Source: Candidatus Schekmanbacteria bacterium RIFCSPLOWO2_02_FULL_38_14 (GTDB lineage Bacteria; Schekmanbacteria; GWA2-38-11). From it: 64,000 nt of DNA. The notes beneath the pieces are model-generated. The model was given only the letters and a program-made list of their open reading frames with translations, ran no database searches and was not told the DNA's origin. A program made the position numbers and the translations under genes. Where the stretch lies: NCBI GenBank assembly GCA_001790855.1, contig MGDH01000011.1:124001-188000 (forward strand), read 5' to 3'. Positions 1-64,000 of this stretch are shown here, piece after piece. How positions within the stretch are numbered: the first letter of the stretch is position 1; each line of letters begins with the position of its first letter.

Positions 1-975
1 AACTATATATTCCAGTAAGTCATCTATCTCCAGAACCTGTGTAACTGTTTTGCTCAGGTTATAAAAAACATTCTCGTTTGTCACCTCATCCTTGAAAAAT
101 ATCTCTCTTCCTTTTCTATCAAGAAGAACTTTTACCCTTGGGAAAACAAATGCTGCAAAGACAAAAAGCAGGAAAAGAATTAATGAAAAACTGTAACTAA
201 ATACATCAAATGATACTTTTTCGCTTAGCAGAACTATCAGGAAACAGGGGACGAAAAAAAGTATAATTAAAAAAAAGTATGTTACACTCTTTTTTATGAC
301 AACAGTAATTGCCATCAAGCGATATTTAACTATGGCATAGCTAATGATAAAAACATAAATTGTAGATAAATGGGCTGCAATTGGTGGTGTTTTTAAATCA
401 ATAAGCGGGAAAAAGGATGTTGAAGCACTTACAAATCCAATTACGGATGCAAAAATAACATATCTTAACTGATTTTTTTTTAAAAGAAGAGTTGTTCTTT
501 GGTGCTCTTTGATTAAAAGCCATACACCATAGATTGGAACCCAGTATACAAGGAAATGGATAAAATAAATCTTTCCAGGAACTTCATAGAAACCAAATGC
601 AAAGTGGGAAATAACATCCTTAACAAACAACTTGCTAAAATTAAAGCCTACCAGTTCAACCAGTGCAAATCCATATCCAACAAAAAGTAGGGCTCTCTTT
701 TCTCTGGCTTGTTCAACCAAAACAAGAAAAAAATGAAGCGTTAAAAAAGGAATGAAAATAGCCCCTAAATATAAAACTCTATTCCAAAAAAGAGCTTCAT
801 CCCTACCTATTGAAACACCAACCATACAACGGCCAAAATACCAGAGAGAAACACTAAAGCATTGTAAGCACCATATCTTATTAAGAAATAGTTTCCTGTT
901 TCTCAGATAGACAAAGATTCCAAGTATAAAAGCAAAAATGCTTCCAGTAAAAAAACCTATGGCATACCAGTTCAT
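1..975 (-). CDS. Membrane sensor protein with N-terminal 7TM domain, probably a histidine kinase (partial)
   Basis: An open frame runs from an ATG at 975 to the window edge without a stop (325 codons), so the C-terminal part is missing. The visible part has about seven or eight hydrophobic helices and ends the membrane block with a YRLMAITVVIKKSVTYF-type stretch. That stretch is characteristic of the N-terminal 7TM region of histidine kinases (HisKA_7TM family; family knowledge). After about residue 275 the chain becomes soluble (LLDRKGREIFF, then NLSKTVTQVLEIDDLLEYIV), which looks like the linker and start of a GAF domain. A kinase or GGDEF output would follow outside the window. The ATG lies 3 bases after the ketosynthase stop, so it is probably the last visible gene of that operon and translationally coupled. 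The output domain is inferred, not seen. Confidence 0.75.
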   Translation of the reverse strand, partial: MNWYAIGFFTGSIFAFILGIFVYLRNRKLFLNKIWCLQCFSVSLWYFGRCMVGVSIGRDEALFWNRVLYLGAIFIPFLTLHFFLVLVEQAREKRALLFVGYGFALVELVGFNFSKLFVKDVISHFAFGFYEVPGKIYFIHFLVYWVPIYGVWLLIKEHQRTTLLLKKNQLRYVIFASVIGFVSASTSFFPLIDLKTPPIAAHLSTIYVFIISYAIVKYRLMAITVVIKKSVTYFFLIILFFVPCFLIVLLSEKVSFDVFSYSFSLILFLLFVFAAFVFPRVKVLLDRKGREIFFKDEVTNENVFYNLSKTVTQVLEIDDLLEYIV

Positions 976-978
976 TTT

Positions 979-2223
979 TTATCCTTCAAATCTCCTGAGA
1001 ACAACCACAGAATTATAACCCCCAAAACCAAAAGAGGTTTTAACAATAGTTTTTATCTCCTTTTTACAACCCTTGTTGGGGACATAGTCCAAATCGCACT
1101 CCGGGTCTGGGATATGAAGATTTATGGTAGGATGAAGGAATTGATTCTCAAGCATTAGAAAACACGCAACAATTTCCATAGCACCACATCCGCCCATTGC
1201 ATGACCTGTCATGGATTTTGTTGCTGTAACTGACAATCTGTAGGCATGTTTTCCAAATACGTTTTTTATCATCAGAGTCTCTGCCCTGTCATTTACGATT
1301 GTTCCGCTCCCATGAGCATTGATATGGTCAACCTCCCTTGGAGATATACCGGAATCTTTCAAAGCAATCTGGATCGCCCTTGAACCCTGAAGAGAATCCG
1401 GCAAAGGGGTCATAACATGATATGCATCGCAAGTTGCTCCATAACCTGTAATCTCACCGTAGATTTTTGCTTTTCTCTTTTTTGCATGCTCATACTCTTC
1501 AAGAATAATAATTCCTGCTCCTTCTCCAAAAACCAATCCATCTCTGTCCCTGCTGAACGGTCTATAGACAGTTGAGGGGTCTCCACTATGCTTAGAGAGA
1601 AGATTAACATTGGCAAAAGTAGCAATGGCAAAAGGGGTAACAGGTGTTTCTGAGCCTCCTGCAATTGCAACATCTACCCTTCCGTTTCTTATATACTCGA
1701 AAGCCTCCCCTACTGCTGAAGTTGATGAAGCGCACGCAGTTGTGATTGTCTGGGTTGGCCCTGTTATTCCATAACTTATCATTATCTGGCTTGCACAGGA
1801 ACTTGGTATTATTGATGTGGCAAAAAATGGGTTTATTCTTTTATACCCTTTTTCAAGGAATATTGCATGTTGCCTCTCTCCTATTGCCAGCGCTCCAACG
1901 GATGTTCCTATTAAAACAGCTATTCTTTCTTTTCTTTCATTCTCTATGTCAATTTTTGAGTCTTCAAGCGCCATCTTTGTTGAAACAAGACCAAATTGAG
2001 CAAAACGGTCAATCCTTTTTGAAAGTTGAGGGGGAATATAATCAATGGGGTCAAAATCTGTAACTTCTCCGGCTACATGGCAGGGATAACTGGATGCATC
2101 AAAGCTGGTTATTTCTTTAATCCCTGATCTCCCCTCTTTTAAAGAATCCCAGAAATTTTTTTTTCCTATACCATTTGAAGCAACAACACCAATTCCTGTT
2201 ACGACAACTCTTTTCTTTTTCAT
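979..2223 (-). CDS. Beta-ketoacyl-ACP synthase II-like ketosynthase (FabF family)
   Basis: This 414-residue protein has full FabF length. The thiolase-fold ketosynthase signature is present: catalytic Cys164 in TTACASS, then the two histidines in NAHGSGT (near residue 303) and MTGHAMGG (near 339), followed by the glycine-rich end SFGFGGYNSV. Enzymes of this family condense malonyl-ACP with acyl-ACP in the cytoplasm. The NAHGSGT motif differs from the usual NAHGTST, so a specialised ketosynthase (modified lipid or polyketide) is as likely as housekeeping FabF. No acpP, fabD, fabG or fabH is adjacent, and the neighbours are a radical SAM enzyme and a methyltransferase, which supports a specialised role. 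The gene starts 22 bases after the radical SAM stop and ends 3 bases before the sensor gene. Confidence 0.85.
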   Translation of the reverse strand: MKKKRVVVTGIGVVASNGIGKKNFWDSLKEGRSGIKEITSFDASSYPCHVAGEVTDFDPIDYIPPQLSKRIDRFAQFGLVSTKMALEDSKIDIENERKERIAVLIGTSVGALAIGERQHAIFLEKGYKRINPFFATSIIPSSCASQIMISYGITGPTQTITTACASSTSAVGEAFEYIRNGRVDVAIAGGSETPVTPFAIATFANVNLLSKHSGDPSTVYRPFSRDRDGLVFGEGAGIIILEEYEHAKKRKAKIYGEITGYGATCDAYHVMTPLPDSLQGSRAIQIALKDSGISPREVDHINAHGSGTIVNDRAETLMIKNVFGKHAYRLSVTATKSMTGHAMGGCGAMEIVACFLMLENQFLHPTINLHIPDPECDLDYVPNKGCKKEIKTIVKTSFGFGGYNSVVVLRRFEG

Positions 2224-2245
2224 ATCTTTGCTGTATCCTTTTAGG

Positions 2246-3601
2246 TTATTCTAAACCTCCTGAATAAGGGTGAATTCTTCTGTTGACCATATTTTGAAAA
2301 AATAAGTTTCTCTTCAGTAGGAAGATGGTAAGTTTATTTAATCTATAGAAAAGCCTATAGGCTATATTAGAAATCCGATAAAATTTTTGAAAAACTTCCC
2401 AAAATTTTTCCTCTAATTCATTTGGTTCCATGTTCTTCGGCTTGAAAACAACATTCGTGCCATCGTATTTTGAATAATCCTTGTGTAATATCCTCCCCTC
2501 TTCCAAAAATCTTTCAAATAATTTTGTTCCTGGCACAGGAGTTAATATCCATTGAACCATTAATGGGATTTTTTCCTTTGTTAAAAAATCTATTGTCTCA
2601 TCCATTAATTCCTTTGTATCTCCATCAAAGCCAAAAATCATACTCGGGTTTGGTTGAATCCCGGCATCAGAGTATATTTTAAAAATTTTAGAATAATTTT
2701 CTATTCTATTGAAATTTTTCCTCACTGAGAGAAGGGATTCTTTTGAAATACTCTCTATTCCCAAAAATGCAAAGATACAACCAGATTTCCCTGCCAGAGT
2801 CACTAATTCCTCATCCATTGCAGCCAAAGAACTGAATTGCCCAAACCAATGTATCTTTAAAGAAATCAAAGCCTTGAAAAGCTCCTTTGCTCTTTCTGGC
2901 TGAGCAGCTATATTGTCATCAGTGAAAACAATAAAAGCCCCTTTAAATTTTTGTATCTCTTCTACTACTTCAGCAATAGGGCGGAATCTCATTTTTTTGC
3001 CAAAGTAATTACTAACACAACAAAAATCGCAATCATGGAAGCAACCTCTTGCCGTTTCTATGGGAATTCTGGGCCATTTACTCGTTTTAAATAAAAATCC
3101 TGGTTTAAGATATTTATCCAATGGCAATAAATTAAAACAAGGAGTGGGAAGCTTTTCTAAAGATGGTGTACCATTAGGAAAATATATCTTTTCAAGCTCT
3201 CCTTTTTTAAAATCATCTAAAACCTTCCACCATATATTCTCGCTTTCTCCGACAACAACACTATCTACATGAGGTAGAACCTCTTCAATTAAATAGCTTG
3301 GAGCTGGTCCCCCAAGGATAACCTTAGTACCTCTCTTCTTATATTCCTCAGCTATCTGTAATGCTCTTGGTAGTTGTGTTATTAAACTTGTAATCCCAAC
3401 CAAATCTACTGGTTCATCAAAATTTATATCCTCAAGGGTTTCATCAATAATGGAAACACTAAAATCAGAAGGAGTTAAAGCTGCTATATAAGGTAGAGTA
3501 CGACTGGGAACAAAGGATTTTTCAAATTTCCTTATTTTACCATTCACTAATTGAGATGGTTGAATTAATTTCAATTTATAATTCTTCACATTCAATTGCA
3601 T
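2246..3601 (-). CDS. B12-binding-domain radical SAM enzyme
   Basis: The protein has 451 residues. The N-terminal 150 or so residues have the shape of a cobalamin-binding Rossmann domain (LIQPSQ start, PYIAALTP, VDLVGITSLITQ, GTKVILGGPAPSY). The radical SAM core follows with the Fe-S cluster motif Cys187-x3-Cys191-x2-Cys194, then FTDDNIAAQPERAKEL and FLGIESISKE, typical of B12-dependent radical SAM proteins. The C-terminal tail (about 400-451) is basic and hydrophobic and may touch the membrane. Such enzymes methylate or rearrange unreactive carbons; the substrate here is unknown. The start overlaps the stop of the upstream methyltransferase by 10 bases, implying coupled translation. Lipid modification together with the downstream ketosynthase is inferred from context only. 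Confidence 0.85.
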   Translation of the reverse strand: MQLNVKNYKLKLIQPSQLVNGKIRKFEKSFVPSRTLPYIAALTPSDFSVSIIDETLEDINFDEPVDLVGITSLITQLPRALQIAEEYKKRGTKVILGGPAPSYLIEEVLPHVDSVVVGESENIWWKVLDDFKKGELEKIYFPNGTPSLEKLPTPCFNLLPLDKYLKPGFLFKTSKWPRIPIETARGCFHDCDFCCVSNYFGKKMRFRPIAEVVEEIQKFKGAFIVFTDDNIAAQPERAKELFKALISLKIHWFGQFSSLAAMDEELVTLAGKSGCIFAFLGIESISKESLLSVRKNFNRIENYSKIFKIYSDAGIQPNPSMIFGFDGDTKELMDETIDFLTKEKIPLMVQWILTPVPGTKLFERFLEEGRILHKDYSKYDGTNVVFKPKNMEPNELEEKFWEVFQKFYRISNIAYRLFYRLNKLTIFLLKRNLFFQNMVNRRIHPYSGGLE

Positions 3602-4170
3602 ACCAAACTGCGCCTTTTTTTGAATGGGATAAATGCATTAATCTCATTCTTATATCTTACATATTCCTCTCCAAACTTTTTCTCAAAAGTTTTTTCTTCA
3701 TAATAAGTTCTTAAGAATATCAAAGGAGAATAGATAAATACTGATACTAAAAATGAATAGTAAGCATTAGCTACTAATGGGAATCCTAATACCTCCAACA
3801 GCACACTAAGATAATACGGGTTCCTCACATATTTATAGGGACCCTCTATTATCAGTTTATGATTTTCTCTAATCTCTATATGAACACTATGGAGCTTCCC
3901 AAGAGTCCTGATAGTCCAATTTCTTCCAATTAGTCCCAAAGAAAACATAAAAAGACCAATTATTGTTATAAAAAAAATTATTTCTGGTTTCTTTGTGAAA
4001 TATTCCACGAACACGCTTATAAATATTAATATATGAACAATCAGGAGTGTTCTAAATGTCCATCGAGCTTCAATTATTCCATCCTCCTTCTCTCGCCAGC
4101 AATAGAGCTCAAAGAGACGCTCAATGCACATAAAAATCATAAATATTAAAAAAAATATTTTGAAAAACAT
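3592..4170 (-). CDS. Isoprenylcysteine carboxyl methyltransferase-like membrane methyltransferase
   Basis: The protein has 192 residues with about four to five hydrophobic segments. The C-terminal half shows the ICMT/PEMT-type SAM-binding signature: GPYKYVRNPYYLSVLLE, then YYEEKTFEKKFGEEYVRYKN. These integral membrane methyltransferases act on lipids, phospholipid head groups or prenylated substrates. Bacteria carry many members of unknown substrate, so ICMT should be read as a fold name. The gene is 21 bases downstream of a decayed radical SAM fragment and overlaps the next radical SAM gene by 10 bases, so it belongs to the same operon. Confidence 0.8.
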   Translation of the reverse strand: MFFKIFFLIFMIFMCIERLFELYCWREKEDGIIEARWTFRTLLIVHILIFISVFVEYFTKKPEIIFFITIIGLFMFSLGLIGRNWTIRTLGKLHSVHIEIRENHKLIIEGPYKYVRNPYYLSVLLEVLGFPLVANAYYSFLVSVFIYSPLIFLRTYYEEKTFEKKFGEEYVRYKNEINAFIPFKKRRSLVCN

Positions 4171-4191
4171 ACTTCTTGCAGCAACTAAGGA

Positions 4192-4398
4192 TTAAATCAA
4201 TAAAGGTCTCATTCTCTTCTTTATTCCTTTTCGTATAATAAAATTTATTAAACCGAGAAGATAAAGACACTTAAAGGGAGTAGAGCAAATGGGATTCAAA
4301 GCTGCAATGTAAGTCATGGCTAAAGTCGGCATTAGCGCCTTCTTATAAACCTTTCCCTTTTCATCCAGATGAGATGGCTGAATTAAAAGTAATTTCAT
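4192..4398 (-). pseudogene. Internally deleted remnant of a B12-binding radical SAM gene
   Basis: This 68-codon frame begins MKLLLIQPSHLDEKGK and continues to TYIAALNP. That closely parallels the start of the intact radical SAM protein encoded at 3601 (KLKLIQPSQLVNGK and PYIAALTP). Immediately after, the sequence switches to a basic, hydrophobic tail (FKCLYLLGLINFIIRKG) resembling the C-terminal tails of such enzymes. About 380 residues including the whole radical SAM core are absent. The simplest reading is a large in-frame deletion in a former paralogue; that the tail belongs to the same ancestor is inference. No Shine-Dalgarno sequence precedes the ATG. A translated remnant or small regulatory peptide cannot be excluded. 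Confidence 0.6.
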
Positions 4399-4552
4399 AG
4401 GAGATAAAATTCTCTTTAATTAAAAACTTACTTATTTCTATAAGAAAAATATTTGATTTTTATATCAGAAAAAATGCTCAGAGTCAAGAAATTTGGCTCT
4501 TGTTTTAAATTCCTTGACATATAATTTAAGATTGATTAGTTTTAAACCCATC

Positions 4553-7500
4553 ATGAAAAAATTCCTCCTGATTCTCCTTGGTGCCTGTTTTCTCCTTTCC
4601 CTTTCCGCTAATGAAGCAGATTCCAGAATTTCAAGATTTACGATATCAGGCATTGTAAAAAAAACAGGTACAGGAAAGAGATTAAAAGATGTCTCTATAG
4701 GGCTTTCAGGTACTACCTCTCAAGGAGAAGTCACCAGGACATCAAAGACTAACAGATTGGGAAAATACAGTTTCACAAAACTCTTAGCCGGGACATATAC
4801 AATAATTCCCTCTTTTCCAGGATATGTCTTTGACCCTAATAGCCAGCAGATAACCATAGCAAAGAGGAATAAAACCGCAAACTTTAAAGCAACCCCTGGC
4901 GAGGAGATAACTATAGAAGATATCTATAAGGTTGCTTTGAAAAAACCGGCAAAAATTTCCTTAAAGATTTTAAATACTTCAGCTGACCTTGACCTCTATC
5001 TCCTTGACCCGCTAACTGGTGAAAAGCTTGCTGTTTCTGATTCAGCCTTTCCTGGTCAGGAGAAGTCAATAACTGTTAATGACCTTGGGACTTATATAAT
5101 TGGTGTTGATGCAAAGGATTTAGAATCAAATTATATCCTCACCATAGATTCTTTTTCTACAGGCAGTAATTTTATAAACAGGAAGGTTCTTTCAAATTCC
5201 AGTAAATCTGCCACCTCTTCCAGCATAGATTTTGGAGTTCCTGTTTCAGGGTCTCTGGATTTATCTGATGACTATTTTGATGATTCTACCCTCTATGATC
5301 AATACTTTTTTACCGGGCAAGCTAACCAGTCTGTTGATATACGGATGAGTTCAGCAGAAATAGACAGCTATCTCTATTTAATCTATTCTGGTATTTTCGA
5401 AGATACCATAATAGCAGAGGATGATGATAGCGGCGGCGGCAATGATGCAAGGATTTCAGGAGAGCTTCCCTACAGTGGCACTTATAGCATAATTGCAAAC
5501 AGCCGCTTTGTTCTGGAAACCGGCTCCTATACATTGACTCTGGAAGAATTTAACCCGAATGCAACAGGCTCTATTTCCGGAAAGCTGATTGTAGAGGATT
5601 ATATCAGTTTAACTGAGGAGGAAAACAATGAAGATAATCTTTCTGGAGCCTTTAATATCCTCTACTTCCCTGTAAAAATCTTTGGCGCCTCAGAAGACGG
5701 AGACCCAGGCACAACCATTACGATTCCCAAAACTGTTTCCAAAAAAAGAAAAAAGGCGACTGCTGACTTTGTCCCTGGCGAGGTCGTTGTTAAATTTAAA
5801 AATGGGAAAACCCCTTCTGCCTCAAAGAAGGTTTTGCAGTTTAACCTGAAAAAGAAAGGCGAAAGCTATAACGGCCCCCTGCTTTTTGAGATAAGTGAGT
5901 TAAAGGAATTCAAAAAATCCCTGTCTGAAAAAGGAAGCCTCGCGAAAAAGAAAGCAGTAGATTCTTTAAAAGCGCAGACTTTAAGAGTAATTGAAAAACT
6001 AAATCAGGACCCTGATGTGCTCTATGCAGAGCCAAATTATATCTATTATCCTGCAAAAACCCCTAATGATACCTATTACAAATATCAGTGGCACTATCCC
6101 CTGATAAACCTGCCTGAGACCTGGGACATAACAACAGGAAATTCAAGTGTAACAGTGGCAGTCATTGACACAGGAGTCCTTCTTAACCATCCTGATTTAA
6201 AAACGCGGCTTACCAGTGATGGCTATGATTTTATAAGCGATGCAGGAAATGCCCTTGATGAAGACGGAATAGATTCAAATGCTGATGACCCTGGAGATGA
6301 CCCGGCAAAGGTCCACTCAAGCTTTCACGGAAGCCATGTAGCTGGCACAATCGGAGCACTCACGGATAACAGCACCGGTGTTGCCGGAGTTGACTGGAAT
6401 TGCAAGATAATGCCAATAAGGGTCCTGGGAAAAGAGGGCGGAACAAATTTTGACATCACCCAGGCAATCCTCTATGCAGCACGCCTTGAAAATTCTTCAA
6501 AAAACTTCCCAAGCAAAAAAGCAGATGTAATAAACATGAGCCTTGGCGGCCCAGGCTCTGCCCAGTCTCAGCAGGATGCAATAACCAAAGCCATAAATGC
6601 TGGAGTCACAATAGTAGCTGCATCCGGAAACTCAAATAAAGATTCCCAAAGCGAACCTTTTTATCCTGCATCCTATGATGGAGTAATCTCAGTGGGTGCT
6701 GTGGACTTAAATGCAGAAAAAGCCCCTTATTCTAATTATGGCACAAGGATTGATATCTTGGCACCAGGGGGTGATACATCTTCTGATAAAAACGGAGATG
6801 GCTATCAGGACGGAGTCCTATCAACCTTAAAAAGTGAGGAAAGCAACGAGTTCAATTATGTCTTTTACCAGGGCACATCCATGGCATCTCCTCATGTTGC
6901 CGGTATTATTGCCCTGATTCAGGGTGCAAGGGTTTCAAAGGAATTGCCTCTTCTTTCTCCTTCTGAGATTAAAAACATACTCATAAATACATCATCAGGG
7001 GTTTCCTCATCAACAAAAGCAAAATTCCCAAATGCAGGATTGATTAATCCAAAGAATGCAGTGCTTTCAGCCATTGAGACATCAAGCGGAGTAGGGCCAA
7101 AGCTTGCTGTGTCAACAAAATCCCTTAATTTTGGAACAGAAGAAACAAGTTTGACTGTCCTGGTTGAAAATGGCGGCGGAGAGACGCTTAGCCTGACTCA
7201 AGTCACTTCTTCTGATTCCTGGCTTTCAGCCTCTCCGGAATCAGGGGATGCCCCTCTTATCCTTACAGTCACAGTAGACAGGACAGGGCTTTCTCCAGGA
7301 GGATATGAAGGAACAATAGATATAGCTTCAAACGGAGGAAACGCAGAAATTAATGTCTCTATGCAGGTTCAAGGCGAAGACGAACCCACACCAGGCAAAA
7401 GGGATATTGGCGAGGTCTTTGTGCTGGTAGTTGACAAGAATACTTTTGAAACCGTTGCCCAGGCTGAAACGAATGTGACTAATAATTTTTCATATAATGT

Positions 7501-7753
7501 AATATCAATCCCTGAGGGTGAATATTATATAATTGCAGGCACAGACAGGGACAATAATGATATAATCTGCGAGGATGAGGATGCCTGCGGAATCTTTCCC
7601 CTTTTCTCAGAGCCCGACCTTGTTAAGATTGAGGCTGACAAAGAATCAAGCGGCATTGATTTTCCTGTCAGTGAATTAAGCTTCATAACAGGGAAAAATC
7701 TGCCAAAAAAGGGTTTCATGAAGCTAAAGAAAAAACCCAAGGCGATGCAATGA
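4553..7753 (+). CDS. Secreted multidomain subtilisin-like serine protease (S8 family)
   Basis: The protein has 1066 residues from the ATG at 4553, chosen because it opens a signal peptide (MKKFLLILLGACFLLSLSA); a TTG 60 bases upstream is also in frame. Domains in order: a carboxypeptidase-regulatory-like beta domain (about 30-115), two pre-peptidase-C-terminal-type beta domains (about 120-205 and 230-335), a fervidolysin-like propeptide (FVPGEVVVKF, about 400-495), and the peptidase S8 core. The catalytic triad is complete: Asp539 in VIDTG, His592 in HGSHVAG, Ser776 in GTSMASPH. After the core come a BACON-like beta domain (about 845-935, with SWLSASPESG) and an acidic C-terminal beta region. 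It is exported and probably self-processed. Its stop overlaps the start of the PrcB-like lipoprotein gene, so the two form one transcription unit. Confidence 0.92.
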   Translation: MKKFLLILLGACFLLSLSANEADSRISRFTISGIVKKTGTGKRLKDVSIGLSGTTSQGEVTRTSKTNRLGKYSFTKLLAGTYTIIPSFPGYVFDPNSQQITIAKRNKTANFKATPGEEITIEDIYKVALKKPAKISLKILNTSADLDLYLLDPLTGEKLAVSDSAFPGQEKSITVNDLGTYIIGVDAKDLESNYILTIDSFSTGSNFINRKVLSNSSKSATSSSIDFGVPVSGSLDLSDDYFDDSTLYDQYFFTGQANQSVDIRMSSAEIDSYLYLIYSGIFEDTIIAEDDDSGGGNDARISGELPYSGTYSIIANSRFVLETGSYTLTLEEFNPNATGSISGKLIVEDYISLTEEENNEDNLSGAFNILYFPVKIFGASEDGDPGTTITIPKTVSKKRKKATADFVPGEVVVKFKNGKTPSASKKVLQFNLKKKGESYNGPLLFEISELKEFKKSLSEKGSLAKKKAVDSLKAQTLRVIEKLNQDPDVLYAEPNYIYYPAKTPNDTYYKYQWHYPLINLPETWDITTGNSSVTVAVIDTGVLLNHPDLKTRLTSDGYDFISDAGNALDEDGIDSNADDPGDDPAKVHSSFHGSHVAGTIGALTDNSTGVAGVDWNCKIMPIRVLGKEGGTNFDITQAILYAARLENSSKNFPSKKADVINMSLGGPGSAQSQQDAITKAINAGVTIVAASGNSNKDSQSEPFYPASYDGVISVGAVDLNAEKAPYSNYGTRIDILAPGGDTSSDKNGDGYQDGVLSTLKSEESNEFNYVFYQGTSMASPHVAGIIALIQGARVSKELPLLSPSEIKNILINTSSGVSSSTKAKFPNAGLINPKNAVLSAIETSSGVGPKLAVSTKSLNFGTEETSLTVLVENGGGETLSLTQVTSSDSWLSASPESGDAPLILTVTVDRTGLSPGGYEGTIDIASNGGNAEINVSMQVQGEDEPTPGKRDIGEVFVLVVDKNTFETVAQAETNVTNNFSYNVISIPEGEYYIIAGTDRDNNDIICEDEDACGIFPLFSEPDLVKIEADKESSGIDFPVSELSFITGKNLPKKGFMKLKKKPKAMQ

Positions 7754-8255
7754 AAAGGAAATCAATTTTTTTTTGCTGATTGCTCTTTTTGCCTGCCATC
7801 TGCCTACCCAGAACCCAAAAGCCACATCTCTTAATTTTCCTTTAACGGTTTTAGATAAAGGGACTTATTCAGGCTTTACAGAAAAAGAGCTTTCATTCAT
7901 GGTCATTAAGGAGAAACAAGAATTTTTAAAAGTTTTCTCAATGCTTCATTCCATTGAAATTCTTTCGCCCCCTCCGCCGCCAGTAGATTTTAAAGAAAAG
8001 ATAGTAATTGTGCTCCTTTTTGGGCAAAAGCCAACAGGAGGCTTTTCAATCGATTTTGGAAGGACCTATCTCTCTCCTGAAGGCGCCCTTTCAATTGAGG
8101 TAAAATTAAAAGAACCCTCTCCCTCGTCAATTCTCACCCAAGCCCTAACCAGCCCTTATGCAATTGCAAAGATTCAAAAAAAGGGGATAAAAGTTATAAG
8201 GTTTATTGATGAGAAAAATAATATCCTGAAAGAGCTTCCTCTTTTAAACTCTTAA
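7750..8255 (+). CDS. PrcB-domain lipoprotein, protease-complex partner (apparent frameshift in T9 tract)
   Basis: An ATG at 7750 overlaps the subtilase stop (ATGA). It reads six codons and a T9 tract (7766-7774), then hits TGA at 7777. With one extra T the frame continues as MKRKSIFFLLIALFAC, a textbook lipoprotein signal peptide with lipobox LFAC, straight into the long open frame. Without it the open frame has only an internal TTG at 7773. The mature part contains IVIVLLFGQKPTGGFSIDF, the hallmark of the PrcB C-terminal domain. PrcB is the lipoprotein partner of the subtilisin-like PrtP (dentilisin) of Treponema denticola, so the location next to a subtilase fits well. The reconstructed length is 168 residues. 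The shift could be a sequence error, a slippage site or a true mutation. Confidence 0.75.
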
Positions 8256-8339
8256 CCCTTCTTTTCTCCTGCAATAAATCCTGTGCGACTAAGGATTTCT
8301 CCCCTCTAAGAAAAAATGGAAGTTGTCCCCTTTTATCAC

Positions 8340-8433
8340 ATTTGGAAAACGCACCCTACTTTAGGATATGGTTAGATGTAGGGCATGGTTCCCAACCGTG
8401 CCGTAATATTCGGTGCATTTGGGGAATGCACCC
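8340..8433. repeat. Intergenic hairpin-rich repeat-like element
   Basis: The gap between two convergent genes holds two stems: 8382-8390 with 8394-8402 (GGCATGGTT and AACCGTGCC, one mismatch) and a perfect one, 8412-8419 with 8425-8432 (GGTGCATT and AATGCACC, loop of five). The G/C content and stacked hairpins differ from the surrounding AT-rich DNA and look like a decayed short palindromic repeat. The second hairpin could also help end transcription from either side, but no clean T tract follows. Confidence 0.45.
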
Positions 8434-8435
8434 TT

Positions 8436-9230
8436 CTATTTAATCCCCAGCACACCTATCATATCAAATAGCCCGTTTTTTTTGCTCGCAACAAACTTTG
8501 CAGCTCTTACAGCACCTCTTGCAAATGTCTCTCTGCTATGGGCTCTGTGGGTTATTTCAATTCTTTCTCCATGAGCAGAAAAAAGAACAGTATGGTCACC
8601 TACAATATCTCCAGCCCTGATGCTGTGAATCCCTATCTCTTCCTTTTTCCTTTCACCAACAATCCCTTTCCTTCCGTAAACACCATCTCTATCAAGGTCT
8701 CTTCCAAGGCTTTCTGCGATTATCTCGGCAATTTTCAGAGCAGTTCCGCTCGGAGCATCTTTCTTAAATCTGTGGTGGGCTTCATAAATTTCTATGTCAT
8801 ATTCATCTCCAAGAACTTTTGATATTTTCTTAACCAGGTCAAATACAAGATTTACGCCAACGCTCATATTAGGGGAAAGAACTATTGGAATTGATTTGGC
8901 TGCTTCTGAAATCTTTTTCTTCTGTTCTGCTATCAAACCTGTCGTTCCAATCACTATTGCCTTTTTGTTTTTTCTGCAAACTTCAAGATTTGAAATTGTT
9001 GCTTGGGGAAAAGTGAAATCTATGACCACATCACATGAATCTATTATTTCACTGATATCATCTGATATTTTAATCTTATAACCTTTTTCCGGTTCAATTT
9101 CCTTTCCTATGCACTTGTGCCCTTTTACTTCAGTTCCTCCAACAACTTTAATCCCGTCGCTTTCAAGGATAGCATCCCGTATCATCTTCCCCATCCTTCC
9201 GCAGGCACCTGTTATGATTGTTTTAACCAT
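8436..9230 (-). CDS. dapB: 4-hydroxy-tetrahydrodipicolinate reductase
   Basis: The 264-residue protein has normal family length. It shows the N-terminal NAD(P)-binding motif GACGRMGKMI, DVVIDFTFP, and the family signature EAHHRFKKDAPSGTALK containing the catalytic His and Lys. It reduces the cyclised dihydrodipicolinate precursor in the diaminopimelate/lysine pathway in the cytoplasm. It is the last gene of the arg-lys-dap series here and is separated from dapA by a 200-base gap that holds an inverted-repeat element. No dapL or dapD follows, so the rest of the pathway is encoded elsewhere. Confidence 0.96.
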   Translation of the reverse strand: MVKTIITGACGRMGKMIRDAILESDGIKVVGGTEVKGHKCIGKEIEPEKGYKIKISDDISEIIDSCDVVIDFTFPQATISNLEVCRKNKKAIVIGTTGLIAEQKKKISEAAKSIPIVLSPNMSVGVNLVFDLVKKISKVLGDEYDIEIYEAHHRFKKDAPSGTALKIAEIIAESLGRDLDRDGVYGRKGIVGERKKEEIGIHSIRAGDIVGDHTVLFSAHGERIEITHRAHSRETFARGAVRAAKFVASKKNGLFDMIGVLGIK

Positions 9231-9274
9231 AGTTTACTCCTTGATTCTTTTATCCCATCAACAATCTTTCTCAT

Positions 9275-9397
9275 GTCATTGCGAGCGTCAGCGAAGCAAT
9301 CTCCTTCAAAAGCGAAATGCTGATAAGATGACAAGCTACCAAATGAGATTGCTTCGTCGCCTGCCTGCGGTAGGCAAGCTTTGCTCCTCGCAATGAC
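9275..9397. repeat. Small inverted-repeat element, GTCATTGCGAG family, copy 1
   Basis: The element begins GTCATTGCGAG and ends with the complement CTCGCAATGAC. Inner arms AGCGAAGCAATCTC and GAGATTGCTTCG also pair, giving a long imperfect hairpin over 123 bases. A second copy with the same outer arms lies at 32101-32202. It is non-coding, sits between dapA and dapB, and behaves like a MITE- or REP-type dispersed repeat. A predicted peptide on either strand here would be an artefact. Confidence 0.8.
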
Positions 9398-9428
9398 ATC
9401 AATGTAAATATTCAAATAAAAACAAAAA

Positions 9429-10301
9429 TTATATTAGCTGAAATTTTTTCATCACGCTTTGCAGCTTTTTCCTGTTCACCTCGCTCATTTTACAAAGCGG
9501 TAGCCTTATTTCATCTGTAGTCATTCCCATCATATGAAGTGCAGCCTTTACAGGAACAGGGTTTGTCTCGTAAAACATTGCAGAAACAAGGGGTGAAAGC
9601 CTGTAGTGAAACCTCTTTGCCTCTTTCATATTCCCCTTTTCAAACTCCTCAATCAGGTTTGCAACATCAAGCGGAGCAACATTTGCAACAACAGATATTA
9701 CTCCCTTGCCACCAATCGCAAGAATCGGAAGGAGAAGATTATCATCTCCTGAAATTAAGTCAAATTCCTTACCGCACAGGGAAATTACATCGGACATTTG
9801 AGTGAGTGAACCAGAAGCCTCTTTTATCCCAACAATGTTTTTTATCTCAGCAAGCCTTGCAACAGTTTCAGGCAGCATATTTACTCCGGTTCTTGAAGGG
9901 ATGTTGTAGAGAATCAGCGGGATATCAACATCCTCTGCAATTGCCTTAAAATGCTGGTACAAGCCTTCCTGTGTTGGCCTGTTATAATAAGGACAAATCA
10001 AAAGTGCTCCGTCAGCTCCTGCTTTTTGAGCATGCTTTGTAAGTCTTATTGCCTCTTTTGTTGAATTTGAACCTGTGCCTGCAATTACCGGCACTTTTTT
10101 TCTTGCAGCTTCAATCGCAACATCCACAACCCTCTGGTGCTCGTCAAATGACAGGGTCGCAGATTCTCCTGTTGTCCCACATGGAACTATTGCACTGGTC
10201 TTATTCTCAATCTGAAAATCAATGAGCTTTCTGAAACTCTTCTCATCAACCTTATCATTCTTAAAAGGTGTAACAATTGCAACCATTGAACCGGAAAACA
10301 T
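9429..10301 (-). CDS. dapA: 4-hydroxy-tetrahydrodipicolinate synthase
   Basis: The protein has 290 residues, the usual size of this TIM-barrel aldolase. Visible motifs are GTTGESATL near residue 42, LLICPYYNRPTQEGLYQHF around 130, and the Schiff-base lysine in VGIKEASG near 160. It condenses pyruvate with aspartate semialdehyde, the first committed step toward diaminopimelate and lysine. AAAGGAGA precedes the ATG at good spacing, fixing the start. It lies in the arg-lys-dap series between dapF and dapB, with repeat-bearing gaps on both sides, so it may be transcribed in part from its own promoter. Confidence 0.96.
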   Translation of the reverse strand: MFSGSMVAIVTPFKNDKVDEKSFRKLIDFQIENKTSAIVPCGTTGESATLSFDEHQRVVDVAIEAARKKVPVIAGTGSNSTKEAIRLTKHAQKAGADGALLICPYYNRPTQEGLYQHFKAIAEDVDIPLILYNIPSRTGVNMLPETVARLAEIKNIVGIKEASGSLTQMSDVISLCGKEFDLISGDDNLLLPILAIGGKGVISVVANVAPLDVANLIEEFEKGNMKEAKRFHYRLSPLVSAMFYETNPVPVKAALHMMGMTTDEIRLPLCKMSEVNRKKLQSVMKKFQLI

Positions 10302-10327
10302 TTCATTTCTCCTTTGATAAATAGTAA

Positions 10328-10462
10328 GGATTCAAGGGGTCGAGGGTTCAAGGATTCAAGTGAAAAATAAAAATGCAAAACTAAGACTTAGGTATTCGCT
10401 TTGCACTTTAAGTTTTTAATTTCTTACACTTGACCCCTCGAATCCTCTAGCCCTTGACCCCT
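10328..10462. repeat. Intergenic inverted repeat with GGATTC/CCCCTTGA-type arms
   Basis: The left arm (about 10328-10362) has GGATTCAAGGGGTCGAGG and GGATTCAAGTG. The right arm (about 10427-10461) has CACTTGACCCCTCGAATCC and CCCTTGACCCC, which pair imperfectly with it around an AT-rich centre. The sequence is G/C-richer than its surroundings and non-coding. I read it as a second type of dispersed hairpin repeat between dapA and dapF. Confidence 0.65.
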
Positions 10463-10467
10463 ATTCA

Positions 10468-11310
10468 TTAATACTTCCACGCCTCCTCTTGCATCACTCC
10501 GTTACAAACTACCCTTGCTTCTCCTTCAAGACAGACATTTGAAAAATCATTTCTATCTTTATCAAAATATATTCTTAAACTCTCCCCGCTTTTTGGATAG
10601 ACAGTTACAGGTGATTTGACTTTTCCGAGATACGACGACACAAGAGCAGAAGCTACTGCCCCTGTACCGCAGGCAAGGGTTTCTCCCTCTACTCCTCTTT
10701 CATATGTTCTTATTCTCAGGCAGCTTCCTTTCCCTATCTTTATGAAATTAACATTTGTGCCTGCAGGAGAGAATTTTTTATGATACCTTATTTCTCTGCC
10801 AATTTCATCAACCTTAAGAGTGTCAAGGTTGTCAACAAAATGAACGACATGGGGAACACCTGAGTTTACGAAGTTCACTTCTCTTTCTTTTCCTGAGATT
10901 TTCAGTTTTATTCCGCTCCTGAGTCCCTTTGGCTGAGTCAATCTAATTTTCACTCTCTCTCCCTTGATATCTGCCCTTATAATCCCGGCACCTGTCTCAA
11001 AGTTTAAGTTTTTACTTGCAATTTTATTAATGAAGGCAAACCTTGCGGCACACCTTCCGCCATTGCCACACATTTCAGCTTCAGAACCGTCAGAATTATA
11101 AAACCTCCATTTAAAATCAGCTTTTGATGAATTCTCAATAAAGATTATCCCGTCTGCTCCAATTGAAAATCTTCTCGCGCATATTTTACCAATGAATTGT
11201 CTCAGGTTTTTAATCCTTAAAAGCTTCTTTCTATTGTCAATGATTATGAAATCATTCCCGCTTCCAACCATTTTTGTGAACTTTATCTCTTTCACCGGTA
11301 AAGACCTCAT
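10468..11310 (-). CDS. dapF: Diaminopimelate epimerase
   Basis: The protein has 280 residues. Both catalytic cysteine motifs are present: EMCGNGGRCAARF in the N-terminal half and LACGTGAVASALV in the C-terminal half; the MVGSGNDFIIID start is typical. It converts LL-diaminopimelate to the meso form used for peptidoglycan and lysine. It follows lysA after 20 bases in the same direction, so the two are cotranscribed. Having both dapF and lysA shows that lysine is made by a diaminopimelate route rather than the alpha-aminoadipate route. Confidence 0.96.
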   Translation of the reverse strand: MRSLPVKEIKFTKMVGSGNDFIIIDNRKKLLRIKNLRQFIGKICARRFSIGADGIIFIENSSKADFKWRFYNSDGSEAEMCGNGGRCAARFAFINKIASKNLNFETGAGIIRADIKGERVKIRLTQPKGLRSGIKLKISGKEREVNFVNSGVPHVVHFVDNLDTLKVDEIGREIRYHKKFSPAGTNVNFIKIGKGSCLRIRTYERGVEGETLACGTGAVASALVSSYLGKVKSPVTVYPKSGESLRIYFDKDRNDFSNVCLEGEARVVCNGVMQEEAWKY

Positions 11311-11330
11311 TATTGTTCCATCCTATTTAT

Positions 11331-12584
11331 CTACATTCTTGGTATACTTTCCCCTCTAATTAAATCCTCATAGCTCTCCCTTTTCCTCGTTACATAAACT
11401 TCTTTTCCTCTTACAATCACTTCAGCGACCCTGCGCCTTGAGTTATAATTTGATGACATTGCAAACCCATAAGCCCCTGCACTCATAACAGCAACAAGGT
11501 CTCCCTGTTTTAGTTCCTGTAACTTTCTCTTTTTAGCAAGAAAATCCCCTGATTCGCAGATAGGACCAACAATATCAACAATAATGCTCTTTGCCCTCTT
11601 CCTTTTTGAAACAGGTAAAATCTCCTGATAAGAACCGTACAAGCTTGGCCTGATTAAATCATTCATCCCTGCATCAACAATCACAAATGTCTTGTTCTCG
11701 TTTTTTTTGACATACAATACTCTTGAAACAAGAATCCCCGCGTTTCCGACAATTACCCTTCCGGGCTCAAAAACAACAGTGCATCCAAGATCTTTAAGAA
11801 CCGGAATAATTGCTTTAGCAAGTTCCTTCGGATGAGGCGGCTTTTCGTCCTTGTATGTTATCCCGAGTCCGCCTCCAATATCAAAATATCTGATATTTAT
11901 TCCTTCTCTTCTCAAATTTATGATGAAATTTTTAACTCTCTTAATTGCATCAAGGAATGGTGTTATCTTTGTTATCTGGGAACCAATGTGCTCATGTACA
12001 CCAGCGACATCAAGATTCTTCATAGAACTTGCTTTTTTAAATTCTTCCATTGCCTTCTTTATGTTAATCCCGAATTTGTTTTCCTTAAGTCCTGTTGATA
12101 TGTAAGGATGAGTTATTGGGTCTACATCAGGGTTTACCCTGAAAGCAATCCTTGCTTTTTTCCCAAGCCTTCCTGCAACCCTGTTTATGCTTTCTGCCTC
12201 CTGAGGAGATTCAACATTGAACATAAGAATATTGCTTTTAAGCGCATACTCAATTTCAGCTTCTGTTTTCCCAGGACCTGCATATGTGATTTTCTGAGGG
12301 TCAAATCCTGCTTTCAATGCTCTGTACAGTTCTCCGCCTGACATTATATCAGCACCCCCGCCAAGCTTTGAAAAGAGTGAAAGCACAGCAAGGTTTGAAT
12401 TGGCTTTGAGGGAGTAACAGGTTATGTGCGGGATTTCTGAAAAAGCGTTATCAAACACTCTGAAATGTTTTTCCAGTGTATTAAAACTATAAAGATAAAA
12501 TGGCGTTCCAACCTTCTCTGCAATCTTCTTTACTGATACCTCTTCACACAGAAGCTGTTCTTTCTTGTATTGGAATAAATGCAT
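11331..12584 (-). CDS. lysA: Diaminopimelate decarboxylase
   Basis: The protein has 417 residues of the fold-type III PLP decarboxylase family. The PLP lysine lies in YSLKANSNLAVL near residue 60. Other motifs are GVHEHIGSQI, the glycine-rich DIGGGLGITY, and the dimer-contributed cysteine in PICESGDFLAKKR. It decarboxylates meso-diaminopimelate to lysine in the cytoplasm. A GAGGT sequence precedes the ATG. It sits between the FN3 lipoprotein gene (8-base gap) and dapF (20-base gap), clearly within an operon. Confidence 0.96.
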   Translation of the reverse strand: MHLFQYKKEQLLCEEVSVKKIAEKVGTPFYLYSFNTLEKHFRVFDNAFSEIPHITCYSLKANSNLAVLSLFSKLGGGADIMSGGELYRALKAGFDPQKITYAGPGKTEAEIEYALKSNILMFNVESPQEAESINRVAGRLGKKARIAFRVNPDVDPITHPYISTGLKENKFGINIKKAMEEFKKASSMKNLDVAGVHEHIGSQITKITPFLDAIKRVKNFIINLRREGINIRYFDIGGGLGITYKDEKPPHPKELAKAIIPVLKDLGCTVVFEPGRVIVGNAGILVSRVLYVKKNENKTFVIVDAGMNDLIRPSLYGSYQEILPVSKRKRAKSIIVDIVGPICESGDFLAKKRKLQELKQGDLVAVMSAGAYGFAMSSNYNSRRRVAEVIVRGKEVYVTRKRESYEDLIRGESIPRM

Positions 12585-12592
12585 CTTTTACC

Positions 12593-13624
12593 TCACTCTG
12601 CTATGCTGCTCTCTTCTTTTGAAAAGGAGCTTTCATTGGAATTTTTTGAATCATCAACTGCAGTTACAGCATAGAAATATTTAATTCCCCGCTTGACTGA
12701 AACATCATCAAAGAACTCTTCCCTTATGATCTCTTGGTTAAGAAGCTTATATCCCTCTCCTGGAGTTGTGCTTCGATAGACTTTGTATCCTGCAAGGTCA
12801 GGTTCGACATTTTTATCCCAAGTTAAGCTTATTCGCTCTATTCCTCCAATTACAGTTAAGTTACCCGGAGGCTCTGGCGGAATCAAATCTTTGTTTTGAA
12901 TAACTAAAATACTGGAATCAGCGCTTTCATGCCAGGGAGGATAATAATTGTCAACGACTCTGACAAAATAGGAATAGACCTCATCCCGTTCAATGTCTAT
13001 GTCTGTATACTTTTCATTTTTAATAAGACCATTATTAATTGCTCTGAAAACTTTGTTTTTTTGAGACTTCCTGTAAACATTGTAACCGGCAATGTTTTTA
13101 ACAGGTTTCCCTTGAATATCAACAGAAGGAGGTTCCCATTGAAGCGCTACGTAATTCTCATTGATTTCAGCTTTTAAATTTCTTGGAGGCTCAGGTTCAA
13201 TCGAGAAAAAGACATCAACTGTATCTGAGATTGCATAAAGCTTGTCATCCCTGTCAAAACATGCCACTATATAATGGTACCATTTATCTCTCTCAAGTTT
13301 TCTTTTGTCATCAAACCTCATTTCCTGAAAAATGTCCTCGTTTCTGTAGATTTGAAGAGTTCCTATTCTGCTAAAACCTTCTCTTTTTTCAGCTTCCTTC
13401 TCTTCATCTCCAGAAAGTCTGTAGACTTTAAACTCCTTTAGCTCAGCCACTGCCTGGTTCTCATCCTTTCTTTTTGGCATCTTCCAGCTAAGACTTACCA
13501 CTCCCTCCTGAGCCAGAACATTTATCTCTTTAATCTGAAGCGGCTCTGCTTCTTGGGGAACAGCAGGTAGACCCTTTTTGCCGCACCCAGAGAAGACACA
13601 AAACATCAGAACCAGAACAGGCAA
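12593..13624 (-). CDS. Lipoprotein with LptM-like N-terminus and three fibronectin type III domains
   Basis: From a TTG at 13624 the protein has 343 residues. The N-terminus is hydrophobic with a lipobox ending FSGC, then GKKGLPAVP, which resembles the CG-KKGP motif of the small lipoprotein LptM/YifL, encoded next to dapF in E. coli. Three FN3 domains follow (about 32-145, 150-245, 255-340; AGYNVYRKS and AGYKVYRST are typical strands). The TTG start gives a signal peptide without a basic n-region. An in-frame ATT at 13645, 10 bases after AAAGGAGG inside argH, would add KKYFVIL and complete a classic signal peptide. I keep the conventional start but think the upstream one is real. It is predicted to be anchored in the cell envelope; its partner is unknown. 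Confidence 0.8.
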   Translation of the reverse strand: MPVLVLMFCVFSGCGKKGLPAVPQEAEPLQIKEINVLAQEGVVSLSWKMPKRKDENQAVAELKEFKVYRLSGDEEKEAEKREGFSRIGTLQIYRNEDIFQEMRFDDKRKLERDKWYHYIVACFDRDDKLYAISDTVDVFFSIEPEPPRNLKAEINENYVALQWEPPSVDIQGKPVKNIAGYNVYRKSQKNKVFRAINNGLIKNEKYTDIDIERDEVYSYFVRVVDNYYPPWHESADSSILVIQNKDLIPPEPPGNLTVIGGIERISLTWDKNVEPDLAGYKVYRSTTPGEGYKLLNQEIIREEFFDDVSVKRGIKYFYAVTAVDDSKNSNESSFSKEESSIAE

Positions 13625-13626
13625 GA

Positions 13627-15021
13627 TTACAAAATATTTTTTAATTTTTTCTTCGCCTCCTTTATCATTCCGGCAACATTTTTTCCCGCTGTACCACCGT
13701 AAGATTTTTTGCTGTTCACAGAATACTCAACCCTTGCAAATTCTGACACATCTTCATCAAATCCTTTATGAAAATTTTTAAACTCTGAAAGAGTAAGGTC
13801 ATTGAATGTCTTTCCCTTATCGATGCAGTATCTTACAAGTCTTCCTATTGTCTCGTGTGATTCCCTGAAAGGAATCCCTTTATTCACAAGATAATCTGAT
13901 AAGTCAGTAGCAGTAAGAAACCCCGCAGAGAAAGATTCTTTAATTTTCTCTTCATTCACTTTTAAGTTTGACATCAGCTCCTTTAACAACAGCAAAGAAT
14001 TTCCTGCTGTGTCAACTGAATCAAAAAGAGCTTCCTTATCTTCCTGAAGGTCACGGTTATAAGAAAGCGGAAGAGATTTCATTATCGTAAGCATTGCCAT
14101 AAGATTTCCGTAGACCCTTCCTGTTTTCCCCCTGACAAGTTCAGGAATATCAGGATTTTTCTTCTGAGGCATCATACTGCTTCCTGTGCAAAAAGCATCT
14201 GATATCTCTATGAAACAAAACTCTGCTGAAGACCATAAAATCAATTCCTCGCACAGTCTGCTCAGATGCATCATTAATATAGAAGAAAAGGAAAGGTAAT
14301 CCAGAATAAAATCCCTGTCGCTCACAGTATCAAGACTGTTTTTTGTAACTTTTGAAAATTTTAAAACCTTCGCAACATATTTCCTGTCTATTGGCAGAGA
14401 AGTGCCGGCTAAAGCCCCTGCCCCCAAAGGAAGAGTATCTGTCTGCTTGTAACAGAATGTTAACCTTTCCATATCCCTTGAAAGCATTTCATAATATGCC
14501 ATTAAATGATGAGAAAGAAGAACCGGCTGCGCCTGCTGAAGATGTGTGTATCCAGGCATTATGCAGCCAAGATTCTTTTCAGCAAGTTCAACAATTGCTC
14601 TCTGGAGTTCTTTTAATGCTATTTCTGTCCGTTTTATCTCCTCCCTTAAAAACAGCCTTACATCAAGGGCTATTTGGTCATTTCTGCTTCTTGCCGTATG
14701 GAGTTTTCCCCCAACACTGCCTGTTTTTTCAATCAGTCTCTTTTCTATGTTCATGTGAATATCTTCAAGATTTTCCCTGAAAGGAAATTTACCTCCCTCA
14801 ATCTCTTTTAAAATCTCACCTAACCCTTTTATTATCCTGTCTGCTTCACTCTTTTTAATGATTTTGCATTTTGCAAGCATCAAGCAGTGGGCAATGCTTC
14901 CTTCTATATCATATTTGTAAAGCCGTTTGTCAAAATGCAAAGAACATGTAAATTTCTCCACTGCTTTTGAAGTGGATTCAGTAAACCTTCCCCCCCATAA
15001 TTTTGCTTTTTTGTTTGCCAT
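13627..15021 (-). CDS. argH: Argininosuccinate lyase
   Basis: The protein has 464 residues, full length for the fumarase/aspartase-superfamily lyase. Motifs: LWGGRFTES at the start, HTARSRNDQIALD near 110, GYTHLQQAQPV near 160, and the signature GSSMMPQKKNPD near 280, which includes the catalytic serine loop. It splits argininosuccinate into arginine and fumarate. It follows argG after 78 bases and its stop region carries the ribosome-binding site of the FN3 lipoprotein gene, so the two are coupled. Confidence 0.97.
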   Translation of the reverse strand: MANKKAKLWGGRFTESTSKAVEKFTCSLHFDKRLYKYDIEGSIAHCLMLAKCKIIKKSEADRIIKGLGEILKEIEGGKFPFRENLEDIHMNIEKRLIEKTGSVGGKLHTARSRNDQIALDVRLFLREEIKRTEIALKELQRAIVELAEKNLGCIMPGYTHLQQAQPVLLSHHLMAYYEMLSRDMERLTFCYKQTDTLPLGAGALAGTSLPIDRKYVAKVLKFSKVTKNSLDTVSDRDFILDYLSFSSILMMHLSRLCEELILWSSAEFCFIEISDAFCTGSSMMPQKKNPDIPELVRGKTGRVYGNLMAMLTIMKSLPLSYNRDLQEDKEALFDSVDTAGNSLLLLKELMSNLKVNEEKIKESFSAGFLTATDLSDYLVNKGIPFRESHETIGRLVRYCIDKGKTFNDLTLSEFKNFHKGFDEDVSEFARVEYSVNSKKSYGGTAGKNVAGMIKEAKKKLKNIL

Positions 15022-15039
15022 ATTATTTTGAGAATCATT

Positions 15040-15070
15040 ACACAGATTAAAAAATCAAAATAATCCGTGT
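15040..15070. repeat. Short inverted repeat between argG and argH
   Basis: ACACAGATTA (15040-15049) pairs with TAATCCGTGT (15061-15070) with one mismatch. A related AATCCGAGTAATC follows to about 15094. The stretch fills most of the argG-argH gap and resembles a worn fragment of a dispersed repeat. It has no T tract on the transcribed strand, so I do not call it a terminator. Confidence 0.4.
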
Positions 15071-15099
15071 AATCATTCTTTAATCCGAGTAATCACAAT

Positions 15100-16314
15100 T
15101 TATTTCAAAAACCCCTTCCTGTTTGAAATTGCATTAATTTTAAGCCTTAAAGCATTAAGATTTATGAAACCTGTTGCATCTGCCTGATTATATACACTGT
15201 CTTCTTCAAAAGTCACAAAGTCGTGTCTGTAAAGAGTCTGCGGGGATTTTCTTCCAACCACATCACAATTCCCCTTGTAGATTTTAAGCCTTACTCTTCC
15301 TGTTACATATTTCTGGGTTTCATCAATCATCTTTTGCAGTAACTCTCTTTCAGGAGAAAACCAATAACCAAAGTATACCAGTCTTGAATAATCTGGAATG
15401 AGAGAATCCCTGATATACATTATTTCTCTGTCCATTGTAATTGACTCAATTCCCCTGTGGGCAATGTGCAGGATTGTTCCTCCAGGTGTTTCATATACCC
15501 CCCTTGATTTCATTCCAACATACCTGTTTTCTACCAGGTCAACCCTGCCAACTCCGTTAATCCCGCCTATTGAATTAAGCTTCTCTAAAAGCTTTGCAGA
15601 GCTTAATCTTTTTCCATTTACAGCAACTGCATTTCCTTTCTCGAAATCTATTTCAATATAAGTCGGTTTATCAGGGGCTTTTTGCGGCGACCTTGTAAGT
15701 AGATACATATCCTCAGGAGGCTCGCGCCATGGATCCTCCAAAATCCCCCCTTCAAAACTTATATGAAGCATATTCCTGTCACTTGAATATGGTCGTTCCA
15801 CGCTAACAGGCACCGGAATTCCAAATCTCTTTGCATACGCAACAAGAGCTTTTCTTGAGTTAAGTTCCCATTCTCTCCAAGGAGCAACAACCTTGATTCC
15901 GGGATACAGGGCATGGTATGCAAGCTCAAACCTCACCTGGTCATTTCCTTTTCCAGTAGCGCCATGGGAAACTGAATCGGCTTTCTCTTTTTTTGCAATT
16001 TCAATCTGCTTTTTTGCTATCAACGGACGGGCTATTGATGTTCCAAGAAGATATTTTCCCTCATAAAGTGCATTCCCTCTGAAAATCGGAAAGACAAAAT
16101 TCCTTGCAAATTCCTCTTTTAAATCCTCTACATAAACCTTGCTTGCTCCTGTTTTTATTGCCTTTTCTTTTATCTTTTTAAGTTCTTCTCCCTGACCAAG
16201 GTCGGCGCAGAATGCTATCACTTCACATTCATAAGTCTCAATCAGCCAGCGGAGAATAACTGAAGTATCAAGCCCCCCTGAGTACGCAAGTACAACTTTC
16301 TTAACCTTTCTCAT
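15100..16314 (-). CDS. argG: Argininosuccinate synthase
   Basis: The protein has 404 residues from the ATG at 16314, chosen over the TTG one codon upstream because GGGAGA lies 7 bases before it. The ATP-pyrophosphatase P-loop [15 protein letters not shown] is at the start, [14 protein letters not shown] near 120 and [20 protein letters not shown] near 175. It joins citrulline and aspartate using ATP. It follows argF after a 79-base gap and precedes argH, as in many deltaproteobacteria-like genomes. Confidence 0.97.
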
Positions 16315-16393
16315 CAAAAAATCTCCCTTCTTCTATTGAATTATAAGTATAATTAAATACTAAATAAGAACAAAATTAAATCCTAATTTTAAA

Positions 16394-17317
16394 TCATCCC
16401 ATAAGCCACTCAAGAATTGCCTTTTGCAGGTGCAGTCTGTTTTCTGCCTGGTCAAAGACAATTGAATTCCTGCTATCCATAACTTCTGAGCTTATCTCTT
16501 CATCCCTGTGAGCAGGCAGGCAGTGCATTACAAGTACATCCCTTGATGCGTGTTTTAAAAGTTCATGGTTTACCTGATAAGCAGTGAAATATTTTTTCCT
16601 CTCATTGTTTTCATTCTCTTTTCCCATGCTTGTCCACACGTCTGTATATACAACATCAGCTTTCCTCACAGCTTCATTTGGATCTGTAAGGATTTTAAAA
16701 CTTCCTTCTGAACTCTTTGATATCTCCTCTGCTGTTTTAAGAACATCCAAATCAATGCTGTATTTTTCTGGAGTTGCAATTGTGAGGTTAATTCCTGTTT
16801 TCAAAGCTCCAAATATCCAAGAATTGGCAACATTGTTTCCATCGCCCACGTAGGCAATCTTAATCCCTCTAACGCTACCAAGCTTTTCTTCAAGTGTAAA
16901 AATATCTGAAAGCACTTGGCACGGATGGGAAGAATCAGTCAGTCCGTTAATTACAGGTATTGTTGCCTTTTTAGCAAATTCTTCAATATCGTTTTGCTTA
17001 TATGTCCTTATCACAACTCCATTTAAATATCTCGAAAGAACCATTGCTGTATCTGAAACAGTTTCCCCTCTTCCAAGCTGGATTTCTCCGCCACTTAAAA
17101 AAACTGCCTGGCCACCTAACTGATACATGCCAACTTCAAAGGTAACCCTTGTCCTCGTAGAAGGTTTGTGAAATATCATTCCAAGAGTCTTATCCTCTAA
17201 TGGCTTGTGGTGTTTATTCTTCTTGAGCCAATCCTTTAATATCCTGGCTCTGTCAAGAAGCATTCTTATTTCATCTGGAGTTAAGCAGTAGATTCCTATT
17301 AAGTCTCTTTTTTTCAT
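16394..17317 (-). CDS. argF: Ornithine carbamoyltransferase
   Basis: The protein has 307 residues from the ATG at 17317. An in-frame TTG at 17329 overlaps the argD stop, but MKKRDLIGIYCLTPDE is where family members normally begin. The carbamoyl-phosphate motif STRTRVTFEVGM, the HPCQVLSDIFTL motif and the ornithine-binding HCLPAHRDEEIS are intact. It makes citrulline from ornithine and carbamoyl phosphate, with the trimeric cytoplasmic form usual. Near-overlap with argD indicates one transcript. Confidence 0.96.
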   Translation of the reverse strand: MKKRDLIGIYCLTPDEIRMLLDRARILKDWLKKNKHHKPLEDKTLGMIFHKPSTRTRVTFEVGMYQLGGQAVFLSGGEIQLGRGETVSDTAMVLSRYLNGVVIRTYKQNDIEEFAKKATIPVINGLTDSSHPCQVLSDIFTLEEKLGSVRGIKIAYVGDGNNVANSWIFGALKTGINLTIATPEKYSIDLDVLKTAEEISKSSEGSFKILTDPNEAVRKADVVYTDVWTSMGKENENNERKKYFTAYQVNHELLKHASRDVLVMHCLPAHRDEEISSEVMDSRNSIVFDQAENRLHLQKAILEWLMG

Positions 17318-17325
17318 CTGTGTAT

Positions 17326-18531
17326 TCAAATCCTAATAGAAATTTCTTTCAGCACCTTTCCGAAAATCTCCATTGCTTCATCTACTTCTTTTTCTTTTAC
17401 TATCAATGGAGGTAAAAACCGTAAAACATTATTCATTGTACAGTTAATCAGCAACCCCTTTTCGATGCAGCTACTTACGAAATCTTTTCCTTCTACTGTA
17501 AGCTCCATTCCTACAAGAAGCCCTTTACCCCTTACCTCTTTTATAAACTTGAACTCTTCCGCAAAGTTATTCAACTTTTCAACCAGATATTTTCCGGATT
17601 TCTCACAATTTTCCAAAACCCTTTCATCTTCAATAGTTTCAAGTACTGCCAATGAAACTGAGCATACAAAAGGATTCCCTCCAAAAGTAGAGGCATGAGA
17701 ACCTGGTGTAAAAAAATCTGCAATGTTCTTTTTTGCAACCATTGCACCAATTGGAACTCCTCCTCCAAGTCCCTTTGCAAGAGTAAATATATCAGGCTCT
17801 ATTCCATAATGCTGAAAAGCAAATAGTTTCCCTGTTCTTCCAACTCCTGTCTGAACTTCATCAAATACGAGCAACAGTCCTTTTTCATCGCACAACTTGC
17901 GAAGGTTTCTTATGTATTGTTCATCAGCAATATTTACTCCTCCTTCACCCTGAATTGGCTCAACCATCACAGCACAGGTCCTTTCTGTAATTGCATCTTT
18001 AAGAGCCTTTATATTATTAAAAGGAACATATTTGAAGCCCTGAGAAAGCGGCTCAAACCCCTTCTGATATTTTTCCTGCCCTGTTGCAGTAATTGTTGTT
18101 ATTGTTCTGCCATGAAAAGATTTTTCCATTGTGATTATTTCATACCGGTCATCTTTTTTGTATTTTTCCTTTGAATATTTTCTTGTAAGTTTTATTGCAG
18201 CCTCGTTTGCCTCAGCGCCGCTGTTGCAGAAAAATGCCTTTCCATCAATTGATAATTCAACAATCTTTTTCCCAAGCTCTGACTGAGAAGCTATATAATA
18301 GAGATTTGATACATGGAGCAGTTTCTCAGACTGTTCTTTTATTTCTTTAACTATCTTAGAATGGCAATACCCCAAGCTATTAACCGAAAGGCCGCTTACA
18401 AAATCAAGGTATTTCCTGCCATTAAAATCCCAGAGATAGACACCCTCCCCTCTTTCAAAAACCAGAGGAGTGCGGGAATAGGTGTTCATTAAAAACCTAT
18501 CAGAAAACTCTATATATTCTTCTCTTTTCAT
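17326..18531 (-). CDS. argD: Acetylornithine aminotransferase
   Basis: The protein has 401 residues of the class III PLP aminotransferase family. Motifs: FCNSGAEANEAAIKLTRKY near residue 100, FHGRTITTITATGQ near 140, LLVFDEVQTGVGRTGK near 220, and the PLP lysine in FTLAKGLGGGVPIGA near 250. It transaminates N-acetylglutamate semialdehyde to acetylornithine and may also serve as succinyl-DAP aminotransferase (known of the family). It is the first gene of the arg-lys-dap run in this window; argB, which often precedes it, is absent. Confidence 0.95.
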   Translation of the reverse strand: MKREEYIEFSDRFLMNTYSRTPLVFERGEGVYLWDFNGRKYLDFVSGLSVNSLGYCHSKIVKEIKEQSEKLLHVSNLYYIASQSELGKKIVELSIDGKAFFCNSGAEANEAAIKLTRKYSKEKYKKDDRYEIITMEKSFHGRTITTITATGQEKYQKGFEPLSQGFKYVPFNNIKALKDAITERTCAVMVEPIQGEGGVNIADEQYIRNLRKLCDEKGLLLVFDEVQTGVGRTGKLFAFQHYGIEPDIFTLAKGLGGGVPIGAMVAKKNIADFFTPGSHASTFGGNPFVCSVSLAVLETIEDERVLENCEKSGKYLVEKLNNFAEEFKFIKEVRGKGLLVGMELTVEGKDFVSSCIEKGLLINCTMNNVLRFLPPLIVKEKEVDEAMEIFGKVLKEISIRI

Positions 18532-18722
18532 AATTACCAGTTAAATTCAAAATGAGAATTTTTTTTACATCATGAAGAGTATTTTAGCAAGGGAAAAAGT
18601 ATTTATATATTTGCAAAAATAAAAGTTTTTAATGAGGATGCTACGTTCTTGACAGAAGATCAGGGAATGTCACGCAGATATCAAGCAGCTTGCAATAAGA
18701 GACAAAGCATTTCCGTTAACAG

Positions 18723-18757
18723 AAGGGCAGGCATTGCGTCTGCCCTTTTCATTTTTT
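18723..18757 (+). terminator. Strong rho-independent terminator with no obvious plus-strand gene
   Basis: AAGGGCAGGC (18723-18732) pairs with GCGTCTGCCCTT (18738-18747, with one G-U pair) around a five-base loop, and TTTTCATTTTTTT follows on the plus strand. Read in the minus direction the hairpin lies just after the dedA stop but is followed by CTGTTAACGG instead of a T tract. It therefore looks made for plus-strand RNA, yet no plus-strand gene lies between 18532 and here. An unannotated small RNA in about 18600-18757 is possible. Confidence 0.55.
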
Positions 18758-19390
18758 TCCCATCTTCTTTTTGATAAAAAATCTCGCAAGAATAAAAATA
18801 ACCACAATAACAATCAAAGCACTTACTACCTGAGAATAGGTCTTAAAGATTACAAGCAGCCTTGACCAGTTTGCTCCAATTAAAATCCCAATATAAATTA
18901 TGCCGAGGTTCCATAAAATAACGCTTATTAGATTATAGAACATTACGCTTAAAAAATTCATTTCAGCAAGACCAGCAGCAAGAAAAAAAAATGCCCTTAT
19001 TCCAGGCATAAAACGATTGAGTATGATGTATGCGGGCCCATAGCTGTCAATTTTCTCTTTAATGAAATCAAATCTTTCCTTTGTTAAAAGCTTGCTTCCT
19101 TTCCGGGAAATATGATTTTCAGGGTCTATCTTCCCTTCCCTCCATCTCTTTATTCTGTAACCAAGCATATAATCTATTGATGAACCAGCAACGCTTCCGA
19201 GAGTTGCAGCTGAAAATACCCAGAAAAAATTCCATCCCCGGGCAGCTACCAGAAAAGCACCAAAAAGTGTGACTGTATCTCCTGGAAATGGAGGGAATAC
19301 ATATTCAATAACGGAGCTAATAAAAAGTATGCTGTAACCTAAGATGTTTTCGTTCTGAATTATGAAAGAAAATAAATTATCTAAACTCAT
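18749..19390 (-). CDS. DedA family (SNARE-associated/VTT domain) membrane protein
   Basis: The 213-residue integral membrane protein has four to five hydrophobic segments. It shows the DedA pattern: EYVFPPFPGDTVTLFGAFLVA near residue 27, GSVAGSSIDYMLGYRIKR near 65, and FIILNRFMPGIRAFFFLAAGLAEM-type arginine re-entrant motif near 125 (here AYIILNRFMPGIRAF). DedA proteins handle lipid scrambling or flippase-like tasks and proton-dependent envelope maintenance. The start shares one base with the stop of the AIR-synthase-like gene upstream (TAATG), so they are translated together. Confidence 0.9.
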   Translation of the reverse strand: MSLDNLFSFIIQNENILGYSILFISSVIEYVFPPFPGDTVTLFGAFLVAARGWNFFWVFSAATLGSVAGSSIDYMLGYRIKRWREGKIDPENHISRKGSKLLTKERFDFIKEKIDSYGPAYIILNRFMPGIRAFFFLAAGLAEMNFLSVMFYNLISVILWNLGIIYIGILIGANWSRLLVIFKTYSQVVSALIVIVVIFILARFFIKKKMGKK

Positions 19391-20376
19391 TACCCTATCC
19401 TAAAACTTTGACCATCTCTAAAAGAGCCTGTAATTCCCTCTTTATTGAAATCAAAAAGAACCTCTCTTTCCTCCCCACATACCATTTCTACAACCTTACC
19501 CTCTTTTACTTCACCTATAATACTTGCTGTTATCTCTTTCTCTTGAAATTTATTCAAAACCTTCTCAGTATTATTGCAATTAACACTTAAAATAAACCCG
19601 TAACTCATAAATGCTTTCAGCCATTCATTAATCGTTAATTCTGCCGGTTTCGGAATATCATCAAGAAAAATATCTCCTCCAACTCCTGAACTCTCAAGAA
19701 GCATAGCAATTGTTCCAAGCACCCCTCCCATGCTTACATCCTTAGCTGCTTCACACAGTTTTTCTTCTGATATATCACACAATATTTCAAGCCGTTGCAC
19801 AACATCTTCTGAAGATTTGCATGAAGTTGAATCCCAGCTCCTTACCGTTTTGCACCCTACCCTTCCTTTTAAGTCAACAGCAAAAATCAGTTTATCTCCG
19901 GGCTTTGCATTACTGCTTAAAAGAAGTCTTTTTGCAGTTCCAACTATCGAAACAACAAGGGAGTCCTCTTCTGCGTCCGGATGGAGATGTCCTCCTACCA
20001 TAGGCACTCTGAATTTCTCACATCCTTTTGCAATTCCTTTTAATATTTCACTTATTCTTTCAATGTTCTTAGAAGCTACTACATTGACCATTGCAACAGG
20101 TCTCCCTCCCATTGCATATATATCATTAACATTAACCATTACAGACGCCTTTCCGGCAGCATACGGTTCTTCTCTGACAAGTGCAGGCAGAACTCCATCT
20201 GCTGAAAAAAGGAGGTAGCCGCCATTACTTTTCAGAACTGCTGCATCATCACCAATACCAACCACTACTTTCCCGAAGTCCTGGACATTCTTTAGAATAT
20301 CCATTGCAATTTTAATATGGCTTTTCCTTTTAATTCCCTCAAAATTTCTTATTTCTTCAATTAATTTGAGTAGCAT
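19390..20376 (-). CDS. AIR synthase/ThiL-fold ATP-binding protein
   Basis: The 328-residue protein shows the PurM/ThiL superfamily layout: VVVGIGDDAAVL near residue 38 (metal/ATP-binding), SADGVLP, the KASVMVNVNDIYAMGGRPVAM stretch split around residue 75, VGGHLHPD near 123, and DVSMGGVLGTIAMLLESSGVG near 215. It is closest in style to the Sll0787/methanogenesis-marker-2 type of AIR-synthase-related proteins rather than to PurM, ThiL or SelD. No thiamine, purine or selenium gene is nearby, so its substrate is unknown. A GAGGG sequence precedes the ATG. It forms a two-gene unit with dedA. Confidence 0.75.
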   Translation of the reverse strand: MLLKLIEEIRNFEGIKRKSHIKIAMDILKNVQDFGKVVVGIGDDAAVLKSNGGYLLFSADGVLPALVREEPYAAGKASVMVNVNDIYAMGGRPVAMVNVVASKNIERISEILKGIAKGCEKFRVPMVGGHLHPDAEEDSLVVSIVGTAKRLLLSSNAKPGDKLIFAVDLKGRVGCKTVRSWDSTSCKSSEDVVQRLEILCDISEEKLCEAAKDVSMGGVLGTIAMLLESSGVGGDIFLDDIPKPAELTINEWLKAFMSYGFILSVNCNNTEKVLNKFQEKEITASIIGEVKEGKVVEMVCGEEREVLFDFNKEGITGSFRDGQSFRIG

Positions 20377-20671
20377 AAATTTACCCTCTGCCAGAAGTTC
20401 ATTAGTAATCTTTAAGTTTCTCTATACCCCTCATACTATAGAATCTCAGAACCCTATAAATTGTTAACCTCAAATATCAAAGCCATAATTTCAAATCAAG
20501 TTCAAACGTATAAAAGCCTTTTGAAATTTGACCATTAACGCTTTTTCGTTTCAAAAAATACTCCTTGACATATGACGCGCTTATGCTAATTTTTAACTGT
20601 TTTGGAGGTAAAAAATCTGGCGAATATTTAAAAGCTCGCCAAATTTTCTGTTTTATTTAACCGGTGTCCTT

Positions 20672-21118
20672 TTGCAGAAATTAACATTAATCAGGCATGG
20701 AGAGTCTGTCTTAGATTCCCAGAAAAAAATTCAGGGGAATCTTGACTCTAGCCTGACTCAAAAAGGAATATCCCAGTTTGAGCTTTTAAGCAAGCACGTA
20801 AAAAATAAAAATGAAAATTTTGATGCGATTTTCTCCAGTCCGCTTAAACGGGCTTTTGAAACTGCCAGTATAATTTCAAAACACCTTGAACTTCCTGTGA
20901 GGGTTGATGATAATAAAAAAACTCTTGTTGTATCCCACGCCGGAACAATAAATGCTTTTGTCTGTCATATCTTGAATCTGGACTTGAATCATATGTGGAA
21001 AATGCATATTGATAATACATCAATAACCGAAGTTGTTTTTAACAATTGTTCTCCAAGAGTTGTTCTCTTCAACGATATCTGTCATTTAAATGGAAAAGTA
21101 TTCAACTTAAAAAATTAA
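20672..21118 (+). CDS. Histidine phosphatase-family protein with internal deletion (possible pseudogene)
   Basis: The 148-residue frame starts at TTG. The N-terminal half has the phosphohistidine motif LIRHGES (His8-Gly-Glu) and FSSPLKRAFETASII. The C-terminal half has TLVVSHAGTINAFVCH, the second catalytic histidine. Members are normally about 200 residues; here LPVRVDDN runs straight into KKTLVVSHAG near residue 82. The central 55-60 residues are missing, including the E-x2-FG-x-WEG-type loop that carries the catalytic acid. The join is in frame without debris. The product may be inactive or act only as a binding protein. The 295 bases upstream contain no gene; a TTGACA at 20565 has no convincing -10 partner. 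The downstream gene is galT, 31 bases away. Confidence 0.65.
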   Translation: MQKLTLIRHGESVLDSQKKIQGNLDSSLTQKGISQFELLSKHVKNKNENFDAIFSSPLKRAFETASIISKHLELPVRVDDNKKTLVVSHAGTINAFVCHILNLDLNHMWKMHIDNTSITEVVFNNCSPRVVLFNDICHLNGKVFNLKN

Positions 21119-21148
21119 AAAACATTAGTTACTTGTTTGGAGAGTTAA

Positions 21149-22174
21149 ATGCCTGAGTTAAGAAAAGACCCTATTGTCGGGCGATGGGTAATCATCTCTA
21201 CAGAACGAGCTAAAAGACCTAATGATTTTGTTACAAAGCCTGAAAACAAAAAAGGAGGGTTTTGCCCTTTTTGTTCCGGGAATGAAGACAAAACACCACC
21301 TGAAATATTGGCTTACCGTGACAACGGAACTTCGCCAAACGGACCTGGATGGAATATAAGAGTTGTTTCCAACAAGTTTCCTGCACTTATGGCAGAAGGA
21401 TCCATTAACAGGGCAGGTGATGGAATATACGACAAGATGGGAGGCATTGGAGCTCATGAAGTTATCATAGAAACTCCAAACCACGAACTGACACTTGCAA
21501 GTATGCCTGCTTCAGGAGTCAGAAATGTCCTCTATGCTTACAAAGAAAGGTTGGTTGACCTTAAAAAAGATAAAAGATTCAGATATGCAATGATTTTCAA
21601 AAATAATGGAGAAGATGCAGGCGCTTCTTTAGAACACCCCCATTCCCAGCTCATAGCCCTTCCAATTGTGCCAAAAAGAGTACTTGAAGAACTTTATGGT
21701 TCTCAAAAGTATTTTGAATACAAGGAGCGTTGCATATTCTGCGACATGATAAGGCAGGAAATTGAAAGAGAAGCCAGGATAATTGAAGAAACAGACTACT
21801 TCATTGCCATCTGTCCTTTTGCTCCACGTTTTCCTTTTGAAACATGGATAATGCCAAAAATCCACAAAGCCTCTTTTGAAAATTTTAATGACAGTGAAAT
21901 TAATTCTTTAAGCATAATATTACAGAACGTGTTAAAACGGATTGACAGAGTTCTGAATTTTCCTGCATATAATTTTGTAGTTCACAGTTCTCCATTTCAC
22001 GACAGTGACAGCGAATCATTCCATTCGCATATAGAAATAATGCCAAAGCTTACCAAAGTTGCCGGGTTTGAATGGGGAACAGGGTTTTATATTAATCCTA
22101 TGCCCCCGGAGCAATCTGCCAAGTATTTGAGGGAACAGGATTTAACAGTTGAACCACGACTCATTGCTACCTGA
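21149..22174 (+). CDS. galT: Galactose-1-phosphate uridylyltransferase
   Basis: The 341-residue protein has a zinc-ligand motif CPFCSGNEDKTPPE near residue 39, the active-site GASLEHPHSQLIALP near 160 (His-x-His with the nucleotidylated histidine), and a second half of the HIT-superfamily fold ending in HSHIEIMP near 300. It transfers UMP between UDP-glucose and galactose-1-phosphate, or another hexose phosphate in bacteria lacking the Leloir pathway. GGAGAG precedes the ATG. Five bases separate it from the kinase gene. A role in supplying sugar nucleotides for the surface-glycan genes elsewhere in the window is inference. Confidence 0.92.
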   Translation: MPELRKDPIVGRWVIISTERAKRPNDFVTKPENKKGGFCPFCSGNEDKTPPEILAYRDNGTSPNGPGWNIRVVSNKFPALMAEGSINRAGDGIYDKMGGIGAHEVIIETPNHELTLASMPASGVRNVLYAYKERLVDLKKDKRFRYAMIFKNNGEDAGASLEHPHSQLIALPIVPKRVLEELYGSQKYFEYKERCIFCDMIRQEIEREARIIEETDYFIAICPFAPRFPFETWIMPKIHKASFENFNDSEINSLSIILQNVLKRIDRVLNFPAYNFVVHSSPFHDSDSESFHSHIEIMPKLTKVAGFEWGTGFYINPMPPEQSAKYLREQDLTVEPRLIAT

Positions 22175-22179
22175 ATGAT

Positions 22180-24633
22180 ATGAATATCCAATTGATTGAT
22201 AAAATACAGGCAAGAATTCTCCATCAGATAATAAAGATTGCCAACTCCAAGCCTGACATCAAAACAAGGTTATTTCGGATTGCTGACCTTATTAAAGATG
22301 AATTCAATCTAGATATCTGCTCAATTTATCTTCTTGATGAATCAGCAAGCTTATTAATCCTCAGGGCAACTAACGGCCTGCCAATTGAATTTGTTGACAA
22401 AATTCAGTTTCAGTTAGGACAGGGAATTACAGGGGAAGCCGCAAAGTACAAAAAAACAAAATCTTCAAACGATAAATCAGCTATTTTCTCTGAAAGCCTC
22501 TCGAAACTGCTTTCAAAAGATTTAAGCAAATTTAAAGACCTGTTTGAAAACATAATAGCATCAATCTCAATTCCAATTCTTGATGGAGAAAGTTGTCTCG
22601 GAGTAATAGAACTTCTTTTAAAAAAAGAATTTATGTTTGAACCAGGACTTATTGAATTTCTTGAATCTATAGCAAATCAGGTTTCAGGAATTATAAGAAA
22701 TGCAAAAATCGTCTATGAAGCAAACCAGAGCCTTTCAGAACTGAAAAAAATTAATGAAATCGGAAAAGCCATGAATTCTGCTTCTTCTCTGGAAACACTT
22801 CTTAATCTTATTGTTAAAACTTCATTGGAACTAATTCCTTCCCGCGGATGTTTTTTAAGACTTCATAACAGAGATACAAATAAATTGGAAATTAAAGCCT
22901 TTTCCGGTTTTGATGATTATGTAAAAACCAATCCTGCTCTAACGCTTGGCCAGAGTGTAGCAGGAATCGTTGCAAAGGAAGGAATTCCTTTAATAGTTCA
23001 TGATATAAAAACGGAAACAAGATTTACGCCAACAAGCCGCAATCTTCCCTTTTCTTCAATCCTTAGCGTTCCGTTGATAGCAAAAGGCAATCCAATTGGC
23101 ACAATCAGCCTGCTTGATAAAATAAAGGATGAAAGTTTTGAGGGAAGTTTGGTCTTTGTATTAAGGGACCAGAACCTTTTATCAACCCTTGCAAGCCAGG
23201 CTGCAATAGCAGTTGAAAGGGCATCATATTACGAGAACATGCAAATATTTGGTAAAGAAAATGAGCTTAAAGTCCGCGAATTATCGATTCTTCACGAAAT
23301 TTCAAATGCAATGAGGTCCACACAAAACCTCAACAGACGTCTCTACATGATTCTAACGGCAGTAACAATCGGGGATGGACTTGGGTTTAACCGTGCTTTT
23401 CTTCTGATGGTAAATGAAAAAACCAATCTTCTTCAGGGAATGATGGGAGTTGGTCCTGCAAATGCTGAGGAAGCAGGAAGGATATGGTCAGAGATAAGCA
23501 AAGAAAAGAAATCCCTAACTGAAACCCTGCTTGAAAAAAAGCCAATGGAAGAGCTTGCACGTTCAAAAATAAATGAGATAGGAAAGTCTTTGCGTGTTCC
23601 AATCTCTACTGAAACAGGTATTCTTTCAAAAACAGTTCTTGAAAAAAAACCATTCAACATAACCAATGCGTGGGAAGACACAAGAGTCGACAAAAAGCTT
23701 TTATCAAAACTTAACACAGACCATTTAGCCTCAGTTCCGCTTCTTGCGGGAGATAAGGTTTTAGGGGTGCTTCTTGTTGATAATATTTTCAATAAAAACC
23801 CTATCACACAGAGCGATTTGAATTTTCTTGTTATGTTTGCAAACCAGGCAGGTCTTGCAATTGAAAGCGCAAGACTTTATTCGTATTTGGAAGAAACAAA
23901 TGAAGAACTAAAAAAAACCCAGGAAAGGCTTGTAGAATCTGAAAAACTTGCTGCGCTAGGAGAAATGGCAGCAGGAGTTGCCCATGAAATAAGAAATCCT
24001 CTTGTATCTATTGGAGGTTTTGCAAGAAGGCTTCATCAGAAGTTTAACAGTAATCAGCCTGAAGGAAAATATCTGGATATTATTATAAGAGAAGTAAAAA
24101 GGCTTGAATTGATTCTTCAGGATGTTCTTGGTTTTTCACGAGAAAGCCAACTTCTTCTGTCAAAAAATAATATTAATGACACAATAGAAGATATACTCCT
24201 TTTCTTTGATGTTGAATTTAAGGAGAAAAATATTAAAGTAATTTTTTTGTTGGGCAAAGATATCCCTCAGTTTTTATTTGATTTTCAGCAGATAAAACAG
24301 GTTTTGATAAACCTTATAACAAATTCCATTGAAGCCATTGGTAATAATGGCACACTTGAAATTAAAAGCTATCTTAAAAGCGATAATAATTCTATTTCAG
24401 TTGAAATAACAGATACTGGAGGAGGAATACCTTTAAATGTACTTGGCAACATTTTTAATCCATTTTTTACTACAAAAAATACAGGAACAGGACTCGGTCT
24501 TGCTTTGACAAGAAAAATCATTGAAAAACATGGTGGTCACATAGAAATAAGAAATGACATCGGGAAAGGTGCGACCTTTGAGCTTAATCTGCCTCTTAGG
24601 TCTGAGGATAATGTTCAGGCACAGAAGGAATAA
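22180..24633 (+). CDS. Cytoplasmic histidine kinase with three GAF domains
   Basis: The 817-residue protein has no transmembrane segment. Three GAF domains are visible: about 20-170 (DICSIYLLDE), 195-345 (RGCFLRLHNRD, SILSVPLIAKG) and 370-565 (DGLGFNRAFLLM, ASVPLLAGDKVLGVLLVDN). A short coiled coil (EETNEELKKTQERL) leads into HisKA with phosphoacceptor His602 in AGVAHEIRNP. The HATPase domain ends the protein, with the N box QVLINLITNSIEAI, DTGGGIP and the FTTKNTGTGLGLA G boxes. It probably senses a small molecule or redox ligand. The single-domain response regulator 76 bases downstream is the likely partner, and dnaA follows. The start at 22180 is 5 bases after the galT stop. Confidence 0.93.
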   Translation: MNIQLIDKIQARILHQIIKIANSKPDIKTRLFRIADLIKDEFNLDICSIYLLDESASLLILRATNGLPIEFVDKIQFQLGQGITGEAAKYKKTKSSNDKSAIFSESLSKLLSKDLSKFKDLFENIIASISIPILDGESCLGVIELLLKKEFMFEPGLIEFLESIANQVSGIIRNAKIVYEANQSLSELKKINEIGKAMNSASSLETLLNLIVKTSLELIPSRGCFLRLHNRDTNKLEIKAFSGFDDYVKTNPALTLGQSVAGIVAKEGIPLIVHDIKTETRFTPTSRNLPFSSILSVPLIAKGNPIGTISLLDKIKDESFEGSLVFVLRDQNLLSTLASQAAIAVERASYYENMQIFGKENELKVRELSILHEISNAMRSTQNLNRRLYMILTAVTIGDGLGFNRAFLLMVNEKTNLLQGMMGVGPANAEEAGRIWSEISKEKKSLTETLLEKKPMEELARSKINEIGKSLRVPISTETGILSKTVLEKKPFNITNAWEDTRVDKKLLSKLNTDHLASVPLLAGDKVLGVLLVDNIFNKNPITQSDLNFLVMFANQAGLAIESARLYSYLEETNEELKKTQERLVESEKLAALGEMAAGVAHEIRNPLVSIGGFARRLHQKFNSNQPEGKYLDIIIREVKRLELILQDVLGFSRESQLLLSKNNINDTIEDILLFFDVEFKEKNIKVIFLLGKDIPQFLFDFQQIKQVLINLITNSIEAIGNNGTLEIKSYLKSDNNSISVEITDTGGGIPLNVLGNIFNPFFTTKNTGTGLGLALTRKIIEKHGGHIEIRNDIGKGATFELNLPLRSEDNVQAQKE

Positions 24634-24709
24634 AAAAGTCTTTAGTTTTGAGTTGTACTTTTTTAATATATAAAATAAAAACTGATGACCCAATAAAGGA
24701 GGAAGCATT

Positions 24710-25063
24710 ATGCCAAAAATATTAGTTGTAGATGATGAAGAAAACATTAGGCTGCTCTACGAGATTGAATTGAAAGAAGAAGGATATGATGTAATGACAG
24801 CAACAACCGCAGAGGAGGCTTTGAAACTTCTGGAAACATATAACCCTGATTTAATAACGCTCGATATACGCCTTCCGGGCATGAACGGAATAGAATTCCT
24901 AAGAAAAGTCAAAGAAAAAAAGAGAGAGCTTCCCGTACTGATGTGTACAGCCTATGATGATTATAAACAGGATTTTGCTGTCTGGGCTTCAGAGGCTTAC
25001 ATCGTTAAATCTTCAGACCTTGCAGAACTTAAAAACAAGATAAAAGAATTCCTTAAAAAATGA
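24710..25063 (+). CDS. Single-domain response regulator (CheY-like receiver)
   Basis: The 117-residue protein is only a receiver domain. The acidic pocket VVDDEEN (Asp8/Asp9), phosphoacceptor Asp52 in ITLDIRLPG, Thr in MCTAYDD and the conserved Lys in IVKSSD are all present. There is no output domain, so it must act by protein-protein contact or in a phosphorelay. AAAGGAGG lies just upstream of the ATG, a very strong ribosome-binding site. It is the probable target of the GAF kinase encoded just before it. The last four bases overlap the start of the next small membrane protein. Confidence 0.92.
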   Translation: MPKILVVDDEENIRLLYEIELKEEGYDVMTATTAEEALKLLETYNPDLITLDIRLPGMNGIEFLRKVKEKKRELPVLMCTAYDDYKQDFAVWASEAYIVKSSDLAELKNKIKEFLKK

Positions 25064-25290
25064 AGTATCTTGTGATTCTTGCAATAAGCGTTTCAATCTG
25101 TTCTTATTTTTTAATCAAATATATTAGGCTTGTCCTAATAAACTCAAACTGCTGTGGCATTAAGCAGTCTTTAAATGAAATTTCCAATCTTTTTAGAGAA
25201 GAACCCCTCTTCCTGATTTTCTATTTTGGTTTTATTATCTTTTTTTTTATCACAGGCATTGGTTTGGTTTCTTTGCTAAATTCATTTTAG
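25060..25290 (+). CDS. Small two-helix membrane protein of unknown function
   Basis: The 76-residue protein has two hydrophobic helices (about 3-27 and 50-72) around a short soluble loop with adjacent cysteines (NSNCCGIKQS). I do not recognise a family. Its start overlaps the response-regulator stop by ATGA, which argues that it is real and belongs to the kinase-regulator unit. It could position the signalling pair at the membrane, but that is speculation. Confidence 0.65.
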   Translation: MKYLVILAISVSICSYFLIKYIRLVLINSNCCGIKQSLNEISNLFREEPLFLIFYFGFIIFFFITGIGLVSLLNSF

Positions 25291-25461
25291 CAAATAATAT
25301 CTTTTTGAAATCTCACCTTCAGGCTTTGAAATCTTAATAAATTTTTATTAAATCAAACAGATAAAATTATTTTCTAAAAAAAGCTTGCAAATTTATTTTA
25401 TCTTTTTATTATGTGTTCAGTTAGAAAAATTATCTTAATTTTTCCTCACATGATTTTTTAT

Positions 25462-25481
25462 TAGGCCTTCATAGGCCTTCA
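25462..25481. promoter_or_regulatory. Tandem 10-bp repeat upstream of dnaA
   Basis: TAGGCCTTCA occurs twice, directly abutting (25462-25471 and 25472-25481), 45 bases before the dnaA ATG. The surrounding 235-base gap (25291-25525) is otherwise almost pure A/T, so the G/C-containing repeats stand out. A 10-base period places both copies on the same face of the helix, as for a cooperative protein-binding site. I found no good match to the DnaA box TTATCCACA in this gap. Confidence 0.5.
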
Positions 25482-25525
25482 AAAATACTTAATAGTTATT
25501 ATTTTATTTTATAAAGGCAATTATT

Positions 25526-26869
25526 ATGGAAGATATATGGAAAGAAACTTTAACTCTTATTTCAGCTCAGGTCAATCAGCAATGTTTTAATACGTGGTTT
25601 AAACCTACTACTCAGTTAAACTACAGCCCTGAACAAAATGTGCTTCAGGTAGAGATTCCAAACAGTTATTTTGAATCATGGCTTAAAGAAAACCACATGA
25701 ATCTGATTGAGGATACTGTATGGAAAATTACAAACAATCCATCTCTGAAAATAGAATTTGTATCTTCATTAAATGGCAAAGATATTTCCACAGAAGCACA
25801 GAAAACCTCCAAGATTGAACCAAACAGGATATCATCGCATCTTGGAACCTATCCACAGTGCCTTAATCCGAATTACACATTTGGAAATTTTGTTGTCGGT
25901 TCCTCAAACCAGTTAGCAAACGCTGCTACATTGTCCGTTTCAGAACAACCAGGGAAAAGATATAATCCTCTTTTTATTTACGGAGGTACAGGCTTAGGAA
26001 AAACTCACCTCATTCACGCTATTGGCAACAAAGCCTTTTCTCTTAATTCAAATCTTAGTATTTATTACCTGTCAACTGAAAATTTTGTGAACGACCTGGT
26101 AGCATCAATAAGGTTTAACAAAATGGAAGAATTCAGAAAGAGGTACAGAAGATCTGATATATTGCTAATAGACGACATTCAATTTATTGGTGGCAAAACA
26201 AAGAGCATGGAAGAGTTCTTTTTTACATTTAATGACCTTTATAATTTCAACAAACAGATAGTTATGACATCTGACCGTCCACCAAGAGAAATTTCAAACT
26301 TGGAAGAAAGGCTGAGATCGAGATTTGAATGGGGACTTATGGTAGACATTCAGGAACCCGAACTTGAAACCAAAATTGCAATAATGAAAAAGAAAGCAGA
26401 ACTTTGGAAAATTAATATTTCAGATGAAGTTGCAATGTATATGGCTAACAATTTAGGACCAAGTGTGAGAGATCTTGAGGGTGCATTGAAAAAAGTAAGC
26501 GCTTTTGCCCAGCTCGCAGAAACACCGATTTCCTTCAGCCTTGTGGAAGAAGTTCTTAAGGGACAAATTAAGCCTAAGGATAAGATGGTCACAATTGATG
26601 AAATTCAAAAGGTTGTTGCTGAAAAATATAACACCAGGGTAAATGATTTGAAATCAAAATCAAGAAGGCGTGAACTTGTGATTCCACGCCAAATAGCAAT
26701 GTATCTTTCAAAAAACCTTACTAATGATTCCCTTCAGCAAATAGGCAGAAAGTTCGGGAATAAAGACCATACAACAGTAATCCATTCAGTAAAAAAAGTA
26801 GAAGAGGGCAGGATAAAGGACCCGATTCTTTTCAGAGTAATTGAAGAATTAAAAGATCAGCTTACCTGA
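25526..26869 (+). CDS. dnaA: Chromosomal replication initiator protein DnaA
   Basis: The 447-residue protein has all DnaA domains: domain I (about 1-85, WKETLTLISAQVNQQCFNTWFKPT), a short linker, the AAA+ core (about 110-330) with Walker A GGTGLGKTH, Walker B ILLIDDIQF and sensor motif RLRSRFEWGL. Domain IV ends it with the DNA-binding signature IAMYLSKNLTNDSLQQIG and NKDHTTVIHSVKKV. It opens oriC and represses its own promoter in most bacteria. dnaN, recF and gyrB, common neighbours, are absent; the flanks are signalling genes. The ATG is preceded by AAGG at usual spacing. Confidence 0.97.
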   Translation: MEDIWKETLTLISAQVNQQCFNTWFKPTTQLNYSPEQNVLQVEIPNSYFESWLKENHMNLIEDTVWKITNNPSLKIEFVSSLNGKDISTEAQKTSKIEPNRISSHLGTYPQCLNPNYTFGNFVVGSSNQLANAATLSVSEQPGKRYNPLFIYGGTGLGKTHLIHAIGNKAFSLNSNLSIYYLSTENFVNDLVASIRFNKMEEFRKRYRRSDILLIDDIQFIGGKTKSMEEFFFTFNDLYNFNKQIVMTSDRPPREISNLEERLRSRFEWGLMVDIQEPELETKIAIMKKKAELWKINISDEVAMYMANNLGPSVRDLEGALKKVSAFAQLAETPISFSLVEEVLKGQIKPKDKMVTIDEIQKVVAEKYNTRVNDLKSKSRRRELVIPRQIAMYLSKNLTNDSLQQIGRKFGNKDHTTVIHSVKKVEEGRIKDPILFRVIEELKDQLT

Positions 26870-26994
26870 AGATAGTTTCAAGTTTGAAATTCTGGAAATT
26901 TCCGTCACTTATTTTACAATTTTTAATCAACTCTGAGCCTGTAACTTGAAATAACAAATCTTATCTGATTGATTTTCTATTTCTAATTTTATCA

Positions 26995-27022
26995 TTGACA
27001 TAACTAAAAATTTCTATATAAT
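26995..27022 (+). promoter_or_regulatory. Sigma-70-type promoter for the GAF-domain gene
   Basis: A perfect TTGACA (26995-27000) and a perfect TATAAT (27017-27022) are separated by 16 bases. The ATG of the GAF-domain gene lies 27 bases after the -10 box. This is the clearest housekeeping promoter in the window and shows that the GAF gene is transcribed independently of dnaA. Confidence 0.8.
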
Positions 27023-27049
27023 TTTTTAAAATTATAACTAACAGGTTCA

Positions 27050-27592
27050 ATGGAAGAATTTACAGAAAAAATAAAAAGCATTGCATCGCAGATTACTCTG
27101 GAAAACAAGGCAAAAGTATTTGAAGATACAATAGACGTTGTTGTTGATTTCTTATCAAAGTATTTTAATGTCAATTCCGGCGAGGTTGGAATACTGCTTA
27201 TTACATCAAATGGAAAGTTTTTAAGATTTGTTGCTCCAAAAAAACTCTTTAAAAGCGGAGCTACTTTTCCAATTTCAAAAAGAGAAAGTGTGTCTACCAG
27301 GGTAATTACTACTCTTAAGCCTGATATTCAAAATAATCTTTCAAACATAAAACACCTGAGCATCTATGAACAGGTGAAGACATCTGAAGACAAGCCAAAA
27401 GCGATCCAGAAAATGCTTACTTATCCTTTACTATCTGAAAGCAAAGCATTAGGGGTTATTCAGATAAGCAGGAAAGGTGATACCCCTCAGCAGGCAGGAC
27501 CTGACTTTACTCAATCTGATATCAAAAAACTAACTGATTTATCCCCTCTGTTTCTACCCTACTTAACAAAAAGCAAACCTGATTTTATTTAA
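27050..27592 (+). CDS. Stand-alone GAF-domain protein
   Basis: The 180-residue soluble protein is essentially one GAF domain: a helical start (about 1-40), then GEVGILLITSNGKFLRFVAPKKL and, near 140, MLTYPLLSESKALGVIQISRKG, the usual GAF strand ending. There is no output domain. It could bind a nucleotide or small ligand and act through a partner. It has its own strong promoter and ends 5 bases from the convergent KH-domain gene. No catalytic residues are visible. Confidence 0.75.
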   Translation: MEEFTEKIKSIASQITLENKAKVFEDTIDVVVDFLSKYFNVNSGEVGILLITSNGKFLRFVAPKKLFKSGATFPISKRESVSTRVITTLKPDIQNNLSNIKHLSIYEQVKTSEDKPKAIQKMLTYPLLSESKALGVIQISRKGDTPQQAGPDFTQSDIKKLTDLSPLFLPYLTKSKPDFI

Positions 27593-27597
27593 AAAAT

Positions 27598-27828
27598 CTA
27601 CTCTTTAATCCCAACAATTACCTTTTTCCTGTTTTTTCTCCCAACAGCATTCATAATATTCCTTATGCTGTTTATTATTCTACCTTTTTTTCCTATTACC
27701 AGCCCCAGTTCATCCTTAGCAACTGAAATCTCAATTATTGCAGTAGATTCGCTTTCAGTAATGCTTATGTTTACCTCCTCCGGCTTGTCCACAAGTTTCT
27801 GAACAATAATTTGAATTAGCTCTTTCAT
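27598..27828 (-). CDS. KH-domain RNA-binding protein (KhpA-like)
   Basis: The 76-residue protein is a single KH domain of the KhpA/YlqC type with the RNA-binding GxxG loop in LVIGKKGRIINSIRNIM. KhpA-like proteins bind RNA broadly and in some bacteria influence cell size and division, with KhpB/Jag as partner. The gene is normally between rpsP and rimM; here it lies alone, convergent with the GAF gene. A TTGACA on the minus strand at 27919-27914 with weak -10 candidates may be its promoter. Confidence 0.88.
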   Translation of the reverse strand: MKELIQIIVQKLVDKPEEVNISITESESTAIIEISVAKDELGLVIGKKGRIINSIRNIMNAVGRKNRKKVIVGIKE

Positions 27829-27966
27829 TGTCTTTTCTCCTTTTATAATCGCTGTAAAATCAAAAATCTAAGGTCCAAATCTACTGAACTTTTTTATCTT
27901 ATTCTTGCAAAATTCTTGTCAATTAATTTTGTTTGTAGCTATGTTAAGCAGTGTAATCATTTTTCA

Positions 27967-28455
27967 CTACCTCACACTCTTATATGGCAAAGCGATAACT
28001 CCTGTTCTTGCCATTTCTTCTATTCCAAACCTTGAAAGAAGCTTTATAATACCCTTAATCTGCCTGTCATTTCCTGTTACCTGAATTGTAACGGTACTTT
28101 CAGATAAATCCACAACAGTGCTGTTAAACACATCGCTTATCTCAATTATCTCTCCCCTGGTTTCATTGTTGCAATTAACAGTTATTATTGCAAGCTCCCT
28201 GGTTATTGAATCAGAATATTTCAAATCAACAACTTTAATCACATCAATTAATTTTCTGAGCTGCTTGATGACCTGTTCAAGTACATCCTCATCTCCTGTA
28301 ACCACAATCGTAATTCTAGTCACATCAGGCTTTTCTGTAACTCCTGCAGCTATGCTTTCAATGTTATATGCCCTTCTAGCAAAAAGCCCTGCAATATGGG
28401 AAAGAACACCAGGATGGTTTCTCACAAGTATTGAAAGAGTATGTTTTTCTTCCAT
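27967..28455 (-). CDS. ilvH: Acetolactate synthase small (regulatory) subunit
   Basis: The 162-residue protein has the N-terminal ACT domain (TLSILVRNHPGVLSHIAGLFARR, N-terminal third) and the C-terminal small-subunit domain (RELAIITVNC, RTGVIALPY). It confers valine feedback inhibition on the large subunit. GGGAG precedes the ATG. It follows ilvB after 11 bases in the same direction. ilvC, which often follows, is absent. Confidence 0.95.
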   Translation of the reverse strand: MEEKHTLSILVRNHPGVLSHIAGLFARRAYNIESIAAGVTEKPDVTRITIVVTGDEDVLEQVIKQLRKLIDVIKVVDLKYSDSITRELAIITVNCNNETRGEIIEISDVFNSTVVDLSESTVTIQVTGNDRQIKGIIKLLSRFGIEEMARTGVIALPYKSVR

Positions 28456-28466
28456 AATAAAGCTCC

Positions 28467-30143
28467 CTAACCTAAAACATTTTTAACAGTCCCGCCCGGA
28501 GGAATCATCGGCATCACATTTTCTTCTCTGTCAACCCTGAAATCCATGATAACAGGTTCTTCCATCTCGAGCGCTTTGGCAATTGCAGATTTTACATCTT
28601 CTTTTCTTTGGACAAGTATCCCTTTTGCCCTGTACCCTTCAGCAATTTTTACAAAATCAGGGCTTACTCCTAAATCTGTCTCAGAATATCTTCCGCCATA
28701 AAACAGTTCCTGCCACTGTCTTACCATTCCAAGATAGCCATTGTTAAGAATTGCAACTTTGATTGGAATCTTATACTGAACAGCAGTTGCAATTTCCTGA
28801 ATAGTCATCTGAAAGCTTCCATCTCCGGTTATGTTGACTACAGTCTTTTTTGGACACCCTATTTTTGCTCCGATTGCTGCTGGAAATCCAAATCCCATTG
28901 TCCCCAATCCGCCTGAAGTAATCAGAGTTCTCGGGTTTTCAAATTTATAATACTGGGCTGTCCACATCTGATGCTGGCCAACATCAGTAGTGATGATTGC
29001 ATTGCCTTTTGTCGCTTCGTAGATTTGCTCAATAATATACTGTGGTTTGATAACTTTGTCAGAATCACTGTATGCCATTGGAAATTCTTTTTTAAGCTCA
29101 TTCAATTTTGCAACCCATTTTTCTCTTTTATTTGGCTTAAGCTTTTCAAGTATCACTTTCAAAACCATTTTGCAGTTACCAACAATAGGAATGTGGCATT
29201 TTTTAATTTTTCCTATTTCTGCAGGGTCAATATCAATGTGAATAATTTTTGCATTGACAGCAAAGTGTTCCGGTTTTCCTGTAACCCTGTCTGAAAACCT
29301 TGTACCTATTGCAATCAGCACATCAGCTTCTGCGACAGCGATGTTTGCATATTTTGTCCCATGCATCCCAAGCATCCCAAGAGAAAGAGAATGCGTTCCA
29401 GGAAAAGACCCGAGCCCCATCAAAGTCATTGCAACGGGGATGGAGCCAGTTTCAGCAAGGCTGAAAAGCTCTTCGCTTGCACCAGATGAAAGAACGCCTC
29501 CCCCTGCATAGATAACTGGCTTCTCAGCAGATTCTATGGCTTTTGTTGCCTCTATAATTTGTTTTGCATGACCTTTGATGCTTGGTTGGTAGCTTGGAAG
29601 ACGAAGTTCCAGGGATTTATCCGAAACAACTTCTGATGTCTGAATATCCCTTGGGACATCAACAAGAACAGGTCCAGTTCTTCCGCTTTTTGCAATGTGA
29701 AAAGCCTCTACCAAGACTCTTTCAAGCTTTGTTACATCTTTAACAAGATAATTATATTTTGTTATAGGGACACTTATTCCATAAATGTCTGCCTCCTGAA
29801 AACTGTCATTTCCGATCATGCTGGTTGGAACTTGCCCTGTAACAGCAACCAAAGGAACAGAATCCATATTTGCATTTGCAAGACCAGTAACCAGATTTGT
29901 AGCGCCAGGACCTGATGTGGCAAAAACCACTCCGACTTTACCTGTTGCCCTTGCATATCCGTCAGCTGCATGAATCGCCCCCTGTTCATGCCTCGTTAGA
30001 ATATGGGTTATATCCTTTACACCATAAAGAGCATCATAAATCGGGATGTTCTGCCCTCCAGGATATCCAAATACAGTATCAACTCCCTGTTTCAAAAGGG
30101 TATCAATAATAACCTGAGATCCTTTTCTTTTCAAAAAACTCAT
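28467..30143 (-). CDS. ilvB: Acetolactate synthase large subunit
   Basis: The protein has 558 residues. The active-site glutamate is in RHEQGAIHAADGYARATGK near residue 50, the thiamine-diphosphate motif begins at GDGSFQMTIQEIAT near 440 and continues to ILNNGYLGM. It makes acetolactate or acetohydroxybutyrate for valine, leucine and isoleucine. AGGAG directly abuts the ATG at 30143, which is too close. A TTG three codons in (30134) is 8 bases from AGGAG and gives MKRKGSQVI, matching the usual family start, so initiation there is more likely. A promoter and hairpin-bearing leader lie upstream. Confidence 0.96.
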   Translation of the reverse strand: MSFLKRKGSQVIIDTLLKQGVDTVFGYPGGQNIPIYDALYGVKDITHILTRHEQGAIHAADGYARATGKVGVVFATSGPGATNLVTGLANANMDSVPLVAVTGQVPTSMIGNDSFQEADIYGISVPITKYNYLVKDVTKLERVLVEAFHIAKSGRTGPVLVDVPRDIQTSEVVSDKSLELRLPSYQPSIKGHAKQIIEATKAIESAEKPVIYAGGGVLSSGASEELFSLAETGSIPVAMTLMGLGSFPGTHSLSLGMLGMHGTKYANIAVAEADVLIAIGTRFSDRVTGKPEHFAVNAKIIHIDIDPAEIGKIKKCHIPIVGNCKMVLKVILEKLKPNKREKWVAKLNELKKEFPMAYSDSDKVIKPQYIIEQIYEATKGNAIITTDVGQHQMWTAQYYKFENPRTLITSGGLGTMGFGFPAAIGAKIGCPKKTVVNITGDGSFQMTIQEIATAVQYKIPIKVAILNNGYLGMVRQWQELFYGGRYSETDLGVSPDFVKIAEGYRAKGILVQRKEDVKSAIAKALEMEEPVIMDFRVDREENVMPMIPPGGTVKNVLG

Positions 30144-30301
30144 CTCCTGTGATTAGTTTAGAAAATATGGGGTTAGAAAACCCCGCCTTATAGACAGACG
30201 GACTATTTTTGTCCAGTTGTTTTCTCCTTCTTTCATCAGCTGAAATCTGATAAGTGTCAGCTTATTTTAGAAATCTTAATTAAATCCACATACTTAGTCA
30301 A
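30144..30301 (-). promoter_or_regulatory. ilvB promoter and structured leader, possible attenuator
   Basis: On the minus strand TTGACT (30301-30296) and TAAGAT (30278-30273) are 17 bases apart, a reasonable promoter. The roughly 120-base leader then contains three candidate hairpins: ATCAG with CTGAT, GGAC with GTCC, and GGGG with CCCC (30184-30169) followed by ATATTTTCT. That order resembles an attenuator for a branched-chain amino acid operon. I find no T-box consensus and no clear leucine/valine/isoleucine-rich leader peptide, so the mechanism is open. Confidence 0.5.
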
Positions 30302-30354
30302 TTAATTTTTTGAAATCAAAGATTTTTCTCTCTTTTTAAAAAGGAACAAAAATC

Positions 30355-30378
30355 TTGACAACAGCAGTTTCTTATAAT
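30355..30378 (+). promoter_or_regulatory. Candidate promoter of the acyl-CoA carboxylase genes (12-bp spacer)
   Basis: A perfect TTGACA (30355-30360) and a perfect TATAAT (30373-30378) lie 81 bases before the carboxyltransferase ATG, but only 12 bases apart instead of 16-18. A weaker -10 (TATTTA, 30378-30383) sits at the normal 17-base distance. The same geometry recurs at 42622 and 57041. Confidence 0.45.
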
Positions 30379-30458
30379 ATTTAACAATCGCTTTAGAGAA
30401 GAAATTGGCATGAATAAATGGTTCAATCAAACGTCAAAATGCAAAGGGAGAAGCCATA

Positions 30459-32009
30459 ATGTCCATTGAAAAAATGCTTGAGGAACTTCGTAAAAAAAAC
30501 AAACTTGCTGAACTTGGAGGAGGTTCTGAAAAAATTGAAAAACAGCATGCGGAAGGAAAACTTACAGCAAGAGAAAGAATCAATCTCCTGCTTGACGAAG
30601 GAAGTTTTGTTGAGCTTGATAAATTCGTGGTTCACCGCTGTTACGATTTTGGAATGGACAAGCAGAAGATCTATGGAGACGGCGTTGTAACCGGATACGG
30701 AAGAATTGATGGAAGACTTGTTTATGTCTTTTCACAGGATTTCACTGTTTTCGGCGGCTCTCTTAGTGAAACATATGCAAGGAAGATATGTAAAATAATG
30801 GATATGGCAATGAAAACCGGAGCTCCTGTAATAGGACTGAACGATTCAGGAGGAGCAAGGATTCAGGAAGGAGTTATAAGCCTTGGCGGTTACGCAGAAA
30901 TTTTTTCAAGAAACGTTCTTGCCTCAGGAGTGATTCCCCAGATATCAGCAATAATGGGTCCCTGCGCAGGAGGAGCCGTTTACTCACCTGCCCTCACTGA
31001 CTTCATTTTTATGGTAAAAAAAACAAGCTATATGTTCATAACAGGACCTGATGTAATAAAGACAGTAACCCACGAAGTTGTTACCAAGGAGGAACTTGGT
31101 GGAGCAATGACACATAATTCAAAAAGCGGTGTTGCCCACTTTGCCTGCGCAAACGAAGAAGAAACACTTTCAATGATTAGAGAACTCCTAAGTTTTCTTC
31201 CATCAAATTATAGGGAAGACCCTCCCTTGATTGAATGCACCGATGATCCTGAAAGGGAGGATGATAAACTGCAATCCCTTGTTCCAGAAAACCCGAACAA
31301 GCCCTATGATATGAAAGAGTTGATTGAAACAGTTATTGATAATCACTATTTTTTTGAGGTTCATTCACACTACGCAAAAAATATCATTGTTGGCTTTGCC
31401 AGGTTAAATGGCAGGAGCATTGGCATTATTGCAAACCAGCCTGCATTCCTTGCAGGAACACTCGACATAGATGCTTCTCTGAAGGGAGGAAGGTTCATCA
31501 GATTCTGCGATTGTTTTAATATACCTATTGTAACATTTGAAGATGTTCCGGGTTTTCTTCCGGGAACGACTCAGGAATATGGAGGAATAATAAAACACGG
31601 GGCAAAACTTTTATATGCATACTGCGAAGCCACTGTTCCAAAAATAACTGTCATAACACGCAAGGCATACGGTGGCGCTTATGATGTTATGTCAAGCAAG
31701 CATATTCATGGCGATATAAGCTTTGCATATCCAACAGCAGAAATAGCAGTAATGGGCCCTGACGGAGCAGTAAATATCATATTCAGAAAAGAACTTGCAA
31801 AAGCCAAAGACCCTATCAAGCGCAAAGAAGAGCTTGTTGAAGAATACAGACAAAAATTTGCAAACCCATATGTTGCTGCTGAACTTGGATACATCGATGA
31901 AATAATAGAACCAAAAGATACGCGCAAGAAACTGATTCAAGCACTGATGATGCTTGAAACAAAAGTAGACTCTATTCCTGCAAAAAAGCACAGCAATGAA
32001 CCGTATTAG
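30459..32009 (+). CDS. Acyl-CoA carboxylase carboxyltransferase subunit (propionyl-/methylmalonyl-CoA type)
   Basis: The 516-residue protein has the crotonase-fold carboxyltransferase architecture. [17 protein letters not shown] is near 30, the oxyanion loops [13 protein letters not shown] near 125 and [13 protein letters not shown] near 370 are intact, and [13 protein letters not shown] precedes the C-terminal [17 protein letters not shown]. Length and motifs match PccB/MmdA rather than AccA or AccD. It moves CO2 from biotin to propionyl-CoA or a similar acyl-CoA, or the reverse if part of a decarboxylase. Biotin carboxylase and biotin carrier genes follow in the same direction. MeaB at the far end of the window suggests methylmalonyl-CoA metabolism. 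Confidence 0.92.
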
Positions 32010-32100
32010 GGGAAGATTAAAAATTAAAAATAAAAAGTTAAAATGTCAGAGTAGAATGTAAAATGACAAATCAAGAGTTTGTTGAAAAACTTGGATTATT

Positions 32101-32202
32101 GTCATTGCGAGCGAAGCGAAGCAATCTCATTAAAAAGCTGACAGCTTTAGCTGATAGCTAAAAAGTGAGATTGCTTTGTCGCTAAACGCTCCTCGCAATG
32201 AC
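32101..32202. repeat. Small inverted-repeat element, GTCATTGCGAG family, copy 2
   Basis: The element starts GTCATTGCGAGCGAAGCGAA and ends CTCGCAATGAC, with inner arms GAAGCAATCTC and GAGATTGCTT. The outer arms match copy 1 at 9275-9397, but the centre differs: it holds AGCTGACAGCTTTAGCTGAT, an AGCT-rich inverted repeat. It sits between the carboxyltransferase and biotin carboxylase genes without breaking them. Confidence 0.8.
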
Positions 32203-32239
32203 ATCGAAAGTCTTTTTCAATAGTAATAAGAGAGGAAAT

Positions 32240-33733
32240 ATGTTTACCAAAATAATGGTTGCTAACAGAGGAGAAATTGCGGTTAGGATTTTAAGAGCCT
32301 GCCGCGAAATGAAGATACAAACAGTTGCCATCTATTCCGAAGCCGACAGAAATTCTCTTCACGTTCGCTACGCTGATGAAGCCTACTGTGTAGGACCTGC
32401 CCCTTCAATAGAAAGTTACCTTAATCAAAAAAAAATAATAAAGACTGCAAAAGAAGTAGGTGTTCAGGCAATTCACCCAGGCTATGGATTCCTAGCTGAA
32501 AATTCCGGTTTTGCAAAATTCTGTGAAGATGAAGGGATTGTCTTCATAGGCCCCCACTATTCTGCAATTGAAGCAATGGGAAGCAAGACGTTTGCCCGTC
32601 AGAAAATGATGAATGCAAATGTCCCAACAGTTCCAGGAACTTCACAGCCAATTGAAAGCGATGAGGAGATTGAAAGGATTGCAGATGATATTGGCTATCC
32701 TGTAATGATTAAGGCAAGCGCTGGCGGTGGCGGAAAAGGAATGAGGCTTGTTAAGAAAAAAGAAGATATAAAAGGTTCAATCAGGGCAGCAAAGTCAGAA
32801 GCAAAATCAGCATTTGGAGATTCATCAGTCTATATAGAAAAATTCATTGAAACCTCTCGGCATATTGAGTTCCAGGTTCTTGGAGACAAGTATGGGAACC
32901 TGATTCATCTTAATGAGAGGGAGTGTTCAATCCAGAGAAGACATCAAAAGGTTATAGAAGAATCACCTTCTCCAATCGTTGACCCCGAGATGAGAAAGAA
33001 AATGGGCGCTGCTGCTGTGAGTGCTGCAAAGGCAGTAAATTACTACAGCGCTGGAACAGTTGAATTTCTTGTAGATAAAAACAAAAATTTTCACTTTCTT
33101 GAAATGAACACCCGTCTTCAGGTAGAACATCCTGTTACTGAAATGACAACAGGAATAGACATTGTAAAAGAAATGATAAAAATTGCAGCAGGTGAAAATC
33201 TTTCCATCCGTCAGGAAAACGTTGAACTGCGCGGAGCATGCATCGAATGCAGAATCTATGCAGAAGATCCTGACAACAACTTTCTCCCTTTTCCTGGAAA
33301 AATCTGTGAACTGAGAACACCCGGAGGTCCCGGAGTAAGGGATGACAGCGGAGTTTTTGAGGGTTACGTTGTTCCAATATACTATGACCCTATGATTTCA
33401 AAACTGGCTGTATGGGGAAAAGACAGGAATGAAGCAATAGAAAAGATGAGTCGCGCCTTGACTGAATACTCTATTAAGGGAATAAAAACAACCATACCCT
33501 TTCACGAAAGAGTGATGAAAAACAAACATTTCATAAATGGAGACTTTGATACAAATTTTATTGACACGAAATTTAATATTAAAGAAAAAACTGATAAAAA
33601 CAACTCAAACAAGGAAATAGCCCTTATTTCTGCAGTGCTTTGGGCTTTTAATGAAGAAAAAGAAAAGATTAAGAACTCAAAAGCCGTAAACAATAAAAAA
33701 GTTTCAGGATTTAACCCGTGGAAGGGAAGATAA
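32240..33733 (+). CDS. Biotin carboxylase subunit of acyl-CoA carboxylase
   Basis: The 497-residue protein begins at the ATG at 32240, chosen because AGAGAGG lies just upstream and MFTKIMVANRGEIAVRILRAC is the family start; an earlier in-frame ATG falls inside the repeat. The ATP-grasp fold shows KASAGGGGKGMRLVK near 160, ECSIQRRHQKVIEESPSP near 230 and FLEMNTRLQVEHPVTEM near 285. It carboxylates biotin with bicarbonate and ATP. Its presence makes an ATP-dependent carboxylase more likely than a sodium-pumping decarboxylase. Some 40 residues after the core (about 455-497) are charged and low complexity. It may also serve acetyl-CoA carboxylase. Confidence 0.94.
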   Translation: MFTKIMVANRGEIAVRILRACREMKIQTVAIYSEADRNSLHVRYADEAYCVGPAPSIESYLNQKKIIKTAKEVGVQAIHPGYGFLAENSGFAKFCEDEGIVFIGPHYSAIEAMGSKTFARQKMMNANVPTVPGTSQPIESDEEIERIADDIGYPVMIKASAGGGGKGMRLVKKKEDIKGSIRAAKSEAKSAFGDSSVYIEKFIETSRHIEFQVLGDKYGNLIHLNERECSIQRRHQKVIEESPSPIVDPEMRKKMGAAAVSAAKAVNYYSAGTVEFLVDKNKNFHFLEMNTRLQVEHPVTEMTTGIDIVKEMIKIAAGENLSIRQENVELRGACIECRIYAEDPDNNFLPFPGKICELRTPGGPGVRDDSGVFEGYVVPIYYDPMISKLAVWGKDRNEAIEKMSRALTEYSIKGIKTTIPFHERVMKNKHFINGDFDTNFIDTKFNIKEKTDKNNSNKEIALISAVLWAFNEEKEKIKNSKAVNNKKVSGFNPWKGR

Positions 33734-33802
33734 AGTAAGCCTTGTATTATAACTTACAACTAAAAACTATGCTTATCATAAAATATTTTAAAGGAACTAA
33801 AA

Positions 33803-34306
33803 ATGCACTACATAGCATCAATTGGCAATGAAGAACACAGGATTGATATAGAAAAAAAAGATGGAAATCTTTTTGCGATTATCGTTGGTGGTAAAAAATA
33901 TGATGTTGATGTAGTCCATTCAGAACATTCTCTTTATTCTCTTATTCTTAATGGAAAATCATATGAAGTTGATATTGATGCAAAGGATGGAATCTGCAAT
34001 ATCCTGATAAAGGGAGAACATTATGTTATAAATGTTATAAATGAGAAGAAAAAAGGGCTCTGGATAAAATCAAGAGAACATACAGTTGAAGGCAAACAAT
34101 CCGTTACCACTGAAATGCCAGGAAAAGTAGTAAAGATTCTTGCCCAAAAAGGCCATGAAGTAAAACTGAATCAGGGCCTTATCGTTGTTGAAGCAATGAA
34201 GATGGAAAATGAGCTCAAATCACCAAAAAACGGAAAGGTAATTGAAATAAATATCAGGGAAGGTGAAATAGTGGAAAGTGGTACAACACTTATGGTGATT
34301 GAGTAG
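33803..34306 (+). CDS. Biotin carboxyl carrier subunit
   Basis: The 167-residue protein ends in a biotinyl domain with the biotinylated lysine in VVEAMKMENELKSP near residue 132. The first 90 residues form a beta-rich region (YIASIGNEEHRIDIEKKDG, YEVDIDAKDG) like the N-terminal part of carrier subunits of propionyl-CoA carboxylase-type enzymes. It shuttles carboxybiotin between the two preceding gene products. It lies 69 bases downstream of the biotin carboxylase gene with a weak AAAGGA site before the ATG. Confidence 0.93.
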   Translation: MHYIASIGNEEHRIDIEKKDGNLFAIIVGGKKYDVDVVHSEHSLYSLILNGKSYEVDIDAKDGICNILIKGEHYVINVINEKKKGLWIKSREHTVEGKQSVTTEMPGKVVKILAQKGHEVKLNQGLIVVEAMKMENELKSPKNGKVIEINIREGEIVESGTTLMVIE

Positions 34307-34383
34307 TATATTTTTTATCTGATGTAGTTTACCCGGTTTTCAAAAGTGATATATAATAATTGCGGTGCGGTGATTCATTTCCA

Positions 34384-35367
34384 TTAATTCTGAGGCGTGT
34401 CGCAAATAACAATCTTATTTCTTCCATCAGCTTTTGCCTGATATAAGGCTGTATCCGCTTTTCCAAGCAAATCATCTTTATCCATAGCATCGTCTGGAAA
34501 CGAAGCAAGACCTATGCTTATTGTTAAAGATCCTCCGGGAAGAACTTCTTCCTTTTCGAAACTGCTGTCTTTAATTGTCTGTCTCAACCTTCTTCCGATA
34601 TGCGCTGCTTCTTTCTTGCTTGTCTCAGGAAATATTATTGCAAATTCGTCTCCTCCATACCTTGCAATGTGGTCACATTCCCTGCAGCTTTTTGTAAAAA
34701 CCCAGGCTAACTGCTTGAGGATTATATCACCTGCAGGATGTCCGTTTGAGTCATTATAAGTTTTGAAATTGTCTATATCAAGCATCATAAGAGATACTTG
34801 CCTGTTATACCTTTTTGCCCTGTTGACTTCAGCTTCAAGAATCTGATGAAAAGACCTGTGATTGTAAACCTCTGTAAGACCATCTATTTTTGAAAGTTCT
34901 TTATAAAACTCTCCTTCTTCTGCTTTCCGCTTTAAAACTCTTCTGTCAATACTGCGGTTTACTATTATCTTTATATGGTCAATGTTAAAAGGCTTAGTAA
35001 TGTAGTCAACTGCTCCAAGGCGCATTGACTGAACAGCGGTTTCAACTGAGGCATATCCTGTCATAACAATCACATCAGAATCAGGATCTATCTCTTTTGC
35101 TTTTTTTAAAACCTCTATTCCGTCAACTTCAGGCATCATAACATCTGTAATAATAAGGTCAAAGTGGTTCTTGTTTATTTTTCCAATTGCTTCAAAACCA
35201 TTCCTTGCTATTTCAACATCAAACCCTTCTTCCTGAAGCACATCCGTTAACATTTGTCTTAAAACATCCTCATCATCCACTACAAGAATTTTTGGTATAT
35301 TACTATATTTTTTTTTAATACTAAGTTTTTCTTCTGCCTCAATAGTTTTAAACTGGTGATTGTTCAT
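34384..35367 (-). CDS. Response regulator with GGDEF diguanylate cyclase domain
   Basis: The 327-residue protein is counted from the ATG at 35367, preceded by GGAAA; a GTG four codons upstream is also in frame. The receiver domain occupies about 25-140 (VVDDED pocket, phosphoacceptor Asp75 in IITDVMMPEVDG, conserved Lys in YITKPFN). A short helical linker with NHRSFHQ leads to the GGDEF domain (about 165-320). The active-site loop GGDEFAIIF is intact, so it should make cyclic di-GMP. The layout is PleD/WspR-like with one receiver. No kinase is adjacent. It converges on the carboxylase genes and is separately transcribed from fur. Confidence 0.93.
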   Translation of the reverse strand: MNNHQFKTIEAEEKLSIKKKYSNIPKILVVDDEDVLRQMLTDVLQEEGFDVEIARNGFEAIGKINKNHFDLIITDVMMPEVDGIEVLKKAKEIDPDSDVIVMTGYASVETAVQSMRLGAVDYITKPFNIDHIKIIVNRSIDRRVLKRKAEEGEFYKELSKIDGLTEVYNHRSFHQILEAEVNRAKRYNRQVSLMMLDIDNFKTYNDSNGHPAGDIILKQLAWVFTKSCRECDHIARYGGDEFAIIFPETSKKEAAHIGRRLRQTIKDSSFEKEEVLPGGSLTISIGLASFPDDAMDKDDLLGKADTALYQAKADGRNKIVICDTPQN

Positions 35368-35522
35368 AAAAGTTTCCACTTGAAATATTTAGAATTTCAC
35401 TTCCATTTTAAGATTTTGCAGTATTATACGCAAATTTCATACCAATTTTTTTAAAAAAATAGCTAAGCTCTCTTTGTTAGTCAAAACTATAACGGTACTC
35501 TTTATAAAATGAAGTGTATATT

Positions 35523-35975
35523 TTATGAAGGAATCTGTTTTGTTCCTTTTTTCTGACATTCCTGACATTTTCCAAAAACCTTCAGGCTGTGACGTTCAGG
35601 AGTAAAATTGAGTTTTTTACATAATCTGTCCTGAAGCTCTTCGATAAGCGGTTCATCAAACTCAATTTCCCTGTTGCAGTAAAGACATATTAAATGGTCG
35701 TGGTGGGAATGACCCAGAATATGCTCGTATATTTTTTTATTGTCTAACAGCTGATGCTCTATTATCAAGTTGCTTTTTACCAGAAGATCAAGTGTTCTGT
35801 ATATAGTAGCCTTTGAAACACGTTTTTTCCCACCCCTCATCATAAATAAAAGGTCATCTGCGTCAAAATGTTCGTGAATGGAAAAAATTTTTTCTAAAAT
35901 AGCTTCTCTTTCACAGGTAAACTTCAGTTCATGGGATTCAAGATATTCTTTAAACTTTTGCTTAAAATCTTCCAC
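35523..35975 (-). CDS. Fur-family metalloregulator
   Basis: The 150-residue protein starts at GTG. The N-terminal winged helix shows RVSKATIYRTLDLLVKSNLI near residue 52. The C-terminal metal domain has the GHSHHDHLICLYCNREIEF motif near 88 and a second CQEC pair near 135 for structural zinc. It represses or activates genes in response to iron or peroxide. It follows the repeat lipoprotein gene by 21 bases, so it may control the envelope operon it sits in. Fur, Zur and PerR cannot be separated by sequence reading alone. Confidence 0.92.
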   Translation of the reverse strand: MEDFKQKFKEYLESHELKFTCEREAILEKIFSIHEHFDADDLLFMMRGGKKRVSKATIYRTLDLLVKSNLIIEHQLLDNKKIYEHILGHSHHDHLICLYCNREIEFDEPLIEELQDRLCKKLNFTPERHSLKVFGKCQECQKKGTKQIPS

Positions 35976-35996
35976 TGAACTATAAAAGCTTGGTTT

Positions 35997-37052
35997 TTAT
36001 AAATTTATTTTTTTACTGATAACACTTTTATCGTTTACTTCAATGCCCCGAATCCAATGTTTCTTGTTATTAAGCGTTATTAATATGTCATATCTTCCTG
36101 GAACTATTAAAATTTCTTCTCCTATCTTCCCGCCCTTTTCCATCACCTCATATCTTCCTTCTAAATACACTGCAACCTGCGCTTCTTTTGCTTGTTCAGG
36201 TATGTCAGAGGTAATAATTATTTTTCCAGATGGAAAACTGATAGACTGCTCTGTTAGTTGCTTGTCACTAACCTTAACATTTCTGATCCACTTTGTTATT
36301 CTTTCATGTTCAACCCTTACGTCATATTCTCCAGGATTAAGCTCAATCTCTTCACCTGCTATGCCTGCAGCAATTTTTTCATCATAGCTGATATTTTTAA
36401 GATTGCCTGAGCCATCATCTGATTTTGAAAAAGTTAAGTCAATATTTGTTCCTAATATCCTGTAATAATAAGTGATTATACCTTCCTTTCCGCTCTCTCC
36501 TTCTTTTGTTGGTTCTGACCTTTTAAACTCCGGGTTAAGTTTTGGCATTATCTCATCTTCCCTGCTTCCTACCTTTATTGCCAGGTCCTTGACATTTAAC
36601 GAAACAAGTTCTCCTTTATCATTTTTCTGAACATCAATACCATTCTCTCCTCCAATTGGAGTTATTTTCACTGAAGCATCCGCAGGCGAGCCATCAGTGT
36701 TGCTTACCTTTACTATAAGCCTTCCAAGAGGGAAAACAATCTGTTCCTTAACCTTGGAATATTTCTCTATTTTAACATTATCTAACCACTTGGTTGTGCC
36801 TCTCCAATCAATCTTCAAATCATAAGTTCCTATAGGAACGAATATATCAAGGCCAGAATATCCAAATGTCACCTCTTTCGTATGGTCTCCTTGCTTATAA
36901 ACATAGATTTTAGTCTCAGCAACTTTTCCGTCAGACCTTATGCTTCCAATCAGAATACTCCCCCTGTTGTCATTTTTTCCGGAGCATCCATAGATAACAA
37001 AGAAAATTATCAAGAAAGCGAATAATTTTTGAATTTTTTTTTGCCTTGGCAT
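35997..37052 (-). CDS. Lipoprotein with three repeats of a Gly-Tyr-Asp/Lys-Trp module
   Basis: The 351-residue protein starts at the ATG at 37052, which has AGGAGG 12 bases upstream; the longer frame begins at a TTG before that site. The lipobox is VIYGC near residue 22. Three modules of about 40 residues share P-x-G-x-YD and K-W-I/L-x-x-V/I-x-V: PIGTYDLKIDWRGTTKWLDN, NPGEYDVRVEHERITKWIRN and VPGRYDILITLNNKKHWIRG. I do not recognise a named family. The modules look like short beta-sandwich or carboxypeptidase-regulatory-like units. It lies between a TPR protein and fur, probably in one operon, and should sit in the outer or inner membrane facing the periplasm. Confidence 0.8.
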   Translation of the reverse strand: MPRQKKIQKLFAFLIIFFVIYGCSGKNDNRGSILIGSIRSDGKVAETKIYVYKQGDHTKEVTFGYSGLDIFVPIGTYDLKIDWRGTTKWLDNVKIEKYSKVKEQIVFPLGRLIVKVSNTDGSPADASVKITPIGGENGIDVQKNDKGELVSLNVKDLAIKVGSREDEIMPKLNPEFKRSEPTKEGESGKEGIITYYYRILGTNIDLTFSKSDDGSGNLKNISYDEKIAAGIAGEEIELNPGEYDVRVEHERITKWIRNVKVSDKQLTEQSISFPSGKIIITSDIPEQAKEAQVAVYLEGRYEVMEKGGKIGEEILIVPGRYDILITLNNKKHWIRGIEVNDKSVISKKINL

Positions 37053-37087
37053 TTTAATAAACTTCCTCCTAAAGAACAATATTAATA

Positions 37088-37831
37088 TTACGCCTTTTTC
37101 TCAAGCCCTGAAAGTTTCTTTTTTGCCCAGTGATTATTAGGATTTATCTTAAGCGCTTCCTGAAGATTCTTTTTTGCCTCATCTATATTTTTATGCTCGA
37201 TGTGTACCATTGCAATCTGATAATAAGCCTCATCCATTTTCGGGTCAAGTTTTAATACCTTTTCATACTGGGCTATTGGTTCCTTTGGGTCTGGTTTTGG
37301 AAAGCCAGTAGCTATGCTCATGCCTTTTATCAGATTTGCCCAAGGATTTTCAGGCCCATATTTCATGGCTTTATCTACTGTTTCACTGATATCACCAACA
37401 TACATCATAAGTCTAGGAAAACCAACATAGCTAAACTTTTTTGACAGGCACAAATACTTGAGAACATAGGCATCAAGATAATCCTCTTTAATTCCAATAG
37501 CTTTCTTCAGAAGGTCCATTGCTTCGTCTACATTCTTCTCTCCATCTCCAGAAGCATCCTTGTTTTCAGCAGATTTCAGGTCCAAATAATCAGCCATTGC
37601 ATAATGTGCTTTAGCTGCCCAGTAAAGAGCTGAAATGTCTTTCTCGTTTTTCTTACTGAAGTCATCAAGGGTCTTAACTGATTTTTCTATCAGTCCCTTG
37701 TCCTGGTCCTTAATCCCTTTCTCAAGCTCCGCAATAGTATCTTTAAGCGTGTCTGAGCCTGCATATCCGCTGTAAACAAATACTACTGCCAAAAAAGCTG
37801 CTGTCAGAAAAACACTAAAAACTTTTTTCAT
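37088..37831 (-). CDS. Periplasmic TPR protein
   Basis: The 247-residue protein starts at the ATG at 37831, which follows AGGAGG; an earlier ATG at 37858 lacks one. The signal peptide is MKKVFSVFLTAAFLAVVFVY with cleavage near SGYAG. The body is all helical, with clear TPR units at the end (EAYYQIAMVHIEHKNIDEAK, KKNLQEALKINPNNHWAK). The middle (ALYWAAKAHYAMADYL, PENPWANLIKGMSI) resembles the TatT-type TRAP-associated helical proteins, but that is a weak resemblance. It is the first gene of a unit with the repeat lipoprotein (35-base gap) and fur. Confidence 0.82.
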   Translation of the reverse strand: MKKVFSVFLTAAFLAVVFVYSGYAGSDTLKDTIAELEKGIKDQDKGLIEKSVKTLDDFSKKNEKDISALYWAAKAHYAMADYLDLKSAENKDASGDGEKNVDEAMDLLKKAIGIKEDYLDAYVLKYLCLSKKFSYVGFPRLMMYVGDISETVDKAMKYGPENPWANLIKGMSIATGFPKPDPKEPIAQYEKVLKLDPKMDEAYYQIAMVHIEHKNIDEAKKNLQEALKINPNNHWAKKKLSGLEKKA

Positions 37832-37862
37832 AAAATCCTCCTGTAAAACAAAATTCATTATT

Positions 37863-37890
37863 TATTTACAAATCAAAACGTATCTGTCAA
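37863..37890 (-). promoter_or_regulatory. Candidate promoter of the TPR-lipoprotein-fur unit
   Basis: On the minus strand TTGACA (37890-37885) and TAAATA (37868-37863) are 16 bases apart, 31 bases before the TPR start codon. The -35 box is perfect and the -10 box is weak. In the same 240-base divergent gap a plus-strand TTGACA at 37939 has only a 14-base spacer to TATAGT. I saw no convincing Fur box. Confidence 0.45.
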
Positions 37891-38070
37891 GAAGTTTTTT
37901 AGAGAATTATTACTGCTTAAATCATAAAATCAATTTTCTTGACAATTTATCAAATAGATATAGTTTTATCAAAACTTTGAATTCTTAATCCTAATGTCTA
38001 AAATTCTAAGTAGATCAATGTAAAAAAACTAAAATCCTTTTTTTACTCTTATATTCAAAGGAGGCTTTTT

Positions 38071-38625
38071 ATGATAAGAAGAAAACAACTTTTACAGCTA
38101 TTTTCAGTATTATTCACCCTTTTTATTATTACTGCGGGTTGCAAAACTTCTCTTTATCCAAAAAATTTTAAAGATAAAAGCTTCAATTTAAAAAATACAA
38201 TCCCTTCAGACAACGAAATCAGCGGTTGGAGCAGGGACGGAGAGATGATTTACTGCCAGGACCTTGTCTGCCTTGCATCTCTTATTGATGGCGCCGCCCC
38301 TTATTACACTGACGGAGGAGCTGTTGAAATGATTTTTCAGGATTTCAAAAAATTACCTGAGAATACCCTCCTGACACTTGAGATTTACAGGACGAAAAAC
38401 AGCTCTCAGGCAAAGGGATTATACAAGGGGTCTTCCTCAATTTCTCCTTTAAACATTGACAACCTCGGAGAAGAAGGAAGGCTTGACCAGGGGCTGATAG
38501 GTTCCTACAGAGTAGAAACATTTAAGAAAAACTTTTTTATCCGCCTTGTATCAATGGACAAGAACGAGACTTTGAAGGAAGGTCTTTTAACTTTTGTTAA
38601 AAATATTACTTTAAAAATTCCCTGA
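38071..38625 (+). CDS. Lipoprotein of the DUF6599 type
   Basis: The 184-residue protein has signal peptide MIRRKQLLQLFSVLFTLFII and lipobox TAGC near residue 24. The mature part (SGWSRDGEMIYC, LIDGAAPYYTDGGAVEMIFQD, LEIYRTKNSSQAKGLYKG) fits a family of small lipoproteins found in deltaproteobacteria-like genomes (DUF6599, from memory). Its function is unknown. AAAGGAGG precedes the ATG. It is transcribed alone, divergent from the TPR operon. Confidence 0.8.
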   Translation: MIRRKQLLQLFSVLFTLFIITAGCKTSLYPKNFKDKSFNLKNTIPSDNEISGWSRDGEMIYCQDLVCLASLIDGAAPYYTDGGAVEMIFQDFKKLPENTLLTLEIYRTKNSSQAKGLYKGSSSISPLNIDNLGEEGRLDQGLIGSYRVETFKKNFFIRLVSMDKNETLKEGLLTFVKNITLKIP

Positions 38626-38670
38626 TAAATATTTTTTCATAACATAGTTTCATAAAACAACAGAAAAAAG

Positions 38671-38692
38671 AGCGGGACAAGAATATCCCGCT
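38671..38692 (+). terminator. Hairpin after the DUF6599 lipoprotein gene
   Basis: AGCGGGA (38671-38677) pairs perfectly with TCCCGCT (38686-38692) around eight bases. The nearest T run (TTTTTT) starts about 17 bases later, so this is a weak or factor-assisted terminator, if it is one. It marks the end of the lipoprotein transcript before asnB. Confidence 0.4.
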
Positions 38693-38803
38693 TGTTGATA
38701 GGCTGGGTTTTTTAACTCAGCATTTATAAAATCATTTTTTAAAAGTAATAGCAAAAACTTTTCATTTATAATTATTAGAAAATTTCAAAAAGGAATCTTC
38801 CCA

Positions 38804-40693
38804 GTGTGCGGTATCTGCGGGATAATAAATTTTAGAGATGAATCCCCTGTTGATTCAGAAATCCTCGGTAAAATGATGCAAGCCATCATCCACCGCGGAC
38901 CCGATGATGAGGGAAAATTCATTGAGAACTATGCAGGGCTTGGAATTAGAAGATTGAGCATAATTGATATTGAAGGAGGGCATCAGCCAATAACCAATGA
39001 AGATGGAACACTGGTTATTGTCTTTAATGGAGAAATTTATAATTTCAGGGAACTAAGACAGGAACTGATAAACAAATGCCATAAATTCAAGACTTTTACA
39101 GATACAGAAGTAATACTCCATTTATATGAAGAAAAAGGAGAAAATTGTTTAGACTTTCTGAACGGAATGTTTGCCTTCTGTATATGGGACAGAAAAAATA
39201 AAAAACTCTTTTTAGCAAGAGACAGATTAGGGATAAAACCTTTTTACTATTCTTTAAACAGCAAAGGTATTTCTTTTGCATCCGAACTAAAATCTCTGAT
39301 TCAAAACCCATTGCTTTCGAAAAAACTCAATGATGAAGCAATAACAGATTACTTCGCCTTAGGATACATATTATCTCCAAAAACTGTTTTCAGAGATATT
39401 AACTCTCTTTCTCCGGGACATTTTTTAACTGTATCAAATTGCGTTGTTAAAGAAAACAGTTACTGGGATTTGAAGTTCGTTGACAGAAAATTTTCTAATG
39501 AAAATGAAATTTTAGAAGAATTTTTAGATGTTCTCTCTGCTTCTGTCAAAAGGCATATGATAAGCGACGTTCCTTTGGGGGCTTTCTTGAGCGGAGGAAT
39601 AGATTCAAGCTCAGTTGTCAGCTTAATGCAGGCAGCAGGCTCAACCACTGTAAAAACCTTCAGCATATTAATTAATGAAGAGGGATGGAATGAAGGTAAG
39701 TTCATAAAAATCGCAGAAGAACATTTTAAAACTGAACATCATGAATCTGTTATTGATTTAAATGTTCAGGAACTTTTGTCAAAAACCATCTGGTATAACG
39801 ATGAACCCTTTGCAGACTCATCTTCCATGCCAACCTTCCTTGTCTCAAACCTTGCACAAACAAAAGTCAAGGTGGCACTTTCCGGAGACGGAGGCGATGA
39901 AAACCTGGCAGGATACCCGACCTATATTGCAGATAAAATGGCTTTGTGGATAAAATCCATTCCCGGTCTGAGTCATATCCTGTCACTGCTGCAAAAACCT
40001 GTCTCCTATCTGGTAGATAATCCAAAAATCCCAAGATTTATTGAGGGATTAAAACTCCCCCTTTCTCAGGCACACTGCTGGTGGAGGGTTTTGTTTACAG
40101 ACGAGGAAAGAAAAAATTTATTTTCAGAAGATTTCAGCAGAAAATCTATAGATTACAACCCTTATTCACGATTTGAAACCTGTTTCAACAGCTGTGACGG
40201 TGACAGTTTTTTGAAAAAAGCCATGTACACTGATATAAAAACCTGGCTTGCTGATGACATCCTCAAAAAGGTTGACAGGGCAAGCATGGCTAATTCTCTT
40301 GAGGTTCGGGTCCCTTTTCTGGATTACAAGGTTGTGGAGTTCTGTGCTTCTGTCCCTGATGAGTTCAAGCTCAGTGGGTTTAAATCCAAATACCTCCTTA
40401 AAAAAGCCATGAATGGAAAAATTCCAGAACCAATAATCGCAAGAGCAAAAAGAGGGTTTCATTTGCCTGTGTCAAAATATTTAAAGACCCAGCTAAAGGA
40501 TATGGCTTTAGCCTGTCTCTCAAAAAGCAATATTGAGCCACTCGGAATCCTCAACTATGACTATGTCAATTTGCTTTTATCAGAGCATATGAAAGGAGAA
40601 AGAGACCATGGAAAAAAAATATGGGCACTTCTCTGCTTTTCCCTCTGGCATGATATCTATTTCAGGAAAAGTTTAAATGAAAATCAGATTTGA
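38804..40693 (+). CDS. asnB: Asparagine synthase (glutamine-hydrolysing)
   Basis: The 629-residue protein starts at GTG, fixed because the next codon is the catalytic Cys2 of the glutaminase (MCGICGIINF). The amidotransferase domain spans about 1-210 (RRLSIIDIEGGHQP, VFNGEIYNF). The synthetase domain has SGGIDSSSVVSLM near 265, LSGDGGDENLAGYP near 363 and KADDILKKVDRASMANSLEVRVP-type ending (here DDILKKVDRASMANSLEVR). It amidates aspartate or a similar carboxylate. Many such enzymes lie in exopolysaccharide clusters, and the next gene is a membrane glycosyltransferase-like protein overlapping it by 17 bases, so modification of a sugar-linked acid is possible. Confidence 0.92.
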   Translation: MCGICGIINFRDESPVDSEILGKMMQAIIHRGPDDEGKFIENYAGLGIRRLSIIDIEGGHQPITNEDGTLVIVFNGEIYNFRELRQELINKCHKFKTFTDTEVILHLYEEKGENCLDFLNGMFAFCIWDRKNKKLFLARDRLGIKPFYYSLNSKGISFASELKSLIQNPLLSKKLNDEAITDYFALGYILSPKTVFRDINSLSPGHFLTVSNCVVKENSYWDLKFVDRKFSNENEILEEFLDVLSASVKRHMISDVPLGAFLSGGIDSSSVVSLMQAAGSTTVKTFSILINEEGWNEGKFIKIAEEHFKTEHHESVIDLNVQELLSKTIWYNDEPFADSSSMPTFLVSNLAQTKVKVALSGDGGDENLAGYPTYIADKMALWIKSIPGLSHILSLLQKPVSYLVDNPKIPRFIEGLKLPLSQAHCWWRVLFTDEERKNLFSEDFSRKSIDYNPYSRFETCFNSCDGDSFLKKAMYTDIKTWLADDILKKVDRASMANSLEVRVPFLDYKVVEFCASVPDEFKLSGFKSKYLLKKAMNGKIPEPIIARAKRGFHLPVSKYLKTQLKDMALACLSKSNIEPLGILNYDYVNLLLSEHMKGERDHGKKIWALLCFSLWHDIYFRKSLNENQI

Positions 40694-42566
40694 TATATTC
40701 TGGATACTACTGGTTCTGTTCATTCTCTTCAGGCTCTCTATTCTTTTCACCTCCATTGACCAGCTTTACAACTTTGAAGAGCTCTACCGTGGTGCAATTG
40801 CAAAAGAGGTTATTGATGGATTGTCGTTGCCTCTTTTTGACTACTTGTATACAGACTATGAAGGCGGTTCTCTTTTTGAGGGAATTCTTGCAATACCCTT
40901 TTTTCTGATTCTGGGACAAACATATTTTTCATTAAAGCTTGTTACATTCCTAATCTCTGTTTTAATTTTTTCTCTTTGGTACTATTTTTTAAATAACTTC
41001 TTTGGAAAAACTGAGGCAGTCTTGGCATCAATTTTAATCACCCTCTCTCCTCCGGCTTATACCAAGATATCTCTCACATCATGGGGAAATCATTTTGAGT
41101 CAAATCTTTTTGCAATAGTTATTATAATTTTATTCTATAAATATTTTTTTGCAGAAGCCTCTCTGAAATCTGGCAGAGAATCGGAAAAGGTATCTGGAAA
41201 AGGCTTTGTTTATTACTTTTCAGCAGGCGCAGTGGCAGGGGTTGGAATCTTTTTTTCCTACACTTTTTTCATACCGCTCGCAATATTCCTTTTTCTGTGG
41301 TTTGCCTGTGATAAAAAATTTATTTTAAAAAAACCATTCCTGATTTTTACAGCAGGCTTTCTTCTTGGATTCAGCCCCGGGATATATTTCAACATAACCC
41401 ACAATTTTGTTGGATTTAATGTAAAAGGTGTTCCGATTTATGAGATTTTCTCAGAGAAAGCTTCATCAGGAGAAAGTTTTCTTAAAAAGTTTTACAGCAT
41501 GATTACACTGTATCTTCCAAACTCCTTTTGCTTTAAAAATGCAGGCCCTGTATCAGGAAAAATAATCAATTATTCTTATTACTGTATTTTTTCTATTTCC
41601 TACCTGTCGCTTCTCTGGTTGAACCATAAAAAGGTTTATAATTTCTGCTTGTCTCTTTTTTCTTCAAATCATAAAAAAAATAACCCTGAAATAAACTCGC
41701 CGGTTCTGTTTATCCTCTTTCTTCCTGTAAGCTTCATATTAATATTATCTCTTGCACCATTCAAGATAGGAGTAATTCTCGATGATTATTTCTGGTACAG
41801 ATATCTTACTTCCCTGTTTCAGTTTCAGATGATTATCATTTCCATTTTTATCTCTTATATTCTGAAAAAGGGAAATGAAAGCAGATTTAGAAGTTTTATT
41901 AAACCTGCCTCATATTTGTTGCTGGCAGTAATAATTCTAATTGGAATTTCAGGCAACATCGGTCTCATCTCATTCACAAACCCCACAAATCCTTTTTTAT
42001 ACAAAGGCTATAATTACTTCTGGCTTGGACAGGTGGTTGTTTACCGCTATGGCTTTAATCTTGAAAACTCCATTTCTGTTGCTGAGAGGCTTAATAAAGA
42101 TTACAGGGGTGAATATTATGAAGGGCTTGGATATTATTATGGATGGGCATTTTTTTCTATAAAAGAAGAAGAGAAAAAAATATTTAAAAAGATTGACCCT
42201 TATTTTCAAAACTGTTTTTATAAAGGGGTTGGAATAAACTACTCACTCCTGCACGGCAAAAACATGGGTTTTAACGAGTTAAAAAAATTTGTAAAAGAAA
42301 ACATTCCAGAATCCCAGGAAAACAATTTTTATATTGGATTCAGTACCATGATGGCTTACTGGAATAAGAATTCAATAGAAAACTTCATAAACGGAACTGA
42401 CAATGAGTCAAAAAAATATTTATACTACGGAATGGGAAGAGGCATTGGGAAAAAATTTGGATTCAATGAGTTGAAATGCAGAGAGGAAATAGAAAAAGCA
42501 AAGGGGACAGAAAGGGAGTATTATTACAGGGGATTCCAGGAAGGGCTTAAGGAAGCCAAGTTCTGA
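40677..42566 (+). CDS. GT-C-like membrane glycosyltransferase with C-terminal Gly/Tyr repeats
   Basis: The 629-residue protein has about ten to eleven transmembrane helices up to residue 440. The first outer loop carries FEELYRGAIAKEV, where GT-C enzymes place their acidic catalytic pair; LSPPAYTKISLTSWGNHFE follows. The soluble tail (about 465-629) holds five spaced motifs: YYEGLGYYYGWAF, CFYKGVGINYSLL, NFYIGFSTMMAYW, YLYYGMGRGIGKK and YYYRGFQEGLKEA. These form a repeat I cannot name. The gene overlaps asnB by 17 bases and so is coupled to it. It most likely transfers a lipid-linked sugar outside the membrane; the acceptor is unknown. Confidence 0.7.
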   Translation: MKIRFDIFWILLVLFILFRLSILFTSIDQLYNFEELYRGAIAKEVIDGLSLPLFDYLYTDYEGGSLFEGILAIPFFLILGQTYFSLKLVTFLISVLIFSLWYYFLNNFFGKTEAVLASILITLSPPAYTKISLTSWGNHFESNLFAIVIIILFYKYFFAEASLKSGRESEKVSGKGFVYYFSAGAVAGVGIFFSYTFFIPLAIFLFLWFACDKKFILKKPFLIFTAGFLLGFSPGIYFNITHNFVGFNVKGVPIYEIFSEKASSGESFLKKFYSMITLYLPNSFCFKNAGPVSGKIINYSYYCIFSISYLSLLWLNHKKVYNFCLSLFSSNHKKNNPEINSPVLFILFLPVSFILILSLAPFKIGVILDDYFWYRYLTSLFQFQMIIISIFISYILKKGNESRFRSFIKPASYLLLAVIILIGISGNIGLISFTNPTNPFLYKGYNYFWLGQVVVYRYGFNLENSISVAERLNKDYRGEYYEGLGYYYGWAFFSIKEEEKKIFKKIDPYFQNCFYKGVGINYSLLHGKNMGFNELKKFVKENIPESQENNFYIGFSTMMAYWNKNSIENFINGTDNESKKYLYYGMGRGIGKKFGFNELKCREEIEKAKGTEREYYYRGFQEGLKEAKF

Positions 42567-42621
42567 AAACAGCTTGTTTTTCAATGCGCTAACCAAGCAT
42601 AAAAACTTTTTTATATTTCTC

Positions 42622-42645
42622 TTGACAAACAACATGTTGTATAAT
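42622..42645 (+). promoter_or_regulatory. nrdJ promoter with embedded palindromic operator
   Basis: TTGACA (42622-42627) and TATAAT (42640-42645) are both perfect but 12 bases apart, with TATTTT at the normal 17-base distance. The perfect palindrome ACAACATGTTGT (42629-42640) fills the spacer exactly, so a bound dimer would block polymerase. It does not closely match the NrdR box ACAC-x-ATAT-x-TTGTGT, though it has the same size and symmetry. Confidence 0.55.
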
Positions 42646-42790
42646 ATTTTTATAGTTGCCACTAAATATGGTGGTAAATAGGTATATAGGCAAAAGTTTA
42701 GGCTTCGTACTCCCAGAGGGTGGTTTATTTCAGTTTTTCTAATGTTTTAGTTCTTATAATTTTATAAATCCGTAAAAAGGAGCCCGGCAT
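42646..42790 (+). promoter_or_regulatory. Structured 5' leader of nrdJ, riboswitch candidate
   Basis: About 135 bases of untranslated leader precede nrdJ. CCAC (42659-42662) pairs with GTGG (42671-42674), and a second block (about 42686-42724, GGCAAAAGTTTAGGCTTCG then CTCCCAGAGGG) is more G/C-rich than the rest and can form further stems. The leader ends in AAAAAGGAG before the ATG. I do not see the B12 box, so it is not a classical cobalamin riboswitch. A regulatory RNA specific to B12-dependent reductases is possible. Confidence 0.4.
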
Positions 42791-45070
42791 ATGTTTTCAA
42801 AAAATGCTATTACTGTCCTCCAGAAAAGGTATCTGAAAAAGGATGATAAGGGGAATTGTGTAGAAGAGCCTGAAACCATGTTCAGGCGGGTTGCAGGGTT
42901 TATAGCAGAGGCGGAAAGGCAATATAAAAAAACTGATGAGGAAATCTGTGAAATTGCGGAAAAGTTTTATGACATCATGATAAACCTTGATTTCCTTCCC
43001 AACAGCCCAACCCTCATGAATGCAGGGAGGGAACTTGGACAGTTATCTGCGTGTTTTGTGCTCCCTATTGAAGACTCAATGGAAGCAATCTTTGAAACTA
43101 TTAAAAACACTGCCCTTATTCATAAAACCGGAGGCGGAACAGGCTTCTCCTTTTCCAGGCTTCGCCCAGCCAATGACCTTGTAAAAACAACACACGGCGT
43201 ATCAAGTGGTCCAATATCATTTATGGAAGTCTTTAATGTTGCCACTGAAACCATAAAACAGGGCGGAACCAGAAGAGGCGCGAATATGGGAATCCTGAGA
43301 GTCGACCACCCTGATATCCTGGACTTCATAACCTGTAAAAAAGAGAATAACCGTTTAAACAACTTTAATATTTCAGTAGCATTAACTGAAAGATTCATGG
43401 AAGCTGTTGAGCTTGATGAGGAGTATGAACTGATAAACCCAAGAGGCAAGGAAGTAGTCAAAAAACTTAATGCAAAAAAAGTTTTTGAAATGATAGTAAA
43501 CCTTGCATGGAAAAACGGAGAACCGGGCATAATATTCCTCGACAGAATTAACAAGGACAACCCGACTCCTGAAATAGGAGAGATTGAAAGTACAAATCCT
43601 TGCGGAGAACAACCACTCCTTCCCTATGAATCCTGCAACCTTGGCTCCATAAACCTTTCAAAGATTGTCAAAGAAAAAGGAGAATCTCCATCCATAGATT
43701 TTGACAAATTCAGAACCCTTGTATGGACCTCTGTGCGTTTTCTTGACAATGTAATTGATGTGAACAAATACCCTCTTCCAATAATTGAACAGATGACAAA
43801 GGGAAACAGGAAAGTTGGGCTTGGTGTAATGGGATTTGCCGACATGTTAATCAAGTTGGGAATTCCGTACAACTCCCATGAAGGAATAAGTGTAGCAAAA
43901 AAAGTTATGGGTTTTATAAAGGAAGAAAGCTATAAAGCCTCCTCTTCTTTAGCAAAGGAACGCGGCAATTTTTTAAACTATAACCGTAGCAAATACAGGG
44001 ATTCAAATGTTCCTTTAAGAAATGCTACTCTGACAACAATTGCACCAACCGGCACTCTTAGCATAATCGCAGACTGTTCAAGCGGCGTTGAGCCTATATT
44101 TGCAATTTCTTATTTCAGGAACGTTCTTGATAATGATAAACTGGTTGAAGTAAATCCTCTATTCCTTAGTGTTGCAAAAGAAAGAGGTTTTTACAGTGAA
44201 GAACTTATGGAAGAAATAGCAAAAAAAGGCTCCATAAAAGATATTGATAAGGTTCCTGATGATGTAAAAAAAATCTTTGTAACCTCACACAATATTTCTC
44301 CTGAATGGCATATCAGGATGCAGGCTGCATTCCAGAAATATGTTGATAACGCTGTTTCCAAAACCGTAAATTTTCCTAATACTGCAACTTCAAAGGACAT
44401 AGAAAAAGCATATATCCTCGCATATAAAATTGGATGCAAGGGAGTTACTGTATACAGGGACGGCAGCAGAGACTCACAGGTACTGAACATAGGGAAAACT
44501 GAAAGGAACAAAAACCATGAAAATCATCTTACTCCGCGTCCCAGGCCTTCAATGACTACAGGAGCAACTTTGAAAAACAAAATTGGCTGTGGAAATCTTT
44601 ATGTCACTGTCAACAGCGATGGAAACGGAATATGCGAGGTATTTACCAATACCGGCAGAGCCGGTGGATGCCCAAGCCAGTCAGAAGCAACAAGCCGGCT
44701 TATCTCGCTTGCCCTGAGGTCAAATGTAGATATCTCTTCCGTTGTTGAGCAGCTCCGAGGGATAAGATGCCTCTCGTGTATCAGGAAAAACGGTAAAGAC
44801 AATAATGGTGACGCAATAAAAGTTCTTTCCTGCCCTGATGCCATTGGAAAAGCAATTGAGCATTATCTATCAGGTAATTTTCATAAAACCGATACGGTCG
44901 ATATTTCTTTTCATCACGGGCCAATCCCTGTATCGCAAAACACTTTGGTACAGATGAATGTTGATGCCCCTCATTTATCAAACGGTTCCTGCCCTGACTG
45001 CGGAAACCCGATTGAGCATGAAAGCGGATGTATTGTGTGCCGTTCATGCGGATTTTCCAAATGCCACTAA
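42791..45070 (+). CDS. nrdJ: Class II (vitamin B12-dependent) ribonucleotide reductase
   Basis: The 759-residue protein has FLPNSPTLMNAGRELGQLSA near 73 with the first active-site cysteine in SACFVLP, HKTGGGTGFSFSRLRP near 118, NPCGEQPLLPYESCNLGSIN near 267 carrying the thiyl-radical cysteine region, and IAPTGTLSIIADCSSGVEP near 415. The C-terminal extension contains CLSCIRK and a zinc ribbon, CPDCGNP and CRSCGF. It reduces nucleoside diphosphates using adenosylcobalamin, with or without oxygen. AAAGGAG precedes the ATG. A palindrome-bearing promoter and a leader RNA precede it, so regulation by nucleotide or cobalamin status is likely. Confidence 0.96.
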   Translation: MFSKNAITVLQKRYLKKDDKGNCVEEPETMFRRVAGFIAEAERQYKKTDEEICEIAEKFYDIMINLDFLPNSPTLMNAGRELGQLSACFVLPIEDSMEAIFETIKNTALIHKTGGGTGFSFSRLRPANDLVKTTHGVSSGPISFMEVFNVATETIKQGGTRRGANMGILRVDHPDILDFITCKKENNRLNNFNISVALTERFMEAVELDEEYELINPRGKEVVKKLNAKKVFEMIVNLAWKNGEPGIIFLDRINKDNPTPEIGEIESTNPCGEQPLLPYESCNLGSINLSKIVKEKGESPSIDFDKFRTLVWTSVRFLDNVIDVNKYPLPIIEQMTKGNRKVGLGVMGFADMLIKLGIPYNSHEGISVAKKVMGFIKEESYKASSSLAKERGNFLNYNRSKYRDSNVPLRNATLTTIAPTGTLSIIADCSSGVEPIFAISYFRNVLDNDKLVEVNPLFLSVAKERGFYSEELMEEIAKKGSIKDIDKVPDDVKKIFVTSHNISPEWHIRMQAAFQKYVDNAVSKTVNFPNTATSKDIEKAYILAYKIGCKGVTVYRDGSRDSQVLNIGKTERNKNHENHLTPRPRPSMTTGATLKNKIGCGNLYVTVNSDGNGICEVFTNTGRAGGCPSQSEATSRLISLALRSNVDISSVVEQLRGIRCLSCIRKNGKDNNGDAIKVLSCPDAIGKAIEHYLSGNFHKTDTVDISFHHGPIPVSQNTLVQMNVDAPHLSNGSCPDCGNPIEHESGCIVCRSCGFSKCH

Positions 45071-45168
45071 TATAGTTAACAGAATAGCAGGAGCAAACCT
45101 TTGTATTCGCTCTTAAGAATGTAGCCTCAGGCTTTAGCCTGCGCAAATTTTTATAAAAATAATCGACA

Positions 45169-45807
45169 ATGAATTATCAGGAACTATTAGAAGATTATCA
45201 CAAAAAAAAATCTGAGATAAAAGGAAGATTGAAAGAATTCCGGAAAACATTTAAACAACCTGATGAAATAATCTTTCAGGAACTTGTATTCTGCATTCTT
45301 ACTGCAAACGCCAGCGCACAGATGGGAATAAATTCAGTCAATGAAATAAAAAACGTATTGCTTGAAGGTTCAGTGAATGACTTAAGGAAGGGACTTAAAG
45401 GCAGGCACAGGTTCTGGAAAGTGAGAGCGCAATATATATTTCATACAAGAGAATATCTCAAAGAAAACTTTAATTTCAGAATTAAAGAAAAAATCTATTC
45501 TTTTAAAGATCGCAATCTTTTAAGGGATTTTTTTGCATCCAATAAAGATATAAAGGGGCTTGGTTATAAAGAAGCAAGCCATTTTTTAAGAAACATAGGA
45601 TTTAAAGGCTATGCAATTATTGACAAGCATATTCTCAACTGCTTATATGAATTCAGGCAGATAAACAAACCGGAAAGACCCAAAAACAAAAAACAATATA
45701 TTGAAATTGAAAATGCTATGAGGTCTTTCTCAGAAAGAGTTAAAATAGATATGGACGAAATGGATCTTCTCCTCTGGAGCAGGAAAACAGGGAAGATTCT
45801 AAAGTGA
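45169..45807 (+). CDS. 8-oxoguanine DNA glycosylase/AP lyase, Ogg2 type
   Basis: The 212-residue protein belongs to the HhH-GPD superfamily. It shows QELVFCILTANASAQMG near residue 40, the hairpin-helix-hairpin segment IKGLGYKEASHFLRNIGF near 125 with the Schiff-base lysine, and the catalytic aspartate in YAIIDKHIL near 147. The C-terminal MDLLLWSRKTGKI is typical of the archaeal-type Ogg2 family, also found in thermophilic and anaerobic bacteria. It removes 8-oxoguanine and nicks the abasic site. It follows nrdJ after 98 bases, in the same direction. Confidence 0.9.
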   Translation: MNYQELLEDYHKKKSEIKGRLKEFRKTFKQPDEIIFQELVFCILTANASAQMGINSVNEIKNVLLEGSVNDLRKGLKGRHRFWKVRAQYIFHTREYLKENFNFRIKEKIYSFKDRNLLRDFFASNKDIKGLGYKEASHFLRNIGFKGYAIIDKHILNCLYEFRQINKPERPKNKKQYIEIENAMRSFSERVKIDMDEMDLLLWSRKTGKILK

Positions 45808-45852
45808 TAATATCACCGCAATCTCAATTTAATCTGTTCAATCAAAAAAAAT

Positions 45853-46267
45853 GAAGAAGGCCATAAGCCGGGTTCTGTTTCCTGAAAGGATTCAGGACGG
45901 TAATCATCTATCTAAGCAGCCTACCCTCTCGCTGGTGATATAAATCATCCGGAACGGGCAGTTCCATAGCGAGTTTACTTGGCTTTGCTCCGGGTGGGGT
46001 TTGCAATCCCGGTATGTTACCATACCAGAAGGTGAGCTCTTACCTCGCCTTTTCACCCTTACAGGTGGCTTGCGCCACACATTATAGCTTATAGCTTTTG
46101 GCTAATAGCCATAAGTGAAAGCCGTAGGCTTTCCTGCGGTATCTTTTCTGTTGCACTTTCCTTCCCTCACGGGATCCTGAATGTTCAGGACACCCTGCCC
46201 TGCGGAGCCCGGACTTTCCTCCCTGATTCCAGCAACCTGAAATCAGAGCGATTACCTGGCCTTCTTC
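45853..46267 (-). ncRNA. rnpB: RNase P RNA, bacterial type A
   Basis: Read on the minus strand, the gene starts GAAGAAGGCCAGG and ends GGCCTTCTTC, which pair as P1. The conserved core GGAGGAAAGTCCGGGCTCC follows the first helices, and near the 3' end come GGTAGGCTGCTTAGATAGATG and ACAGAACCCGGCTTATGG. All universal regions (AAGGGTGAAAAGGCG, ACTCCACCCGG-like ACCCCACCCGGAGCAA) are present. A T-rich run follows P1 and can act as terminator. About 50 extra bases (46081-46132) lie next to P12 and contain an AGCTATAAGCTATAA-type repeat. The RNA processes tRNA 5' ends together with RnpA, which is not encoded here. Confidence 0.95.
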
Positions 46268-46414
46268 AAAAAATATTTAATTGATATTATGTACCCTTTA
46301 TTTTATAAAATATACAAACATAGCTCAAATGTCAAAGCTCAAAGTTAAGTTGGAAAATGGACAGTCTTCTGATCTTCCATGTCAGGTAAAAATGAGCACT
46401 TTTGAAAAAGCTAA

Positions 46415-49400
46415 ATGAAAACTTTAAGACATTACCATATTGCATTCGTCTTATTTCTCACATTTTTTTTTCTTCTCCCTCCATTAAGCCTCTCTGGTGC
46501 TGCTTCCATTTCAACAGAAAATGGATTAACTCTCTCCTTTGCTTCAAATGGGGATTTGAATGGATTTAAAATCAAGGACAATAATTTATTGAGATATGAA
46601 AAAACAGGAGGATTCTATGTAAGGGACATGGGACCTGTCCCTTCAGAGGGTTTTACTAATGGTGGGTTTGAGTCTGAAAAGGGGTGGAGTCTTGGAGAGA
46701 AGTGGTACAGGGATTGGAAAGAAACTCATGAGGGAAAATGGTCTGTAAAACTTGAAATGCCTGGCTCTGTAATGCACAACAGCGGGCAATTACTCTCTGA
46801 GAAAATTTCTGTCAAACCGGAGAGGGAGTACCTTCTGACTTTCTCGCTTAAGATAAAAAAGTTAAGCGGTAATGGCATCAATCTTTTAATCAACCAGTAT
46901 GACAGGGAGAACAAACCCTTAAAAGAGCTATTCCATCAGGTGATAAAAGAACCAGGTTCAAAAGAAGAAGACTGGTTTAAGGTCTATCACCCCTTTAAAA
47001 CTGCTAAAGAAACTTCTTATATAACAATCTCCTTTTATTCACATAAAAGCCTTGTAATCCTCTGGCTTGACAGCATAGAACTATCAATAGTTGGAAACTC
47101 AAAACATGCAAAACTCTCAGGCGAGGTTAAAGCTTCAGGAAATGAGTTCCTCCTGTACCATGGGGCATCCGAGGAGAAGCATCTGGTTGTTAATGCCACT
47201 ATCAGCGGAAAAGGAGATTTTATAAGGGTTGACGGAACTGTTGAGGATTTCTCAGGGAATGACCGCGCCCTGATTCTATCCTTTCAAATCCCGATAGAGG
47301 CAAGAGGATGGACATGGTGGGATGATATCCAGAGAAAGAGAGAAATCCATGAAGAAGAATGCTACAATGAATTCTATACAGTAGGCAAGGATAGGTATTT
47401 TTCAAAGCTTCCGCTCTCATGTATAAATAACCCTAATACCTCAATTTCCATTGCCGTGCCTCTTAACATGCCAAGAATTTTCAGGATTTCCTATTGCTAT
47501 GATAGAGGGTATGAATTGGAATTTGATTTTGGTTTAAGTAAGGATACAGCAAAATTTCCTCAAAAAGCAAGTTTTTCTTTTTTAATCTATTCTTCTGACC
47601 CTAAATGGGGAATGCGCTCTGCCTTGAAAAAGTATTACGGAATTTTTCCTAAATTTTTTGAAAAGAGAAATGAAAGAGAAGGTATTTGGTTTGGCTGGCT
47701 CGATCCTGAAAAAATGAGAGATCCTGAGGATTTTGGGTTGATGTTTGATTCAACTGCTGTTGTTGGAAAAAGTTTAATTTATGACAATAGACATAAAATA
47801 TACGCCTTTCCATATTTTGAACCTTACGGGATAGGTATATCATGGTCAAATGTATTAGATGAAGATAAGCACATTTCTCCTGAAATTCCATATTCTAAAA
47901 TAAAAGATAGACTGGAAGAAATAGCAATTAATCAGGAAGTCAAGCTTTTTGGTTCAGGGGTAAATTTAGGAAAAGCGGCATTAGATTCCGCTTATGATGA
48001 CGAAAATGGAAAACTTTATATTGCAAGATATAAACCTTATCTGTTTTCTAACCCTGATCCAGATTTAAACGGAGAAAGTTATGGAAAAGCTATTTTGCAA
48101 GAACTGGGTTACTTGTTTGAAAACCCTGAGATTTTTTATCTAAAAGAAAAATATGCAGAAAAACCATTTATAGATGGTTGTTACATAGACTCTATAGTGC
48201 CTTGGCATTGGGCAAATAAGGAAAATTACAACAAAGAACAATTTAAATATGCAGATATTCCCCTTGTCTTCAGCTATAAAACCCGAAAACCTGTACAATT
48301 AAGCAATTTCTGTAATTATGAATTAATTTCACATATTTCAGATTCTATGCATGAAAAAGGCAAATTAATGCTTGGCAATATATGGGCTTGTAACCATACT
48401 TATTTCGCTCATCTTTTCGATATTGTTGGAGCAGGAGAATATTCATCTGATCAACCTGACCTCCACTTTCATTATCTCAGGAGTCTGAGCTATCAAAAGA
48501 CACTTTCTTTCACTGATAGGGAATTAACAAGCCCTAACTTAGATATTAAAGAAAAGGAAAAAAGGCTAAAAAAATGTTTAGCCTATGGAGTGTTCCCGGG
48601 TAGCTATAGATGGCAAAAGGAGGGAGAACTTGAACTGCCAAGGGAGCTTTATAAAAAATATATACCTTTAATCCAGAGAATTTCTTCAGCAGGATGGGAA
48701 CCAATCCCTGAAGCAAGCTCCTCGCATCCTGATATCATGGTAGAGCGTTTCGGTCCTTCTAAATATCGAGATCTATATTTTACTCTCAGGAATACGTCTG
48801 ATTCTGAAAAAAAAATAACCCTCAGAATAAACACTTCATCCCTTGATTTCAAAGAAGGAGATATAAAAAATCTCATAGTTGAGGAACTCCTCTCAGGGAA
48901 AGAACTGAAGTCTGAAGCATTAGGAAACTCCCTTATTGTTCAGGTTGAAATATCTTCAGAAAATACAAAACTCTTGCATATAAGTCTAAAGCGAAGGCAA
49001 CTGATAAAAAAACTTTTTGAAATAAAAAACGAACTGAATATCTTTTCTAATTCTGAGATATCTACATATAAGACCGAAAATCTTTTAACAAAATGTATTG
49101 CTCCTGAGAAAAATTCTGAATCAATTATATACTATTTTGACAAAGAGGATGGTTTAGCAGATTCAAGGATTGTCCAGATGAAAAATAATTCTAATGGGAA
49201 GATTGTACAACTTAGAATACCAGAATTTCCTGTTATACCCGGAGAATTTTATCTTCTCAATCTGACTTACAAGGCTTCACCTCAGGAAATAACTAGAGAG
49301 GGGTTTTTAGGATATAATTTTAATATTATTTACAATCTTTTAAAATTCTTATCAAGTGGTTATCTGCCGGAAATTAGTGTAAGACTGCTATTCCTTGATC

Positions 49401-49888
49401 ACGGAAATCATGTTTTAGACAAAGAAACAATATATTTCAATGAATTTACATATACTGATTCATGGAAAGACCTTGATAAATATTTTATCGCCCCATGGGG
49501 TTCCAAAAAGGTGGCAATACATATCAAGATTGAGAGCAATAGAACAACCCTTTTATTAAAAGACTTACGATTGTATTCAAGGAGTAACGCATTAGAATCA
49601 GAGAGAGAAATTAATCATGTTGAAGAAATAAAATCCTTTATCAAGGAAAATTTAATATCAAAAGACCGCAACCTTATTAATTTAATCAACGAACTTTTGG
49701 TAATTTTGGAGAAAGATAATTCGAATGAGGCAGATATAAATAAACAATTATCTCTTTTCAGGGAACAATTAATTCAATTTGAAAAAATGTTTATCTTTAT
49801 GTCAGCAGATAAGTCTCTTAATAAAAACAACGATATTCTGAGATTCTTGTGGCGTTTAAAGATTATCAATTCTATAATTTCTCCATAA
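46415..49888 (+). CDS. Very large secreted protein, putative glycoside hydrolase-like
   Basis: The 1157-residue protein has a signal peptide (about 1-30, with FFFLLPPLSLSGAAS) that contains an in-frame T9 tract. Near 75-215 lies a CBM4/9-like beta-sandwich (NGGFESEKGWSLG, WSVKLEMPGS). A second beta domain (about 225-395) resembles galactose-mutarotase-like supersandwich domains that precede catalytic barrels. The middle (about 400-730) has alternating strand and helix pattern with acidic loops (FIDGCYIDSIVPWHW, DIVGAGEYSSDQPD), suggestive of a TIM barrel. The C-terminal parts are beta-rich, then helical. No family is certain. It converges on the surface-glycan cluster with a 17-base overlap, so a glycan substrate is a fair inference. 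Confidence 0.65.
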   Translation: MKTLRHYHIAFVLFLTFFFLLPPLSLSGAASISTENGLTLSFASNGDLNGFKIKDNNLLRYEKTGGFYVRDMGPVPSEGFTNGGFESEKGWSLGEKWYRDWKETHEGKWSVKLEMPGSVMHNSGQLLSEKISVKPEREYLLTFSLKIKKLSGNGINLLINQYDRENKPLKELFHQVIKEPGSKEEDWFKVYHPFKTAKETSYITISFYSHKSLVILWLDSIELSIVGNSKHAKLSGEVKASGNEFLLYHGASEEKHLVVNATISGKGDFIRVDGTVEDFSGNDRALILSFQIPIEARGWTWWDDIQRKREIHEEECYNEFYTVGKDRYFSKLPLSCINNPNTSISIAVPLNMPRIFRISYCYDRGYELEFDFGLSKDTAKFPQKASFSFLIYSSDPKWGMRSALKKYYGIFPKFFEKRNEREGIWFGWLDPEKMRDPEDFGLMFDSTAVVGKSLIYDNRHKIYAFPYFEPYGIGISWSNVLDEDKHISPEIPYSKIKDRLEEIAINQEVKLFGSGVNLGKAALDSAYDDENGKLYIARYKPYLFSNPDPDLNGESYGKAILQELGYLFENPEIFYLKEKYAEKPFIDGCYIDSIVPWHWANKENYNKEQFKYADIPLVFSYKTRKPVQLSNFCNYELISHISDSMHEKGKLMLGNIWACNHTYFAHLFDIVGAGEYSSDQPDLHFHYLRSLSYQKTLSFTDRELTSPNLDIKEKEKRLKKCLAYGVFPGSYRWQKEGELELPRELYKKYIPLIQRISSAGWEPIPEASSSHPDIMVERFGPSKYRDLYFTLRNTSDSEKKITLRINTSSLDFKEGDIKNLIVEELLSGKELKSEALGNSLIVQVEISSENTKLLHISLKRRQLIKKLFEIKNELNIFSNSEISTYKTENLLTKCIAPEKNSESIIYYFDKEDGLADSRIVQMKNNSNGKIVQLRIPEFPVIPGEFYLLNLTYKASPQEITREGFLGYNFNIIYNLLKFLSSGYLPEISVRLLFLDHGNHVLDKETIYFNEFTYTDSWKDLDKYFIAPWGSKKVAIHIKIESNRTTLLLKDLRLYSRSNALESEREINHVEEIKSFIKENLISKDRNLINLINELLVILEKDNSNEADINKQLSLFREQLIQFEKMFIFMSADKSLNKNNDILRFLWRLKIINSIISP

Positions 49889-50588
49889 CTATCTGCAAAC
49901 CAATACCAAATGGAGGGTGAAAGATTTTTTCACAAGTTGAGATTAGTGGAACAATCCATTTATCAAAAAAAATCCCTTGTTTACCTAAAGATTTTGCTCC
50001 TTCTTTTTCTCTGAAATCTTTCTTTAATAAGCAAAAGTTAATATACCATGCAATAGTTCCTGGCAAGTTAAAATAAAATGTTTGAACTATTTTCATAGAC
50101 CCAGCTTTTGCCAATCTTATTGCATCTTTTTTCGTATACCTGCGAAAATGTCCAATTTGCTTGTCCCAATGCCCAAAAAGCCATTCCATAGCAGGAACCT
50201 GAAGAATTATCTTCCCCCCTGGACGAAGATAATGAGATGCCCTTGCAATCGTTTCTTCATCATTTTCAATATGTTCAAAAACCTGGATGCTTATTATTGA
50301 ATCAAATGAGCCATATAAATCTGGTCTTTCAAAACTTTCAATATCACTGTGAATTAAGAGTACATTTTCCTTTCCAGGTACTAAGCTACTCAGGCTCTGC
50401 AAAAACACCGGTGAAGGCTCTAATAGAAGTAAAAATGGAAATTTCTCATTAAGAAGAAACCGGCTAAATCGTCCCGTACCGGCCCCTAATTCAAAAACCC
50501 TCTGTCCTAAAAATGGGCGTACCATTGAATATAGCCATCGATTGTAATTTGCCACCAAGACGTCAGCAAATTCGACTGCAGCTGGCAT
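49872..50588 (-). CDS. SAM-dependent methyltransferase, class I
   Basis: The 238-residue protein has the Rossmann methyltransferase motifs: FELGAGTGRFSRFLL near residue 32 (SAM-binding), LLLLEPSP (motif II acid), SIISIQVFEHIENDEE near 95 and LRPGGKIILQVPA near 123, followed by WDKQIGHFRRYTKKD, common in glycan-cluster methyltransferases. The substrate is unknown, probably a sugar or lipid carrier. It is the last gene of the surface-glycan run. Its 3' end overlaps the 3' end of the big secreted protein gene by 17 bases on the opposite strand. Confidence 0.88.
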   Translation of the reverse strand: MPAAVEFADVLVANYNRWLYSMVRPFLGQRVFELGAGTGRFSRFLLNEKFPFLLLLEPSPVFLQSLSSLVPGKENVLLIHSDIESFERPDLYGSFDSIISIQVFEHIENDEETIARASHYLRPGGKIILQVPAMEWLFGHWDKQIGHFRRYTKKDAIRLAKAGSMKIVQTFYFNLPGTIAWYINFCLLKKDFREKEGAKSLGKQGIFFDKWIVPLISTCEKIFHPPFGIGLQIVMEKL

Positions 50589-50617
50589 TTCGAGTGTATA
50601 CTTATCAGTAGTAATAT

Positions 50618-51928
50618 TCAGAAACCTCTCCTTGAAAATCTCTCAAACGCCCATGGTATATGTGGACCTTCTTTCACACATCTTAATATTTGTGTATCTT
50701 TAAAATCCCACACTCTCTCAGGAGCAAGATCAACACTTACAGGATGTCCATTCCAGCTTGAAGGATAGTAAAAAGCGCCTACAACCTGAACAAACACAGA
50801 AAAAATTATCAATATCAAAAATATTATTTTTAAATAATTTTTGTAAAAAACCTCATCCCATACAAAAACTAAAAACAAGCACAGGAAAGGAAGTATATCC
50901 AACAATAAACGGTATCCATAGGCATACCCACCCCACCATGCCTGAGTAAAACTGTAAAGGAATATTACTGAAAAAGTGGCAATTGAAAAGTATTTGAAAA
51001 CCGTATCCTTCCTTTTTTTCCATGAATTATAAACTCCCCAAAAACAAAAAATTAAAACCGGAGAATATGTTAAAATTCCTCTGTTCGGACTTATTAGAAG
51101 TCCAATCAGTCCAGGTAAAAAATTTATTGTCCATGTTCCTGACATCTCATGTGTTTTTACACCTGCTTTCTGCAGCGCAGCGAGACCTCCTGAGAAATTT
51201 TCAAAATAAAAATAATTATAATACAATAAGAATAAAGCTATAGATAAACAAATAATCAGAAACCTCAACAATTGATTTCTATACTTTTGAAACACATATG
51301 TGGCAAATATAAAAGCCACAAGTACATGAGTAGGCCTGCATGTTACAGCTAAAGAAAGAGGAATAGCAGAATAAATAACATACTTTTGGTTTTTGGATGC
51401 TCTAATTAAAAATAATATAGTGAGGCAAAAAAACATCTGTGTTGGTCCGTGGAGCCATATCCCTTGGCTGCTTACAGACCATGTCGAAGTGGCAAATGCA
51501 TAGATTAGGGAAATAGCTAAGGATTTTTTTTCATCAGTTAATTCATTCAAAGATAAGTACAGGAATAAAACTGAAAGAGCTGCAAATATAGTCGCAGAGA
51601 ATTTAGATAAAGCATCAACAGTTCTGCTATTAATTGGCATTCCAAAAGATAAGGGAAAGAAATATATTGGGACTGCCAGAATCGCTGGTAATATTGGATA
51701 ACTGGATAAATATTTTCCTTTTACAGGTTGTATAAATAGATATTCCTCATTGGCTTCACTATTATAAAGGAAAGGAAATTCGTTTAAATCTAAATTAAAT
51801 TCTTTTATAATGCTTACAGGAAGATACCTGTTAGGAATAGTATCCCCTGAACTTGTTTCTCTTAGGTTGATATTGTAAATAAACAGAAGAAGGAAGAAAA
51901 GAAGTGAGATTTTTAAAACTTTATTCAT
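50618..51928 (-). CDS. GT-C-type multi-pass membrane protein, putative glycosyltransferase
   Basis: The 436-residue protein has about ten transmembrane helices. The long first loop (DTIPNRYLPVSIIKEFNLDL, YPILPAILAVPIYF) followed by TVDALSKFSATIFAALSVLFLY is a pattern seen in dolichyl-phosphate-mannose-type (GT39/83-like) transferases that use a lipid-phosphate sugar at the outer face. A conserved acidic residue of that loop is likely catalytic (inference). The C-terminal end is soluble (SWNGHPVSVDLAPERVWDF). It lies between a UGM-like flavoprotein and a methyltransferase gene. Confidence 0.75.
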   Translation of the reverse strand: MNKVLKISLLFFLLLFIYNINLRETSSGDTIPNRYLPVSIIKEFNLDLNEFPFLYNSEANEEYLFIQPVKGKYLSSYPILPAILAVPIYFFPLSFGMPINSRTVDALSKFSATIFAALSVLFLYLSLNELTDEKKSLAISLIYAFATSTWSVSSQGIWLHGPTQMFFCLTILFLIRASKNQKYVIYSAIPLSLAVTCRPTHVLVAFIFATYVFQKYRNQLLRFLIICLSIALFLLYYNYFYFENFSGGLAALQKAGVKTHEMSGTWTINFLPGLIGLLISPNRGILTYSPVLIFCFWGVYNSWKKRKDTVFKYFSIATFSVIFLYSFTQAWWGGYAYGYRLLLDILPFLCLFLVFVWDEVFYKNYLKIIFLILIIFSVFVQVVGAFYYPSSWNGHPVSVDLAPERVWDFKDTQILRCVKEGPHIPWAFERFSRRGF

Positions 51929-51943
51929 AATTTCTAAAATTCA

Positions 51944-53326
51944 TTATTGAAGCTTTTTAATTATTTTATCTGCTGCTTCATACCCCATTTTCATAGCAAT
52001 ATGGGTATTGATATACTGAAATTTTCCCTGCCTTCCTGCAGTTTCAAAATTCATAAGGGATGATGTTGTGGAGAGGAGAGTATCTAAAATTAATTCATAG
52101 TTCAGGCTATATAGCGGATATGCATGTTCTGCCCTGAATACGTAAGATTCCAGGATTTCATCTCTTTTCAGAATACTTTCTTTTTCTAAATCACTTATCA
52201 CTGCTTCAATTGCATATGTCTCATCTTGCCAGTATCTATCCTCTGTTCCGCAGCTTATTTCTGCTACAAGAATTGTAGAACCTTTGGGCTTTATATCAAT
52301 AGCAAACTGCGCCTGGTCAGTTATGCGGTTAAAAGAATGATTCCTGAAATACATAAATGATGAAAGCAAAACCTTAGGCCTTTTTACTACTAAACCAACA
52401 AAAACAAGCGCCCTGAATCTAAGTCCTTTAGCAGCCTCAATAATTCCGTTTTCAAAACATGGATAAGTGCGCATAACTGTTTCATTTACAGGAATTGTTG
52501 ATATAACTCCGTCAACAGGAATCTCTCTTTTGGCACTATTTTTATCCTTGACCTCAACAGACCTTACTCTGTTTCCATCCCTGTTAATCCTAATAACTTC
52601 ACTATCAAGATAGACAGCCCCGCCTAACTTCTGAATCTCCTCTGCAATTCTTTCTACAATTAGTGAAAATCCCTTCTTGGTTGTGTATAAATCCCCTTCA
52701 ACTTTTTCAACATAGTTATCTGTTTTTATATTTTTCTTTAAATGGGATTTAATTGGAGCAAAAATCTTATCAACTATCTCCAGCATATTTAACCTTGGAA
52801 TCCTTTGCCGGGCAAAGTTTGGTGAAAACTCAGAAGGAGAAACACCCCATACCCGTTCAATGTAACTTTTAAAAAATATTTCATAAATTACTTTACCATA
52901 TTCCCTCATCAATACAGTTTCTGAGTTCTCAACTTTTGGTTTCCAGAATGGACCTTTTATTAAATTCCATGAAAGGCTTATCAAAGCCCTGATGACAGTT
53001 TTTACTGGAAGTTTGAGGAAGACTTCTGCGGTAGAGAGTGGAAATTTAAAATAATTATTCAAAAAACGTATTGTAATTGTTCTTTGAAAACTGATTAAAT
53101 CATCTCCCATTATTGATTTTATATCATTTAAAATCTCAGTATCAGTTGTATGGAAAACATGCGGTCCATATTCATAGATATTCCCGTTAATTGCTACTCC
53201 TCCTGCAAGACCTCCAACACGTGTCAGCTTTTCAATAACCTGAACTTCATAACCTTTCCTTGCAAGTCTCAAGCCTGCAGCAAGTCCTGTACACCCGCCA
53301 CCAAGAACAGCTATTTTTTTCGGCAA
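51944..53326 (-). CDS. UDP-galactopyranose mutase-like FAD protein
   Basis: The 460-residue protein starts at TTG, supported by AGGAG 8 bases upstream. The N-terminus is a dinucleotide-binding motif (VLGGGCTGLAAGLRLARKG), then EKLTRVGGLAGG and YGPHVFHTTDTEI; the last motif is diagnostic of the UGM/PpoX-like flavoprotein group. RVWGVSPSEFSPNFARQRIP near 155 and the C-terminal FETAGRQGKFQYINTHIAMK match UGM-type family members in glycan clusters. It may isomerise a nucleotide sugar or oxidise a lipid-linked intermediate. Its strict UGM activity is unproven. A second, more distant paralogue is encoded three genes upstream. Confidence 0.82.
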   Translation of the reverse strand: MPKKIAVLGGGCTGLAAGLRLARKGYEVQVIEKLTRVGGLAGGVAINGNIYEYGPHVFHTTDTEILNDIKSIMGDDLISFQRTITIRFLNNYFKFPLSTAEVFLKLPVKTVIRALISLSWNLIKGPFWKPKVENSETVLMREYGKVIYEIFFKSYIERVWGVSPSEFSPNFARQRIPRLNMLEIVDKIFAPIKSHLKKNIKTDNYVEKVEGDLYTTKKGFSLIVERIAEEIQKLGGAVYLDSEVIRINRDGNRVRSVEVKDKNSAKREIPVDGVISTIPVNETVMRTYPCFENGIIEAAKGLRFRALVFVGLVVKRPKVLLSSFMYFRNHSFNRITDQAQFAIDIKPKGSTILVAEISCGTEDRYWQDETYAIEAVISDLEKESILKRDEILESYVFRAEHAYPLYSLNYELILDTLLSTTSSLMNFETAGRQGKFQYINTHIAMKMGYEAADKIIKKLQ

Positions 53327-53342
53327 CTAACTTACTCCTGTT

Positions 53343-54455
53343 TTAACAGTGCAGCCTTCCAAATTCTTTTATCCTGTCAACAATCTTCTCAACATCTGCT
53401 TCCTTCAAACCCGGATGTATCGGGATGTTCAAAGCGTTCTCACTCAGAAGCTCACAGTTTGGCAGTCTGACATTTGATTTGTAAATTTTATTGAGATGAA
53501 GAGGATGGAAACGAAGGCTTGTGTAAATCCCGTTATCAAATAAATATTTTGCAAGCATATCACGTTTGTCATTATTCAATCTGATGCAGTAAGTGAAATA
53601 TGAGTGCTGCTCATTTCTTTCTGGGTCAACAGGAATGTTCAGCCATCCAAGACTGCTGAATTCTTTCCGATAAATTTCCCATATTTTTTTTCTGTAAGCC
53701 TGATGTTTGTCCAATTTTCCAAGCTGTGCTAACCCTATTGATGCGCTTATATCATCAGGAATAACCTTTGGAAAAAAATCAACAACATCATATTCCCACC
53801 ACCTGTTCTTTGTAGCAGAACTTTCAAAACCTGATTTTCCTATACCACAATACCTGAGTAATTTTGACTTTTTTATAAATTCAGGATGAGTTGATGTAAT
53901 TCCTCCTGCCTCGCCAATGCTTAAATTTTTGACAGCGTCAAAGCTGTATATTCCAATATCTCCAATGCTTCCACAGTAGCGGTCATTTATTTTTGAATCA
54001 ATTGCATGTGCTGCATCTTCAATAATAGGAACTCCGAAAACTTTAAATGAATCAACATCCACAGGTTTTCCTGCGTAATGGACTATCATTATAGCCTTTG
54101 TTTTGCTTGTTATATGGGGTCTGGCCAGTTCAGGAGTTATATTATGTGTTCTTAAATCCACATCACAGAAAACAGGCTTGCATCCGTTTAATACTACTGA
54201 ATGTCCGCAGGCAATCCATGTAAAGGAAGGAATAATTACTTCAGAACCCGGTTCTAAATTGAGCAGTTTCACAGCAAGAAGAAGGCTGTTTGACCCACTG
54301 TTAAGCATTACAAAATCCATAAGACCCAATCTTTTGGCAATCCGCTCTTCAAAGAGAGAGGTTTTTTTCCCAATACCAAGCCATTGGTTTTCTATACTTG
54401 TCCTTATCTCCTCAAGTTCCTCAATACCAACCTTTGAGCCAAACAAAGAAATCAT
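53343..54455 (-). CDS. DegT/DnrJ/EryC1/StrS sugar aminotransferase
   Basis: The 370-residue protein begins at the ATG at 54455, 5 bases after GGAGG; a longer frame from TTG has no such site. Fold-type I PLP features: MLNSGSNSLLLAVKLL near 48, IIPSFTWIACGHSVV near 75, IEDAAHAIDSK near 150 and the PLP lysine in YSFDAVKNLSIGEAGGI near 180. It installs an amino group on a nucleotide-linked ketosugar. The GNAT acetyltransferase encoded just upstream (12-base gap) would then acylate that amine, a common pair in O-antigen and S-layer glycan clusters. Confidence 0.93.
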   Translation of the reverse strand: MISLFGSKVGIEELEEIRTSIENQWLGIGKKTSLFEERIAKRLGLMDFVMLNSGSNSLLLAVKLLNLEPGSEVIIPSFTWIACGHSVVLNGCKPVFCDVDLRTHNITPELARPHITSKTKAIMIVHYAGKPVDVDSFKVFGVPIIEDAAHAIDSKINDRYCGSIGDIGIYSFDAVKNLSIGEAGGITSTHPEFIKKSKLLRYCGIGKSGFESSATKNRWWEYDVVDFFPKVIPDDISASIGLAQLGKLDKHQAYRKKIWEIYRKEFSSLGWLNIPVDPERNEQHSYFTYCIRLNNDKRDMLAKYLFDNGIYTSLRFHPLHLNKIYKSNVRLPNCELLSENALNIPIHPGLKEADVEKIVDRIKEFGRLHC

Positions 54456-54466
54456 TTTTTCCTCCA

Positions 54467-55000
54467 TTATGCATTTTTGCAAACAATATCTATTTTACAA
54501 CGGTCAAAATTTTTCATGTCAAGTTCCAAAAAATGGTAATCTTCACTGGAATATTTTTTGCTGAAACTATTTTTAAGATACCACTCATAGGCAATCTTGT
54601 TGCTCTGTAAGACCTTAAGAAAAACTTTGTCAATTCCTATCTCAAGAATATAACTGCACATAATCTTCATAGCTTTAGACATAATTCCGCTCTTTGCAAA
54701 ACTATCATTCCCAAGTATTATATTATAAACATCAGCGCCTTCAGGTGTTACCTTAAAACCCATACATCCAATAAGTGTCATATTGTATTCTACTGCAAAC
54801 AGAAAGTTATTGGAATCATTTAAATATTTTTCAAACCATATTTGCTGCATCTCAGCATTTATTTCATCTTTAAAAAAGAAATAGTCTCTGTTTTTATTTT
54901 TCCATTGACGGAGCATATTCTGGTCTTTCTGCTCTATGTTTCTAAGCACAAGTGAACTATCTGAGTTTTCTGAAATTACAATATTATCTTTCAAAATCAC
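54467..55000 (-). CDS. GNAT-family N-acetyltransferase
   Basis: The 177-residue protein has GNAT fold elements: LVLRNIEQKDQNMLRQWKN at the start, NMTLIGCMGFKV near 73, the acetyl-CoA loop region NDSFAKSGIMSKAMKIMCSYI near 98, and KVLQSNKIAYEWYLKNSFSK near 130. It belongs to the RimJ/PseH-like group that acetylates amino sugars. It starts at GTG overlapping the stop of the upstream flavoprotein gene by 4 bases (GTGA) and carries the ribosome-binding site of the aminotransferase near its stop, so all three are tightly coupled. Confidence 0.85.
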   Translation of the reverse strand: MILKDNIVISENSDSSLVLRNIEQKDQNMLRQWKNKNRDYFFFKDEINAEMQQIWFEKYLNDSNNFLFAVEYNMTLIGCMGFKVTPEGADVYNIILGNDSFAKSGIMSKAMKIMCSYILEIGIDKVFLKVLQSNKIAYEWYLKNSFSKKYSSEDYHFLELDMKNFDRCKIDIVCKNA

Positions 55001-56313
55001 TCTCCGGCTATTTGATTAACTGCATCTCTGCCTTGTATAATTGCATCTTCCATAGACGAATATTCCCAGCTTCCGTATCTGCCAATTGAAAATATACTGT
55101 TCTGCTTTAAAAATTCATGAATCTCTTTTGTTAACTTTTCATGCTCGCTATTATAAATTACATAAGCATATTCAATATTTAAAACTTTTTTTTCTATTAT
55201 CTCGGATTCATCTTTTATTACTCTAATATCAATCAAACCATTAATTACGTCATTACGTACCTTTTCCTCATCTATTTTCCTTTCTCTTCTATAGGAAACT
55301 TCGCAGTAAAGTGAACTTTCACCCTTCGGAGCCATGTGTTGTGAAAAATTAGAAAAATATCCAAACCTGTAAAACGGATATATCTCTTCAGGCACATACA
55401 CCCAGTGTTTTAAAGAATCATTTCTTTTAATTCCAAGGTTAATTATCAATACCGAGTTATGCTCCAAAGATTCAGCATAATTATTAATTCTTTTTGGAGG
55501 ATTAATAGTTATTCTTATTAATTCCTTTAGAGGAATTGTAGAAATTAAAACATCATATTTAATCTCTTCTTTGTTACTAAATCTTAGAACTTTATTTTTT
55601 AGATCAATTTCATTTACCTCCATACCTAACCTTATTTTTTTAACTTTTTTTTCAAAGGCATCAGGAAGTGTCTGAATCCCTCCTGTTTTAGGATATAGGA
55701 AGGTCACATTATATCCATAATCTTTTTTTTTGTTCTCTCCTGTCTCATTCACAATATCTTCAGCCCTTGGAACAGGGATATATTTATCAACCCATTTGCA
55801 GGAAATCTCTTTCAAATCCCTACCCCAGAGCTTTCTGTTAAAAGGCACCATGAAGTGTCGGGCTATTCCCTTTCCAAACCTCCCCAAAATCCAGTCTTCA
55901 AAATTAGCGAACTCATCGTTTCTTTTGTGCTGATTGTCGGCATTGGCTTTGTAGAATTCATATAAACACTCATTTCCTACCTTTTCAGGAAGGGAATCAA
56001 GATTGGCCTGAAAAGGGTATCTGATATATCTGTTTCTTAAATAAATCCATGCATCTCTTTTGCAAAGATTAAGATTATCTCCCAAAAGTCTCTCTATTAG
56101 CGTTCTGGTATATTCATTTTTCAGATGAAGCAAATGCCCTGAATTGTCAAAAGAAAATCCATTTATTACTTCTGTCCTGCAAAGCCCTCCTGCTTTCATT
56201 TCTTTTTCAAAAATCTCGTAGTCTACGTTCTTTAATTTATTTTTTTCTCTCTCAATATGAAATGCTGCGCTTAACCCTGCAAGACCAGCACCAAGAATTA
56301 CGATTTTTTTCAT
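54997..56313 (-). CDS. FAD-dependent oxidoreductase of the PpoX/UGM-like group
   Basis: The 438-residue protein has the dinucleotide motif VILGAGLAGLSAAFHIE at the start, EKEMKAGGLCRTEVINGFSFDNSGHLLHL near 40, IRYPFQANLDSLP near 102, GRFGKGIARHFMVPFNRKLWG near 140 and an FAD-binding end IFSIGRYGSWEYSSMEDAIIQGRDAV near 408. These are features of the amine-oxidase/UGM-like flavoproteins found in surface-polysaccharide loci. It is the first gene of the cluster and has a paralogue three genes downstream. The substrate is unknown. Its GTGA overlap with the GNAT gene ties it to sugar N-acylation. Confidence 0.82.
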   Translation of the reverse strand: MKKIVILGAGLAGLSAAFHIEREKNKLKNVDYEIFEKEMKAGGLCRTEVINGFSFDNSGHLLHLKNEYTRTLIERLLGDNLNLCKRDAWIYLRNRYIRYPFQANLDSLPEKVGNECLYEFYKANADNQHKRNDEFANFEDWILGRFGKGIARHFMVPFNRKLWGRDLKEISCKWVDKYIPVPRAEDIVNETGENKKKDYGYNVTFLYPKTGGIQTLPDAFEKKVKKIRLGMEVNEIDLKNKVLRFSNKEEIKYDVLISTIPLKELIRITINPPKRINNYAESLEHNSVLIINLGIKRNDSLKHWVYVPEEIYPFYRFGYFSNFSQHMAPKGESSLYCEVSYRRERKIDEEKVRNDVINGLIDIRVIKDESEIIEKKVLNIEYAYVIYNSEHEKLTKEIHEFLKQNSIFSIGRYGSWEYSSMEDAIIQGRDAVNQIAGE

Positions 56314-56484
56314 ATTTTTTATATTTCCCCGCTATGCATTTTCAATCAAGAGATAATGACACGTTTTGCATAATATTTTTCAGCAAGTTATTCAACATCT
56401 ATAAAATTTTTTTAATTATCTCAAGCAATATTTTAATTGACTTTTCGAAGAAGCTAATTTAGATAACAAATGCTTTTTATGGTT

Positions 56485-56557
<73 letters not shown>

Positions 56558-56772
56558 TTTTAATTTTCAGTTTCTCTTCCTTGACCAATCCTTACCCAAA
56601 ACTATAGTGAATAGCAGGGGGGGTAAGCAATATGTCGTTTATATCATTACCCTACCACTCAACTCACTATATCTGGTTAACATTTTTTCAAAATTTTTCA
56701 CAGAAATCTCTCATAGACTTATTGACAGAAAATAAACTAACATGTTAATATTCAATTTAAAAGGAGTCTTTT

Positions 56773-56964
56773 ATGGTCAAATGGAGCAAATTTCTCCTTA
56801 TCATAGGGTTCATAAGTCTGGCAATAGGCATGCTTAAAGGATTTCTGATTCATCCCTTTGTGGATATCCAATGGTTCACTCCCAAGACATATCTTTACTT
56901 TTCCAATACTGCTGCATTCTTTGCAATAGCATTGATGCTGTTGGAAATCCTCAAAAAAAAATAG
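56773..56964 (+). CDS. Small two-helix membrane protein of unknown function
   Basis: The 63-residue protein has two hydrophobic helices (about 5-28 and 40-60) separated by HPFVDIQWFTPKTY, and ends with KKK. AAAAGGAG precedes the ATG, and TTGACA at 56722-56727 with TTAATA 17 bases later is a fair promoter, so I regard it as a real gene. No named family is recognised. It is transcribed alone, just after tRNA-Phe. Confidence 0.75.
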   Translation: MVKWSKFLLIIGFISLAIGMLKGFLIHPFVDIQWFTPKTYLYFSNTAAFFAIALMLLEILKKK

Positions 56965-57040
56965 TTTCAAATCTCCTATAATCAGGTTCCGGGCAATCAA
57001 CAATTAGAAAAGAGGAATCTTTTTTATTTTCTCAAAATCC

Positions 57041-57088
57041 TTGACATATTTTTTCTGATAGAATATATGAATATGTATTCATATATTC
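57041..57088 (+). promoter_or_regulatory. Promoter with ArsR/SmtB-type 12-2-12 operator before the CydDC-like genes
   Basis: TTGACA (57041-57046) is followed after 12 bases by TAGAAT (57059-57064). A perfect inverted repeat with 13-base arms, GAATATATGAATA (57061-57073) and TATTCATATATTC (57076-57088), with a two-base centre, overlaps that -10 box. The core TGAA-N6-TTCA with flanking ATAT has the size and spacing of the 12-2-12 operators bound by ArsR/SmtB-family repressors. A bound dimer would occlude the promoter. No ArsR-family gene is in the window. Confidence 0.6.
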
Positions 57089-57181
57089 ATATATTTAATA
57101 ATCTTTAAAATTCAAATGATAGTTAAAAAATTTACAATATCTTCATATTTTGTTCATACTTTTAAAAAAATTAGTTCTTAC

Positions 57182-57207
57182 TATAATATGAACATCTATT
57201 CTGATAT
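57182..57207 (+). promoter_or_regulatory. Second -10 box and degenerate ArsR-type site
   Basis: TATAAT (57182-57187) lacks a good -35 partner. It abuts ATATGAACATCTATTCTGAT (57186-57205), an imperfect dyad with TGAA-N6-TTCT, the same spacing as the perfect site 118 bases upstream. It lies about 30 bases before the ATG of the first ABC gene. It may be a second operator copy; its symmetry is poor, so confidence is limited. Confidence 0.4.
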
Positions 57208-57234
57208 TAAATTCCTAAAATGAGGTAAAAAGTT

Positions 57235-58986
57235 ATGAGTCAGAGAGACAGCGTATTCACATTGGGAAAAGCTTCAAAGGAATGGATAGTTTGGGCAATA
57301 ACAGCAAACCTCTTTATTGCTGCTGCCACAGTAGTATTCATTGACCGTGTTGGTTTTTTAATAGATTCTCTCATTGCAAAAGTTCTTACGACAGATATTT
57401 TTACTATTACAGTAGCAATAATGTTCCTAGCCCTTGTCAGCAGGATAATTTTTTCATGGATTGCAAACAAAGCAGTCTATAAAATTTCCTCAAAGGTAAA
57501 ACTTGCAGCCAGAGATAAAATCTACGCAAAAATACTTGACCTTGAACTTGAATACAGGGATGTTAAAAAAACTGGCAGCATTGCTACCACTACTGTTGAG
57601 GGTGTTGAGCAACTGGAAAGTATCTTCGGGCTTGTAATTCCTCAGGCTTTTCTAAGTCTCCTTGTTCCTCTCGGCCTTTACTTATATCTGCGCGGAATAA
57701 ATAAATCTATTTCTCTAACGCTTCTTGCTCTTGTCGTTTTTATTCCAATAAGCATTATGATGGTCAGAGCCTGGATAAAAAGAGTATCTAAAGCCCACTG
57801 GTTTTCCTACGAAAATCTCCACGCTTATTATCTTGACTCTTTGCAGGGTATTACAACATTAAAAACCTTTGGTTTGGTTGATAAACGTACAGAAGAGATT
57901 GGAAAAAGGAGTGAGAATTTCCGCATCAGGACAATGAAACTCCTTCAGACCAACCTTGCATCAAACCTTGTAATGGACATTATTGCAATGTCCGGTACGG
58001 CAGTTGGCATAATGCTCGCTGTCCGTTATGCGCAGTCCGGGGCAATTACCGCCGGCGCTGCAACAATAGTTGTTTTGGTTGCGTATGAATTCTTTCGTCC
58101 CTTGCGACTTTTAGGTTCGTACACGCATATTGCAATGCAGGGAATTGCGGCAACAAAATCTATTTTTGAGCTTCTGAATAAAGAGCCAAGCAAGCACGCA
58201 ATCAGCCGTTCAAACGCTAAAGAAAAACTTGACGGAAACCTTGATATAGTTTTCAAGGATGTGGTTTTTTCATACAGGGAAGATAGAAATCCTGTTTTAA
58301 AAGGCGTTAATTTTGAGTTAAAGACAGGACAGATTACAGCCCTTGTTGGAGAAAGCGGTAGTGGTAAAAGCACTGTCGCCAATTTGATTGCAAGATTTTA
58401 TGAGCCAGGCGGCGGAAAAATCACTATTGGAGGAAAACCGCTGTACACAATAGATCCAATAGAAATCCGCAAAAAGATTTCAATGGTATCACAGAGAACT
58501 TATCTTTTTCACGGGTCAATTCGTGAAAACCTTCTCATTGCAAAACCTGATGCAACTGATGATGAGCTCTATGAAACCTGCAGGAAAGCAGGTATACTCG
58601 ATTTTGTAAATTCACTGCCGCAAAAACTTGATGCCTCTCTTGTTGAACAGGCAAAGAACCTTTCAAGCGGACAGATTCAGCGCATTTCTATTGCCAGAGC
58701 ATTGCTAAAAAACGCTCCCATACTTATCCTTGATGAGCCAACATCAAATGTTGATGCTGAAAATGAAGATAAAATTCAGGCAACGCTTCACGAAATCGCA
58801 AAAATAAAAACCACGCTGGTTATATCTCACAGATTAAGAACAGTCCGTGACGCTGATAAAATAATCACCCTTAAAGAAGGTAAAGTGGCTGAAACCGGAA
58901 CTCACAAGGATCTTCTGGATAAACAAGGAGTCTATGCAAATCTTATAAGAACTCAGAACAAGTATGAACCAGCAAACATACATTAG
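57235..58986 (+). CDS. ABC transporter permease/ATPase, CydD-like half
   Basis: The 583-residue protein fuses six transmembrane helices (about 15-310) to a nucleotide-binding domain (about 340-575). The TM part has the CydD-like string GSIATTTVEGVEQLESIFGL, then LDSLQGITTLKTFGL. The ATPase has Walker A GESGSGKST, signature LSSGQIQRISIARAL (Ser for the usual first Gly), Walker B ILILDEPTSNVD and switch His in VISHRLRT. CydDC exports cysteine or glutathione to the periplasm in E. coli. No cydAB is nearby, so the substrate may differ. The gene lies behind an ArsR-type operator and pairs with the next gene. Confidence 0.85.
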   Translation: MSQRDSVFTLGKASKEWIVWAITANLFIAAATVVFIDRVGFLIDSLIAKVLTTDIFTITVAIMFLALVSRIIFSWIANKAVYKISSKVKLAARDKIYAKILDLELEYRDVKKTGSIATTTVEGVEQLESIFGLVIPQAFLSLLVPLGLYLYLRGINKSISLTLLALVVFIPISIMMVRAWIKRVSKAHWFSYENLHAYYLDSLQGITTLKTFGLVDKRTEEIGKRSENFRIRTMKLLQTNLASNLVMDIIAMSGTAVGIMLAVRYAQSGAITAGAATIVVLVAYEFFRPLRLLGSYTHIAMQGIAATKSIFELLNKEPSKHAISRSNAKEKLDGNLDIVFKDVVFSYREDRNPVLKGVNFELKTGQITALVGESGSGKSTVANLIARFYEPGGGKITIGGKPLYTIDPIEIRKKISMVSQRTYLFHGSIRENLLIAKPDATDDELYETCRKAGILDFVNSLPQKLDASLVEQAKNLSSGQIQRISIARALLKNAPILILDEPTSNVDAENEDKIQATLHEIAKIKTTLVISHRLRTVRDADKIITLKEGKVAETGTHKDLLDKQGVYANLIRTQNKYEPANIH

Positions 58987-59035
58987 ATAAACTAATGGCT
59001 GACAACTTATAACTAATAACTTTTAGGGTTAATTT

Positions 59036-60775
59036 ATGGATTCAAAAAACAAAGATGTTTCAATGTCCCGTTTTCATATTGTTATACGATTGTTCAAGAT
59101 GGTTAAACGTGTCCGCGGAATAATGCTCTTTGCTATTTTCTTTGGAATTCTAAACCATCTTTCAAACATTGCTTTGCTGACATGGGGTGCATGGCTTGTG
59201 TCTTCTTTCATAATACCTGACGCAACGCCTCCAAGCACATTTTCCATTGTTCTTCTTTTTATTTTTGGAGTAACCAAAGGAGTCAGCGCCTATGTGGAAC
59301 AGCTTGGAAACCACGAGGTTGCGTTCCGATTGCTTGCCCACTTAAGAACACAATTCTACAAGCAGATAGAACCTCTTGTTCCGGCAAAACTGCTTGATAA
59401 ACGAAGCGGAGATGTCATTTCAAGAATTGGCGGAGACATTGAAATAATAGAAGTGTTTTTTGCCCATACTATCTCTCCTATTGCAATTGCAGCAAGTGTC
59501 TCAATTGCAGTTTTAATTTTTCTTGGAATGTGGTGGTGGGTTCTGCCTGTTGTTATCTTCCCTTTCCAGTTCATATTAGGCGTCGTAGTTCCTCTATCAT
59601 GGGAGCGTTATGTCAGGACAACCGGGCAGACACTCCGTGCCACTCTTGGAGAAACCAATGCATATCTCACAGATTCCCTGCAGGGTCTTGAAACCATTCT
59701 GCTTTTTAATCAGGGGAAAAAACGCAGAGAGGAAATTAATAAAAGAGGAACTTTTTTAAATAGCCTAAAGAGTTCCCATTCATCAAGACAGGGATGGTTG
59801 CTTGGGTTTGTCAATGGAATGATTCTTCTTGCAAACATTACTATTATAGTTGTCGCTGTCAAAGGGTATTTGGGAAATAACCTTGATTTACAGGGGGTAA
59901 TTACTGTAACTGCAGCATCAGTGAGCGCCTTTGTACCTCTGTTTTCTGTTGCTGTTCTTTCACATTACCTGACTGAGTCTTTCGCTGCAGCAGAAAGACT
60001 TTTTAAGATGATTGATGAAAAGCCTGCTGTTATTGATTCACCAACCTGTACCAGAGAATTGCCAAAACGTTTTGACATCAGTTTTAAAAATCTTTCATTC
60101 AAATATAATGAAAATGGTGGACCTCTTGTTCTTGATAACTTCAACCTCTCAATACCGCAGGGAAAATCCATAGCTTTGATTGGAGAAAGCGGCAGCGGCA
60201 AGAGTACAATTCTCCGTTTGATGATGAGATTCTGGGATTTTAAGGATGGAGAAATTTTGATTGGTGAAAAGAATATAAAGGATATCTGCCAGGAGTCTAT
60301 TTATGGCATGATGGCGCTTGTTGCACAGGATTCACATCTTTTTGATACAACAATTAAGGAAAATATCGCTCTCGGCAAGCCAGACGCTTCAATGGATGAA
60401 ATCATAGAAAGCGCAAAAAGAGCAAGCATCCATGATTTTATCATGACCCTTCCAAGCAAATATGAAACTTCAATAGGAGAACTTGGAGATAAACTCTCAG
60501 GAGGAGAGCGCCAGCGAATTGTAATAAGCAGGGTTCTTTTAAAGAATCCACCAATACTTCTCTTTGATGAACCAACTTCTAATCTCGACTCTTTCAATGA
60601 AAATGCAATTCAGGAGACATTAAATAATGTCAGCAAGGACAAAACTGTTATAATCGTGACTCACAGGCTCTCGCTCCTTGCAAACGTGGATAAGGCGTAC
60701 CGCCTTGTAGACGGAAAGCTGGTAGAGGTTGGCGTTGGAAACAATGCAGGGAAAACTGCTACTGCTTCCTGTTAG
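59036..60775 (+). CDS. ABC transporter permease/ATPase, CydC-like half
   Basis: The 579-residue protein has six transmembrane helices and an ATPase domain (about 350-570) with Walker A GESGSGKST, signature LSGGERQRIVISRVL, Walker B ILLFDEPTSNLD and the switch histidine in IVTHRLSL. The coupling region EVAFRLLAHLRTQFYKQIEPLVPAKLLDKRSGDVIS (split near residue 105) is characteristic of CydC. It forms a heterodimer with the preceding gene product, 49 bases away. Its final four bases overlap the stop end of the convergent lipoprotein gene. Confidence 0.85.
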   Translation: MDSKNKDVSMSRFHIVIRLFKMVKRVRGIMLFAIFFGILNHLSNIALLTWGAWLVSSFIIPDATPPSTFSIVLLFIFGVTKGVSAYVEQLGNHEVAFRLLAHLRTQFYKQIEPLVPAKLLDKRSGDVISRIGGDIEIIEVFFAHTISPIAIAASVSIAVLIFLGMWWWVLPVVIFPFQFILGVVVPLSWERYVRTTGQTLRATLGETNAYLTDSLQGLETILLFNQGKKRREEINKRGTFLNSLKSSHSSRQGWLLGFVNGMILLANITIIVVAVKGYLGNNLDLQGVITVTAASVSAFVPLFSVAVLSHYLTESFAAAERLFKMIDEKPAVIDSPTCTRELPKRFDISFKNLSFKYNENGGPLVLDNFNLSIPQGKSIALIGESGSGKSTILRLMMRFWDFKDGEILIGEKNIKDICQESIYGMMALVAQDSHLFDTTIKENIALGKPDASMDEIIESAKRASIHDFIMTLPSKYETSIGELGDKLSGGERQRIVISRVLLKNPPILLFDEPTSNLDSFNENAIQETLNNVSKDKTVIIVTHRLSLLANVDKAYRLVDGKLVEVGVGNNAGKTATASC

Positions 60776-61407
60776 TTGCCGGAAAGTCTTTTTCTTAGAG
60801 AACTTAAAATTTCATCTTCAAGCTTGCCTGTTGATTTACAGGCAACGGTGGATTTTTTGAGTTCAAAAAGAGGCTGTATAACCGGAATTATTCTGTCATA
60901 GGTTTTTGTGGTGGTAAATTTGGTATTTACTCTTACATTCCATAAGTCTTTTTTATCAGAAGGTATAAAAAAGACATTTAAATAAACCATTTTCCCTGAG
61001 TAAACCCAGTCAAATGGTGGAGCTCCGCAGTCGCAATACCCATCAGTATCACTATGAGGGAAAAATCCATAATAATAATCCGGATTGATGTTTGATGTGT
61101 AGGTCATTAAAACGCTGGCATCATCATTATACTTGCCAAGCTGTCCAATCTTGAACCCCTTTTCTTTTACTACATCTGAAACAGCTCCAACTATTTCTTC
61201 GTATTCTCCATTGAAGGAATCTGTATTTATGACCCTGTATTCCTTTGGTGTCTTTGGGAAAAGGCAGCATCCTGAAAAGAAAAATAATGCTATAAAAAAA
61301 AAGAAGCGAGGCTTTAAACATGTTATCAATAAATTTTCATATCTTTTTCCATATCTGATTTCTTCAGTAACCACAGGATTTAGTTTGCGTATAATAAAAA
61401 AAATCAT
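60772..61407 (-). CDS. Lipoprotein of unknown function, possible T9 frameshift at the start
   Basis: As sequenced, the open frame begins at ATG 61407 and places the lipobox FFSGC after about 46 residues, unusually late. A better start is the ATG at 61321 in another frame: it reads MFKASLLFF, and if the nine-T tract (61302-61294) had eight Ts it would continue as MFKASLLFFIALFFFSGC, a perfect lipoprotein signal. The mature part (about 160 residues) has SDTDGYCDCGAPPFDWVYSG and NVFFIPSDKKDLWNVRVNTKF; I recognise no named family. It converges with the CydC-like gene. Either a sequence error, slippage or an extended N-terminus explains the start. Confidence 0.65.
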   Translation of the reverse strand: MIFFIIRKLNPVVTEEIRYGKRYENLLITCLKPRFFFFIALFFFSGCCLFPKTPKEYRVINTDSFNGEYEEIVGAVSDVVKEKGFKIGQLGKYNDDASVLMTYTSNINPDYYYGFFPHSDTDGYCDCGAPPFDWVYSGKMVYLNVFFIPSDKKDLWNVRVNTKFTTTKTYDRIIPVIQPLFELKKSTVACKSTGKLEDEILSSLRKRLSGN

Positions 61408-61411
61408 CTGC

Positions 61412-61669
61412 CTATACCATACTGACAAGTTTAAGAAGAAGTAGTATAATAGATAAGTAAATTATTATGTTGCTTGCAATAAAAAACAGTAAAAAATTAT
61501 TTTCACTTCTAACCCCAATCCATCGCGGAATTTTCCAAGAAATGATAACAGTCCCTGCTACAAAAGCAACTGATATGGCAAGCGCTGTTAAAAGAGTAAT
61601 GTAAAAAATTATATATATCAAACAGACAAAACTTACTATTCCAAGACCTAATACTTTAATCCATCCCAT
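61412..61669 (-). CDS. Small hydrophobic membrane protein
   Basis: The 85-residue frame has two to three hydrophobic helices (about 5-48 and 60-82) with a short polar loop (WKIPRWIGVRSEN). There is no clear ribosome-binding site before the ATG and no family I recognise. Sustained hydrophobic character, normal codon use and position just upstream of the lipoprotein gene in the same direction support a real gene. Confidence 0.5.
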   Translation of the reverse strand: MGWIKVLGLGIVSFVCLIYIIFYITLLTALAISVAFVAGTVIISWKIPRWIGVRSENNFLLFFIASNIIIYLSIILLLLKLVSMV

Positions 61670-61750
61670 ATGTTTATAAATCCCAAATATTAAAATCCAA
61701 ATACCAAAATTTTTATTTTAAATTTTGAGTTTTATTATTTGAACTTTTTT

Positions 61751-62773
61751 TTACATACCTACACCATCAACAACTGCTTTGCAACTCGGACAGCACGATT
61801 TATTAATAAAATTTTTATCGATAGAAAACCCTGTCCTTGCAATCAGCACTTCTCCGCACTTATAACAGTAAGTTGCCTCTCCATCATTCCATAAGATATT
61901 TCCGGTATAAACATAACGCAAACCTGCCTTTTTCCCAATCTCCCTTGCCTTCTTCAGGGTTTCTACAGGGGTTGGAAGAATATTTGTAAGATTATAATCA
62001 GGGTGAAAACGGCTTACATGCCAGGGAGTTTCTTTCCCAAGCCCTGCAATAAACTCTGCTATCTCATTCAACTCATCATCAGAATCATTAAAGGCTGGTA
62101 TGATGAGAGTTGTCACCTCAACCCAGATATTAAGTTTCTTCATAAGTCTTAAGGTATCAAGAACCGGCTGAAGCCTTCCTCCCATAACCTTCCTGTAAGT
62201 CTCATCTTTAAAACATTTCAAATCAACATTTGCAGCGTGAAGATACGGGCTTATGGTATTCAATGCCTCTTCTGTCATAAAACCGTTGGTAACAAAATTA
62301 TTTTTTAGTCCCTCTCTGCAAGCTAACTGCGCAATGTCATAGGCATATTCAAAATATATTGTCGGCTCAGTATAGGTATAGGAAATACTCCGACACTTGG
62401 ATCTAAGAGCAATCTCAACTATCTGCGATGGTAGAATCTCCCTTCCACCCGTTCCATTCCAGTCTTTTTTAGATGCCTGTGAAATTTCGTGGTTTTGGCA
62501 AAAAGTACACTTAAAATTACATCCAATGGTTGCCAGAGACAAAGCCTTGGAACCAGGATAAAAATGATAGAGAGGTTTTTTCTCAATAGGGTCAACATTC
62601 AGGGCAGTGGTTTTCCCGTAAACAAGACTGTAAAGCACTCCTTCAATATTCTCCCTGACACCGCAAATTCCTCTTTTTGATGGAAATATAATGCACCTGT
62701 GGGCACACAGGTTGCATTTTACTTTGTCTTCTTGGAGTTTTTCATAAAGAACTGCTTTTTTCAGGCTCTTCAT
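61751..62773 (-). CDS. AmmeMemoRadiSam-type radical SAM enzyme
   Basis: The 340-residue protein starts with a zinc-like motif KCNLCAHRCIIF near residue 20. The radical SAM triad is Cys85-x3-Cys89-x2-Cys92 in CNFKCTFCQN, followed by ISYTYTEPTIYFEYAYD near 130, VTNGFMTEEALN near 165 and WVEVTTLIIPAFNDSDDELN near 215, HVSRFHPDYN near 255, and a C-terminal CYKCGEVLIAR. This is the pyruvate-formate-lyase-activating-enzyme-like branch that occurs with AMMECR1 and MEMO proteins in the AmmeMemoRadiSam system, whose biochemical role is unknown. The two partner domains are not in this window. The start overlaps a cysteine-rich small protein gene. Confidence 0.9.
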   Translation of the reverse strand: MKSLKKAVLYEKLQEDKVKCNLCAHRCIIFPSKRGICGVRENIEGVLYSLVYGKTTALNVDPIEKKPLYHFYPGSKALSLATIGCNFKCTFCQNHEISQASKKDWNGTGGREILPSQIVEIALRSKCRSISYTYTEPTIYFEYAYDIAQLACREGLKNNFVTNGFMTEEALNTISPYLHAANVDLKCFKDETYRKVMGGRLQPVLDTLRLMKKLNIWVEVTTLIIPAFNDSDDELNEIAEFIAGLGKETPWHVSRFHPDYNLTNILPTPVETLKKAREIGKKAGLRYVYTGNILWNDGEATYCYKCGEVLIARTGFSIDKNFINKSCCPSCKAVVDGVGM

Positions 62774-62927
62774 CTGCCTCTGCCTTTTTCTTTTTATTAT
62801 TCTGAGGTCTGCACATACTGCATCTGCTGGAAGGACATTTCAGGCAAAAATCACAGTCAGGACACTTAACACCAACAGACTTATCCTCATTCTTTGGGCA
62901 GATAGATTCATCAGTGTCAGTATCCAA
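62742..62927 (-). CDS. Small cysteine-rich, probable metal-binding protein
   Basis: The 61-residue frame starts at TTG with GGAG 7 bases upstream. It has an acidic start (DTDTDES), a dense cysteine block, CPDCDFCLKCPSSRCSMCRP (seven cysteines with the earlier CPKNE), and a charged tail rich in Lys and Glu. The spacing C-x2-C-x2-C-x2-C suggests zinc or Fe-S binding. The 3' end overlaps the radical SAM start by 32 bases in another frame, as expected for coupled translation. It could donate a cluster or scaffold the enzyme, which is speculation. I recognise no family. Confidence 0.55.
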   Translation of the reverse strand: MDTDTDESICPKNEDKSVGVKCPDCDFCLKCPSSRCSMCRPQNNKKKKAEADEEPEKSSSL

Positions 62928-62969
62928 AACTTTTCTCCAGTCAGCCCAAATTCAAAACATTTTGCTGGA

Positions 62970-62987
62970 TTCCCGCTTATGCGGGAA
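62970..62987. repeat. Short palindromic repeat (TTCCCGC / GCGGGAA)
   Basis: TTCCCGC (62970-62976) and GCGGGAA (62981-62987) form a perfect stem with a four-base loop, inside a GGATTCCCGC...GCGGGAATGACA context that is a common dispersed repeat type in bacteria. It lies in the 256-base gap 62928-63183, which otherwise is AT-rich and shows no gene. It probably marks the end of the upstream minus-strand unit. Confidence 0.55.
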
Positions 62988-63183
62988 TGACAGAATGGTG
63001 TTTATGCAAAAGAATAAAACCATAAATCTATTTTCATCGTTCGTGGATAATAAACCCATCATGATAATTATCTGGATTTTGAAATTTACTAAATTATGAT
63101 ACTATTCCAATATCTTATTTCAAGGATATTTTGTATATTATAATTTGAGGCAGATTTTTTAGGTTTTCTTAAAGATAAGTTTT

Positions 63184-63660
63184 TCAGAGCTGGTTTGCAA
63201 CTTTTTTTAGTTCAGATAGCATCGCTGTTTTAAATCTTTTAGCCTTGTCGTCCTTGTACTTTACACGGACTCCGCTTACAATTGAGAGATAAGCTGAAGT
63301 ATCGCCCTTTATATTTATAACATCAATCCTCACGATGTTCATCATTGGATGGGTATCTGACGGAGCGCTGACCACACCGGCTCTTCCGAAAATATGCAGG
63401 CAGGTGTCATTTTCATCATATATTGAAAAAATGACCTTTTTGCTTTTTATAAGATTCCTATATGCTGAATTATCTTTATGAATTGCGAAAAGCAGGCTTT
63501 CTTCGTCTTTGATCATATAGAAAGGTATGGTAGTAAGATTTGGAATCCCGCTTGAGTCAACTGTTGCAAGAAAAGCAAGATTATCTTTCGGGTTTATCTT
63601 TGCCTGAATTTCTTTGGTTATCTTGGTACCAAGACTGTTAGATATCATTATCTCCTTCAC
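63184..63660 (-). CDS. Pyridoxamine 5'-phosphate oxidase-fold (FMN-binding split barrel) protein
   Basis: The 158-residue protein starts at GTG; an ATG four codons later (63648) directly follows AAGGAG and could also be used. The split-barrel pattern is visible: DNLAFLATVDSSGIPNLTTIPF near 25, LLFAIHKDNSAYRNLIKSKKV near 55 and VIFSIYDENDTCLHIFGRAG near 75. Members bind FMN or heme and reduce varied substrates; this one is not specific enough to name. It follows meaB by 8 bases in the same direction. Confidence 0.82.
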   Translation of the reverse strand: MKEIMISNSLGTKITKEIQAKINPKDNLAFLATVDSSGIPNLTTIPFYMIKDEESLLFAIHKDNSAYRNLIKSKKVIFSIYDENDTCLHIFGRAGVVSAPSDTHPMMNIVRIDVINIKGDTSAYLSIVSGVRVKYKDDKAKRFKTAMLSELKKVANQL

Positions 63661-63668
63661 CCTTTATA

Positions 63669-64000
63669 TTATAGGCTTAAAATCTTCTCCACTGCACTAT
63701 AGGCATCCATCTCCCTTGCAGCAACTCTTTTTGCATAACCTCTTATACCGCCTTTCCTTGAAGCCTTCTCAAAGGCTTTTTCAAGCAACCTTTCTTTCAG
63801 TATTTCTGTTATCTCCATCTCGCTTTTATAAATTTCCTTATCATAAAACAGACTGGAATTACTGTTCAAAAAATCTTTATGACAATGAATTATTCCCACC
63901 AGTTCTTTTATGCCTGCACCAGTTGTTGCCACTGTTTTTACAACCTGTGGTTTCCATCCATTCTTATTGGGGTTTAACTCAAGCATTATGCTTATATCTC
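63669..64000 (-). CDS. meaB: Methylmalonyl-CoA mutase-associated GTPase MeaB (C-terminal part, cut by window edge)
   Basis: The frame is open to the window end; about 110 residues are visible. DISIMLELNPNKNGWKPQVV then KTVATTGAGIKELVGIIHCH followed by the helical tail (MEITEILKERLLEKAFEK) is the MeaB/ArgK C-terminal dimerisation arm. MeaB is a GTPase chaperone that protects and reloads adenosylcobalamin-dependent methylmalonyl-CoA mutase. The P-loop half lies outside. Together with the carboxylase genes at 30459-34306 and the B12-dependent reductase, it indicates a cobalamin-using organism with methylmalonyl-CoA metabolism. The mutase genes are expected just beyond the window. Confidence 0.85.
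   Translation of the reverse strand, partial: DISIMLELNPNKNGWKPQVVKTVATTGAGIKELVGIIHCHKDFLNSNSSLFYDKEIYKSEMEITEILKERLLEKAFEKASRKGGIRGYAKRVAAREMDAYSAVEKILSL

Follow-up and report, generated by a model that had tools for sequence, protein, structure and literature searches.

A conserved ArsR/SmtB-type operator predicted at both a metal pump operon and a cydDC-like exporter operon in Candidatus Schekmanbacteria

The operators of ArsR/SmtB repressors follow a 12-2-12 rule (PMC8790569); this and the other papers are cited here from excerpts of their text. CydDC, whose substrate has long been debated, for decades, between thiols, heme, and cystine reduction, is now described as a heme transporter, and H85 of CydC and H312 of CydD are the axial heme ligands of the E. 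coli protein (PMC10374445, PMC13337084). In Bacillus subtilis, the loss of cydABCD results in Zn sensitivity, Zn intoxication relieves the repression of the Rex regulon, and efflux-deficient cells overloaded with Zn accumulate heme and suffer its toxicity, an effect hitherto explained by mis-regulated synthesis (PMC5189952). Among the excerpts from literature on CydDC with ArsR, SmtB, zinc, cadmium or metalloregulator, no report of ArsR control of cydDC was found, and those of PMC7598926 and PMC6495748 held nothing bearing on CydDC and metals. A CydDC-like pair under a metal sensor and apart from cytochrome bd would offer a natural test of the transporter's own function.

The window analyzed here is a stretch of 64 kb (C11:124001-188000) in a 2.68-Mb assembly that is 99.4% complete (G000). 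A preliminary description of this DNA had proposed a perfect dyad with 13-base arms over the -10 box of a cydDC-like operon, and such a dyad was confirmed (O1, GAATATATGAATA-TG-TATTCATATATTC), with 13-base arms that are 100% complementary and a 2-base center. The sequence TTGACA, followed by a 17-base spacer and TATATG, indicates that the dyad covers the putative -10 box. As in the 12-2-12 rule, O1 is thus a perfect inverted repeat overlapping a -10 box, the latter located by eye. The consensus promoter scan did not list the cydDC promoter because its -10 box lacks the final T. O1 was the only perfect inverted repeat in the window with arms of at least 10 bases and a loop no longer than 6; when the entire window was shuffled with its dinucleotides preserved, 1 of 20 shuffles contained an arm of at least 13 bases, and therefore the dyad by itself is unusual, not overwhelming. 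The 300 nt upstream of cydD are 78% AT. A reading of the dyad as a hairpin or terminator was dropped; no terminator-like site was detected, and no Rfam family except the upstream tRNA. Between the tRNA gene and the cydDC promoter lies a 63-aa hydrophobic reading frame (56773-56964, plus strand) with a ribosome-binding-like AGGAG, for which no family match above the cut-off was obtained.

Coordinates of the features at the cydDC-like operon (positions in the 64-kb window)
Feature	Position	Strand	Remarks
Putative -35 box TTGACA of the cydDC promoter	57041-57046	+	By eye
Operator O1, ArsR/SmtB-type (predicted)	57061-57088	.	Perfect 13-2-13 inverted repeat; 12-2-12 core 57062-57087
Putative -10 box TATATG	57064-57069	+	By eye; 17-nt spacer from -35; within dyad
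Degenerate operator copy O2	57183-57208	.	13.6 bits; 20-mer 57186-57205; center 39 nt before ATG
cydD-like ABC exporter subunit, 583 aa	57235-58986	+	Best family TIGR02857, 383.3 bits
cydC-like ABC exporter subunit, 579 aa	59036-60775	+	TIGR02868, 339.9 bits

The degenerate copy that had been proposed ahead of the ATG was also present. The 20-mer of O2 (ATATGAACATCTATTCTGAT) lies 121 bases downstream of the first copy and ends 29 bases before the ATG; it carries 2 mismatches to the pattern, and O2 is 83% identical to O1 over 23 nt. Pattern matches with up to 3 mismatches numbered 3 in the window against 0.24 expected, a count reached in none of 100 shuffles. A second copy was not seen at cydD in the relatives and the matrix score of O2 is below that of false positives met elsewhere; this copy may be a chance occurrence.

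The genome encodes three ArsR proteins with the HTH_5 domain (PF01022), to which PF12840 added none. One of them is SmtB/CadC-like and is encoded on a contig other than that of the window (C35:4907-5266, minus strand), directly followed by the gene of an 895-aa heavy-metal P-type ATPase with three HMA domains, nearest to the ZntA models. This ArsR protein scored over the NF033788 cut-off (96 versus 55 bits), and its closest PDB relatives were SmtB and CzrA. Its alignment with the counterparts from four relatives revealed the motif ELCVCD, with CxC (CVC) in four of the five proteins and D-x-H and a C-terminal H in all five; the CxC and D-x-H...H residues presumably represent the alpha3N and alpha5 metal sites. 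An operator-like site with 3 mismatches (C35:5281-5300) was located immediately before the probable arsR start codon, so that both a candidate cognate repressor gene and a further copy of the dyad were found, in operon with a ZntA/CadA-type ATPase. The promoters of the other two arsR genes were without the site (best scores, -6.2 and 5.8 bits). The arsR-cadA pair with its site also occurs in G001, G002, and G003 (two sites in G003), whereas in G060 the site lies ahead of cadA and arsR behind it. The preliminary description had left the choice between a metal- and a thiol-sensing ArsR; the metal-sensing part was supported by the SmtB/CadC-like repressor, and a BigR-type thiol/sulfide sensor was rejected, the score being 40.5 bits against the NF040642 cut-off of 155. 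Because the BigR score is far under its cut-off, the probable signal is Zn, Cd, or Pb. A small cysteine-rich protein (CLQCGKCC) is encoded upstream of arsR-cadA in four genomes (L020:5620-5943, L084:6437-6739, L090:4947-5273, and L092:171-485), and its G000 copy had no Pfam or NCBIfam match.

The relatives were delimited with CydD. The closest named one, Candidatus Schekmanbacteria bacterium GWA2_38_11, has a CydD of 82% identity, and in a search of 60 genomes cydD orthologues of at least 69% identity were restricted to G000, G001 (70% complete), G002, and G003 (97% complete). L033 of genome G061 was counted once with G001 because the site coordinates are identical in both. A fifth orthologue (L034) came from G060, a genome recorded as Deltaproteobacteria bacterium, and groups with G003 in the tree described below. 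The plasmid search with CydD gave just distant ABC proteins, with less than 60% identity among the 5000 matches listed.

A matrix of 26 columns was built from six arsR/cadA sites of five genomes, with the cydD sites excluded. The training sites themselves scored 21.5-29.5 bits in leave-one-out scoring. The best match of the matrix in the window was O1 with 26.9 bits, followed by an overlapping shifted register (16.7), O2 (13.6), and the next match (12.8). In the cydDC loci of G001, G003, and G002, the top match was the site preceding cydD (21.5, 17.6, and 20.5 bits, respectively; runners-up, 7.1, 6.8, and 12.5 bits). The lowest number of mismatches to the pattern within 300 nt upstream of cydD was 0 in G000 and G002, 1 in G003, and 3 in G001, and an equal match arose within 300 nt in none of 3000 shuffles for the first three and in 16 for G001. 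All four site-bearing cydD promoters possess TTGAC[A/G] 17-20 nt ahead of the 20-mer. The dyad is thus conserved upstream of the cydD orthologues in four of five genomes. The exception is L034 (G060), where the best match upstream of cydD had 6 mismatches and at most 5.5 bits, with the site retained at cadA; because both L034 subunits cluster with those of G003 (SH-aLRT 96), the absence in G060 looks like a loss that took place inside the group.

On the scale of whole genomes, the loose pattern (up to 3 mismatches) was mildly enriched in G000, with 18 sites versus 12 for the reversed control; the corresponding counts were 9 versus 4 in G001, 20 versus 7 in G002, and 20 versus 6 in G003. The inspection of the G000 sites covered 12 of the 18, three of them inside the window and nine elsewhere; the others are on C9, C10, C18, C26, C36, and C41. 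Matches that fell within genes, in L091 (fliG-like) and L026, were treated as false positives, and these reached 20.7 bits (L091) and also 16.3 bits. Because of this mild enrichment and these false positives, the argument rests on position and conservation. Site C4:15218 (1 mismatch) was set aside, as it falls in the coding sequence of a sigma-factor gene in G000; sites lettered like it occur in G001 (C151) and G003 (C247).

Extra sites were noted in G003 before feoB, a DUF169 gene, and the gene of an exported protein. The feoB site (L087:4624-4643; G003:C151) had 2 mismatches and 18.0 bits, and the feoB promoter region also has a TTGAGATTGACTCTCAA dyad. The site at L085:2425-2444 (G003:C241; 1 mismatch, 24.4 bits) precedes a gene whose product, exported and possibly located in the outer membrane, matched no family; this gene is a possible further regulon member. 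In L073 (G003:C237), a second dyad, TGAGAATGATTCTCA, lies directly 3' of the ArsR-type site before cydD; we take it to be Fur-box-like, and cydDC in G003 may respond to iron too.

The kinship of the exporter was judged from family models, a tree, and heme-pocket residues. The CydC-like subunit scored over the cut-off of its family (329.05); the CydD-like subunit scored under that of its own (435), yet CydD was its best-scoring family, and no CydD match was returned at E 1e-130. In a quickly built 32-row tree (no bootstrap, no Atm1, outside ABC rows from two of five loci, and the CydC partners from L122 and L126, truncated at the locus ends, excluded), the five first-gene products were sister to CydD and the five second-gene products sister to CydC (SH-aLRT 98 each), and both fell apart from MsbA and MdlAB. 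The axial heme ligands CydC H85 and CydD H312 are kept in all five orthologues and are absent from MsbA, MdlA, and MdlB. Other heme-pocket residues are changed (R81 to Q, R136 to H, H132 to V, and CydD F247 to L or I). The preliminary description had named a CydDC-like exporter of cysteine and glutathione; the tree and the heme ligands uphold the CydDC kinship, and CydDC is described as a heme transporter, rather than solely as a thiol exporter, in the excerpts cited above.

The same description had noted a lack of cydAB, which held for cydB, absent from all five genomes, and only in part for cydA. Of the four genomes searched for it, G000 and G002 encode a CydA-like protein, and G001 and G003 gave no match; that of G000 (L132:4002-5378; G000:C36) is divergent and has a C-terminal cytochrome c domain. 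It adjoins a 387-aa membrane protein (L132:2692-3855; G000:C36), with which it may form an unusual bd-like complex in a CydB-free genome. Coproporphyrinogen oxidase is present in G000, and ferrochelatase matches, weak and in unusually long frames, exceeded the cut-off in three of the five genomes.

In summary, the comparison of sequences supports a conserved, predicted ArsR/SmtB-type operator common to the metal pump operon and the cydDC-like operon, an arrangement which suggests that a toxic build-up of metal switches the exporter on. The SmtB/CadC-like repressor encoded on C35 would recognize O1 as its operator. Under metal sufficiency, the repressor dimer would occupy the -10 region and keep cydDC off; in excess Zn(II), Cd(II), or Pb(II), the metal-bound repressor would let go, and cydDC would be transcribed alongside the arsR-cadA/zntA operon. 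We consider it very probable that cydDC is derepressed with CadA at Zn, Cd, or Pb excess, the binding, the direction of the response, and the metal being inferred. Of the metal, polysulfide, or redox stress proposed earlier, Zn, Cd, or Pb would accordingly be the favored signal, and the sulfide branch lost ground with the low BigR score. The exporter, in turn, may clear heme or mis-metallated porphyrin from the membrane or the cytoplasm. Heme or porphyrin export is favored because both axial heme ligands are kept and metal intoxication leads to heme toxicity in Bacillus subtilis, with which the induction by metal of an exporter for heme or metalloporphyrin would agree; nevertheless, heme or metalloporphyrin as the substrate is a tentative assignment. 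The changed heme-pocket residues, the CydD score under its cut-off, the weak ferrochelatase matches, and the cydD locus of G060 without a site weigh against the reading as a whole. Taken as a whole, operator recognition by the C35 ArsR and derepression together with cadA, with heme or porphyrin export as the weaker component, is the best explanation and a likely one. A broader proposal, rather speculative at present, is that a Zn/Cd/Pb-sensing repressor directly induces a CydDC-type heme/porphyrin exporter together with a metal pump, heme export being an arm of metal resistance without cytochrome bd. If true, it would provide a direct genetic link from metal excess to heme export.

Two alternatives keep the regulation and change the cargo. 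The exporter could move cysteine or glutathione to bind metals or to repair periplasmic thiols, in line with the older view, cited in PMC10374445, that E. coli CydDC exports L-cysteine and glutathione, and with the proposal that exported glutathione buffers periplasmic copper (PMC7558416, PMC10304878). However, heme behaved as a substrate in an ATPase assay and the tested reductants did not (PMC10374445), and the retention of H85 and H312 also argues against thiol export, which we regard as possible though doubtful. The pair might instead act like the AtmA/Atm1-type ABC exporters and directly export metal complexes such as metal-thiolate. Its apparent co-regulation with a metal pump and the role in nickel tolerance of the CydD-related AtmA of Cupriavidus metallidurans (PMC10304878) are consistent with this, whereas the tree, in which Atm1 was not included, sets the subunits by CydD and CydC, away from MsbA/MdlAB; direct export of metal complexes is therefore unlikely.

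The remaining alternatives concern the dyad itself. Since AT-rich palindromes arise easily and two more ArsR proteins exist in the genome, the dyad might serve another regulator and resemble the arsR/cadA sites by coincidence. The independent matrix test, the same arrangement in four genomes, and the promoters of the two remaining arsR genes, which are without the site, render this very improbable. That the dyad is a functionless AT-rich palindrome is hardly credible: the AT content of the upstream region and the arm length reached in one shuffled window would allow it, but position and sequence are conserved in four of the five orthologues.

Derepression of cydDC with cadA, the preferred reading, can be compared with four described systems. 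Like the Bacillus subtilis cydABCD genes, the locus appears to be linked to metal; those genes are under Rex (NADH) control and serve cytochrome bd, whereas here the operator is of the metal type and cydB is absent. AtmA, in an excerpt of PMC10304878, is likewise an ABC exporter related to CydD, although its subfamily is probably different. With E. coli CydDC (PDB 7ZD5 and others), the pair shares the adjacent cydD-cydC genes, the sister placement in the tree, H85/H312, and a CydC over the cut-off; it differs in its identity of only 26-29%, in R81Q, R136H, H132V, and F247L/I, in a CydD under the cut-off, and in its metal-type operator in a genome without cydB. Similar to the SmtB, ZiaR, AztR, CzrA, and CadC regulons, the system comprises a 12-2-12 promoter site, an arsR-cadA/zntA operon sharing that site, and a repressor with CxC and D-x-H...H; unlike them, it also includes a CydDC-like ABC exporter. 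Judged by sequence, it would belong to the known SmtB/CadC regulon type, with the CydDC-like exporter as its apparently new member.
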